A stretch of DNA of 37,795 nucleotides from Anaerolineales bacterium (GTDB lineage: Bacteria > Chloroflexota > Anaerolineae > Anaerolineales > Villigracilaceae). Below are positions 1 through 37,795 of this stretch, piece after piece. Both the position numbers and the translations under genes were made by a program. The stretch spans positions 1 through 37,795 of the forward strand of contig CAKKRM010000112.1 in NCBI GenBank assembly GCA_919902735.1. The letters are read 5' to 3'. The notes beneath the pieces were generated by a model, which saw nothing but the letters and a program-made list of their open reading frames with translations, did not search any database and had not been told where the DNA came from. Position 1 is the stretch's first letter; each line of letters begins with the position of its first letter.

Positions 1-54
1 CTTGGCCTGGCCCTCTACTTCATCCACAGGTTCAGGGCTTTGGATGGAAAATAA
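1..54 (+). CDS. Possible C-terminal end of an upstream gene (partial)
   Basis: Frame 1 is open from the window edge to a TAA at 52-54 and reads LGLALYFIHRFRALDGK. A hydrophobic stretch followed by a short basic tail fits the end of an integral membrane protein. The fragment is only 17 codons, so chance cannot be excluded and no family can be named. The perfect palindrome that begins 10 bases later would lie in its 3' untranslated region. Confidence 0.35.
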   Translation, partial: LGLALYFIHRFRALDGK

Positions 55-64
55 TAGATTTATC

Positions 65-108
65 TGAACCAAGGTGACAGTCACTGAAGTGACTGTCACC
101 TTGGTTCA
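65..108. repeat. Perfect 21-bp inverted repeat (palindrome)
   Basis: Arms 65-85 and 88-108 are exact reverse complements separated by two bases (GA). The arms contain the core GGTGACAGTCACT. There is no T-run on either side, so it is not a classical intrinsic terminator. It could be a REP-like repeat, an RNA-stabilising hairpin after the upstream gene, or a dimeric operator in front of the sensor kinase at 163. The sequence alone does not decide between these. Confidence 0.8.
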
Positions 109-148
109 TGGGGATGAATACCCCACGCAAGGCTTTTCAAAATTGCAC

Positions 149-154
149 TATACT
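149..154 (+). promoter_or_regulatory. Candidate -10 box for the sensor kinase gene
   Basis: TATACT lies 8 bases before the ATG at 163, so transcription would begin at or next to the start codon. No good -35 box and no Shine-Dalgarno sequence are visible, which fits a leaderless mRNA. The same spacing recurs at other unit-leading genes in the window. Confidence 0.4.
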
Positions 155-162
155 AGCCCTGC

Positions 163-3100
163 ATGAAACGACGCCTCAGAACAATCCTGATTTTTACCCT
201 GGCAGTCATCCTATCCGCCTGCGTTTCCAGTACGCCAACAACCGCGCCGCAGCCTCAATTCACCGCGCCTCCCCCGCAGCCCTCCCAGCCCGCCACCCCC
301 AACTTCAACCGCTCCATTCGCTTCGAACACATCAGCCTCGAACAGGGCCTCTCGCAAAGCGTCATCAACGTTATCTTTCAAGACAGCAAAGGCTTTCTCT
401 GGTTCGGCACAGAGGATGGATTAAACCGATACGACGGCTACAGCTTCAAAGTCTACAAACCGGAAGCGGAAAACGAAACCACCCTCAGCAACCGCTGGAT
501 CACATCCATCGTCGAAGACCAGGAAGGATACATCTGGATCGGCACCCGTCAGGGCGGATTGAACCGCTTCGACCCCCGCTCGGGCCTGTTCGCCGTTTTC
601 AAGCATGATCCAGCCGACGACAACTCCCTGAGCAACAATCGTGTCAACGCCCTCTTTATGGACAAAAACAACACCCTCTGGGTCGGCACCGACTCAGACC
701 TCGACCGCCTCGACACGGCAGGCAAAACCTTCATCCACTACCTCGGCGACGAAGACGGCCTGGAAAACCCCATCACCGCCCTCTTCCAGGATTCAACAAG
801 CCTGCTATGGATCGGCGTACGAGACAACGGCTTATATCAACTGGACGAAAACACAAACTCGATCAAAGCCTTCACCACAAGCGACAATATCAACTCGCTC
901 AGTGACAATAACGTCACCTCCATCATCGAAGATTTCGACGGCAATTTGTGGGTTGCCACCCAAAACGGCCTGAACCGCTTCAAGCCAAACACACAATCGT
1001 TTGCCCGTTATTTCAACAACCCAGAAGACCCCGAAAGCATATCCAACGATGCCCTGAAACATTTGTTTATTGATCACAACGGCGTGCTGTGGATAGCCGC
1101 CAACAACGGACTGGATATTTACAACGCCCAGCTCAACCAGTTTATTCATTACCGCCACGAGCCAGCCAACCCCGGCAGCGTCAGCAATAACCTCATCCTC
1201 TCCATCTTTGAAGACCGCGGCAACGTCATGTGGATCGGCACAAACGGCGGCGGCCTGAACAAATACAACCGCAGGCAGGATGAATTCGCATACTATCGAG
1301 GCGACCTCTCCAACCCCAACAGCCTGAGCGGGAACCTCATCTCTGCTATTTTTGTCGAACCCAACAGCACCGTCTGGATCGGCACCCTCGACAGCGGCCT
1401 CAACCGCTTCAGCCCATCCACAGGTGAATTCAAACAATTCCATCACGACCCTTCCAACCCAGCCAGCCTGAGCAGTGACCAAATCTACTGCCTTCTCGTA
1501 GATCGGCACGGCGCGCTCTGGGTTGGCACATCGAATGCGCTCAACCTCTTCGACCCCAACACAGGCATCGCCAAACGCTTTGAACCGCTTGAAGATGGCA
1601 ACAGCCTTTCAGGGCTGCCCGTCTACGCCATTTATGAAGACCGCAGCGGGAATATCTGGCTCGGCACAAGCGAAGGCCTCGATCTATTCAACCCCGTTGC
1701 GGAAACCTTCACCAATTTCAAGCACAATCCCCAGGATCCAAACAGCCTGAGCGACTCGCAGGTTGTTGCAATCAAAGAAGACCTGCAAGGCAATCTCTGG
1801 GTTGGCACATTGGATGGCGGGTTGAACCGCCTGCAATACAATGAAAATATTTTTATTCGATATCAAAATCGCCGCGGCGACCCAAAAAGCCTCGGCAACG
1901 ACTCCATCGTGTCCATTTATGAAAGCAAGAACGGCACATTATGGATCGGCACCGCAGGCGGAGGGTTGAACCGCTACGACCTGAAAACAGACTCGTTTAC
2001 ATCGTTTACCGAAAAAGACGGCCTGCCCAACAACATCATCAACGGCATCCTCGAAGACCGCGAGAACAATCTATGGCTCAGCACCAATTATGGGCTGTCC
2101 CGCTTCAATCCATTTATCAATACATTCCGCAACTACACCCTCAGCGACGGGCTGCAAAGCAACGAATTCAATTCCAACGCGCATGCCGTCACCATCCACG
2201 GAGAAATGTATTTCGGCGGCATCAACGGGCTGAATTTTTTCAACCCGCTTTCCCTTTCAACAGATACCTACGTGCCTCCCATTGTCCTCACCTCCCTCAC
2301 CCGAAACGGCGAACCCATACGCACCGACGTGCGTGTGGAATCGCTGCAGGAACTTACCCTGCAATGGCCCGATAACTCATTCGAATTTGAGTTTGCCGCG
2401 CTTTCGTACAGCCAGCCGAACAAAAACCAATACGCCTACATGCTCGAAAACTTTGACGGCAGTTGGAACGAAATTGGCGTAAAACACGGCAGCCGCTACA
2501 CCAACCTGCCCGGCGGAACCTACACCCTGAAACTACGCGGTTCAAATAGCGACGGCATCTGGAATGAAGCCGGGCGTTCCATAAAGATCACCGTCATTCC
2601 CCCGTTTTGGGGAACCTGGTGGTTTCGGGCGGCATCCGTGTTATTGCTTGGCGCCCTCATTGCAACAGGCTACCGCTGGCGGGTAAAAGCCGTTGAAAGC
2701 CGCAACCGCCAGTTGGAGAGCCTCGTTCAAAGAAGAACATCAGACCTCGAAAAGCGCACTCGCGATATCGAAGCCTTGTACGAAGCGGATGAACGCATCA
2801 TCCGCAACGTCACCCTCAACCAGGTCTTCCAAACCCTGGTGGACGTGTCCATCTCCGTGCTCAAAGCAGATCGCAGCGTGGTCTTCGTATGGAACGAGGA
2901 AAAGAAAAAAATACTGCCGCGCGTCAGCCGTGGATTTCAACCTGAGACCCTCTACGCGCTCAACTTTGAAGACGGCGAAGGCATGTTGGGTCACGCCATG
3001 TCCACGGGTGAATCCGTCATCATATCCGACCTGAAATTAGGCGCCCTGCGCGGCGACCTTCAAACCGTCATTCGCAATGAAGGCATTCAGTCCTACGCTC

Positions 3101-3870
3101 ATTTCCCCATTGTGGTGGATGGAAAAGTAGTCGCAATTTTCAACGTAGCCTACACCCGCCCCAACGCGCTCCACGAAGACTCCATCCGCCTTTTCACCGC
3201 CCTGGTAAACCGCGCATCCCTCGCGATTGCGAACATGGAATTATTCGAGCAGACCAAAGACCTGGCGGTGATGGAGGAACGCAACCGCCTCGCCCGTGAC
3301 CTGCATGATAGCGCCAAACAAAAGGCATTCGCCGCCCTCGCACAGTTGGGCACGGCCAATGGCATCATCAAGACCAGGCCCGACGAAGTATTCTCCCACT
3401 TGAGCGAAGCGGAAACGCTTGTCTATGAAGTGATCCAGGAGTTGACCTTCCTCATTCAGGAGATTTACCCGATTGCCCTGCAGGAAAAGGGACTGCCGAC
3501 CACATTGCGGGAATATGTCTTCGAGTGGGAAAATCGCAACAACGCAGTGATCAGCCTCACGGTCCAGAATGAGCGGGCGCTGCCGCTGGAGATGGAACAG
3601 GCCGTGTATCGTTTCATTCAGGAGGCGCTGGCCAATGTCTCCCGTCACAGCAAGGCAGGCCAGGTGGAGGTTTCATTGATATATAATCCAGAGTCGCTGC
3701 AGGTCGTCGTTTCAGATGACGGCCACGGTTTCGATATGAACCAAAAAGCAAAGGGCATGGGATTCCGTTCGATGCGTGAACGGATCAGCAGTATTCGCGG
3801 AACGGTTCAAATTCAAAGCGCGCCCGGGCAGGGCACGCGCCTGATCGCACAATTACCGATCAAGAGTTAA
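163..3870 (+). CDS. Reg_prop beta-propeller sensor histidine kinase (lipoprotein signal)
   Basis: A 1235-residue sensor that should pass an extracellular signal to the LuxR-type regulator directly downstream. It begins with a lipoprotein signal peptide ending in LSAC (Cys20). Fourteen propeller blades with the LWxGTxxGLNRF pattern follow (about residues 50-710), enough for two seven-bladed propellers. A Y_Y_Y-type domain (about 730-810), one membrane helix (about 819-842), a coiled coil and a GAF domain (about 880-1025) come next. The HisKA_3 dimerisation helix has LARDLHDS with phospho-acceptor His1048. The ATPase has an N box near 1151-1165 and the glycine motifs DDGHGFD and GMGFRSM. This is the one-piece NarL-type kinase layout seen in Bacteroidetes and Chloroflexi sensors. 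The ligand is unknown. The ATG is preceded by a -10 box but no ribosome site. Confidence 0.93.
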   Translation: MKRRLRTILIFTLAVILSACVSSTPTTAPQPQFTAPPPQPSQPATPNFNRSIRFEHISLEQGLSQSVINVIFQDSKGFLWFGTEDGLNRYDGYSFKVYKPEAENETTLSNRWITSIVEDQEGYIWIGTRQGGLNRFDPRSGLFAVFKHDPADDNSLSNNRVNALFMDKNNTLWVGTDSDLDRLDTAGKTFIHYLGDEDGLENPITALFQDSTSLLWIGVRDNGLYQLDENTNSIKAFTTSDNINSLSDNNVTSIIEDFDGNLWVATQNGLNRFKPNTQSFARYFNNPEDPESISNDALKHLFIDHNGVLWIAANNGLDIYNAQLNQFIHYRHEPANPGSVSNNLILSIFEDRGNVMWIGTNGGGLNKYNRRQDEFAYYRGDLSNPNSLSGNLISAIFVEPNSTVWIGTLDSGLNRFSPSTGEFKQFHHDPSNPASLSSDQIYCLLVDRHGALWVGTSNALNLFDPNTGIAKRFEPLEDGNSLSGLPVYAIYEDRSGNIWLGTSEGLDLFNPVAETFTNFKHNPQDPNSLSDSQVVAIKEDLQGNLWVGTLDGGLNRLQYNENIFIRYQNRRGDPKSLGNDSIVSIYESKNGTLWIGTAGGGLNRYDLKTDSFTSFTEKDGLPNNIINGILEDRENNLWLSTNYGLSRFNPFINTFRNYTLSDGLQSNEFNSNAHAVTIHGEMYFGGINGLNFFNPLSLSTDTYVPPIVLTSLTRNGEPIRTDVRVESLQELTLQWPDNSFEFEFAALSYSQPNKNQYAYMLENFDGSWNEIGVKHGSRYTNLPGGTYTLKLRGSNSDGIWNEAGRSIKITVIPPFWGTWWFRAASVLLLGALIATGYRWRVKAVESRNRQLESLVQRRTSDLEKRTRDIEALYEADERIIRNVTLNQVFQTLVDVSISVLKADRSVVFVWNEEKKKILPRVSRGFQPETLYALNFEDGEGMLGHAMSTGESVIISDLKLGALRGDLQTVIRNEGIQSYAHFPIVVDGKVVAIFNVAYTRPNALHEDSIRLFTALVNRASLAIANMELFEQTKDLAVMEERNRLARDLHDSAKQKAFAALAQLGTANGIIKTRPDEVFSHLSEAETLVYEVIQELTFLIQEIYPIALQEKGLPTTLREYVFEWENRNNAVISLTVQNERALPLEMEQAVYRFIQEALANVSRHSKAGQVEVSLIYNPESLQVVVSDDGHGFDMNQKAKGMGFRSMRERISSIRGTVQIQSAPGQGTRLIAQLPIKS

Positions 3871-3889
3871 TGGCAGGAGTTTACTTTTT

Positions 3890-4561
3890 ATGAAACATCA
3901 TCGTACAACCATATTGATTGCGGACGATCACGAAGTAGTGCGAAACGGGATTCGTTCCTACCTGGAGACAATCCCCGATTTCCAGGTGGTTGGGGAATCA
4001 TCCTCAGGCGAAGAGACGTTGAACATGGTTTCCGAGTTGATCCCCGATATCGTGCTGCTGGATCTGATTATGCCTGGCATGGACGGTATCGAAACCACGC
4101 GGCGGGTCAAGCAGGTCAGTCCGCGCTCACAGGTGGTGGTGCTGACTTCGTATCATGAGGATGTGCATATCTTCCCCGCCCTGAAAGCAGGCGCAATTTC
4201 CTACATTCTGAAAGATATGAAAATGGAAAAACTGGCGGAGGTTCTGCACCGCGCGGTTCAAGGGGAGGTCACTTTGCACCCGCGGGTTGCCGCCCGTGTT
4301 TTACAAAACATTCGCGGCGAAAGCAGCGGAGAGCAGCCGCTGTTTACGGAGTTGACCGACCGCGAAACCGATGTGTTGAAATTGATCGCCGCCGGGCTCA
4401 CCAACAGCCAGATCGCTGAAAAACTGGTCATCAGTGAAAATACGGTAAAGGGACACGTGAGCAACATCCTCAGCAAACTTCATCTTGCAGACCGCACGCA
4501 AGTGGCGGTGTATGCCTGGCAGCAGGGCATTGTGAACAGGAATAATACGTTGAAGGATTAA
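3890..4561 (+). CDS. LuxR/NarL-family response regulator
   Basis: A 223-residue DNA-binding regulator, the expected phosphorylation target of the kinase ending 19 bases upstream. The receiver domain has the acidic pair in IADDHE (residues 11-12), phospho-acceptor Asp58 in VLLDLIMPG and the conserved Lys in YILKDM. The C-terminal helix-turn-helix reads LTDRETDVLKLIAAG, then ISENTVKGHVSNIL, the usual LuxR signature. AGGAG lies upstream of the ATG at a somewhat long spacing. The HisKA_3 kinase and NarL regulator form a conventional matched pair. Target genes are not evident. The unit ends in a miniature element and then an intrinsic terminator. Confidence 0.95.
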   Translation: MKHHRTTILIADDHEVVRNGIRSYLETIPDFQVVGESSSGEETLNMVSELIPDIVLLDLIMPGMDGIETTRRVKQVSPRSQVVVLTSYHEDVHIFPALKAGAISYILKDMKMEKLAEVLHRAVQGEVTLHPRVAARVLQNIRGESSGEQPLFTELTDRETDVLKLIAAGLTNSQIAEKLVISENTVKGHVSNILSKLHLADRTQVAVYAWQQGIVNRNNTLKD

Positions 4562-4574
4562 GCGAAGTTTGAAA

Positions 4575-4699
4575 CATATTAACTGATGTTACGCACCGTC
4601 CCGACACTGGCGCCGCGCGCCAGTGCGGTGAGGTTTGGGCTACAAACCAGCTTGATTTACGAGAACCTTCGGGACGTTTCGCGTAAGATGACATATTAA
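4575..4699. mobile_element. MITE-like element, copy A, with 8-bp target duplications
   Basis: The element spans 4583-4691 (109 bp) and is bounded by the direct repeat CATATTAA at 4575-4582 and 4692-4699 (a ninth base, A, also matches). Its ends are imperfect inverted repeats: left CTGATGTTACGC and, read inward on the other strand, right TCATCTTACGC. The right half holds AACCTTCGGGACG. An internal perfect hairpin (4605-4613 with 4617-4625) is absent from the relative at 37655-37737. No reading frame is present, so movement would need a transposase supplied from elsewhere. Confidence 0.75.
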
Positions 4700-4703
4700 A
4701 TCA

Positions 4704-4743
4704 AAAAGGACACTGCCGCGGGAGACAGTGTCCTTTTGTTTTT
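4704..4743. terminator. Bidirectional intrinsic terminator
   Basis: A 12-bp perfect stem (4704-4715 with 4726-4737) encloses a 10-base loop. On the + strand it is followed by GTTTTT, and on the - strand by TTTTTGATTTAAT. It sits between the convergent response regulator (+) and DsbA-like gene (-), so it can end both transcripts. Confidence 0.85.
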
Positions 4744-4755
4744 GAACCAGCTTCC

Positions 4756-5526
4756 TTATTGACCCATCTCCGCCAGAGCGGCTTCGATTTGCTGTTGGAA
4801 GACCTCAAAGGGCTGTGCGCCTTCGATCATTGCGGTTTTTTCCTCTCCATTTACGGTGTACGTGATAATGAATGAAGGAGTGCCTGTCACGCCTGCTTCA
4901 AGCGCCGCTTTACCGTCTTGAAATACCAGATCGTCGTATTTGTTGGTGGAATAACATTCATTAAACAAGGCCATATCCAGCCCGGTTTTGTCAGCAATGT
5001 CGCTCAACCTGCGATCTGTAAAGGAACCCGCGTCTTCACCCAAAACATTGGCAAAGATCATATCGTGCATTTCCCAGTACATATTCTGGTCGCCTGCGCA
5101 ATATGCGGCCTTGGCGGCATCTTCTGATTCGGTTTTTCCACCTCGTATATTATCGCTTACCCAGTTACCCGTTGAACGGTAGGTGAAATAAACCTTTCCT
5201 GTGGCGATATAAGCCTCAACCAACAACGGCTCCGTGTTTTTATAAAAACGTTCACAGAACGGGCATTGATAATCGGAAAATTCCACAATTTTAATTGGCG
5301 CGTCAGGGTCGCCCATTTGGTTTGCCTCTGCCTGTGGACGGGCATTGGGTTCAATGGTTGTAATCCCGGAAATCGGCTTGAAATTGGGCCAAATAATGAG
5401 AAAGGCAAAAGCCAGTGCGCCGATGGAAATCAAACCGATTCCCAAAAGGCGCGAACGCTGTTCCTTGCGCCTGATCTGTTCCTTGCGTGCCTGCCGCTTG
5501 CTGATTTCTTTATCTTTGTTGGTCAT
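4756..5526 (-). CDS. DsbA/DsbG-like membrane-anchored thiol-disulfide oxidoreductase
   Basis: A 256-residue protein with a basic cytoplasmic N-terminus, one membrane helix (about residues 27-47) and an extracytoplasmic thioredoxin fold. The active site is CPFC (Cys88 and Cys91) in FSDYQCPFCERFY, and the cis-proline loop is VTGTPSF. This matches the Thioredoxin_4/DSBA-like family, which forms or exchanges disulfides in exported proteins. The start is supported by AGGAG six bases before the ATG. A partner such as DsbB or VKOR, needed for reoxidation, is not in the window. A promoter is predicted in the gap to the lipase gene, so it may be transcribed alone. It ends at a bidirectional terminator. 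Confidence 0.9.
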   Translation of the reverse strand: MTNKDKEISKRQARKEQIRRKEQRSRLLGIGLISIGALAFAFLIIWPNFKPISGITTIEPNARPQAEANQMGDPDAPIKIVEFSDYQCPFCERFYKNTEPLLVEAYIATGKVYFTYRSTGNWVSDNIRGGKTESEDAAKAAYCAGDQNMYWEMHDMIFANVLGEDAGSFTDRRLSDIADKTGLDMALFNECYSTNKYDDLVFQDGKAALEAGVTGTPSFIITYTVNGEEKTAMIEGAQPFEVFQQQIEAALAEMGQ

Positions 5527-5559
5527 ACTAACTCCTGTCTGTAAGGTGATCGACTTTAA

Positions 5560-5588
5560 ATTGTCCCATGTGAAAATGGATTTGTCCA
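5560..5588 (-). promoter_or_regulatory. Predicted promoter of the DsbA-like gene
   Basis: On the minus strand TGGACA (5583-5588) and GACAAT (5560-5565) are separated by 17 bases, 33 bases before the ATG at 5526. Each hexamer has one or two mismatches to the sigma-70 consensus, so the call is tentative. Confidence 0.4.
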
Positions 5589-5613
5589 GTAATGGGTTAA
5601 TACCTTCTTAATT

Positions 5614-6453
5614 TCATTCGCGCAAACGCGCGTCCATCCAAAGGGTTATGGTTTTGAATACTTCAGCCTGCTCCGGTTCATTATGAAGTTCATGGTAGGC
5701 GCCTTCCCACAATACCAGGGTACACTTTTCCTTCAAGGGTGCGGCAAATTCCGTGCTGCTGGATGGGAATGCAATTGCATCTGCCTTGCCGTGCAGCAGC
5801 AGTAAGGGCATGGAAAACTCACCCGCATGTTCCAGAGTCCACTTTGTAACGCCGAGCATGATCTTTCCAAACCCGAGGGAGATTTTGTCATGCACAAGCG
5901 GGTCGTTGATATACGCCTGCACTACCTTCTCATTACGGGAAATGCTTTTTGTATCCAGGCCGCTCACGATAATAACATTGGGTATAAGCGAACCCAGCGC
6001 TTTTGCCATCATTACTTTTATCTTTTGTAGTTCCACAGAAGTATGTAAAGCAGAACTGGTGGCGACGACTCCCTTAACATTCGGCTTGCGAAGTAAACCA
6101 TAATGCAAAACCTGAACGCCGCCGATACTATGTCCATATAAAAAGAGCGGCAGGCCCGGGTAACGCAAGCGCGCCTGTTCTAGCATCACATCTATATCCT
6201 GCATGAAATCTTCAATGGAGGAGATATGCCCGCGCGCTCCGCCGGAACGCCCGTGCCCGCGCAGGTCGTAACTGAGCAGGATAAATCCATCTTTCCCAAA
6301 CGCTTCAGCCACATGGGCATATCGCGAACTATGTTCGCCCAGTCCATGTACGAGGCAGGCAACCGCCTTGGGCTGCACAACCGCAGGCTCCCAAACTTGC
6401 GCGAACATATCCAAACCGTCACGAGATTTCCAATTCATTTCCTGATGAGGCAT
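5614..6453 (-). CDS. Alpha/beta hydrolase, monoacylglycerol lipase-like
   Basis: A 279-residue serine hydrolase of the Hydrolase_4 (monoglyceride lipase / lysophospholipase) type, likely cytoplasmic because no signal peptide is seen. Visible landmarks are the oxyanion-side HGLGEHS, the segment YDLRGHGRSGG, nucleophile elbow GHSIGG (Ser109), acid Asp225 in HGKADAI and base His254 in YHELHNE. These spacings agree with the family, which cleaves acyl groups from monoacylglycerols or lysolipids. The ATG at 6453 was chosen over an upstream one because GGAGG lies seven bases before it and the previous gene stops one base earlier. It is the last gene of the XRE-TPR-GNAT-V4R operon. Confidence 0.88.
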   Translation of the reverse strand: MPHQEMNWKSRDGLDMFAQVWEPAVVQPKAVACLVHGLGEHSSRYAHVAEAFGKDGFILLSYDLRGHGRSGGARGHISSIEDFMQDIDVMLEQARLRYPGLPLFLYGHSIGGVQVLHYGLLRKPNVKGVVATSSALHTSVELQKIKVMMAKALGSLIPNVIIVSGLDTKSISRNEKVVQAYINDPLVHDKISLGFGKIMLGVTKWTLEHAGEFSMPLLLLHGKADAIAFPSSSTEFAAPLKEKCTLVLWEGAYHELHNEPEQAEVFKTITLWMDARLRE

Positions 6454-6454
6454 T

Positions 6455-7060
6455 TCACCCTCCAATGGTGATAATAAATTCACATGGATGCGCGCCCATT
6501 GCATGGCAGGCGCGTTCTTCAATATCATAAACCTGGCCGTCCGCCCAATACAGGCACTCGCGGATCAACCCAAAGGTTACAAAACAGATCGGGATGTCGT
6601 CGGTTTGATTCAAGGCGGTGGGAGATGCCTGGTCAACGAGCAGCAGGTCAAGGTCCAGGGTATGAATCGTTATGTCTCCATTGCCAGCGCCCAGCATTCG
6701 GGCAAGCAGTTCAAGCGCGGGTTTGCGTCGCAGTGATTTGGGAAGCCCGCGAATGAAGGCCGCCTGGGCTTTGACGCCAAGCCTGGAATCATCCAGCAGG
6801 CTTTGCCAGAGTTTTGCGCCAATGCGTATTAGTATGCCGCGCGCGCCGCGCCCATAATAGGTGCGAATGGCCGACTGTAAGGTGGCATAGGCCTGGGCAA
6901 CACGCCCATCATCCAGCCCGAGAAAATGCGAGGCGCGCGCCCATTCCTTTGGCAGGCCTGCCTTGGAAAGGACAGCCCTCAATGTTTCGTGGCCGATCTC
7001 CGTCGAGAGCGTCTCGACAAATCCCTGCATGATGCGCGATGGAAAAGCGGGCGGGCTCAT
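6455..7060 (-). CDS. V4R-domain protein
   Basis: A 201-residue soluble protein. The C-terminal third, with CFVTFGLIRECLYWADGQ followed by an acidic, Cys- and His-containing end (ERACHAMGAHPCEF), resembles the V4R (4-vinyl reductase) small-molecule binding fold found in BchJ and in XylR-type regulators. The N-terminal part is helical and holds an RTYYGRGARGIL segment typical of Chloroflexi V4R proteins. The ligand is unknown; a hydrophobic or aromatic compound is the family expectation. The gene starts within the stop codon of the GNAT gene (ATGA at 7057-7060) and ends one base before the lipase gene, so the three are translationally linked. Confidence 0.6.
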   Translation of the reverse strand: MSPPAFPSRIMQGFVETLSTEIGHETLRAVLSKAGLPKEWARASHFLGLDDGRVAQAYATLQSAIRTYYGRGARGILIRIGAKLWQSLLDDSRLGVKAQAAFIRGLPKSLRRKPALELLARMLGAGNGDITIHTLDLDLLLVDQASPTALNQTDDIPICFVTFGLIRECLYWADGQVYDIEERACHAMGAHPCEFIITIGG

Positions 7061-7920
7061 GAAATACCTGTTGGGTAAACAAGCAGGGGAAAATATTCGC
7101 CCGTGCGGACAAAACCGATTTTATGATATAGCGCCAGGGAAGCGGCATTGTCTGATTGAGTATTGACCGATAGTTTGCCAATACGATTGGCGGTCAGATA
7201 TTCCAGCAGGTCGCTCATTAACGCTGTGCCCATGCCCCTGCCCTGCGCTTCAGGCTGGACCCCGAGCCTGGCCAGGTGTGCCCCAAACGGATTCCCCGTG
7301 CTAATCTGATATCCGACCACACCTGATTCATTTTCCGCCACCGTTGCATGAAGCGCCTGGACGTACGCCCGTTGAAGCGAATCAAAGGTGTTATGCCAAA
7401 ATTCGCCAAACGCGGCAATATCCAATTTTGTGACTGTAGGCAGGTCTGTCTCAAGCATTGGGCGGATTCGTATCCCCTGCGTCATGGGGTGGGGTTCTGC
7501 ATTTTCGATATTCAATTGCAGCAAAACGATATTCTGAGTCAATTCAAAGCCACTGGAAAGCAGGATATTCTGAAACCATTGCTTCACAACGATTGCCGCA
7601 ATTTTAGCCTGCGGGTTGGAATGCATGGTCTCTTCGCGCGCCACTTCCCAAAGCGCAGACCAGGCTTCGATACCGGAAAAATTCTGGTGATGAGAAAAAA
7701 GCCTGATCCAGGCTGCATGTTGCGGGTCTTCGGGGCAGGCCAGGGCGGCGATGATGCGGCCATTATCCTCCAGAACCCAGTAGTTCGGCGAACCGACCCA
7801 TTCCAGGGCTGAGCGCCAATCCAAATGGCGGTGTGTGTGAGCCTCATAAAAGATGAGGTTGGTGATCTGGTGGTGATCTTCCATGACCGCCCGGCGAACC
7901 TTCAAATTCAAGTTGATCAT
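7057..7920 (-). CDS. Tandem GNAT N-acetyltransferase
   Basis: A 287-residue protein with two GNAT-like halves. The C-terminal half (about 145-287) has the acetyl-CoA motif A as ARLGVQPEAQGRGMGTALM and motif B as NTQSDNAASLALYHKIGF, so it should be active. The N-terminal half (about 1-130) has the beginning of the fold (RRAVMEDHHQI) but no clear QxxGxG/A motif, and may only bind or dimerise. The acceptor substrate cannot be read from sequence. It overlaps the TPR gene before it and the V4R gene after it by four bases each. Confidence 0.85.
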   Translation of the reverse strand: MINLNLKVRRAVMEDHHQITNLIFYEAHTHRHLDWRSALEWVGSPNYWVLEDNGRIIAALACPEDPQHAAWIRLFSHHQNFSGIEAWSALWEVAREETMHSNPQAKIAAIVVKQWFQNILLSSGFELTQNIVLLQLNIENAEPHPMTQGIRIRPMLETDLPTVTKLDIAAFGEFWHNTFDSLQRAYVQALHATVAENESGVVGYQISTGNPFGAHLARLGVQPEAQGRGMGTALMSDLLEYLTANRIGKLSVNTQSDNAASLALYHKIGFVRTGEYFPLLVYPTGIS

Positions 7921-8438
7921 TTGATGAAACGAAGGAAGAATTTTAGAATACGTTCGAAAAATCCCGGGGTCTTTTTCGCATCCAGCGACCCCATCATCTT
8001 AAATGCCGATTCGGTGACCCTGCCTGTTTTCAACTTGATCGCAGCGGCAGATTTCATAACCATGGCGCGCAAGTCGCCTTCATGTACCTGCCTGAATAAT
8101 TCAGCGGAAAGTTCGTAGGTTTCAACGGCTTCATCGTAACGATTGAGCCCTTCCAGTGCGGCGGCAATGTTGCCCAATGCCATTGCCTGGCGTTTAATAT
8201 CCCCTGCCCCCTCGAAAATTTTATCGGTGCCCAGCGCGGCCTCCAGCGATTCTTGTGGTTTTCCCGCCTGCAACAAGGCAACGCTGGCGTTGTTCATCAT
8301 CTCGGCGGCCATTAACCCTGCGCGTCCCAGAGTATATCCTTCCGCGGCCTGGCGGAAGGATTGAGCGGCTTCATCGAATTTTTTGTTTGCAAATGCGCTT
8401 TTGCCCTGCGCTTCGAGTTCGTGAGGTTCAGGTGTCAT
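7917..8438 (-). CDS. TPR-repeat protein
   Basis: A helical protein of about 173 residues with TPR signatures, for example GKSAFANKKFDEAAQSFRQA, MNNASVALLQAGKPQESLEA, and LGNIAAALEGLNRYDEAVET. The C-terminus is basic and hydrophobic (FFERILKFFLRFIK), possibly a membrane-touching helix. TPRs usually hold partner proteins, so it may couple the XRE regulator and enzymes of the operon. The start is uncertain: the ATG at 8438 begins just before the first repeat, but ATGs at 8459 and 8501 (overlapping the XRE gene) are possible, and none has a clear ribosome site. Confidence 0.7.
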   Translation of the reverse strand: MTPEPHELEAQGKSAFANKKFDEAAQSFRQAAEGYTLGRAGLMAAEMMNNASVALLQAGKPQESLEAALGTDKIFEGAGDIKRQAMALGNIAAALEGLNRYDEAVETYELSAELFRQVHEGDLRAMVMKSAAAIKLKTGRVTESAFKMMGSLDAKKTPGFFERILKFFLRFIK

Positions 8439-8469
8439 GATGGTACCAGGCCGGTTCATTAATAAGGCG

Positions 8470-9144
8470 CTAAAGTGTAATATCCAGCAGGCCTTCTGCA
8501 ACCGAGCGTAATTTTTCGCGGGACAAATCGCTCAGTTTTATTGCCAGATCAAGATACGGGCGGTTCACAGGCTGGCAAACAAAATTTTGCATATCCGCCG
8601 GCAGCTCAAGGAATTTTTGCATGGCCCGCTGATTATTCAACCATTGGCCCACCGGCCCGCTTTGATCGAAGAACGTATCAACCCGGCTGCCCATCACGGC
8701 AAGAATGCTTTCGAGTTCTGGAACGGTGATCGCCTTTTCCCCCAATTCATAGGATTTAAGTTTTGGTTGTGATATTCCAGTTTCGGTTGAAATGTGGCGA
8801 ACAGACATATTCGCGTTCGTGCGCTCCTGGCGCAGCAGGGCGCCGATCATACGCTGGCGCAGGGCGATCAAGCGCGGTATATCCACAGATTCAATGGCAA
8901 AGGTTGCGTCTGACTTCGTCTCGTTTCCCCAGAAATGCGAGATCGGCAGTTTCAGGAAATAAACGAGAGTTTCAAGTTCCGGCAGGGATGGGGCGCGACG
9001 GCCCTCTTCATAAGCGCGAAACAAACCAGGCTTGATGCCGATCGCATCCGCGCATTCTTTGATGCTGCGCCGTTCCGCCATGCGGGCATCTCGAATCAGC
9101 AAGCCAAGTTTTTTTTCTCGTATCGTGATCTGGGCGTTATTCAT
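8470..9144 (-). CDS. XRE-family regulator with two helix-turn-helix domains
   Basis: A 224-residue protein with two Cro/CI-type HTH regions. The first (about residues 13-70) reads LIRDARMAERRSIKECADAI, then YEEGRRAPSLPELETL. The second (about 95-155) reads RQERTNANMSVRHISTETG, then YELGEKAITVPELESIL. The rest is helical with no recognised ligand domain. The tandem arrangement could let one polypeptide contact two half sites. It is the first gene of a five-gene operon and has its own -10 box and a GAGGA site five bases from the ATG. Autoregulation is plausible but no operator is evident. Confidence 0.85.
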   Translation of the reverse strand: MNNAQITIREKKLGLLIRDARMAERRSIKECADAIGIKPGLFRAYEEGRRAPSLPELETLVYFLKLPISHFWGNETKSDATFAIESVDIPRLIALRQRMIGALLRQERTNANMSVRHISTETGISQPKLKSYELGEKAITVPELESILAVMGSRVDTFFDQSGPVGQWLNNQRAMQKFLELPADMQNFVCQPVNRPYLDLAIKLSDLSREKLRSVAEGLLDITL

Positions 9145-9172
9145 AATTCCTCGTTAATGGTTGGATACCTGC

Positions 9173-9178
9173 ATTATA
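9173..9178 (-). promoter_or_regulatory. Candidate -10 box of the XRE operon
   Basis: A perfect TATAAT on the minus strand lies 28 bases before the ATG at 9144. A -35 box at standard spacing is not recognisable, so the promoter may depend on an activator or an extended -10 element. Confidence 0.45.
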
Positions 9179-9188
9179 GCAGAGTGTT

Positions 9189-10508
9189 TCAACGGCGGGC
9201 ATTGGGATTGGAAGAAGCCTTCGGCGCGAAGATATCCGCGCTGAGTTTGAAACCAGCCGCTTCGAGTCGCGGCGTAAAGTTGGGACGAATACCCGTGGCA
9301 TTTACCTCGCCTAAAACTTTTCCATCCTCGGTTACCCCCGTCTGGTTGAATTTGAAGATGTCGGTCAGGACGATAATTTCGCCTTCCATGCCCGCCACCT
9401 CGGTCACTGCCGTCACTTTGCGCTGACCATCCTTCAAGCGGGTTTGCTGGACGATCAAATCCACCGCCGAGGATATTTGCTGGCGCACCACTTTGAGCGG
9501 CAAATCCATGCCTGCCATCAACACCAGGGTTTCGATGCGGGAGATCGCATCCCGCGGCGCATTGGCATGGACAGTGGTCAGGGAACCATCATGCCCGGTA
9601 TTCATGGCTTGCAGCATATCCAGGGCTTCGCCGCCGCGCACCTCCCCCACCACAATGCGGTCGGGCCGCATCCGCAGCGAATTCTTTACAAGGTCTCGAA
9701 TCGAAACCGCGTTATGCCCTTCCGAACTGGCAGGCTTGGTCTCCATCCGCATCACGTGATCCTGTTGAAGTTGTAACTCAGCCGCATCTTCAATGGTAAT
9801 AATGCGCTCATTCTCAGGGATAAACCCCGACATGACGTTCAGGAGGGTGGTCTTGCCCGAACCAGTGCCGCCGGAAATGACGATATTAAAGCGCGCTTTT
9901 ACACAGGCCTGTAAAAAGTCTGCCATCTGCCTGGTCATTGAGCCAAAGTTGATCAGTTCCTCCACTTGCAATTTATCTTTGCGGAATTTGCGGATCGTGA
10001 TGGAGGGTCCATCAATCGCAACAGGGCGTACGACGGCATTGACGCGCGAGCCGTCGGGAAGGCGCGCATCCACGGTTGGGGAATCAAAATCTACGCGCCG
10101 TCCGAGCGGGAGGATAATGCGTTCGATCACACGGATCACATGATCGTCGTCATCGAATGCAATATTGGTTTTGGAAAGCTGTCCCTTTTTTTCCACGAAG
10201 ACCTTCTTCGGTCCGTTCACCATGATCTCCGAAACGTCGGGGTCATCGAGCAGGGATTGAATCGGGCCATAGCCGAGCAAGTCATCCAGAACCTGGTCAA
10301 ATATCTGCTTGCGGAGGTCTTCCGGCAGCTTTAGCTTCGTCTGCTCATAAACATGCATGATATTTTTTTGGAGAAAGGCATTGCGTTCCCCGGCAGGGAT
10401 TCCCTCCATTTCCACGGCACGCAGTAAATTATCTGAAAGGTATTTTTTCAGGCGTAACAGATCCTGGCTGGTAAGGCTTTTTGGAGCAGCGGGTACGGGA
10501 AGGGTCAT
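9189..10508 (-). CDS. CpaF/TadA-type secretion ATPase
   Basis: A 439-residue hexameric-type ATPase of the type II/IV secretion superfamily, CpaF (Tad/Flp pilus) branch. The N-terminal domain contains LLGYGPIQSLLDDPDVSEIMVNG. The ATPase core has Walker A GGTGSGKT (213-220), followed by the Asp/Glu box ITIEDAAELQ and Walker B/His region RIVVGEVRGGEALDML, then MNTGHDGSLTTVHAN. All catalytic motifs are intact. The ATG at 10508 was chosen because it overlaps the upstream stop as ATGA. Normal partners TadB/TadC, prepilin and peptidase are not next to it; the neighbours are a CpaE-like protein and two histidine kinases. It ends the long minus-strand series. Confidence 0.92.
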   Translation of the reverse strand: MTLPVPAAPKSLTSQDLLRLKKYLSDNLLRAVEMEGIPAGERNAFLQKNIMHVYEQTKLKLPEDLRKQIFDQVLDDLLGYGPIQSLLDDPDVSEIMVNGPKKVFVEKKGQLSKTNIAFDDDDHVIRVIERIILPLGRRVDFDSPTVDARLPDGSRVNAVVRPVAIDGPSITIRKFRKDKLQVEELINFGSMTRQMADFLQACVKARFNIVISGGTGSGKTTLLNVMSGFIPENERIITIEDAAELQLQQDHVMRMETKPASSEGHNAVSIRDLVKNSLRMRPDRIVVGEVRGGEALDMLQAMNTGHDGSLTTVHANAPRDAISRIETLVLMAGMDLPLKVVRQQISSAVDLIVQQTRLKDGQRKVTAVTEVAGMEGEIIVLTDIFKFNQTGVTEDGKVLGEVNATGIRPNFTPRLEAAGFKLSADIFAPKASSNPNARR

Positions 10509-10801
10509 TCCTTTATTTCCTCTTGTTCGCCGCCGACGGGCATTACCCAAACGATCTGGGATCGCTGCACAGCCATGAATGGGGCGGTATATAAAATCTC
10601 CTCCCCTGCGCCCAAAATATTGACATTCGTCATTGCGAGAAAAGCCTCATCACGTTCCAACTCATTTTTGAAGCGCTCTCCCTGCCGCACGTGTACAAAT
10701 CCACGCATGAGGTGGGTTGTGGTTTGGATAAGGCAGGAAACAGGCAATTTCGTGACGATGTCTGTATAGTACTTGCCTTTCTCATCATATTCTATGGTCA
10801 T
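10505..10801 (-). CDS. Small protein of unknown function between cpaE- and cpaF-like genes
   Basis: A 98-residue soluble protein with alternating hydrophobic residues that suggest a small beta-rich fold (CLIQTTTHLMRGFVHV, then SQIVWVMPVGG). It has no membrane helix and no recognised catalytic motif. Its general pattern, including a late IVWVMP strand, resembles the 80-residue protein at 26547-26789 ([14 protein letters not shown]), a weak likeness judged by eye. The ATG at 10801 is preceded by GGAG eight bases away. It is translationally coupled to the CpaF-like ATPase through an ATGA overlap, so a role with that ATPase is likely but unproven. Confidence 0.75.
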   Translation of the reverse strand: MTIEYDEKGKYYTDIVTKLPVSCLIQTTTHLMRGFVHVRQGERFKNELERDEAFLAMTNVNILGAGEEILYTAPFMAVQRSQIVWVMPVGGEQEEIKE

Positions 10802-10844
10802 GACAGGTCTCCAGTTTGATGTGGGTAAAGCAAATATCACGGGC

Positions 10845-10858
10845 GGGTAAATTTACCC
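10845..10858. repeat. 14-bp perfect palindrome across the cpaE-like stop codon
   Basis: GGGTAAATTTACCC is fully self-complementary and includes the TAA stop of the CpaE-like gene (10853-10855). It could be a protein-binding half-site pair or a chance palindrome; there is no loop long enough for a good RNA hairpin. Confidence 0.5.
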
Positions 10859-12004
10859 CGACCTTAGTTTTTGCGCCAGAACGGACATTTCTCTTGCGGT
10901 ATCCTGAAAAATAATGGAGGCGGTATCTTTTGGGAATTTCAATGAAAACGGCTGGTGATGGCTGTTGGCAAATGCAAAATTGGTGCCTAGATATGGAATG
11001 GACTTGTTAATCGTTATCCCCAGCATGGATTCTGCATCCACCTTGCTCAACCCTTCCAGCCCAACAGCGCGATTCAAGATCGTGTACAGGGCGTCTGAAT
11101 GAACGCCTTTGCTTTTCAAGTAATCCCATAAGGTCTTGGTCAGCGATACGGTGCTAATATCTGTGCCTGCGATCAGGGTGACAATATCCGCATGTTGGAT
11201 GAGCGGCAGGGTGATTTTTGAAAGGGAGCGGCCAATATCGATCAGGACATAATCATAGGAGGCTTTGACGGCGGTAACGATATCCCAAATGCGGCCAACT
11301 TTAAGCTGGTTGCTGCTTTCGGGATCTGGGGAGCCTGCCAGCAAATTAAATCGCCAGATGTTCATGTGAGGCAATTCATGGCGAAAGAACTCCGGCGTGG
11401 TGTCGGCTGGGGGCATATCTGTCACAGTGACGATATTCTGTCCGCCCTGGTAACCAACTATCGGCGCGATGGAGCCGATGGGAAGTACAAAATCCAACAC
11501 TGCCACGCGCATCTCCGGTTGATGCTGTGAAATATTCATGGCAAAGTTCGCGCACAGGGATGAGGTGCCCGTCCCGCCTTTGGCGCTCAGGAAGATAATC
11601 AACAACCCGCCCTGCTTCATGATCTCTTCGGTGATGCCGAACAGGCGGTTGATGGTTTCATTGAGGGTGGCAACGGCCTGCCCTGATTTTATGATGTATT
11701 CATTGAAGCCTACATCAAGGCAGGATTTAAGCCGCAGGTGGCTTTGATCTCCACTAAGGGCAATCAGCGGCACATTGGTTGTGCGCGGGTCCTGTTTTAG
11801 TTTTATCGCGATTTCCTCCCCTTTGAGGTCTGCCATGACCGGGTCGACGATAATCAGGTCCGGATGGTCGCGCCATGCGTAAATCAAACCTTCTTTGCCG
11901 GAGCCGCACTGAATCACCTCAAAATTCTGTTCCAGCAATTTGCGGGCGACGAAGTTACGGCTGGCAACATCTGCATCAACAATAAGGATTTTTTTTCCAG
12001 GCAT
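10853..12004 (-). CDS. CpaE-like protein: receiver domain plus MinD/ParA-type ATPase
   Basis: A 383-residue fusion. Residues 1-122 form a receiver domain with KILIVDAD, a candidate phospho-acceptor Asp54 in LIIVDPVM, and a late Lys in YIIKSG. Residues 133-383 form a deviant-Walker ATPase with AKGGTGTSSLCANFAM (142-149 core); as usual for CpaE/TadZ, the second Walker lysine is replaced. AVLDFVLPIGS and YVLIDIGRSLS follow. TadZ/CpaE proteins place Tad pilus machinery at a chosen site in the cell. Here the receiver keeps its Asp, so control by the neighbouring kinases is possible. AGGAG lies seven bases before the ATG. A 98-residue protein and the CpaF-like ATPase follow. Confidence 0.88.
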   Translation of the reverse strand: MPGKKILIVDADVASRNFVARKLLEQNFEVIQCGSGKEGLIYAWRDHPDLIIVDPVMADLKGEEIAIKLKQDPRTTNVPLIALSGDQSHLRLKSCLDVGFNEYIIKSGQAVATLNETINRLFGITEEIMKQGGLLIIFLSAKGGTGTSSLCANFAMNISQHQPEMRVAVLDFVLPIGSIAPIVGYQGGQNIVTVTDMPPADTTPEFFRHELPHMNIWRFNLLAGSPDPESSNQLKVGRIWDIVTAVKASYDYVLIDIGRSLSKITLPLIQHADIVTLIAGTDISTVSLTKTLWDYLKSKGVHSDALYTILNRAVGLEGLSKVDAESMLGITINKSIPYLGTNFAFANSHHQPFSLKFPKDTASIIFQDTAREMSVLAQKLRSG

Positions 12005-12041
12005 GGCGTGAACTCCTGCGCACGCTACGAGGCGCGCTCCA

Positions 12042-12737
12042 TTACGCTTCGGTTGGGGGCATTAAGTATCCCAGGCCGGAGCGCGTGACAATGTGGCGGG
12101 GGTTGTGAGCGTCCTCTTCCAGCTTTTGGCGAAGGCGGGCTATGCTCACCCACAATATTTCCTTATCACTCTTATATTCCACACCCCAAACGCTCGTGAG
12201 CAATTCCTCCGAGGTGAGGATCTTGCCGATGTTATGCGCGAACTGAAGCAGGAGACGATACTCGGTTGCTGAAAGCGAGATGGCTTCCTCACTGCGCCAC
12301 ACTTCTGCGCGGGCGAAGTCGATCTTTAAATCATCATGTGTAAAAAAGCGCGCCTGTCCTGATTCGGCGGGAGGCTGGGCGCGGCGTAAAACGGCTCTCA
12401 CACGGGCCAGCAATTCGGTGGCTGAAAACGGTTTGACCAGGTAATCATCAGCGCCCAGATCAAGCCCGCGCACACGATCCTGCTCTTCACCCCGCGCGGT
12501 GAGGATCACAATGGGCACGTTGGAGAACTCGCGCAAACGCTGACAGGTACCGAAGCCATCCAAACGCGGCATCATCACATCCAAGAGCACCAGGTCTATG
12601 GGCTGCGCCGAGAAAACATCCAGCGCCTGAACGCCATCCTGGGCTGTTGCCACCTCATAGCCTTCGGTGCGCAGGTTTGCTTCCAACAGGCGGAGGTAGC
12701 GGGGTTCATCGTCCACGATCAAAATTCGCTTTGCCAT
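12042..12737 (-). CDS. OmpR/PhoB-family response regulator
   Basis: A 231-residue regulator. The receiver has IVDDEP (acidic pocket Asp9-Asp10), phospho-acceptor Asp53 in VLLDVMMP and Lys in DDYLVKPF. The C-terminal winged helix has SLSATEYRLLLQFAHNIGKIL, then EELLTSVWG and VSIARLRQKLE. The ATG at 12737 is supported by AAGGAGAT and by the standard MAKRILIVDD beginning; an in-frame extension to 12821 would overlap the kinase gene. It starts 34 bases after the GAF kinase, its probable partner, and is followed by the CpaE-like gene. Confidence 0.94.
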   Translation of the reverse strand: MAKRILIVDDEPRYLRLLEANLRTEGYEVATAQDGVQALDVFSAQPIDLVLLDVMMPRLDGFGTCQRLREFSNVPIVILTARGEEQDRVRGLDLGADDYLVKPFSATELLARVRAVLRRAQPPAESGQARFFTHDDLKIDFARAEVWRSEEAISLSATEYRLLLQFAHNIGKILTSEELLTSVWGVEYKSDKEILWVSIARLRQKLEEDAHNPRHIVTRSGLGYLMPPTEA

Positions 12738-12771
12738 ACCGATCTCCTTGATGACAAGATAATGAAAACGG

Positions 12772-13959
12772 TCAAAGCGTTGGGTCTGCGGGCAGCTCGA
12801 TAAAAAAGGTGGTGCCCTCATCCAACACTGACTCTACCCAAATCTTACCATGATGTGCCATAACAATTTGCTTGCAAATATAGAGGCCCAGCCCCGTGCC
12901 TGTGACCGTGCGCTCACCCGGAACACGGTAGAATCGCTCGAATAAAAACGGCAGAAAATCCTCTGGAATGCCCTCTCCCTTATCTGCAAAGGAAAGACGA
13001 ACCCGCTTGCCCAGAGACTTTGTTCCGATGATCAACCTGGAGCCGGGGGCATACTTAATGGCATTGCTGAAAAGGTTTTCAAAAACCTGCGAAAGGCGCA
13101 CGCCATCTCCCAAAACCGGGGGTAAAGTTTCCAAATGGAATTCAATCTTCAGTTCCGGGTGATGCGTATTCACCCGCGTGGCTACATCGCGCACAAGCGC
13201 ATCGATGCGAACGGGGGAAAATTTGAATTGCAGGGTCTTGCTCTGCAAACGCGCAGACTCGAGCATATCCTCGATCAACCTCGTTAAACGGTCAGCCTCT
13301 TCGTCAATGATGTTGAGAAACTCGCGCTGGGTGGCATCATCCCACTTTGTATCCTGCCGCAGCAGGCTGGTGCTGTACCCTTTGATAAAACCAAGCGGAG
13401 TGCGAAGCTCGTGCGAGATCGTGGATACAAAATCATCCTGCAAACGCATTTGGCGCTGAACCGAATCCAACTCGGCGCGGGCCTCCTGCAAGTCTCTGCG
13501 CTCGATCAATGCCGCCGCCCAAAAGGCCTGCAAGGATGCAATCTGAAAATGCAAATCCGAATATTCAGGCCCGCCAAAACGGACGAAGACAAGAGCGCCG
13601 CTCACCTTGGAGGCAATGCTTAATGGCATTCCCAACAGGTGCGGCTGGGTCATACGGTTCTGTTCATGGCTGCCCCGCCTCGGCTCTTTCATCACCATTT
13701 TTTTGGAAGACAGCACATCGCCCGCCACACGTTCCCCCCAGGCGGCATCCGCCTCGGCGGCCTTTCCCCGCCCCATGGCGCGCGCATACGCAATATCCAG
13801 GCTTTTGGCGCGCGAGTCTTCAAGGTAAATGACAACATTGTCGAAAACAAAAGAATCGCGCAGGGATACAAACAAAGTATCCAGCGCGGTTCTCCAATCC
13901 TGTTTGTGTTGAACTTCCTTGAAGACGTGATGCAAAAATGAAAGGGTTGAAATATCCAT
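12772..13959 (-). CDS. GAF-domain histidine kinase
   Basis: A 395-residue soluble sensor kinase with no membrane helix. Residues about 10-155 look like a GAF domain (DNVVIYLEDSRAKSL, and a late hydrophobic ALVFVRFG strand). HisKA has VSTISHELRTPLGFIKG with His183. The ATPase has the N box LFSNAIKYAPGS, G1 DKGEGIP, F box FERFYRV and G2 GTGLGLYICKQIV, all intact. It should sense an intracellular signal, but the ligand is not readable. It starts 3 bases after the previous kinase gene and is followed by an OmpR-type regulator, so the two kinases may feed one regulator. Confidence 0.92.
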   Translation of the reverse strand: MDISTLSFLHHVFKEVQHKQDWRTALDTLFVSLRDSFVFDNVVIYLEDSRAKSLDIAYARAMGRGKAAEADAAWGERVAGDVLSSKKMVMKEPRRGSHEQNRMTQPHLLGMPLSIASKVSGALVFVRFGGPEYSDLHFQIASLQAFWAAALIERRDLQEARAELDSVQRQMRLQDDFVSTISHELRTPLGFIKGYSTSLLRQDTKWDDATQREFLNIIDEEADRLTRLIEDMLESARLQSKTLQFKFSPVRIDALVRDVATRVNTHHPELKIEFHLETLPPVLGDGVRLSQVFENLFSNAIKYAPGSRLIIGTKSLGKRVRLSFADKGEGIPEDFLPFLFERFYRVPGERTVTGTGLGLYICKQIVMAHHGKIWVESVLDEGTTFFIELPADPTL

Positions 13960-13961
13960 GG

Positions 13962-14984
13962 TTAATCCCGCACGGCCAGCAATGGGAATTTGAACGTGGA
14001 ACCTTTCCCTTCAACAGATTGCACATCCAATAAAGAACCGTGCGCCTCGATGATCTGGCGGACAAGGGAAAGCCCAAGCCCCGTGCCGCCATAATGGCGC
14101 GTGGAAGAACCGTCCAATTGATGGAACGGCTCGAATATTTCCTTCAACCGAGCCTGCGGAATGCCGATGCCTGTATCGGTGACGGAAACCTGGACGAGAT
14201 GATTCCCCTCCTCTTTGAGATGGATTGCCACGCTTCCTCCCGACGGGGTGAATTTGATTCCGTTATCGAGCAGTTGATTCACCACCCAGCCGATTTTTTC
14301 AGAGTCGGCTTGCGCTGCGGGGATGGAATCGGGCGCAGAGAAAAGAATTTGCACCCCGCGCTCCTCGGCCTTGTTCAAAGCCGATTTTGCCGCCAGCGAA
14401 ATGAGGCGGCGAATATCCACCTTGTCCAGTTTCATGCTCATTTCGCCGCGCGAAGCGAGGGAGAACATGATTAAGTCTTCGATCATGCCTTCCAACCTGG
14501 TAGCGGCGCGCTGGCTGACCTGCAAGGCATGGTGTTGTTCATCTGAAATTTTCCCCAACGTTTCTGTGATCAATAATTCAAGATAGCCTTTGACATGCGT
14601 GAGCGGCGTTCGCAGTTCATGCGAAATATTCGCCACGAAATTGGCCTTCATCTGGCTGAGTTCGGAAAGCCTGGTGAGCGCTTCGTTCAAATCTGCTGTG
14701 CGGTCTTTTACCCTTTGCTCAAGGTTGCGGTTCGAAGCCTGCAAAGCGGAGCGCAGTTGAATGATCTGCTCGGTGACGACCTGGTCGAGAGTGTCGCGGT
14801 TAAGCAGGCCCAAATCCATCAATGCCTGGCCGAGCAGATAATGAGTCCCTTTTGAGGCTTGCTCCTGCTGGTAGGCAAGCGCCTTTTGTAAATCCTCATC
14901 GCTGATCAATCCTTTTTGGACGATGTATTCGCCCATGCGGGGAATCAACATTTCGGGGGAAAGTTTGGGTAGGATTTGTGCCAT
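13962..14984 (-). CDS. Histidine kinase with GspE-N/MshEN-like N-terminal domain
   Basis: A 340-residue soluble kinase. The N-terminal region (about 12-75) reads RMGEYIVQKGLISDEDLQKA, then LLGQALMDLGLLNRDTLDQV. This is the two-part repeat of the GspE-N/MshEN domain of secretion ATPases, some of which bind cyclic di-GMP. A coiled coil (about 75-108) leads to HisKA with NISHELRTPLTHVKG (His122). The ATPase has LLDNGIKFTPSGG, DTGIGIP, FEPFHQL and GTGLGLSLVRQI. The fusion to a domain from secretion ATPases, next to CpaE- and CpaF-like genes, suggests the kinase reads the same signal or platform. The MshEN identification is by pattern only. Confidence 0.88.
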   Translation of the reverse strand: MAQILPKLSPEMLIPRMGEYIVQKGLISDEDLQKALAYQQEQASKGTHYLLGQALMDLGLLNRDTLDQVVTEQIIQLRSALQASNRNLEQRVKDRTADLNEALTRLSELSQMKANFVANISHELRTPLTHVKGYLELLITETLGKISDEQHHALQVSQRAATRLEGMIEDLIMFSLASRGEMSMKLDKVDIRRLISLAAKSALNKAEERGVQILFSAPDSIPAAQADSEKIGWVVNQLLDNGIKFTPSGGSVAIHLKEEGNHLVQVSVTDTGIGIPQARLKEIFEPFHQLDGSSTRHYGGTGLGLSLVRQIIEAHGSLLDVQSVEGKGSTFKFPLLAVRD

Positions 14985-15006
14985 GGTTATCTACTCAGTT
15001 ATTCTT

Positions 15007-16638
15007 TTATTGCAAGACCCATTCTCCGTTTATCATCGTTGCCGTTGCATTTAACGTCAACAGATCATGGGGGGCGATTTTGAAAGGGTCTTCATCCAAC
15101 ACAATGAGATCAGCGAGATAATTTTCGGCGAGCTTGCCGAGGCGATTCTCGGCGTTGGCGGCGTAGGCGGCGCCCAGGGTGTAGGCGGATAATGCCTCAG
15201 CCAAAGTCAATTTCTGTTCGGGGTACCAGCCGTCGGCGGAGGGGGAGCCGTCTGCCCTTCGTCGCGTGACTGCTGCGTACAATCCTAAAAATGGATTGGG
15301 TGATTCGACGGGCGCATCCGATCCGAAAGCGATGGGCGCGCCGTAGTTGAGTTGAGTCCGCCAGGCGTAGGAAAATTTGGAGCGTTCACCCCAGAAGCGC
15401 TCGGCGGCGAACATATCGGAAGTCGCGTGGATGGGCTGCATGGAGGCGATGACGTTGAGCTTTGCAAGGCGCGGCGCGTCGTCGGGATGGATGATTTGCA
15501 CATGCTCGATGCGGTGGCGCAAATGCGGCAGTCCGTGTTCGGTTTCGTATTTGCGAAGCTGTTCGTAGGCGTTGAGGACTTCGTGATTGGCGCGGTCACC
15601 AATGGCGTGGACGGTCATGCTGAGTCCAACATCGGCGGCTTTGCGACAGTGTTCAAAAAGTTCCTCGCCATCCATGTTGAGAATGCCTTTGTTCTCGGCC
15701 TCGTTTTCATAGGGCTGGAACATGGCGGCGGTGTGCGGGCCGAGCGCGCCATCCATGAAGGCTTTGACTGAACCGATCCACAACCATTCATCGCCAAAGC
15801 CTGTGCGAAGGCCGAGCGCATTGGCCTGCTCCACGCTTTCAACAGGAATGTTTTTATTCACCCGTAATTTTAGTTTATTGCTGGCGCGTAATGATTGCAA
15901 TGCCATAAAGGAATCGCGGCGGTCAAAATCGTGGATGCCTGTGATGCCCATCTTCCATAAAATGGGTTGGGCTTTCTGAATGGCTTGTTCAATATCGTGG
16001 ATGGTGGGTTCAGGAATTGTATCGCCGACCAGTGCCATTGCAGTTTCAAGAAAAATGCCTGTGGCCTGCCCTTTGGCATCGCGTTGAATTGCGCCATCTT
16101 TTGGGTTGGGGGTGTCAGTGGCGATGTTTGCCAAATTCAACGCGGATGTATTTACCCACGCGGCATGTAAAGATTTAGCTGTGAGATAAACGGGGTTGTT
16201 TGGGGCAATGGCATCGAGTTCACTTGCGGTAGGCCAACCCTCATCCTGCCCTCTCCCCGCTTCGACTTCGCTAGCGCGAATAGAAGAGGGTAATGACCAT
16301 TCATTTTGATTCCAGCCATGCCCAAGCACCCACTCACCGGGTTTGGAATTTCTTGCGCGTTCCGCCACCCGACGCAGACATTCATCTTTTGTTTTTGTTT
16401 CGCAGTCCACTTTAGCGAGGCCGAGGGAATAATATTGCAGGTGAATATGCGCGTCGGTGAGACCGGGCAAAATGGTCTTGCCTTTCATATCCTGCTTTTC
16501 CACTTTGCCGTGCGCGAGGCTTTCGAGTTTGTCCCTGTCCCCTACAGCGATAATCCGCCTGCCTGCGATCAAGATCGCGGAAGCGGAGGGATGGTTTGAA
16601 TCAAATGTGTGTATGTTTGCGTTGTAAAGGAGTTTCAT
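15007..16638 (-). CDS. Amidohydrolase_3 (YtcJ-like) metal-dependent hydrolase
   Basis: A 543-residue enzyme of the amidohydrolase superfamily. Visible features are the first metal motif DAHIHLQYYSLG, GHGWNQNEW, the HAIGDRANHEVL strand, LRHRIEHVQIIHPDD, FGSDAPVESPNPFLGLYAAV, and the typical late LGKLAENYLADLIVLDEDPF. The family hydrolyses amide or similar bonds; the substrate is unknown. Residues about 115-135, which are rich in Ser, Arg, Glu and Gly, interrupt the usual path from NEW to PTA and come from a repeat (separate entry). It starts 40 bases after parB and ends 22 bases before a histidine kinase gene, so it lies inside the long series without an obvious link to either. Confidence 0.88.
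   Translation of the reverse strand: MKLLYNANIHTFDSNHPSASAILIAGRRIIAVGDRDKLESLAHGKVEKQDMKGKTILPGLTDAHIHLQYYSLGLAKVDCETKTKDECLRRVAERARNSKPGEWVLGHGWNQNEWSLPSSIRASEVEAGRGQDEGWPTASELDAIAPNNPVYLTAKSLHAAWVNTSALNLANIATDTPNPKDGAIQRDAKGQATGIFLETAMALVGDTIPEPTIHDIEQAIQKAQPILWKMGITGIHDFDRRDSFMALQSLRASNKLKLRVNKNIPVESVEQANALGLRTGFGDEWLWIGSVKAFMDGALGPHTAAMFQPYENEAENKGILNMDGEELFEHCRKAADVGLSMTVHAIGDRANHEVLNAYEQLRKYETEHGLPHLRHRIEHVQIIHPDDAPRLAKLNVIASMQPIHATSDMFAAERFWGERSKFSYAWRTQLNYGAPIAFGSDAPVESPNPFLGLYAAVTRRRADGSPSADGWYPEQKLTLAEALSAYTLGAAYAANAENRLGKLAENYLADLIVLDEDPFKIAPHDLLTLNATATMINGEWVLQ
16234..16296. repeat. Repeat-derived segment inside the amidohydrolase gene
   Basis: The segment encodes roughly residues 115-135 of the amidohydrolase. 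On the + strand it has CCCTCATCCTGCCCTCTCCC at one end and AGAAGAGGGTAATG at the other. This resembles the widespread CCCTCACCCTNNCCCTCTCCC type of bacterial intergenic repeat. The usual family sequence joins NEW to (G)WPTA over a short loop, so this looks like an in-frame insertion. Based on recall of the family and eye comparison only. Confidence 0.5.
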
Positions 16639-16678
16639 GGTTTTTCAAAACGCAGGGGCAAGGCTGTGCCCCTACAAA

Positions 16679-17545
16679 TTACGTCAATTTATCCAGCAAG
16701 GAATCCAGTTCCTCGTTGGAATAATAATAGATCGTAAGCGTGCCGCCATTTTTTCCGTGCTTCACTGTGACTTTTGTACTAAGACTGCGTTGCAGTCGTT
16801 TTTCCACATCGTTCACATCCGCGCTGCGGGTTGGTTTCTTCACCTTGATGGGTTTCTGCCCCGCCAGCTTTCGCACCAGTTCTTCCGCCTGACGGACACT
16901 CAAAGAAAGGTTCAGCAAGGTCTGCAACGCGGAAGCTTGCGCCTTTTGCGTGGACAACATCAACAAGGCGCGTGCGTGACCTTCGGTGATTCGTCCATCC
17001 ACCAGCGCCTGTTTGACAACGTCCGCAAGGCCAAGCAGGCGCAGGGTATTGGTCACAGCCACGCGACTTTTCCCAACACGTTTGGCAACCGCCTCATGCG
17101 AAAGACTGAAATCCTCCACCAATTGACGATAGGCTTCGGCTTCTTCCATCGCATTCAAATCCTCACGCTGGACGTTTTCGATCAACGCAAGTTCCAGCAA
17201 TTCCTGATTACTCGCCTGACGGGTAATGACGGGCACGGTCTTCAAACCAGCTCGCTGTGAAGCCTGCAAACGTCTCTCGCCTGCGATCAGGGTGTACGAG
17301 CCGTCTGCCTTCGGTAAAACGATAAGCGGCTGGATGACTCCATGCTCGCGAATGGAGGCGGCCAGTTCCAGCAAATCATCTTCCTTGAAATGAACACGCG
17401 GCTGATGCGGGTTAGGCTGGATCAACTCCACTGCCACCTGCTGCACACCTCCGCCGCTGCTTACAAACGCAAACGTAGAACTGGTTGATTTTCCACCAGG
17501 GATTAACGCATCCAAACCTTTGCCAAGACCTTTTCGCTGAGCCAT
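16679..17545 (-). CDS. parB: Chromosome partitioning protein ParB
   Basis: A 288-residue centromere-binding protein. It begins with MAQRKGLGKGLDALIP, the standard ParB opening. The CTP-binding N-terminal domain has IQPNPHQPR, HGVIQPLIV and AGERRLQASQRAG, then ENVQREDLNAMEEAEAY. A helix-turn-helix follows (SLSHEAVAKRVGKSRVAVTN), and the C-terminus is a dimerisation domain. The ATG at 17545 has AAAAGG eight bases before it; an in-frame start at 17566 is less likely. With ParA it should segregate the chromosome from parS sites. No good parS (TGTTTCACGTGAAACA) was seen in the window. A repeat fills the 88 bases between parA and parB. Confidence 0.96.
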   Translation of the reverse strand: MAQRKGLGKGLDALIPGGKSTSSTFAFVSSGGGVQQVAVELIQPNPHQPRVHFKEDDLLELAASIREHGVIQPLIVLPKADGSYTLIAGERRLQASQRAGLKTVPVITRQASNQELLELALIENVQREDLNAMEEAEAYRQLVEDFSLSHEAVAKRVGKSRVAVTNTLRLLGLADVVKQALVDGRITEGHARALLMLSTQKAQASALQTLLNLSLSVRQAEELVRKLAGQKPIKVKKPTRSADVNDVEKRLQRSLSTKVTVKHGKNGGTLTIYYYSNEELDSLLDKLT

Positions 17546-17560
17546 ATTATTTACCTTTTC

Positions 17561-17635
17561 AACCACAAAGGGTCACAAAGTGCCACAAAGGTTTAGAAGG
17601 TTTTCCTTCGTGTTCCTTAGTGACACTTTGTGGTT
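17561..17635. repeat. Imperfect 32-bp inverted repeat between parA and parB
   Basis: Arms 17561-17592 and 17604-17635 match at about 25 of 32 positions when one is reverse-complemented. Each arm starts AACCACAAAG and contains repeated CACAAAG-like units. The left part fills the spacer before parB and the right arm covers two bases of the parA stop codon. This type of ACCACAAAGG sequence is a common dispersed repeat in several bacterial phyla. A hairpin here could separate parA from parB translation. Confidence 0.6.
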
Positions 17636-18404
17636 AATGAGTATCGCTTTTTAACAATTCTTTTGCCAACGCTTCGTAAGCCAACGCACCGACAGAGGTG
17701 GGCGCATATTCCGAGATCGGCAATCCATACGAAGGCGCTTCTGCAAGGCGCACACTGCGCGGGATGACGCTCTTGAACACCTGATTCGGGAAATGTTTGC
17801 TCACTTCCGCAACTACATCTGTGGAAAGATTCGTGCGGCTGTCAAACATTGTCAACACCACGCCGCGCACGATCAGATCGGGAAACAACGCAGAACGCAC
17901 ACGCTCAATCGTTTGAGTCAATTGGCCGAGGCCTTCCAACGCGAGGTATTCGCATTGCACAGGCACGATCACGCCATCTACTGCGGCCATCAACCCGTTC
18001 ACGGTCAACAGGCCGAGCGAAGGCGGGCAATCGATCAACACATAATCATAACGATCCGAGATCGTCAAAATTGCTTTTCGCAAACGCATTTCGCGCGCCA
18101 GCTCATCCACCAACTCCACCTCCGCGCCAGCCAGCGAGGGCGAAGAAGGCAGCAGGGATAAATGCAATCGTTCATTCAGCAATACATACGGAAAAATATT
18201 TGGCTCACCCAACAAGGCTTCGTACGTGCCGCCCTGCACGCCCAACTTGTCCACACCCAAACAGGAGGTGGCATTGGCCTGCGGGTCAAGGTCCACCACC
18301 AGCACATGCTGGCCGAGCCGCGCAAGATACGCCGCCATATTAATAGTGGAGGTCGTCTTGCCCACTCCGCCTTTTTGATTCACCAACGTATAGATCTTCG
18401 TCAA
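17634..18404 (-). CDS. parA: Chromosome partitioning ATPase ParA (Soj type)
   Basis: A 256-residue ParA ATPase with deviant Walker A NQKGGVGKTTSTINMAAYL (Lys11 and Lys16), the VVDLDPQANATSCLG strand, and YVLIDCPPSLGLLTVNGL. The start is a TTG at 18404 preceded by GGAGG seven bases away; an open frame continues to 18518 but that extension has no homology-like content. The TTG overlaps the stop of the PfkB kinase gene (TTGA at 18401-18404), so the two are translationally coupled. It works with ParB to move chromosome origins. Its stop codon lies in the flanking inverted repeat. Confidence 0.96.
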   Translation of the reverse strand: MTKIYTLVNQKGGVGKTTSTINMAAYLARLGQHVLVVDLDPQANATSCLGVDKLGVQGGTYEALLGEPNIFPYVLLNERLHLSLLPSSPSLAGAEVELVDELAREMRLRKAILTISDRYDYVLIDCPPSLGLLTVNGLMAAVDGVIVPVQCEYLALEGLGQLTQTIERVRSALFPDLIVRGVVLTMFDSRTNLSTDVVAEVSKHFPNQVFKSVIPRSVRLAEAPSYGLPISEYAPTSVGALAYEALAKELLKSDTH

Positions 18405-19252
18405 GATAAAACCTCCATCAAACAACCTTCGATTTCTTCCTTCGTCGGAATCCCATTCAACCCAACGCGCGTCACCGAATGAGATGCAAGGTTCGTAGCA
18501 AAACGCGCCGCCTCCCACGGGTCGCGCGTTTGATGCAAGCGCGCAAAAAACGCCGCCGCAAAAATATCACCCGCACCCGTCGCATCCACTTCTGTGACAA
18601 CAGGCGCACGGAAGCGACGGCGATCCCCATTCCAATACAAGACCGAACCTGATTCCCCTTCTGTTAGACAAAGGACCCGCGTCTGATGCGCCATTGCTTC
18701 GACAAGTTCCAGATCGCGGTTGATATCCTCCACGCTCATTACCACGCCTCCCACCTGACCGAGAACCTGCTCGCTGTTCTCCCAGGCAGTGGCAAACACC
18801 CTGCCATTTTCATCCCAGCCGCGCATCCATCCCTGCGGCGTGACGCCAACCAATGAAGTGGGAAATTGCTCCGTCAATGTAGCGTCCAATTCCTGCGCGA
18901 TCGGCGCAAGATGGACAATAGCCGCATTCCGCCAAACCTGCGGCACGTGTTTAAAATTAATCAACGCGGCCTGATGATGTAACGTTTGTTTGCGTCCAGT
19001 TTCAGTTTTTACATTTTCAAAAATCGTGCTATGTTCCGTTGGGATGTTGACGATCTGAATGCCATCCAAAGCCTGCAAGGGCGCATCCTCCCCCGCCGAA
19101 GTAACGATCCCCACACTTAACCCCATTGCCCGCGCTGTCAATGCGGCATACGAAACCGTCCCGCCAAGCTGTTTGCCTGACCGAGTTAAATCCACAGCCA
19201 CATGGCCGATTGCAAGATACTCCACAGGTTGAAGGGATATAAGTTCGGACAT
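18401..19252 (-). CDS. PfkB-family (ribokinase-like) sugar or nucleoside kinase
   Basis: A 283-residue kinase of the ribokinase superfamily. It has an N-terminal IGHVAVDLT strand, the GGTVSYAALTARAMG region corresponding to the first PfkB signature, and the catalytic second signature VDATGAGDIFAAAF with Asp229 as base. The substrate is not readable. It is first in the series that continues into parA and parB and overlaps parA by four bases. A perfect TATAAT lies 7 bases before its ATG, with no ribosome site, fitting a leaderless transcript. A kinase of this type coupled to parA may occur more widely in the lineage, which could be checked. Confidence 0.88.
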   Translation of the reverse strand: MSELISLQPVEYLAIGHVAVDLTRSGKQLGGTVSYAALTARAMGLSVGIVTSAGEDAPLQALDGIQIVNIPTEHSTIFENVKTETGRKQTLHHQAALINFKHVPQVWRNAAIVHLAPIAQELDATLTEQFPTSLVGVTPQGWMRGWDENGRVFATAWENSEQVLGQVGGVVMSVEDINRDLELVEAMAHQTRVLCLTEGESGSVLYWNGDRRRFRAPVVTEVDATGAGDIFAAAFFARLHQTRDPWEAARFATNLASHSVTRVGLNGIPTKEEIEGCLMEVLS

Positions 19253-19259
19253 GCGCTGA

Positions 19260-19265
19260 ATTATA
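19260..19265 (-). promoter_or_regulatory. Candidate -10 box for the PfkB-parA-parB series
   Basis: A perfect TATAAT on the minus strand ends 7 bases before the ATG at 19252. A consensus -35 box is missing; at that distance lies one arm of the 20-bp hairpin 19275-19326. The spacing implies that transcription starts at or beside the start codon. Confidence 0.55.
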
Positions 19266-19274
19266 CCGTAGGGG

Positions 19275-19326
19275 TTCTTTCTTCTTTCCTCTTTTATGAA
19301 CCAAAGAAAGAGGAAAGAAGAAAGAA
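19275..19326. repeat. 20-bp perfect purine/pyrimidine inverted repeat
   Basis: Arms 19275-19294 (all pyrimidine) and 19307-19326 (all purine) are exact reverse complements around a 12-base loop. The strand asymmetry is striking: one arm is only C and T, the other only A and G. It lies just upstream of the PfkB -10 box and next to a MITE-like repeat. It has no T-run on the minus strand, so it is not an obvious terminator. Confidence 0.7.
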
Positions 19327-19331
19327 AAAAG

Positions 19332-19443
19332 GTATCTTCTCATTTTCTTGGGGATGGAGGCACACCGTCCCGAAGGTTTGAGCGGCTCAACCAGGTTTTT
19401 TGAGGAAACCTTCGGGACGTTTCCCTTCTTTTTGAGAAGATAC
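19332..19443. repeat. MITE-like palindromic element, copy C
   Basis: The ends GTATCTTCTCA (19332-19342) and TGAGAAGATAC (19433-19443) are perfect 11-bp inverted repeats. Inside are ACCGTCCCGAAGGTTT and AAACCTTCGGGACGTTT, the same core as the elements at 4583-4691 and 37655-37737, but the outer ends differ. A short AAAAAAG direct repeat borders it, too simple to count as proof of transposition. It abuts the T-run of the jag operon terminator. Confidence 0.6.
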
Positions 19444-19475
19444 AAAAAAAGACCGCAAACAATTGTCTGCGGTCT
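19444..19475 (-). terminator. Intrinsic terminator of the rpmH-jag operon
   Basis: On the minus strand an 11-bp stem (19465-19475 with 19450-19460, one mismatch) with loop AATT is followed directly by seven T residues (19450-19444). It lies 20 bases after the jag stop codon. Confidence 0.88.
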
Positions 19476-19494
19476 GTAGTCGGCGGTCGAGATT

Positions 19495-20352
19495 TTATTC
19501 TTTTGGCAAAATTACCACTTTGCGGTACGGGTCTTCGCCCGTGCTTTCGGTGATAACGGCAGGATGGCCGCGCAATTCGATGTGTACCACACGCCGTTCG
19601 TTGGAATTCATCGGCTCCATGGTTACTTTGCGGCCTGTCTTGGTCACCTGGTCTGCCATGCGGTTAGCTAGCTGGCGGATCTGCTTTTCGCGGCGGGAGC
19701 GGTAGCCTTCCACATCCACCGTCAACTGCACCCATTGCTGAGACTGCTTGCCGACGATCAATGAGGCGATATGCTGAAATGCGGCCAATGTCTCCGCATG
19801 ACGGCCAATCAGGGAGCTGAGGTCATCGCCGCGCACGTCCACTTGAATGCTGCGGCGGTCATCGGCGCTGGCATCTTCGTAATGGGCAGAGACCTGGGCC
19901 TTCATCCCCAGATGACCGATCAATTTGGATACAACTTCTTCGGCAGTATCTAAAAGCTGGTCGTGTTCGAGGCGTTCCACTTTTTCAACGTTGGCAGGCG
20001 CTTCGGCAACGGGTTTCTTTTCAACCTGGCGCGGCGCGGGTTCTTTCGCTTTCAGCGTGGATTCTGCCTTTTTTGCAGGATCAGGCTTACGGTCTGCACG
20101 AGGCGAGGGTTTGGGTTGTGCTTTCGCTTCCTCGGTGAATGAATCCACAACGGGTTTATATTCCCCGGGCGGGGGATTCACGGTCAGGCGCACACGCACC
20201 TGGCGGCCGCCAAGTCCGAAGAGGCCTTTGGTGCCCGAATCCAAAACTTCCACAGAAACGGCATCTGCCGTCAGGCCAAGTTGAGCCAGCCCTTGCTGCA
20301 GGGCTTCTTCAACGGTTGGGGCGATGATCTCAAGCGTAGTGCGCTCGTTCAT
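19495..20352 (-). CDS. jag: RNA-binding protein Jag/KhpB (Jag-N, KH, R3H)
   Basis: A 285-residue protein. The Jag-N domain (about 1-55) ends in EVLDSGTKGLFGLGGRQVRV. A charged, low-complexity linker (about 60-130, rich in Lys, Pro, Glu and Ala) separates it from a KH domain (about 140-215, with DLSSLIGRHAETLAAFQHI) and an R3H domain (about 218-283, with NRMADQVTKTGRKVTMEPM and NSNERRVVHIEL). KhpB/Jag binds RNA and affects cell division and envelope functions in Gram-positives. GGGAGG lies five bases before the ATG. It follows yidC by nine bases and ends at the operon terminator. Confidence 0.95.
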   Translation of the reverse strand: MNERTTLEIIAPTVEEALQQGLAQLGLTADAVSVEVLDSGTKGLFGLGGRQVRVRLTVNPPPGEYKPVVDSFTEEAKAQPKPSPRADRKPDPAKKAESTLKAKEPAPRQVEKKPVAEAPANVEKVERLEHDQLLDTAEEVVSKLIGHLGMKAQVSAHYEDASADDRRSIQVDVRGDDLSSLIGRHAETLAAFQHIASLIVGKQSQQWVQLTVDVEGYRSRREKQIRQLANRMADQVTKTGRKVTMEPMNSNERRVVHIELRGHPAVITESTGEDPYRKVVILPKE

Positions 20353-20361
20353 GTTGCCTCC

Positions 20362-21147
20362 CTACTTTTTTTTCGCAGGTGATGGTTTGCCGCCGCCGAA
20401 AAGGTTGCTCCAGTTGGCGCGGCCGGTTGCGGCGTATTGCGCAACGCCGAGAAGGTTGCTGATAATGAAATAAACTGAAATGCCGGAAGCAAAGTTCAAC
20501 GCGAACCAGCCAAGCATCAAGGGCATATAAACGCCCATCATTTTTGTCATCTGGGCGCTTTGGTCGTTGGGGTTGCTCGAGGCAGGCATGGTAAGTTTGG
20601 ATTGCACCCAGGTGGTGAGCGCCACAATGACGGCAAGGGTGGGCAGACCAAAGCCAAGTATCTGAATGGATTCAGGGCGGCCTAAGTCCATCCACAGGAA
20701 TGTGCTGTTGAGTGGGATGATGTTCTCGACATTCTGGAATGGATACACCGTGCGGGCAAGCTGCAACATGTCGAACGGGGTTGCGGAAAGCGCGCGCGTG
20801 ATGCTTTGATATAAGCCAATGATGATGGGGAATTGCACCAGCGTCGGCAGGCAGGATGCAAAGGGATTGATGCCGCGATCTTTGTAAATGCGCATTTGTT
20901 CCTGCGCAAGTTTTTCCTTATCCTTCGCATACTTCTTTTGAATATCCTGCCATTCCTTGTCGTTTTGTAATTCCTGCATGGCCTGTGCGCCTTTTACCTG
21001 CGAGGCGTTCAGGGGCCAGGTGAGCAATTTGATGAGGATGGTGAATAAAATGATCGCAAGGCCAAACATGTGCGGGCCATGCCCAAGAATGTCATAGATC
21101 CACAATAAAAGGTTGGTCATCGGTTGAATGATAATAGTTTGCCACAT
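20362..21147 (-). CDS. yidC: Membrane protein insertase YidC/OxaI/Alb3 family
   Basis: A 261-residue insertase of the short Gram-positive/Oxa1 type, without the large periplasmic domain of proteobacterial YidC. Hydrophobic segments lie near residues 27-46, 95-117, 160-183 and 203-235. A charged cytoplasmic hairpin (about 60-92, KEWQDIQKKYAKDKEKLAQE) and the typical INPFASCLPTLVQFPIIIGLY are present. The position usually held by a conserved Arg in the first core helix reads ILIKLLTWPLN, with Lys40. The C-terminal tail is Lys-rich. It inserts membrane proteins with or without Sec. It lies 12 bases after the PQQ lipoprotein gene. Confidence 0.95.
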   Translation of the reverse strand: MWQTIIIQPMTNLLLWIYDILGHGPHMFGLAIILFTILIKLLTWPLNASQVKGAQAMQELQNDKEWQDIQKKYAKDKEKLAQEQMRIYKDRGINPFASCLPTLVQFPIIIGLYQSITRALSATPFDMLQLARTVYPFQNVENIIPLNSTFLWMDLGRPESIQILGFGLPTLAVIVALTTWVQSKLTMPASSNPNDQSAQMTKMMGVYMPLMLGWFALNFASGISVYFIISNLLGVAQYAATGRANWSNLFGGGKPSPAKKK

Positions 21148-21159
21148 GGGTTAATATCC

Positions 21160-22233
21160 TTATTTCTCGGGCGTGAACGTCCAGGCTTGTTTGCCTTCCA
21201 CGTCGTAGGCGACGAGGGCAAACTCAGCTTGATATGGCGCCACAAGAATCAGCTCGCCAGAAATGACGGGTGACGTATAGATTTTTCCACCGGGTATCTT
21301 TTCCCAGGCGATTTTTCCTTCGCGGTCGAGGGCGAAGAAGGAACCCGATTCAGTCGCAACGTATAGCTGGTCCCCCACTACAAGCAGACTCGCCACGACG
21401 GGGCCGTCTGGCTGCACGCCATCCCAATTCTGGCTGCCGCTGGCAATATCAAGCGAATAGACAATGCCATCCAGATCGGCATAGTAGAGTGTGTTCCCGT
21501 CAATGACAGGGGTTCCCCAAATCCAGTTCCCGGCAGTGGTGATGACTTCATGATTGCCATTGGACTGAATGAACTCAACTGTGGAGGCGAATGAACCGAC
21601 ATAAACACCGTCCGCGCCGATTGCCGGGCTGCCGGGGGCTGCGCCGCCGAGGTCGATGGTTTCTTTTATCACGCCTTGGACAGGGTCAATAACATGCAAG
21701 TTGTGATCAAGTGAAGTGACATAAAGAAGCGTACCATCCGTTGAAGGTGTTGACCACAATGCCCCGCCCAATTTAATGGGGGCTGCGGCTTGTTTGCCTT
21801 CCATATCCAGAATATAGAGAAAGCCGTCTGTGTTCGGGGCGTAGATTTTTTCATTGAAGACGAGCGGCGAGGCCATCCATGCGCCTTTTGCGCCTGAGAA
21901 ATTTTCAGCCCAATTCTCTTTGCCAGTCTCTGGGTTGAGGCTGATGAAGGGATGGTTTGTGCCCGCGCTGCCGATCAGCAATTGGCCGTCTTGTGTAAGA
22001 ACGGGGGTTGCATAAAACAGAAGTTTATTATCCGCCTCGGAAGGATACTGCCAGGCTTCTCTGCCATTCTCCACATTCACTGAGTAAATAAAAGATCCGC
22101 TGGACATGTAAGCGCGTTCTGCATCTGCGGCGAGGCCAGGCCAGTTATTCGAAAGGGGCCGTCCACTACACGCGCTGAGGATGATCGCGCCAAGCATAAG
22201 CAGGGAAATTAACAACAATCGTTTTGTTTTCAA
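21160..22233 (-). CDS. PQQ-repeat beta-propeller lipoprotein (BamB-like fold)
   Basis: A 357-residue exported lipoprotein. The signal peptide ends in ILSAC (Cys22). The mature part is a run of PQQ-like blades such as GSFIYSVNVENGREAWQYP, GFLYILDMEGKQAA, GIVYSLDIASGSQNW and GSFFALDREGKIAWE. No quinone-enzyme catalytic residues are evident, so it is probably a binding or scaffold propeller, as in BamB. The start is a TTG with AGGAG about ten bases upstream. It sits between yidD and yidC, a place where the conserved operon normally has no such gene, so a role in membrane protein insertion or folding is an attractive but unproven idea. Confidence 0.85.
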   Translation of the reverse strand: MKTKRLLLISLLMLGAIILSACSGRPLSNNWPGLAADAERAYMSSGSFIYSVNVENGREAWQYPSEADNKLLFYATPVLTQDGQLLIGSAGTNHPFISLNPETGKENWAENFSGAKGAWMASPLVFNEKIYAPNTDGFLYILDMEGKQAAAPIKLGGALWSTPSTDGTLLYVTSLDHNLHVIDPVQGVIKETIDLGGAAPGSPAIGADGVYVGSFASTVEFIQSNGNHEVITTAGNWIWGTPVIDGNTLYYADLDGIVYSLDIASGSQNWDGVQPDGPVVASLLVVGDQLYVATESGSFFALDREGKIAWEKIPGGKIYTSPVISGELILVAPYQAEFALVAYDVEGKQAWTFTPEK

Positions 22234-22284
22234 GTTCGTAGTACTCCTGACTAGTCATAACCGCCATGCACATGACGATATTTT

Positions 22285-22521
22285 TTATTTAACAGGGTCG
22301 TACCCACCCGGGTTGAAAGGATTGCAGCGCAAAACGCGCCAGGCCGCCATCAACGAGCCTTTGAGCGCGCCATGTTTATAAACTGCCTGATACCCGTAAT
22401 GGGAACAGGATGGATAAAAACGGCAGGTATTCGCGGGCAGGCCCGGCGATACCACCATTTGATATAAACGAATCAAGGCCAGCACAACAATGCGCGGCCA
22501 GTTTGCCAACTTACGAGACAT
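22285..22521 (-). CDS. yidD: Membrane protein insertion efficiency factor YidD
   Basis: A 78-residue protein with the hallmark [20 protein letters not shown], then [28 protein letters not shown]. The N-terminal helix ([15 protein letters not shown]) is amphipathic, as in the family. YidD assists the YidC insertase. The ATG at 22521 gives the normal length; an in-frame ATG at 22581, overlapping the end of rnpA by 11 bases, would add 20 polar residues and is possible. Neither has a strong ribosome site. Confidence 0.92.
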
Positions 22522-22570
22522 GTCTCGCAGGCGCGGCTCATGAGAATAATCATGCAGGTGAAATTGATCT

Positions 22571-22924
22571 TCAGGATTCATCCACGGGGAGGATTCTTGC
22601 GCGTTGCAAAAGGTTGAGAAGCGCGGAGCGGGTATCTGCCAAAGTGGCGGTAACAAGTGCGGGTCTGGCAATCAGGATCAGGTCCCAGCCTGAGGCGAGC
22701 GAGGGAAGCAATGATCGCATGGCTTCACGTAAAAGTCGCTTGGCACGGTTGCGGTGGACGGCTGTCCCTGTTGTTTTCCCTGCGGCCACCCCCACACGAA
22801 TGTGAGGGGAGGTTTTGTCGCTGGCCTGTGTTACTAACACAACAAGCGGATGGGCATAGGACTTGCCTGTTCGCCGCACCCGCTTGAAATCTTCAGATCG
22901 GGACAGTCGAAATTTTCTCTGCAC
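22571..22924 (-). CDS. rnpA: Ribonuclease P protein component
   Basis: A 117-residue basic protein. It begins [21 protein letters not shown], the standard RnpA opening, and contains the RNR signature [17 protein letters not shown]. It binds the catalytic RNA of RNase P and helps 5' processing of tRNA precursors. The start is a GTG at 22924 with GAGG six bases upstream; no ATG is available at the right place. It follows rpmH by 36 bases. Confidence 0.96.
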
Positions 22925-22960
22925 CCGCGCCTCAATCGTGATATTCGCTCGTTGATAATC

Positions 22961-23131
22961 CTACCAACGAGTCTTCTTGACATGCTCGTTGGACTTGACA
23001 GTCAATCTATAGCGGCCGCGTAAACGGCGGCGCTTGAGCACATTACGGCCATCAGCCGTGGACATGCGTTTGCGGAATCCATGCACGCGCACGCGGCGGC
23101 GGATCTTGGGTTGGTATGTTCTTTTAACCAT
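22961..23131 (-). CDS. rpmH: 50S ribosomal protein L34
   Basis: A 56-residue highly basic protein starting [20 protein letters not shown] with the conserved [19 protein letters not shown]. The end is slightly longer than in most L34 proteins ([13 protein letters not shown]). The ATG at 23131 is preceded by AGGAAG eight bases away. It is the first gene of the rpmH-rnpA-yidD-PQQ-yidC-jag operon and has a strong promoter. dnaA, often upstream of rpmH, is not here. Confidence 0.97.
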
Positions 23132-23205
23132 TCGAAATACTTCCTTCTTATTAGATGATTGCAAACCCCATAGCAGGGAGTTGGCTTGTCAGTTAGTGGC
23201 GCAAA

Positions 23206-23235
23206 ATTATACCCCAATGACTTTGATTCGGTCAA
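23206..23235 (-). promoter_or_regulatory. Promoter of the rpmH operon
   Basis: On the minus strand TTGACC (23230-23235) and a perfect TATAAT (23206-23211) are separated by 18 bases. The predicted start leaves a leader of about 65-70 bases before the rpmH ATG at 23131. Confidence 0.8.
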
Positions 23236-23252
23236 TTTGGATTCAAAGCAGC

Positions 23253-24263
23253 TTAAAAGTACTTATCCCATATTCTTTGCTTTGCGGACTCTTCAATAAA
23301 TGAAGACTCAAAGGCAAAGCGATTGCAGAGGGCGATATCTTCCATGCTCATGCCCAAAATTTCATGAGCAATGCGATATTCGTTGTTGACATTCGTTTCC
23401 AAAACCTCGGGATCATCAGAATTGATGGTTACTCGCACGCCGAGGTCGAAGAGCTTTCTAAGTGGATGCGCCTCAATCGTCGGGACGGAGTTGGTCAGGT
23501 AGTTGGACCAGGGATTCACCTCAAGCGTTATCCCCTTCTCCTTGATTAACCCCACAGCTTTCATGTCTTCGATGCTGTGAATGCCGTGCCCAAGGCGGTC
23601 TGGCTGAAAATTATTGATGGTTTCGATGACATACGAAGCTGGCGTATCTTCGCCTGTGTGGATGGTGACTTTCAAGCCCGCGTCTTTGGCTTTCAGAATC
23701 GGCCTGACAAAATCCTGCGCGGGATAAAGAAGCTCGCCATCCGCAAGGTCAACGGCTTGGATGTATTTTTTATGGCGAATGGCCCAGTCCACGGTTTTGA
23801 CGCATGACTCCGCGCCCATGCCGCGGGATGTGATGGCGATGATGCCGATTGCCATGTCGAATTCTTTTTCGGCGCGTTCCTTGGCGCGAAGTAGTCCATC
23901 AAGACAGGCATCCCAATCCACATTGTGACCATGGAACGCCCAATCTGGCGAAAAACGGACCTCAAATAATTTGATATTTTGCTTCGCGCAATCTTCGAAC
24001 AATTCCCATGCGATGCGCTCGAAGACAGCGGGCGAGGTAATGCTATTTTGAAAAATAGCAAATGCATCCAGCACGGCTTGCAGGTCACGCAACTGGTTGT
24101 AGACTTTGACATGCTTGTCCAATTCAGCGGCTTCATACGCAGGCAGTTTTAAATTGTATTCACGTGCAATATCAATAATGGTCTGCGTGCGAATCGCGCC
24201 TTCGAGATGGCAGTGGATTTCGGTCTTTGGGATGTCGTTGTATTTAGGATCAAAATTTTTCAT
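23253..24263 (-). CDS. add: Adenosine deaminase
   Basis: A 336-residue zinc hydrolase that converts adenosine (and deoxyadenosine) to inosine in purine salvage. Visible are the metal pair in TEIHCHLEGA (His17, His19), IHTGED (His202 and catalytic Glu205), RLGHGIHS (His226) and the NSDDPEV loop (Asp283 and Asp284). All are intact and the length is normal. A related adenine deaminase activity cannot be ruled out from motifs alone. It lies 58 bases after the M20 gene and may share its transcript; the spacer is filled by a GGAC-type repeat. No terminator is visible before the rpmH promoter. Confidence 0.9.
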   Translation of the reverse strand: MKNFDPKYNDIPKTEIHCHLEGAIRTQTIIDIAREYNLKLPAYEAAELDKHVKVYNQLRDLQAVLDAFAIFQNSITSPAVFERIAWELFEDCAKQNIKLFEVRFSPDWAFHGHNVDWDACLDGLLRAKERAEKEFDMAIGIIAITSRGMGAESCVKTVDWAIRHKKYIQAVDLADGELLYPAQDFVRPILKAKDAGLKVTIHTGEDTPASYVIETINNFQPDRLGHGIHSIEDMKAVGLIKEKGITLEVNPWSNYLTNSVPTIEAHPLRKLFDLGVRVTINSDDPEVLETNVNNEYRIAHEILGMSMEDIALCNRFAFESSFIEESAKQRIWDKYF

Positions 24264-24274
24264 GGAAGTCCTTT

Positions 24275-24314
24275 GGACAATAGACGATGGACAACGGTCT
24301 ACAGTCCACGGTCT
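24275..24314. repeat. GGAC-type imperfect repeat in the add leader
   Basis: The spacer contains staggered copies of GGACAA/GGACAATAGACGATGG and later CAGTCCACGGTC, which partly pair with each other. Similar GGACNNTGGACNN stretches are common intergenic repeats in several bacterial phyla. No direct-repeat boundary is visible. Confidence 0.3.
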
Positions 24315-24321
24315 CTGAATT

Positions 24322-25635
24322 TTACCCTGCTGCCAATCTCAACGTCGTTTGCAACAAAACATTCGCCCCATTCACACAATCTTCCCATTTGGTGAATTCA
24401 CGCGGCGAGTGGCTTGCGCCATCCACCGATGGAACGAAAATCATACCCACGGGGCACAAATCCGAGAGGGATTGTCCATCGTGGCCTGCGCCTGATGAAA
24501 GCGAAACATGCGTCAGGTTCAAATTATCACAGGCAGTTGCGAAAGCAGTGCAAACATTCTCGTTCATGATACTGGGAGAATGTTTGCCAAGAAATTCAAC
24601 TTTTAATTCCAGACCGAAACGCGCCGCTTCTTTTTCCGCCAGATCGAGCAGGGCTGCATTGAGCCGATTGAATTCATCTTCATTTGGTGAACGGAACTCA
24701 AGCGCAAGGTCTACGCGTGCTGGCACAATATTGAACGCGCCAGGCGCAAAATCCATTTTGCCGACATTCACCACGCAATTCGGAAAATCCTTCATCACCA
24801 TCTCACGCGCCGCAAGCGTAAACGCGCTCGCACCCAATGAAGCATCGAGGCGGTCATCCATCGTGGTGGAGCCTGCATGGTCGGCGCGCCCAAGGAAAGA
24901 CAAACGGTACGACCAAATGCCAACGATGGCAGAGACAATGCCAATCTCAATTCCCGCCCGCTCGAGCCGCCTGCCTTGTTCGATGTGAAGTTCCAAATAC
25001 CCCGCCAGCGAATCCTTCGGGCGCGCCGCACTCAACATGCTTGCGTCGGATAAGCCCGCCCGCATCATTCCTTCAATCAGATGTTCACGTCCGCCGCGCG
25101 GGGAGGTTAAATCTTTTTGACTGAGATGACCAGCCAGCGCCGCACTTCCAAGCAGACCGACCAACGTGCCTTCTTCATCTGTGAAGTCTATCGCTTCAAG
25201 ATTTAACTTCAAGTTGATTCTGTTTTCTTTGACAGTTTTCAACACTTCGAGAGCCGCCATCACGCCAAGCGCGCCATCGAACCGCCCGCCGTTGGGAACG
25301 GAGTCAAGGTGCGAGCCGATTAACAACGTCATTGCGAGGGGCGTTCGTTGCCCCGAAGCAATCTCCTGTCGAGAGTTGAGGATTGCTTCGTCGCCTTTCA
25401 GGCTCCTCGCAATGACGGGGAGAAACGCTGAATGATTCCCTGCGCCGTCCGTGCGAAATTCCAGGCCAGATTTTTCGATCTCTTCTCTAAACCATTTGCG
25501 CACGGCGAGATGGGCTTCACTGAAAGTTGGGCGGTTCACGCCGCCATCTGCTGTAGCGGCGATGGATGCCAGTTGGGTAAACGAATCAAGCATACGGTCG
25601 GGGTTGATGCGAAGGGTGGAAAATGATTCAGCCAT
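24322..25635 (-). CDS. M20-family amidohydrolase (N-carbamoyl-amino-acid hydrolase / allantoate amidohydrolase type)
   Basis: A 437-residue binuclear zinc hydrolase. The metal motif IGSHLDSVPNGGRFDG (His109, Asp120), IDFTDEEG, ELHIEQG, GRADHAGSTTMDDR and SGAGHDGQSL match the hydantoinase/carbamoylase branch, which cleaves N-carbamoyl amino acids, allantoate or ureidoglycolate. The exact substrate is unclear, but adenosine deaminase next to it would fit purine or ureide breakdown. Residues 74-103 are encoded by a palindromic repeat that interrupts the strand before IGSHLDS (separate entry). GGAG lies nine bases before the ATG. Confidence 0.88.
   Translation of the reverse strand: MAESFSTLRINPDRMLDSFTQLASIAATADGGVNRPTFSEAHLAVRKWFREEIEKSGLEFRTDGAGNHSAFLPVIARSLKGDEAILNSRQEIASGQRTPLAMTLLIGSHLDSVPNGGRFDGALGVMAALEVLKTVKENRINLKLNLEAIDFTDEEGTLVGLLGSAALAGHLSQKDLTSPRGGREHLIEGMMRAGLSDASMLSAARPKDSLAGYLELHIEQGRRLERAGIEIGIVSAIVGIWSYRLSFLGRADHAGSTTMDDRLDASLGASAFTLAAREMVMKDFPNCVVNVGKMDFAPGAFNIVPARVDLALEFRSPNEDEFNRLNAALLDLAEKEAARFGLELKVEFLGKHSPSIMNENVCTAFATACDNLNLTHVSLSSGAGHDGQSLSDLCPVGMIFVPSVDGASHSPREFTKWEDCVNGANVLLQTTLRLAAG
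25328..25416. repeat. Palindromic repeat inserted in frame in the M20 gene
   Basis: Arms 25328-25363 and 25381-25416 (36 bases each) share GTCATTGCGAGG at their outer ends and CGAAGCAATC at their inner ends when one is reverse-complemented; the middles differ. This is the familiar CATTGCGAGG...GAAGCAATC repeat common in many genomes, normally between genes. Here it encodes about 30 residues (VIARSLKGDEAI...RTPLAMT) within a zinc hydrolase without breaking the frame. Confidence 0.8.
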
Positions 25636-25703
25636 GGAAATCCGTCTCCTTAATTCATTAAATAAAAACAGAGCCGCGCATCGTCGACTCCATTTTTATT
25701 GAT

Positions 25704-25823
25704 CTACGCCGTCAAAAGTTTGAAGAGTGAAACGATGCCGTAGATCACTCCAAAGCAGATCACACAAATGGCGGTCATCTTTCCAACTGTCAAAAGTTTG
25801 TTGTCAGGTTTCTGCTCCGGCAT
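25704..25823 (-). CDS. 39-residue single-helix membrane peptide
   Basis: A short frame reading MPEQKPDNKLLTVGK, then a hydrophobic helix (about residues 16-36, MTAICVICFGVIYGIVSLF), ending KLLTA. It begins two bases after the stop codon of the response regulator upstream and has a weak AAAGAG site, so it is placed as the last gene of the signalling operon. The polar N-terminus and single helix are typical of small regulatory membrane proteins. No family is recognised. Because it is so short, its reality rests on position, start spacing and the clean hydrophobic helix. Confidence 0.6.
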   Translation of the reverse strand: MPEQKPDNKLLTVGKMTAICVICFGVIYGIVSLFKLLTA

Positions 25824-25825
25824 GG

Positions 25826-26545
25826 CTACTCTTTGGATCGTTTGAAATCCACAAAACGGTAGCCCACGCCGCGCTCGGTGAGAATGTATTGCGGGTCGGC
25901 GGGGTCTTTCTCCAACTTTTGGCGCAGGTAGTTGATGTAGAGGCGGACGTAATGCGGCTCGTCACGATATTCGTAGCCCCAAACCTTTTGGAGCAGTTGA
26001 TCGTGAGAAACCACCCAGCCCGCATTTTGCACAAGATGGAAAAGCAAACGGTATTCCGTGGGGCGGAGTTTGACAAGCTTGCCTTCGAGCCAGATCTCGC
26101 GGCGGTCAAAATCAATTTTGAGGCGTTTGTCAATTTCGAGCAGGCCGTGCATGGAGCCGGTGGCGCCCTCCGTGCGGCGAAGAACCGCCTTCAGGCGGCT
26201 GACCAATTCACGCGGGCTGAAAGGTTTGGTGATGTAATCGTCCGCGCCATTTTCAAGGCCGCGCACACGATCATCCTCTTCGCCTTTGGCTGTCAGCATG
26301 ATGACGGGGACATTGCTAAACTCGCGAATGGTTTCCAGCACTTCAAAGCCGTCGAGATCGGGCATCATCACATCCAGCAATATGAGGTCTGGCGTAACAT
26401 CCCGTATTCTTTGAATGGCCTGCTTGCCATTAAATGCTTCACTTACCTGAAAGCCGTCATGCTCGAGGTTCATGCGGATGAAGCGTACCATGCGCTCTTC
26501 ATCATCCACAACGAGAATGCGGCGGCGGTCGAAAGAATCGGACAT
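25826..26545 (-). CDS. OmpR/PhoB-family response regulator
   Basis: A 239-residue regulator. The receiver has ILVVDDEE, phospho-acceptor Asp58 in [14 protein letters not shown], and Lys in DDYITKPF. The winged-helix domain has [19 protein letters not shown], then [19 protein letters not shown] and [12 protein letters not shown]. No histidine kinase is adjacent. Instead it is the sixth gene of a Ser/Thr kinase-phosphatase-FHA operon, so control by Ser/Thr phosphorylation or by an unlinked kinase is possible. GAGG lies upstream of the ATG and it starts one base after the small protein gene. Confidence 0.94.
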
Positions 26546-26546
26546 T

Positions 26547-26789
26547 TTATTCCCTCACGAAACCGATGATCTTTTCTTCATCCGTGCCTTCGAGAATCTC
26601 TATAAAGCTGACTTTGTTCAAAGGCCAGATTACTTTGGTTACATTATTATCAATATAGTGCAAATCCTTGCCGTCCTTCTGGCGTGGATTCGAAACTACG
26701 ATGATCGTATCCGTGGGTTTGGGGAGATCATCGATCTCTCCGGCCACCGAGGTCTCCCCGGAAATATGTAAAATAACCGAATACGCCAT
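26547..26789 (-). CDS. Small protein of unknown function in the signalling operon
   Basis: An 80-residue soluble protein with alternating hydrophobic residues that suggest a small beta-barrel ([49 protein letters not shown]). No catalytic motif or membrane helix is present. It resembles, by eye and only in pattern, the 98-residue protein at 10505-10801, which is also encoded beside a signalling and ATPase cluster. GAGAG precedes the ATG. It lies 15 bases after the FHA gene and one base before the regulator. Confidence 0.75.
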
Positions 26790-26804
26790 GTTTCACTCTC
26801 TTTT

Positions 26805-27317
26805 CTATTTATCGTGTTTTATCAAAATCTGTATTTTCATTTTCCCCAACGCAATAATATCGCCATGATGGATCAATTGCTCCGCGTTCGGGTTGAGTCT
26901 TTTCCCGTTGACATAGGTTCCGTTGGCAGAGCCGAGGTCCATGAAAATAAGGCGTCCGCCGTCCCGTTTGATGACTGCATGAAGGCGCGATACCCCGGCG
27001 GCATAAGCCTGATAGGGCGAAAGGTCAATATCAGGCATGATAGGTTGTCCTTCACTGATTCGCCCCATGGTAAATTCGTTCCGTGAGGTAAGCGGTAGAA
27101 CCTGCCCGGTATCCAGTAAGTGAAGGCTGCCCCAGGCGTCACTGCCATCAAAGGGCTGATAGTCATCCTCGGAATACCCCTTGGCCACTTTTTTGAAATT
27201 ATCGGTGTTGATGGTTTGGGTAGTGAGGGAGTCCTTGCCGACCAGTTGAGCGCCGCATTCCGCGCAAAACATTGCGCCTGCCATATTGGCATGTTTGCAC
27301 GTTGAACAAACGATCAT
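26805..27317 (-). CDS. Zinc-ribbon FHA-domain protein
   Basis: A 170-residue protein. The N-terminus is a four-cysteine zinc ribbon (CSTCKHANMAGAMFCAECG, Cys4, Cys7, Cys18 and Cys21). After a linker comes an FHA domain (about 80-165) with TMGR, the phosphothreonine-binding SRLHA and GSANGTYVNGKRL, all conserved. FHA domains bind phosphothreonine peptides, so this is the probable reader of the Ser/Thr kinase encoded upstream. A Thr-rich linker (SLTTQTINTD, residues about 30-39) may itself be the phosphorylated target, as in GarA-like proteins. The ATG overlaps the DnaJ-vWA stop as ATGA. Confidence 0.92.
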   Translation of the reverse strand: MIVCSTCKHANMAGAMFCAECGAQLVGKDSLTTQTINTDNFKKVAKGYSEDDYQPFDGSDAWGSLHLLDTGQVLPLTSRNEFTMGRISEGQPIMPDIDLSPYQAYAAGVSRLHAVIKRDGGRLIFMDLGSANGTYVNGKRLNPNAEQLIHHGDIIALGKMKIQILIKHDK

Positions 27318-28795
27318 CTTGCCTTCTCCTTCACGCCGCTTAACAAAAGCGCGCGGGTCTGGTATTTAATATCCTTATGGCCGCTCGCGCTCCAGGCGTG
27401 CATTCTTTCCAGGTTATCGGCTTCAAACAATGCGGTTTTGGCCAGTGAGTGTTCGCCTTGCGAAAGCAGGTGTGTGGCAAGGTTGTGCAAGTGGCGCGCC
27501 GCCGCATCATATTGGCCCGCATCCGCCGCTGTCCGCGCCCGTTCCTGCATCCGATATAAAGTGAGACGGGAAAGGGCGCTCAAGATTTGAGTGGGTGGAG
27601 GCTCAGCAGATGGGTTGGAATGGATTTCGCGGGTGAGGTTCAGCCGTATGGGCGGCACGGGCATCGGGCGGGCTGTAATGGAAGTTTTCAAAGAACCGCT
27701 GATCAAGGATAACGCATCGCCATTCAGGGCTTCCGGGCTGACAAGGAATTCAAATAATACCTGCAAAGGAGCCTCCCGAAGGATTGGCCCAAGGTGCATA
27801 TGAGACTCGATTTCCACTGAGCCGCCTTCGGGCTGGAGGCGGAATACGTAATTTATTTTGACATGTTCCTGTTCCTTGAGTTCGAGCAACACGTCATCTG
27901 CATAGATGTTGATCAATGCCTTGAATTTTTCAACAAGCAGGCGTTCGATATCCTTTGGCTTTGAAATGTAGGCGGAAGAGCCGCCTGTTCTGCTGGCAAG
28001 GGCATCCAGAAAAATATCATTCCACTCATTTCCGATTCCCATGCCGGTGATGCCAATATTGAGCGCGGCGGCTTCCTCGGCCAATTGCAGGCAGGCCTGT
28101 TCGTCACCGTAGGTCTTTCCGTCCGTCAACAAAATAATATGGTTAACCCGCGAGGGGTCAAGAGTGCGGCGCACTTCCCGCATCCCGGCCTCGAGGCCAT
28201 TAAAGATTTCAGTGGCGCCGGAGGCCTGCATCATTTGAATGCGGCCTTCCTGTTTTTTCTTGTCCGGGCTGATGGAAGCCGGGATGATGACTTCGGCGCG
28301 GTCGCTAAATGACACAACGCTTAACACGTCTTCCGGGCGCAAACTTCTTAACAATTGAATGGCGGTTGCCTTGACAATATCCAGCTTCTCTCCCTGCATG
28401 GATGTGGAACGGTCCAACACCAGGCAGATGTTTAAAGGAGGCGTGGGGAGAGCGCTCTTTTCCTCACGTGAGCTGACTTCAAGCAGGGCATAGATCAATT
28501 GCGGTTCGCCCAGCTTGACAAGGTTGGGGCGGCTGAAATGAATTTCGTGTTTTACAGCCGTGTTAACTTCGATCTCAGGAGGAAGGGTGGCGTTATACAG
28601 GCTGCGGCGCTTGGGGTTTGCAAGCACTTCATAGGCTTGCTGTATTTCCAAAAATAATTCAGTCTCTCCCGGGGCTACGTTTTTGTCCGGATGCAGCTTC
28701 TGGGCTGAATCAAAGTACGCTCGTTTAATATCTTCCAGCGACGCGTCACGGAAGACCCCCAGGATTGCATAATAATCAGGCTTGCTGAGCGCCAT
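27314..28795 (-). CDS. J-domain/vWA-domain fusion protein
   Basis: A 493-residue fusion. Residues about 5-68 form a J domain (DYYAILGVFRDASLEDIKRA, His35-Pro36-Asp37, then YEVLANPKRRSLYN), which normally stimulates Hsp70 ATPase. Residues about 120-300 form a von Willebrand A domain with an intact MIDAS site: DRSTS (Asp128, Ser130, Ser132), a Thr in SGATEIFNGL, and Asp in LLTDGKTYGD. The rest (about 310-493) is beta-rich followed by a helical, TPR-like end. vWA domains bind ligands through a metal ion. The pairing within a kinase-phosphatase-FHA operon suggests a regulated chaperone adaptor. It starts one base after the PP2C gene. Confidence 0.9.
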   Translation of the reverse strand: MALSKPDYYAILGVFRDASLEDIKRAYFDSAQKLHPDKNVAPGETELFLEIQQAYEVLANPKRRSLYNATLPPEIEVNTAVKHEIHFSRPNLVKLGEPQLIYALLEVSSREEKSALPTPPLNICLVLDRSTSMQGEKLDIVKATAIQLLRSLRPEDVLSVVSFSDRAEVIIPASISPDKKKQEGRIQMMQASGATEIFNGLEAGMREVRRTLDPSRVNHIILLTDGKTYGDEQACLQLAEEAAALNIGITGMGIGNEWNDIFLDALASRTGGSSAYISKPKDIERLLVEKFKALINIYADDVLLELKEQEHVKINYVFRLQPEGGSVEIESHMHLGPILREAPLQVLFEFLVSPEALNGDALSLISGSLKTSITARPMPVPPIRLNLTREIHSNPSAEPPPTQILSALSRLTLYRMQERARTAADAGQYDAAARHLHNLATHLLSQGEHSLAKTALFEADNLERMHAWSASGHKDIKYQTRALLLSGVKEKAR

Positions 28796-28796
28796 A

Positions 28797-29711
28797 TTAC
28801 CCGATCATCTGCGCTAATATGACTGTAATATTATCCGGGCCACCGGCTGCGTTTGCAGCTTCCACCAAATTCTGACAGGCGCGATGCAGGTTGGGGGCAT
28901 CGGTGATCATGCGGAAAATATCGTTTTCATTCAGGACACCCCAAAGCCCGTCGCTGCAAATCATAAGGTAACCAGATTGGGGAAACGGAATTGTAAAAAT
29001 ATCTGCTTCAAGGGATTCGCCCTGGCCCAAGGCGCGAATCAACACATTTCGGTGGGGAAAGTTTTCGGCCTCATCCTTGCTGAGGTGTCCGAGTTCCTCC
29101 AGCCGTTTGACCAGGGAATGGTCGCGTGTGATCGTCTCCATCCTGCCATCGGGATAAACAGCATAGGCACGGCTATCCCCCACATGAGCAAGAGTAACCT
29201 GTTGCCCCAGCACCAGCGCGGCTGTGACAGTGGTACCGCTGCCCGGCGCTTCACGCTGAACATATTGATGCGCTTCCATAATCGAGTTTTCCATCACCTC
29301 TTGCAGGGAATCCTGCAAGGTTTGTGTGGGCAAGTTATAAAGATAGGAGTGGAATTTCTTGGTGATGTTGCCGCCCATGATGCGAATGGCCGCATTGCTG
29401 GCCACTTCGCCAAATTGATGGCCGCCCATGCCGTCCGCGACAATATACAGCCCAAAGGGGATATTTTCCGTACTGCCGGAGATGGTGGAGGTCAGCGCAA
29501 GCACACTGTCTTCATTATGGTCGCGTTGTTTGCCAACAGACTGACCAACGCTGGAAACGAGTTGCTTCATCTCATACTTTACGCTCTGGCCTGCAACGAT
29601 GGAGTTTATTTGCTGGTCCGTAAGCGGCGCAGTGGTAGCCGTATCCTGCTTCTTCTGTTGTTTTACGGGTTCCTCTTTTGTACCAAACAATTTTCGAAAG
29701 AAATCAGCCAC
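28797..29711 (-). CDS. PP2C-family Ser/Thr protein phosphatase
   Basis: A 304-residue metal-dependent phosphatase that should reverse the neighbouring kinase. The catalytic core (about 50-303) has GKQRDHNEDSVLAL, VADGMGGHQFGEVAS, LAHVGDSRAYAV, ITRDHSLVKRLEELG, LMICSDGLWGVL and GGPDNITVILAQ, with all metal-binding Asp residues present. The first 40 residues are basic and glutamine-rich with no helix in the membrane. The start is a GTG with AAGGAG six bases before it. It is 11 bases after the kinase gene. Confidence 0.95.
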   Translation of the reverse strand: MADFFRKLFGTKEEPVKQQKKQDTATTAPLTDQQINSIVAGQSVKYEMKQLVSSVGQSVGKQRDHNEDSVLALTSTISGSTENIPFGLYIVADGMGGHQFGEVASNAAIRIMGGNITKKFHSYLYNLPTQTLQDSLQEVMENSIMEAHQYVQREAPGSGTTVTAALVLGQQVTLAHVGDSRAYAVYPDGRMETITRDHSLVKRLEELGHLSKDEAENFPHRNVLIRALGQGESLEADIFTIPFPQSGYLMICSDGLWGVLNENDIFRMITDAPNLHRACQNLVEAANAAGGPDNITVILAQMIG

Positions 29712-29722
29712 AAGAACTCCTT

Positions 29723-31579
29723 TTAGGCAAACAAAGCATACATGTGATGGTCTGTTGAGCCAAAATAAACGATATCATCAAATACGACCGGCGAGCCTGT
29801 AATCGCCGCCTGCGCTTCGAATTTCCACCGCAGGCGGCCGGTGCGATATTCAAGGCAATACATATTTCCATCTACAGAGCCGCAATAAACGGAATCCTTA
29901 TACACGGTTGGCGAACTGCTGATCTGGTTCTCGGTCCGGAATCGCCATACTTCCTTCGCAGTGCGAACATCCACGCAATAGATAAAACCATCCGCCGCGC
30001 CAATGAAGATAAAGTCATCCGCAATGGTCGGGGATGAGATCGACCCCTTGCCCAGGCGGAATTTCCAAATCGCCCAGCCATTTTTTGAATCCAATGAATA
30101 GAGCATTCCATCCACAGAGGCCACGTAAACCGCCTGCCCTTTATTGATCGGGGACGATGTGACCGCCCGTTTGGCCTGGAAACGCCATTTTAACTCACCG
30201 CGAAAATCAAGCGCATACACAGAACCGGCTTCCGTGCCAAAATAGATCATTTCGTTCGCAAGCAAGGGTGTCGAATAAATGGGGCCGTCGGTTGAAAATT
30301 TCCAAATGGAGCGCCCGCTGGTGGCATTCACGGCATGTAAGTCCTGGTCTTCCGAGCCGAAGAATATATGTCCATCGGAAATTCGGGGGGAGGAATAAAT
30401 TTTACCCTCGGTAAAATAGGTCCAGATCACTTTACCGCTCCGCATACTCACCACATGCATGCGCTGGTCCTCGGAACAAAAATACACATTATTATCGTAA
30501 ACCAGCGGACGGGAAACGATCCCGCCATCCGTTGGGTATTTCCATTGGAATTGCCCGTCTGCGGCGTTTAGCGCATACAAGTTATTATCATAACAGCCGA
30601 TAAACAACATACCCTGATGCAAAAACGGCGTGCCGCGAATTTCATCCTCGCATTTGAAAGACCAGAGTGGTTTTATTCCGCCGCTGGAAACCGGCAGCGC
30701 AGAGGTGATCTTGGAAAGCGCCCCTGTCTTGCGGGCCACATTCATCAGCGCGTCTTTCATTGATTCGGCGTTCTGAAAACGATCCGAGGGATTATATTGC
30801 AGGGCAGTATTGATCACGGCTTCGAATTCAATCGAAACATTGGGGTTGATGCGACGAATGGGGCGCTCTCCAAAAGAGAAAGGCGGCTCAAGGCGTGGAT
30901 CGCGGCGTGTGATTGCGTGGTGAAGGGCGGCTCCCAGCGAATAAATATCCGCAATTTGTGTAGCCTCACCGCGATACTGCTCGGGGGGTGAATATCCCTC
31001 CGTGCCGATCATGGTTCCCTTTTGCCCGGATTGAAACGCCTTTGCGATCCCAAAATCCACCAGTACCACATCCCCATTGTGGTTGATCATCACATTGGAG
31101 GGCTTCATATCACGGAAAATGATCGGGTCAGGCTTATGGCTGTGCAAATACGCCAGCACATCGCAAAGCTGGATCGCCCAACTAATTACCTGATCTTCTG
31201 GCAAAAATCCATTCGCATCCCCAATGACCGTTTCGAGGTCCTTGCCATGGATGAATTCCAATACCAGATAGGAATGTTCATTCTGCGTAAAGTAATCATA
31301 AATTCGCGGAATGGCAGGGTGATTGAGCGTCGCAAGCAGGTTTGCCTCCCGCTCGAAATTCTGCACGATCGTCTGGCGCACAAGCGGATCCGGCGCCATG
31401 TTGATCATCTCCTTCACCGCCACCAGTTTCACCACATTCGGAAAGTGCAGGTCGCGCGCGCGATAAACCGACCCCATTCCACCGACTCCAATTACATCTT
31501 GAACGTTATAGCGGTTAACTAGCGTAATGCCAGACTGTAACTGCTGGCGGGGACGTTCATCTCCCGATCCTGAACCCAT
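29723..31579 (-). CDS. Ser/Thr protein kinase fused to a PQQ-type beta-propeller
   Basis: A 618-residue kinase. The kinase domain (about 24-285) has the Gly loop GVGGMGSVYRA, Lys56 in VAVKE, the catalytic loop IIFRDMKPSNVM (Asp157; Phe155 in place of the usual His of HRD) and VDFGIAK (175-177). Residues about 310-618 form a propeller of PQQ-like blades such as NLYALNAADGQFQWKYPTDG and GSVYALDFRGELKW. No membrane helix is seen, so the propeller should face the cytoplasm, unlike most bacterial kinase sensors. It is the first gene of the seven-gene operon and has its own promoter. Confidence 0.94.
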   Translation of the reverse strand: MGSGSGDERPRQQLQSGITLVNRYNVQDVIGVGGMGSVYRARDLHFPNVVKLVAVKEMINMAPDPLVRQTIVQNFEREANLLATLNHPAIPRIYDYFTQNEHSYLVLEFIHGKDLETVIGDANGFLPEDQVISWAIQLCDVLAYLHSHKPDPIIFRDMKPSNVMINHNGDVVLVDFGIAKAFQSGQKGTMIGTEGYSPPEQYRGEATQIADIYSLGAALHHAITRRDPRLEPPFSFGERPIRRINPNVSIEFEAVINTALQYNPSDRFQNAESMKDALMNVARKTGALSKITSALPVSSGGIKPLWSFKCEDEIRGTPFLHQGMLFIGCYDNNLYALNAADGQFQWKYPTDGGIVSRPLVYDNNVYFCSEDQRMHVVSMRSGKVIWTYFTEGKIYSSPRISDGHIFFGSEDQDLHAVNATSGRSIWKFSTDGPIYSTPLLANEMIYFGTEAGSVYALDFRGELKWRFQAKRAVTSSPINKGQAVYVASVDGMLYSLDSKNGWAIWKFRLGKGSISSPTIADDFIFIGAADGFIYCVDVRTAKEVWRFRTENQISSSPTVYKDSVYCGSVDGNMYCLEYRTGRLRWKFEAQAAITGSPVVFDDIVYFGSTDHHMYALFA

Positions 31580-31641
31580 GGGCGACGTAATGTTTTTTGT
31601 TTCCAGATGAGACTCCTGTTCACGGCAGGGTGAATTGATGA

Positions 31642-31669
31642 ATTATAGTGTGCAGTGATGGGAATTGCA
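31642..31669 (-). promoter_or_regulatory. Promoter of the Ser/Thr kinase operon
   Basis: On the minus strand TTGCAA (31664-31669) and a perfect TATAAT (31642-31647) are separated by 16 bases. The leader to the ATG at 31579 would be about 55 bases. It is divergent from the metallophosphoesterase promoter. Confidence 0.6.
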
Positions 31670-31704
31670 AATACTTGCGGTTGCAGTTTTATAGGCGGGC
31701 GGGC

Positions 31705-31733
31705 TTGCGCAGAGGCAATTTCTACGGCACAAT
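31705..31733 (+). promoter_or_regulatory. Candidate promoter of the metallophosphoesterase gene
   Basis: TTGCGC (31705-31710) and CACAAT (31728-31733) are separated by 17 bases, and the GTG start follows 7 bases later. The spacing implies a leaderless or near-leaderless mRNA. AGGAAG in the same interval could also act as a ribosome site if transcription begins further upstream. Confidence 0.4.
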
Positions 31734-31740
31734 AGGAAGC

Positions 31741-32364
31741 GTGAAAATCCTAGCAGTAAGCGACCAGGTCATAGACCGCATGTACACACTGGCGCCCGGC
31801 GGTCACTTTCAAGGCGTGGAATTGACCCTCAGCTGCGGAGACCTGCCCTACACCTACCTCGAATATATTGTCACCATGCTGAATGTGCCGATGTATTATG
31901 TGCCAGGCAACCATGACCCGAAATTCGACAGCAGCGACATACTCTCGAGAGCCGAAGGCGGCTCGAACCTGGACCTGAAAACTGGTTGCCACAAAAATGT
32001 TTTGGTCGGCGGCTTTGGCGGCTGCATCCGCTACCGCCCGGACGGCGTCAACCAATACACCCAGCAGGAAGCCTACGCAAGGGCCTTTCAAATGCTCCCA
32101 CAGCTTCTGTTAAATCGCATTCGGCATGGCCGCGCAATAGACATCCTCATCAGCCACTCGCCGCCCTACGGAACCCACGATGATTTCTACGACCCGGCCC
32201 ATCACGGTTTAAAAGCCATCAACTGGCTCATCCGCGTCACTAGACCGCGTTACCACTTTCATGGCCACACCCATTTTTATAAAAATAACCTGGAAATCCA
32301 GGAGACTCTCGTTGGCACAACGAAAGTGATCAATGTTTATCCTTACAAAATACTGGAAGTGTAA
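31741..32364 (+). CDS. Calcineurin-like metallophosphoesterase
   Basis: A 207-residue phosphoesterase with all five motifs of the calcineurin-like fold: AVSDQV (Asp8 region), SCGDLPY, VPGNHDPK, ILISHSPPYG and FHGHTHFYKN. The family uses two metal ions to cut phosphomonoesters or diesters; the substrate is unknown. The GTG at 31741 was chosen because the protein then begins MKILAVSD, as normal, and it has AGGAAG just before it; an open frame continues 93 bases upstream but lacks family character. Downstream lies a structured repeat, then a ParB-like gene. Confidence 0.88.
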   Translation: MKILAVSDQVIDRMYTLAPGGHFQGVELTLSCGDLPYTYLEYIVTMLNVPMYYVPGNHDPKFDSSDILSRAEGGSNLDLKTGCHKNVLVGGFGGCIRYRPDGVNQYTQQEAYARAFQMLPQLLLNRIRHGRAIDILISHSPPYGTHDDFYDPAHHGLKAINWLIRVTRPRYHFHGHTHFYKNNLEIQETLVGTTKVINVYPYKILEV

Positions 32365-32376
32365 ATTATCAGTGGG

Positions 32377-32466
32377 TCACGATTCTGGAGTCCATCAGCT
32401 CACCGTCCTGTGGATGCTGATGGGTATTTCAGGCGGCAAGCCGCCTGACTCCAGAGTTTTCCGTGA
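32377..32466. repeat. Structured three-stem repeat after the metallophosphoesterase gene
   Basis: Three perfect stems nest here: an outer 9-bp stem (32384-32392 with 32447-32455), an 8-bp hairpin (32392-32399 with 32416-32423), and an 8-bp hairpin with loop AA (32430-32437 with 32440-32447). Adjoining stems share a base at 32392 and 32447, so not all pairs can form at once. A further 5-bp pairing (32377-32381 with 32462-32466) closes the structure. It looks like a three-way junction. A TTTT follows at 32457-32460, so terminator action is possible. Confidence 0.6.
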
Positions 32467-32506
32467 AATTCTGATTGGAACAATTAATAACGGAAGTGAG
32501 TTAGAA

Positions 32507-33358
32507 ATGTCAGACGAACTTAACGCACGCGCACGCGCAGATTTTAGCCGGGCGCGATTTAAATCCTTTATCAACCAGGTGTTCTCCGTGGTTGCTGGAA
32601 AGCACACCACCACCTTGCTCTCCTATGATGAGATCAAGGAAAAACTGCGGATTGGCGGACCCATTTATCGGGGAGTAAAAACCGTTCGCGTGGATCAGGT
32701 GGCAGGGAGTCTGAACCGCTATCACGAATTCGACCGCGCCTTCCTCCCCAAAGAAGATCAACTCGCCAGCCGCTGGCAAAAAGTCGACCGCGCTTTTTAT
32801 CAGGAAATCAATCTCCCGCCTGTCGTTTTATATAAAGTTGGCGATGTCTATTTTGTCGTGGACGGCCATCATCGCGTTTCCGTTGCCCGCGAGCAGGGAC
32901 AGCTATACATCGAAGCCGAAGTGCGTGAATGCGCCACGCGCGTCAACATCACAGCAAACATCAAACCCGAAGACCTTGAAATTCTCGGCGCAAAAGTTAA
33001 CTTTCTGGAACGCACCACGCTCGACAGAATTCGCCCTGATGCGAACGTAAAATTAAACATCCCCGATGGCTTTGAACGTATGCTCGAACACATTGCCGTG
33101 CATCGTTACTTCATGGGCATCGATCTCAAGCGTGACATCTCTGAAGAAGAAGCGGTGGCACATTGGTACGACACGGTCTACATGCCCATCATCGAAGTCA
33201 TCCGCGAAAGCGGCATCTTAAAAGAATTCCCCGATAAAACCGAAGGCGATTTATATCTTTGGGTTTTGGATCACCAGCATTATTTATCCAAAGAAGAAGG
33301 CCAACCCCTTCAACCGCCTGAAACCGCCGCCAAACAATTCATCGAAGAAAATGAGTAA
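32507..33358 (+). CDS. ParB-like-fold protein (DUF4032-like) of unknown function
   Basis: A 283-residue protein. Residues about 40-125 carry a ParB/sulfiredoxin-type signature: VDQVAGSLNRYHEFDRAF, then VVLYKVGDVYFVVDGHHRVS with a conserved DGHHR motif. Similar regions occur in uncharacterised DUF4032-type proteins. The remainder is helical. ParB-like folds bind DNA or nucleotides, but no helix-turn-helix follows here. The ATG at 32507 is the natural start; upstream in-frame codons run through the structured repeat. It ends three bases before the DapA-family gene, so they are co-transcribed. Confidence 0.75.
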   Translation: MSDELNARARADFSRARFKSFINQVFSVVAGKHTTTLLSYDEIKEKLRIGGPIYRGVKTVRVDQVAGSLNRYHEFDRAFLPKEDQLASRWQKVDRAFYQEINLPPVVLYKVGDVYFVVDGHHRVSVAREQGQLYIEAEVRECATRVNITANIKPEDLEILGAKVNFLERTTLDRIRPDANVKLNIPDGFERMLEHIAVHRYFMGIDLKRDISEEEAVAHWYDTVYMPIIEVIRESGILKEFPDKTEGDLYLWVLDHQHYLSKEEGQPLQPPETAAKQFIEENE

Positions 33359-33361
33359 TCT

Positions 33362-34282
33362 ATGACTGACCTTCATCCACTGGCAGGAGTCTACGCCGCG
33401 GCAGTGACTCCATTAAAAGCAGACGCCTCTTCCTTCGACTTTGAAGCTGTTCCTGCTCTTTTGCATTTTCTTGCCTCTCGCGGATGCCACGGCGCATTGC
33501 TCTTCGGCACCACTGGCGAGGGACCTTCGTTCTCACCAAAGGAACGCGAAGCCTTCATGCGTTCCGTCCGTGTGATTCGCAATCAACTACGCGGATTCAA
33601 ACTCCTCGCTGGCACAGGCACGCCCAGCCTCAGCGAAACCATTGAGCTAACCAAACTTGCTTTTGAACTCAATTACGACGGCGTAGTTGTTCTGCCCCCG
33701 TATTATTTCCGCAAAGCAACAGACGAAGGTTTGTTTCAATGGTTCAGCGAACTCATCGAAAAAGCCGTGCCTCAGGGAAAACACCTACTCGGCTATCACA
33801 TCCCTGTCATGACGGGCGTTGGCTTTTCACTGGATTTGCTTGAAAGACTCAAAACAAAATTCCCCAATCAATTCGCAGGCATAAAAGACTCGTCGCACGA
33901 TGAAGCCTTTGCAACTGCTCTTGGTCAACGCTTTGGAAAAGAATTATTCGTTTTGAACGGCACAGATTCCTATTTCCACCATGCGCTGAAAAATAATGCC
34001 CAAGGCGCAATCACCGCTCCTGCAAATCTCATCTCCGACAACCTGCGCGAAGTTTGGGATTTGTTTCAGGAGGGCAAAGACCCATCCGATATGCAGGCAA
34101 AGGTCACAGAACAGCGGCATTTTCTGGAGCATTACTCCCCCATCGCACCTGTGCTCAAAGGCTTGCTTCATAAAATACACGAACTGCCGAATTGGTCAGT
34201 CCGCCCACCGCTGGAGGGTTTGGATGAGAAAACTCTTGAAGAGGCAGCGGAAGGGTTTTCAAAGATTTCGTTATCAAAGTAG
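33362..34282 (+). CDS. DapA-family aldolase (dihydrodipicolinate synthase / N-acetylneuraminate lyase)
   Basis: A 306-residue class I aldolase. Key features are GTTGEGPSFSPKER (residues 49-62), YHIP with Tyr145, and Schiff-base Lys175 in FAGIKDSS. It ends in a DapA-like helical domain. Members make dihydrodipicolinate, split sialic acids or cleave keto-deoxy sugars, and the specificity cannot be read reliably; the residue pattern is not a textbook DapA. Its stop codon (TAG at 34280-34282) lies inside a palindrome shared with the converging HEPN gene. Confidence 0.85.
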   Translation: MTDLHPLAGVYAAAVTPLKADASSFDFEAVPALLHFLASRGCHGALLFGTTGEGPSFSPKEREAFMRSVRVIRNQLRGFKLLAGTGTPSLSETIELTKLAFELNYDGVVVLPPYYFRKATDEGLFQWFSELIEKAVPQGKHLLGYHIPVMTGVGFSLDLLERLKTKFPNQFAGIKDSSHDEAFATALGQRFGKELFVLNGTDSYFHHALKNNAQGAITAPANLISDNLREVWDLFQEGKDPSDMQAKVTEQRHFLEHYSPIAPVLKGLLHKIHELPNWSVRPPLEGLDEKTLEEAAEGFSKISLSK

Positions 34283-34315
34283 AGACACGGCGGCGGCGTA
34301 TCTCTACTTTGATAA
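34271..34315. terminator. Bidirectional palindrome at the ends of convergent genes
   Basis: A 15-bp perfect stem (34271-34285 with 34301-34315) with a 15-base GC-rich loop overlaps the stop codons of the DapA-family gene (+) and the HEPN gene (-). Both proteins therefore end LSK. Long T-runs are missing on both sides, so it may work as a Rho-assisted terminator, or be a REP-like repeat of the GTAGAGAC type. Confidence 0.55.
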
Positions 34316-34681
34316 ATAATCTTTTGCGGCTTGCAAAAAATCCCACGCCTGATCTATCATCGTCTTTACAGAAGATGCCTGAAACCTGGCAGACACATCG
34401 TAATCGCTGGCAATTCGGCGGCTGAATGCCTCCAAAAACCACTTGTGATATTTTTTGTCGAAAATTCCAGTCTTGATGTAATGCTCTCCAAATGCCCCAT
34501 GCACATTTCCGTGCTTGCTGAAACTCAAGTCTTTTTCATTCAACAAAGCCTCGGCAATGTAGAACATCGCATAATAAGCGCGGCTGATCGAATCAGCCAG
34601 GTATCCCCCCTTCAACAAAAGGTCGGCAGATTCAATGGCTTCTTCCGCCCTGAGCAGGAGCGAACTGCTTTCTTCTTTCAT
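34304..34681 (-). CDS. HEPN-domain protein (HepT-like toxin)
   Basis: A 125-residue all-helical protein of the HEPN family, with AEEAIESADLLLKGGYLADSI and SRAYYAMFYIAEALL. In HEPN RNases an Arg-x(4-6)-His motif does the cutting; here the position after RAYYAMF is Tyr instead of His, so activity is uncertain. It is encoded with a nucleotidyltransferase (MNT) that in HepT/MntA pairs neutralises the toxin by modifying it. The ATG at 34681 has GAAGGGA about ten bases before it; the frame overlaps the MNT gene by 50 bases. Confidence 0.88.
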   Translation of the reverse strand: MKEESSSLLLRAEEAIESADLLLKGGYLADSISRAYYAMFYIAEALLNEKDLSFSKHGNVHGAFGEHYIKTGIFDKKYHKWFLEAFSRRIASDYDVSARFQASSVKTMIDQAWDFLQAAKDYLSK

Positions 34682-35000
34682 AGAGTTTAATCCCTTCGTT
34701 TTTGACATTGCGAAGCAGTGGCTTTTTTCCTGAAATCCAATCCCGCTCGCGCGAGAACATGGGGCTGACTGTAATAAGATATTGCAAAGACAGGTCGCTA
34801 ACCAAATCAGCAGTGCGGCTGATTTCCTTATTATGGAATCGGAAAGTATCCAATACGATCAAAACATCCAGGTCCGAACCGTCTTCGTAATCTCCACGCG
34901 CATAGGAGCCAAACAAATAAATACTCCTGACACGGTCCCCGTACAACCGAGTCAGAGCTTGTTTGAACTGCTTTAAGACTTTCTGAATATTTGCGGGCAT
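34632..35000 (-). CDS. Minimal nucleotidyltransferase (MntA-like antitoxin)
   Basis: A 122-residue protein of the minimal DNA polymerase-beta-like nucleotidyltransferase family. The active-site motif GSYARGDYEDGSDLDVLIVL is intact (Gly31-Ser32, Asp43 and Asp45). In characterised HepT-MntA pairs, MntA transfers AMP or oligo-A onto a tyrosine of HepT to block it. The last 20 residues (ERRKQFAPAQGGRSH end) run into the HEPN gene and are probably not essential. It has a perfect TATAAT upstream and is divergent from lplA. Confidence 0.9.
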   Translation of the reverse strand: MPANIQKVLKQFKQALTRLYGDRVRSIYLFGSYARGDYEDGSDLDVLIVLDTFRFHNKEISRTADLVSDLSLQYLITVSPMFSRERDWISGKKPLLRNVKNEGIKLYERRKQFAPAQGGRSH

Positions 35001-35027
35001 TTCCTGTTCCTATTGTTATCTGACCTA

Positions 35028-35056
35028 ATTATACACTTCTAACTCTGGGAGTAAAA
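35028..35056 (-). promoter_or_regulatory. Promoter of the MNT-HEPN pair
   Basis: On the minus strand TTTTAC (35051-35056) and a perfect TATAAT (35028-35033) are separated by 17 bases, leaving a leader of about 20 bases before the ATG at 35000. It overlaps the -10 box proposed for the divergent lplA gene. Confidence 0.55.
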
Positions 35057-35057
35057 T
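35052..35057 (+). promoter_or_regulatory. Candidate -10 box of the lplA-like gene
   Basis: TAAAAT lies 6 bases before the ATG at 35064, with TTATAC at 35029-35034 (17-base spacing) as a weak -35. This again suggests a leaderless start, though GGGAG at 35047-35051 could serve as a ribosome site. The region overlaps the divergent MNT promoter, so the two may compete. Confidence 0.35.
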
Positions 35058-35063
35058 ACATCC

Positions 35064-35879
35064 ATGACAATCTGGCGATTACTTTGCACTCCCCCATCCA
35101 CGGGCGCATGGAACATGGCGGTGGATGAATCCATTCTCGAACATATCCATCGCGGCGAGACAAAGCCCACCCTGCGTTTGTATTCATGGAATCCTCCCTG
35201 CCTTTCCTTAGGACACGCCCAATCCTTCAAAGATGTGGATGTGGAGAGACTCCAATCTCACGGCTGGGAAGTTGTGCGCCGCGTTACGGGGGGACGGGCG
35301 ATCCTGCATACGGATGAATTGACCTACTCTGTGACAGGCAGCGCGGAAGAACCCGTGCTTGCGGGCGGCGTGCTGGAATCATATAACCGCTTGGCACAGG
35401 CATTGCTACATGCCGTTAAATCTTTGAGCGTGCCTGTGGAAATGAAAGAACATGAAGATGGACACATGCAGCAAAATTTGAATCCCGTCTGCTTTGAAGT
35501 TCCGTCCACTTATGAGATTACAGTGGAAGGGAAAAAGTTGATCGGCTCGGCACAGGCACGCAAGAAGGAAGGCGTGTTGCAGCATGGATCACTTCCACTT
35601 ACTGGCGATCTGACTCGAATTTGCCAGGCCTTGGTATTCAAGGATGAAGCGGCGAGAGAGAATGCGGCGCAAAGATTACTGGCGCGCGCGACAACGGTTG
35701 AGTCCATTATCAGCGTGAAAACTGATTGGGAAATAGCAGCCCAGGCTTTCGTTAAAGGATTTGAGGCGCAGTTGGGAATCCACTTTCAGCGTGAGGAAAT
35801 GTCCCGATCCGAATCCGAAAGAGCTGAAGAATTAGTCAAAGAAAAATATGCAAACCCAACATGGACGGAGCGAATTTGA
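35064..35879 (+). CDS. Lipoate-protein ligase A family protein
   Basis: A 271-residue member of the BPL/LPL fold. The cofactor-binding RRVTGGRAILHTDELTYSV (Arg72-Ala79 core) and the lysine in GKKLIGSAQARKKEG (Lys158), then VLQHGSLPL, are conserved. The family attaches lipoate (or octanoate) to the lysine of 2-oxoacid dehydrogenase E2 subunits and GcvH. The protein lacks the separate C-terminal domain of E. coli LplA, so it could be an octanoyltransferase (LipM type). It is translationally coupled to the reductase that follows. Confidence 0.88.
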   Translation: MTIWRLLCTPPSTGAWNMAVDESILEHIHRGETKPTLRLYSWNPPCLSLGHAQSFKDVDVERLQSHGWEVVRRVTGGRAILHTDELTYSVTGSAEEPVLAGGVLESYNRLAQALLHAVKSLSVPVEMKEHEDGHMQQNLNPVCFEVPSTYEITVEGKKLIGSAQARKKEGVLQHGSLPLTGDLTRICQALVFKDEAARENAAQRLLARATTVESIISVKTDWEIAAQAFVKGFEAQLGIHFQREEMSRSESERAEELVKEKYANPTWTERI

Positions 35880-36928
35880 AAAAATTTCTAGTTTATGGTT
35901 CGTATGGTTATACGGGAAGTTTGATCGTCGAACAGGCGGTCAAACAGGGATTGCATCCATTGCTCGCGGGGCGGGATGAAAAGCAACTGCGCGCGCAAAC
36001 TGAAAAATTTGGTTTGGAATATCGCGCGTTTTCATTGGATAACACCGCCGCATTGGACTCTGCGTTGCAGGAAGTGGACGCGGTTTTGCATTGCGCGGGT
36101 CCGTTCGTGTTGACCTTCCGCCAAATGGCCGAGGCGTGCATCCGCAACAAAAAACATTACGTGGATATTAGCGGCGAGATCGAAGGCTTTGAAGCGCTGG
36201 CCGCGATGGATGAAGATGCAAAACACGCGGGCGTGATGCTGCTGCCAGGCGGCGGCTTCGACGTGGTTCCATCGGATTGTTTGATCGCGTATGTTGCTGG
36301 AAAACTTGCGGGAGCAACTCATCTTGAACTTTATATAAAAGGCATTGGCAGCGGAGTCTCGCGCGGCACGGCTCGTTCTGGAATCGAGAACAGCCACAGG
36401 CAGGGACGCATCCGCCGCGATGGAAAAATTGTCAGTGTGCCTAATTTATGGGACAGCAAATTTGTAGACTTTGGGCGCGGGCCTTCGCGGCTGGTTTCCA
36501 TGGGCTGGGGGGATGTGAGTACGGCGTATCACAGCACAGGCATTCCAAATGTGACCGTGTACATGAGCTTCCCCGCTGCGATGGTCAACATGATGCGCCT
36601 TACTCGTTTCATTGGGCCGCTTCTTTATACTCGCATGGCAAGGGATTTTATAAAATGGCTCATTGGGAAATTCTTTGCGCCTGGCCCTTCACGCAAACAA
36701 AATGAAAATGGATTTAGTTTATTGATTGCCGAAGTGACCGATGGTAAACAAATTGTGCGCGCGAAATTAAAGACTCCCGAAGCGTATTATTTGACTGCGT
36801 TAACTTCTGTGGAAATAATCAAGCGCATCTTAAGTTCTGATTTCAAAACTGGATTTCAAACCCCGAGCAAAGTCTACGGCGCGGATTTTATTTTGCAGTT
36901 CGATGGAGTTCAGCGCGAAAGTTTGTAG
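35876..36928 (+). CDS. Saccharopine dehydrogenase-like NAD(P)-binding oxidoreductase
   Basis: A 350-residue reductase of the saccharopine dehydrogenase/trans-acting enoyl reductase family. It begins with a Rossmann fold, KKFLVYGSYGYTGSLIVEQA (nucleotide-binding Gly residues), then DAVLHCAGPF and KHYVDISGEIEGFEAL. The middle has LLPGGGFDVVPSDCLIAYV, typical of the family. Its substrate is unknown; relatives act in mycocerosate or lipid metabolism. A TTG at 35876 with GGAG five to six bases upstream overlaps the lplA stop as TTGA; an alternative ATG at 35861 lacks a ribosome site. No terminator is visible downstream. Confidence 0.82.
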   Translation: MKKFLVYGSYGYTGSLIVEQAVKQGLHPLLAGRDEKQLRAQTEKFGLEYRAFSLDNTAALDSALQEVDAVLHCAGPFVLTFRQMAEACIRNKKHYVDISGEIEGFEALAAMDEDAKHAGVMLLPGGGFDVVPSDCLIAYVAGKLAGATHLELYIKGIGSGVSRGTARSGIENSHRQGRIRRDGKIVSVPNLWDSKFVDFGRGPSRLVSMGWGDVSTAYHSTGIPNVTVYMSFPAAMVNMMRLTRFIGPLLYTRMARDFIKWLIGKFFAPGPSRKQNENGFSLLIAEVTDGKQIVRAKLKTPEAYYLTALTSVEIIKRILSSDFKTGFQTPSKVYGADFILQFDGVQRESL

Positions 36929-37013
36929 CAACAAAGGCGGTTGGATGAAAAGCTGAAATATAGTCTGCAAAAAAATTATTCCATATTCTCTTGTTAGGCT
37001 TTTAATTTGAATT

Positions 37014-37196
37014 CAAAATACCCCATGGCTTTTCCAAGGTCGCTTGACATCTTTTTAATTTTGTAGCAAGGCTTAACGCGAAAAGCGCAAATCAGGCAAA
37101 TTTACGCGAAAATAAATGAAAAATTCGCGTCTTTCGCCTTTTCGCGGAATTCGCGTTAAGATTTTCCTGACCTTGGAATAGCCATGCAAAATACCC
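37014..37196. mobile_element. 163-bp MITE-like element with 10-bp target duplications
   Basis: The element at 37024-37186 has terminal inverted repeats of 18 bp, CATGGCTTTTCCAAGGTC at the left and GACCTTGGAATAGCCATG at the right (17 of 18 match). It is bordered directly by the 10-bp direct repeat CAAAATACCC at 37014-37023 and 37187-37196. Inside, GCTTAACGCGAA and TTCGCGTTAAG form a second inverted pair. No reading frame is present. The ends are unlike those of the 8-bp-duplication elements in this window. The rest of the 36929-37291 intergenic region holds only the promoter at 37206. Confidence 0.75.
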
Positions 37197-37205
37197 ATTT
37201 CTACC

Positions 37206-37234
37206 TTGCCAAGCTCGAATATTTGTTCTACAAT
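37206..37234 (+). promoter_or_regulatory. Promoter of the VOC-family gene
   Basis: TTGCCA (37206-37211) and TACAAT (37229-37234) are separated by 17 bases, leaving a leader of about 50 bases before the ATG at 37292. Each box has one mismatch to consensus. Confidence 0.7.
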
Positions 37235-37291
37235 GAGTTCAGAGTTTTATAAATGATCAACTTCAAGTTACTTTAGAAAGGATGTGTAAAG

Positions 37292-37651
37292 ATGTTGGAT
37301 TTAAATTCTGTAATGCTAGGTTCGATGCAGCCCCTCGTGTTGGCGGCTTTCTATGAAAAGGTGTTTGGAAAGCCCGCAGACATGGCCGATCAGGAAAACG
37401 GCTTTTGGGGATGGCAGGTTGGAAATGGGTTTGTAGGAATCCTGACCCATTCCGAAATGAACGGTAACGCAAAGGAACCTGGGCGCGTGATGATCAATTT
37501 TGCAACCCCACAAGTCAAAGAGGAGTTCGAGCGCATCAAAGCCCTCGGCGGCGCGGTCATCAAAGAGCCGTATGAGATGGGTGGCGGATTTATCGCAACC
37601 CTGGCTGACCCCGATGGAAATTATTTCCAATTGATGAATCCGATGGGTTAG
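37292..37651 (+). CDS. VOC-superfamily (glyoxalase/bleomycin resistance-like) protein
   Basis: A 119-residue single vicinal-oxygen-chelate domain: LAAFYEKVFGKPADMADQ, GRVMINFATPQVKEEFERIK, and a closing FIATLADPDGNYFQLMNP typical of the family. Metal ligands of glyoxalase I are not fully recognisable, so function may be binding rather than lyase activity. AAAGGATG precedes the ATG. It is bracketed by two unrelated MITE-like elements. Confidence 0.85.
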   Translation: MLDLNSVMLGSMQPLVLAAFYEKVFGKPADMADQENGFWGWQVGNGFVGILTHSEMNGNAKEPGRVMINFATPQVKEEFERIKALGGAVIKEPYEMGGGFIATLADPDGNYFQLMNPMG

Positions 37652-37745
37652 TTACTGATGTTACGCACCGTCCCGAAGGTTTGACTGGAAAGCAAGCCTG
37701 AATTACGAGAACCTTCGGGACGTTCTGCGTAAGGTCAGTTAGTTA
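37647..37745. mobile_element. MITE-like element, copy B, with 8-bp target duplications
   Basis: The element at 37655-37737 (83 bp) is bordered by the direct repeat GTTAGTTA at 37647-37654 and 37738-37745. Its left end CTGATGTTACGCACCGTCCC is the same as that of the element at 4583, and its right half AATTACGAGAACCTTCGGGA is nearly the same too. The right end, read inward on the minus strand, is TGACCTTACGCA. The left duplication contains the TAG stop-codon context of the VOC gene (TAG at 37649-37651). Confidence 0.78.
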
Positions 37746-37774
37746 TTAGACGTTATCGGAAATAGCGTTATGAT
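37746..37774 (+). promoter_or_regulatory. Promoter at the right edge of the window
   Basis: TTAGAC (37746-37751) and TATGAT (37769-37774) are separated by 17 bases, and an ATG follows 6 bases later at 37781. The -35 box directly abuts the right target duplication of the MITE-like element, so the insertion may have affected this promoter. Confidence 0.5.
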
Positions 37775-37780
37775 AGGCGA

Positions 37781-37795
37781 ATGATTGAATATGAA
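37781..37795 (+). CDS. First codons of a gene running off the window (partial)
   Basis: ATG followed by codons for Ile-Glu-Tyr-Glu, cut by the window edge. It is called only because a good promoter ends 6 bases before it, which implies a leaderless start. Nothing can be said of the product. Confidence 0.35.

Follow-up and report, generated by a model that had tools for sequence, protein, structure and literature searches.

The M20-family amidohydrolase gene of an Anaerolineales genome carries a palindromic CGTC-type REP dimer, and the observation that this repeat is read in frame within the gene was confirmed. We consider it highly probable that a dimer of this mostly intergenic kind landed in a tolerant loop of the enzyme, where it would be near-neutral and would be eroding in frame under purifying selection. 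The DNA analysed, called the window below, is a stretch of 37,795 nucleotides belonging to a genome of 4.26 Mb in 356 contigs.

The repeat within the M20 amidohydrolase gene

The ORF at 24322..25635 (minus strand; 437 amino acids and a stop) matched the Pfam families Peptidase_M20 and M20_dimer in a profile search, each above the cut-off, and its score of 307.5 bits against TIGR01879 (curated cut-off 204) places it in the hydantoinase/carbamoylase subfamily. The solved L-N-carbamoylases 3n5f and 8apz were among the structural homologues of its product, and 17 of the 18 loci of its named relatives came from Chloroflexi/Anaerolineales MAGs, the remaining one being labelled Acidobacteria. The GSHLDS motif (residues 107-112; 25300..25317, minus strand, as for the following residues) was invariant in an 18-row alignment (A1), as were His109 within it (25309-25311), Asp120 of FDGALGV (25276..25278), Glu154-Glu155 of TDEEG (25171..25176), His217 of LHIEQG (24985..24987) and His409 of ASHSPREF (24409..24411). 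We take His109, His217 and His409 to be the residues usually assigned to the M20 metal site, His109 being a zinc ligand; Asp120 is presumably a metal ligand, as is generally held for the M20 family, and Glu154-Glu155 presumably the pair of catalytic base and ligand. In all six M20 orthologue pairs dN/dS was between 0.07 and 0.13, which indicates that the gene is maintained under purifying selection.

The original prediction had placed a palindrome at 25328-25416. It is present, and the full element proved slightly wider: a dimer of two inverted REP units, 91 nt long, at 25327..25417 of the minus strand, with its CGTC ends outward. It supplies one base of codon 73 and residues 74-103, the residue range foreseen, which agrees with the coordinates of the ORF; the predicted location just ahead of GSHLDS, the intact frame and the preserved catalytic motifs were likewise borne out, the ORF being open and the motif residues invariant. 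In gene orientation the first unit (25381..25417, minus strand), recognised by the unit pattern and the inverted repeat, reads VIARSLKGDEAI. A spacer of 17 nt (25364..25380, minus strand), the commonest length among distinct dimers (11 of 38), separates it from the second, inverted unit (25327..25363, minus strand), which reads to ..TPLAMT and of which an eroded homologue occurs in the relative L077. The unit pattern CATTGCGAG..GCAATC was matched at 25330-25363 of the plus strand and at 25381-25414 of the minus strand, and the 37-nt arms of the dimer are 76% complementary. Folding of the 91-nt element gave z -6.7 as DNA and -45.2 kcal/mol (z -6.3) as RNA, and in neither case was any of 200 shuffles as good. 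The peptide encoded at residues 74-103 is VIARSLKGDEAILNSRQEIASGQRTPLAMT, with the GSHLDS strand directly after it. The spacing from AGN to GSH is 20 residues in plain M20 orthologues and 42 in the window, so that the 30 repeat-encoded residues took the place of about eight native ones. Judged from these sequences, the insert is a replacement of native residues and no clean insertion.

In the AF2 model of the protein the mean pLDDT was 60.2, residues 76-100 falling below 50 (low confidence); strands 68-72 and 103-109 flank the insert, and the fold matches that of the solved L-N-carbamoylases. We infer from the flanking strands and this weak model that the insert forms a solvent-exposed surface loop. 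A seven-residue strand spans about 20 angstroms in textbook geometry, by which the loop would lie about 20 angstroms from His109. The enzyme is presumably active and the insert near-neutral.

Dispersal of the repeat and its copies in other genes

The unit pattern matched 185 times in the genome of the window, where the reversed control gave no match, and all 57 genomes of the genus contained it, with between 1 and 246 units per genome and a single match of the reversed control over the whole set. A sample of 88 distinct places including the window (38 dimers and 50 single units) was drawn from 100 of the 185 listed units and from further places. GTCATTGC was carried by 116 of the 119 units with distinct surroundings, preceded by C in 85, by T in 30 and by G in one. 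The CGTC ends lay outside in 38 of 38 distinct dimers, whose spacers measured 14-18 nt. The RNA fold of individual units comprised 8-15 base pairs (8-9 pairs in 29 of 119), and the three bases after GCAAT were CTC in 77, CCC in 26 and CCA in one of the 119 units; these bases are here called the tail, the tail start being our interpretation of the description in the available part of PMC3733652. The supposition that such palindromes are normally intergenic fits the sample, in which 79 of 88 places were without a demonstrated gene, although this count is not a place-by-place proof.

An Rfam search of the window returned no family that reached its gathering score. A lone CTCGCAATG/CATTGCGAG half site, possibly due to chance, was seen at 10631 within the ORF 10505-10840 (reading ..DEAFLAMT..). 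The window also holds a second repeat family with the core CTTCGGGACGTT, at 4577-4687 and 37649-37733 (copies 79-93% alike), with a weaker copy at 19374-19430.

Nine of the 88 sampled places were in frame within genes, and five of these were shown by alignment to solved homologues to be extra. In the window M20 protein, query 67 to 98 stands against 88 to 97 in 8apz, the stretch being a gap; the corresponding pairs were 181 to 220 against 171 to 182 in alanine racemase (L130), 319 to 358 against 293 to 296 in MoeA (L108) and 134 to 172 against 147 to 150 in proline racemase (L205), and the RACo-like protein L146 showed a 17-residue gap in its solved homologue at the repeat. The other four cases are less firm: in the UvrD-like helicase L154 Pfam domains flank the insert on both sides, in the heparinase-like L127 it lies upstream of the matched domain, in the glycosyltransferase L135 downstream of its domain, and L148, with a repeat in frame, has no Pfam match. 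We did not count as coding those repeat-spanning ORFs of at least 120 amino acids that lacked domain support or a further check (e.g. L095, L110, L196, L200, L204), nor those located upstream of a likely start (L104, L129, L150, L190).

For alanine racemase, 24 of 30 loci, corresponding to 22 distinct genes, could be read by motif (L260 and L261 duplicate L248 and L247; L235, L242, L249, L250, L258 and L259 were unreadable). One loop, after THLANSE/THFANSE, contained a repeat or remnant in eight of the 22 readable genes: a repeat in the own-genome gene L232 and in L233, L237, L238, L239, L241 and L243, and a remnant in L240. Plain loops, measured in the same way, had 12 to 23 residues. The gene of the window's genome reads the repeat as VIAR and the other six as SLR(G/A), that is, in two reading frames. 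Among real insertions the VIAR frame had looked over-used, and the idea of a special coding frame was dropped because dimers are open in each frame (42-49%; single units 86-96% forward and 50-78% backward) and alanine racemase uses a second one.

In MoeA the loop after PVILG was occupied by CGTC repeats in the genome of the window (L262) and in three others (L263, L270, L272), and L275 has a possible CGTC remnant there. A different dispersed palindrome occupied the loop in L266, with three matches at E ≤3.1e-4 at two further places in the same genome (G016); among the non-CGTC inserts of this loop, dispersal was shown for L266 only. The insert of L264 matched itself alone, the next match having E 0.058, and was not retained as a dispersed repeat. 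This loop of MoeA is hypervariable, and L264, L267, L269, L273 and L274 have other sequences in it that are palindrome-like or tandem.

A mobilising enzyme for the CGTC repeats was not found, and to our knowledge no enzyme that moves them has been described. Y1_Tnp genes occur in 55 of the 57 genomes of the genus, and in the genome of the window one Y1_Tnp ORF lies near a REP dimer. A unit was present in three of 21 stretches with a Y1_Tnp ORF of about 550 amino acids (L096, L221, L224) and in one of 32 with another Y1_Tnp, while the remaining 18 and 31 stretches were without a unit and did not show the REPtron arrangement. In other genomes, the comparison stretches around the genes for M20, alanine racemase and MoeA held units in 2, 5 and 1 of 29, respectively, mostly inside the gene itself. 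Against these controls we do not claim a RAYT link or a dedicated transposase; a weak association between Y1_Tnp genes and the repeat may exist. The Y1_Tnp domain at G000:C13:3079-3435 and its orthologues (e.g. L208-L226) form part of the ORF of about 550 amino acids, which was found in about 50 of the 57 genomes among the matches listed and which seems to be a resident protein of the HUH type and not an insertion sequence.

Origin and fate of the insert in the M20 loop

Loop spacing was read in 28 of the 29 M20 orthologues examined. From AGN to GSH it was exactly 20 residues, with no repeat, in 21 of the 28, and 19 and 18 in L027 and L038; the same plain spacing of 20 occurs both within and outside the genus. 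The deviating rows were the window (42), L010 (31), L011 (30) and L018 (22), and L017, with a spacing of 20, is yet repeat-derived. A single short unit is read in frame in each of L017 and L018, and in L083 a stretch as long as a unit, with one core base changed, occupies the nucleotide position of the window insert; the repeats of all three use the window's reading frame and lie no more than 9 nt from its position. The nearest relative, L077 (91% identity over the tree columns), retains the right half of the window insert in eroded form. The original prediction had proposed to look for the stretch in homologues and for the insertion in relatives: repeats or their remains were indeed found in these four genes, whereas most orthologues are plain, and the stretch was missing from the best three of 18 solved homologues, as aligned.

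The insert of L010 is an unrelated dispersed palindrome of another family than the CGTC repeat, with 24, 28 and 10 copies outside the M20 gene at E ≤1e-3 in G003, G001 and G000, respectively (45, 39 and 20 matches at E up to 1). What would have spoken against the original prediction was a comparable stretch, not derived from a repeat, in homologues of unrelated organisms. The longer relatives mostly contain the same or another repeat and represent recurrence, not that adverse case, the insert of L011 being the exception. At L011:1711-1770 (G001) the M20 loop is 10 residues longer with no detectable repeat; no other match was found below E 0.18 in the three genomes searched, so that it found no support as a dispersed repeat and not every insert in this loop is a known one. 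In a second M20 loop, just before LEAIDFTDEE, L077 and L011/L081 share a 24-nt in-frame piece (SRTE(P/L)SRS, 8 residues), which the window lacks even though its nearest relative is L077; in about 1.05 Mb of loci scanned it was present only in these genes, and local recombination is a possible source of the sharing.

A maximum-likelihood tree was built from 35 M20 proteins with the loop removed (leaving out L033, L037 and L094, the latter two without the N-terminal part, and L078, L080, L081, L082, L084, L086, L087, L088, L091 and L093, whose genes duplicate G-handle loci). The plain loop was present in 28 of the 35 rows, and loop type required five changes on the tree. The window grouped with L077 (99/92) and L017 with L018 (100/100), and L083 was placed elsewhere. 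For groups chosen after inspection of the tree, the AU test rejected a single clade of all five CGTC carriers (p 5e-5) and a clade of the window, L077 and L083 (p 2.8e-4), but did not reject the window and L077 with L017 and L018 (p 0.29) or with L010 and L011 (p 0.32). Since the latter two clades were not rejected, only two independent CGTC arrivals in the M20 gene are firm, as a minimum; three are counted under parsimony, and the unrelated repeat of L010 reached the same loop in a further event. These tree-based counts cover the M20 gene alone, not alanine racemase or MoeA.

The two clades that were not rejected would also accommodate a single ancestral REP insertion in the genus followed by lineage-specific loss, erosion or conversion. 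Erosion demonstrably happens, as in L077, and in the available text of PMC3767692 the authors of the Rickettsia study preferred common origin with later divergence. However, the clades that include L083 were rejected in the post hoc tests, the repeat of L010 is from an unrelated family, the alanine racemase repeat is read in two frames, and the five changes in loop type count against a single insertion. Moreover, the identical spacing of 20 residues in 21 of 28 rows, inside the genus and beyond it, means that the losses would need to have restored the native loop. We therefore regard one ancestral insertion as unlikely. That the palindrome acts as a nucleic acid (an mRNA hairpin, an RNase III site or a gyrase site), the peptide being irrelevant, seems quite improbable to us: its RNA fold is strong and intergenic REPs are thought to work as RNA elements, according to the available part of PMC3733652, but the big hairpin is not preserved in the M20 gene (one arm is gone in L077, and single short units are all that L017 and L018 hold), whereas the reading frame is preserved in all three. 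An adaptive functional extension, such as a substrate gate, a dimer contact or a partner site, could explain why the insert is kept at least partly in two species (those of the window and L077) in a gene under purifying selection; close relatives, however, have inserts of unequal length and sequence that come from different repeat families, half of the insert is gone in L077 and the same repeats are found in unrelated enzymes, which makes this explanation very unlikely. Repeats do cause misjoins, and the assembly consists of 356 contigs, but an assembly artefact or a decaying pseudogene is hardly credible given that the sequences on either side form a single gene, read in one frame without interruption for 437 codons, with dN/dS of about 0.12, and that inserts of the same kind occur in other assemblies (L017, L018, L077, L083).

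For the landing of a mostly intergenic dimer in a tolerant loop, the following course of events may be proposed. A dispersed CGTC-type REP dimer would land in the hairpin loop between the NHSAFLP strand and the strand of His109, displacing about eight native codons. The frame would stay open through the dimer because stops are missing from most single units and from about half of the dimers in a given frame. As the loop would be at the strand end far from the metal site, the 30 extra residues would be tolerated and near-neutral, and the insert would then decay through in-frame change and deletion while the gene remains under purifying selection. Repeats have landed in the same M20 loop in several species, and MoeA and alanine racemase have likewise each received them in a single loop. 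The loss of about eight native codons means that plain cut-and-paste with target duplication fails to explain the join. A wider reading, which we put forward tentatively and at somewhat less than even probability, is that the intergenic palindromes of the genus are a standing source of protein loops: the loops of M20, MoeA and alanine racemase would have been repeatedly overwritten in frame by repeats, which in M20 and MoeA belong to unrelated dispersed families, and the replacement of the native M20 loop would suggest a joining process that exchanges loop DNA for repeat DNA (template switching or conversion, for example) and in which tolerance of the fold acts as the filter.

Comparison with known systems

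Rickettsia and Wolbachia are the bacteria in which protein-coding palindromes are best known; here they occur at numerous loci of Chloroflexota MAGs, obtained from groundwater and from other samples, and the in-frame palindrome phenomenon, familiar above all from Rickettsia, is thereby extended to a new bacterial phylum. New are the phylum, the unit geometry and the finding that a single loop has received unrelated repeats. Because loops in all three states, plain, filled and eroded, coexist among related genomes, it can be asked how CGTC repeats move, which protein loops tolerate a peptide of foreign origin and by what route inserts decay. Where the annotation of such a genome shows a loop of unusual sequence, that loop may be a translated repeat. 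Among the matches listed from the open-licence literature there was no report of CGTC repeats in Chloroflexota coding genes and no publication on CATTGCGAG.

In the available sections of Di Nocera 2013 (PMC3733652), CGTC REPs are defined and attributed to Proteobacteria, Chlorobi, Bacteroidetes, Spirochaetes and Thermotogae, not to Chloroflexi; the Chloroflexota repeats lie beyond these five phyla. Both sets share a CGTC/TGTC tag at one end, a short palindrome, head-head dimers and a mostly intergenic location, and in both some units are in frame within genes, including UvrD/REP helicases. The same sections report CGTC units at about the same site in recB of two Xanthomonas species, list intragenic REPs in O. 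terrae and Thauera, and link no transposase to CGTC REPs. The terminal CGTC is often TGTC or CCTC there, and the tag is carried by 116 of 119 units here; dimers are predominantly head-head there and in all 38 cases here. In contrast, the described stem of 8-9 bp with a loop of 4-5 nt differs from the 8-15 pairs seen here, and the unpaired 3' CCA from the CTC and CCC tails that make up 103 of our 119. As tag and dimer orientation agree and stem and CCA tail do not, the window repeats are CGTC-like and appear to fall outside the four described families, going by the descriptions of those families. RAYT-mobilised GTAG REPs and REPtrons resemble them in being REP dimers spread through the chromosome, as far as the available text goes (PMC3733652), and differ in the tag and in that no Y1 transposase is a consistent neighbour here.

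The likeness to Rickettsia palindromic elements suggested in the original prediction was upheld. In the available text of PMC3733652, RPE-4 and RPE-6 of R. conorii are already classed as CGTC REPs (CGTC-4 and CGTC-1, respectively). The RPE-1 type (Ogata 2000, 2002; Abergel 2006), as described in the accessible part of PMC2229807, comprises palindromes translated within functional enzymes, and a guanylate kinase bearing such an element is enzymatically active; these elements, likened here by description, are longer (105-146 bp) and belong to obligate intracellular hosts. In R. japonica, according to the available part of PMC3767692, RPE-4, RPE-6 and RPE-7 share ATGAC, a motif also contained in ..AATGACG of our repeat; they sit at exposed sites, replace one another and were ascribed by preference to common origin, hotspots not being excluded. 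There and here, repeats are found in frame in conserved proteins, inside pre-existing ORFs whose frame is not broken, with different repeat groups at the same orthologue site; solvent exposure, reported there, is inferred here. All the compared Rickettsia orthologues carry the insertion (PMC3767692, available part), whereas most M20 orthologues here are plain and one bears an unrelated repeat family. The plain loops and the unrelated family at one M20 site add evidence that such landings recur.
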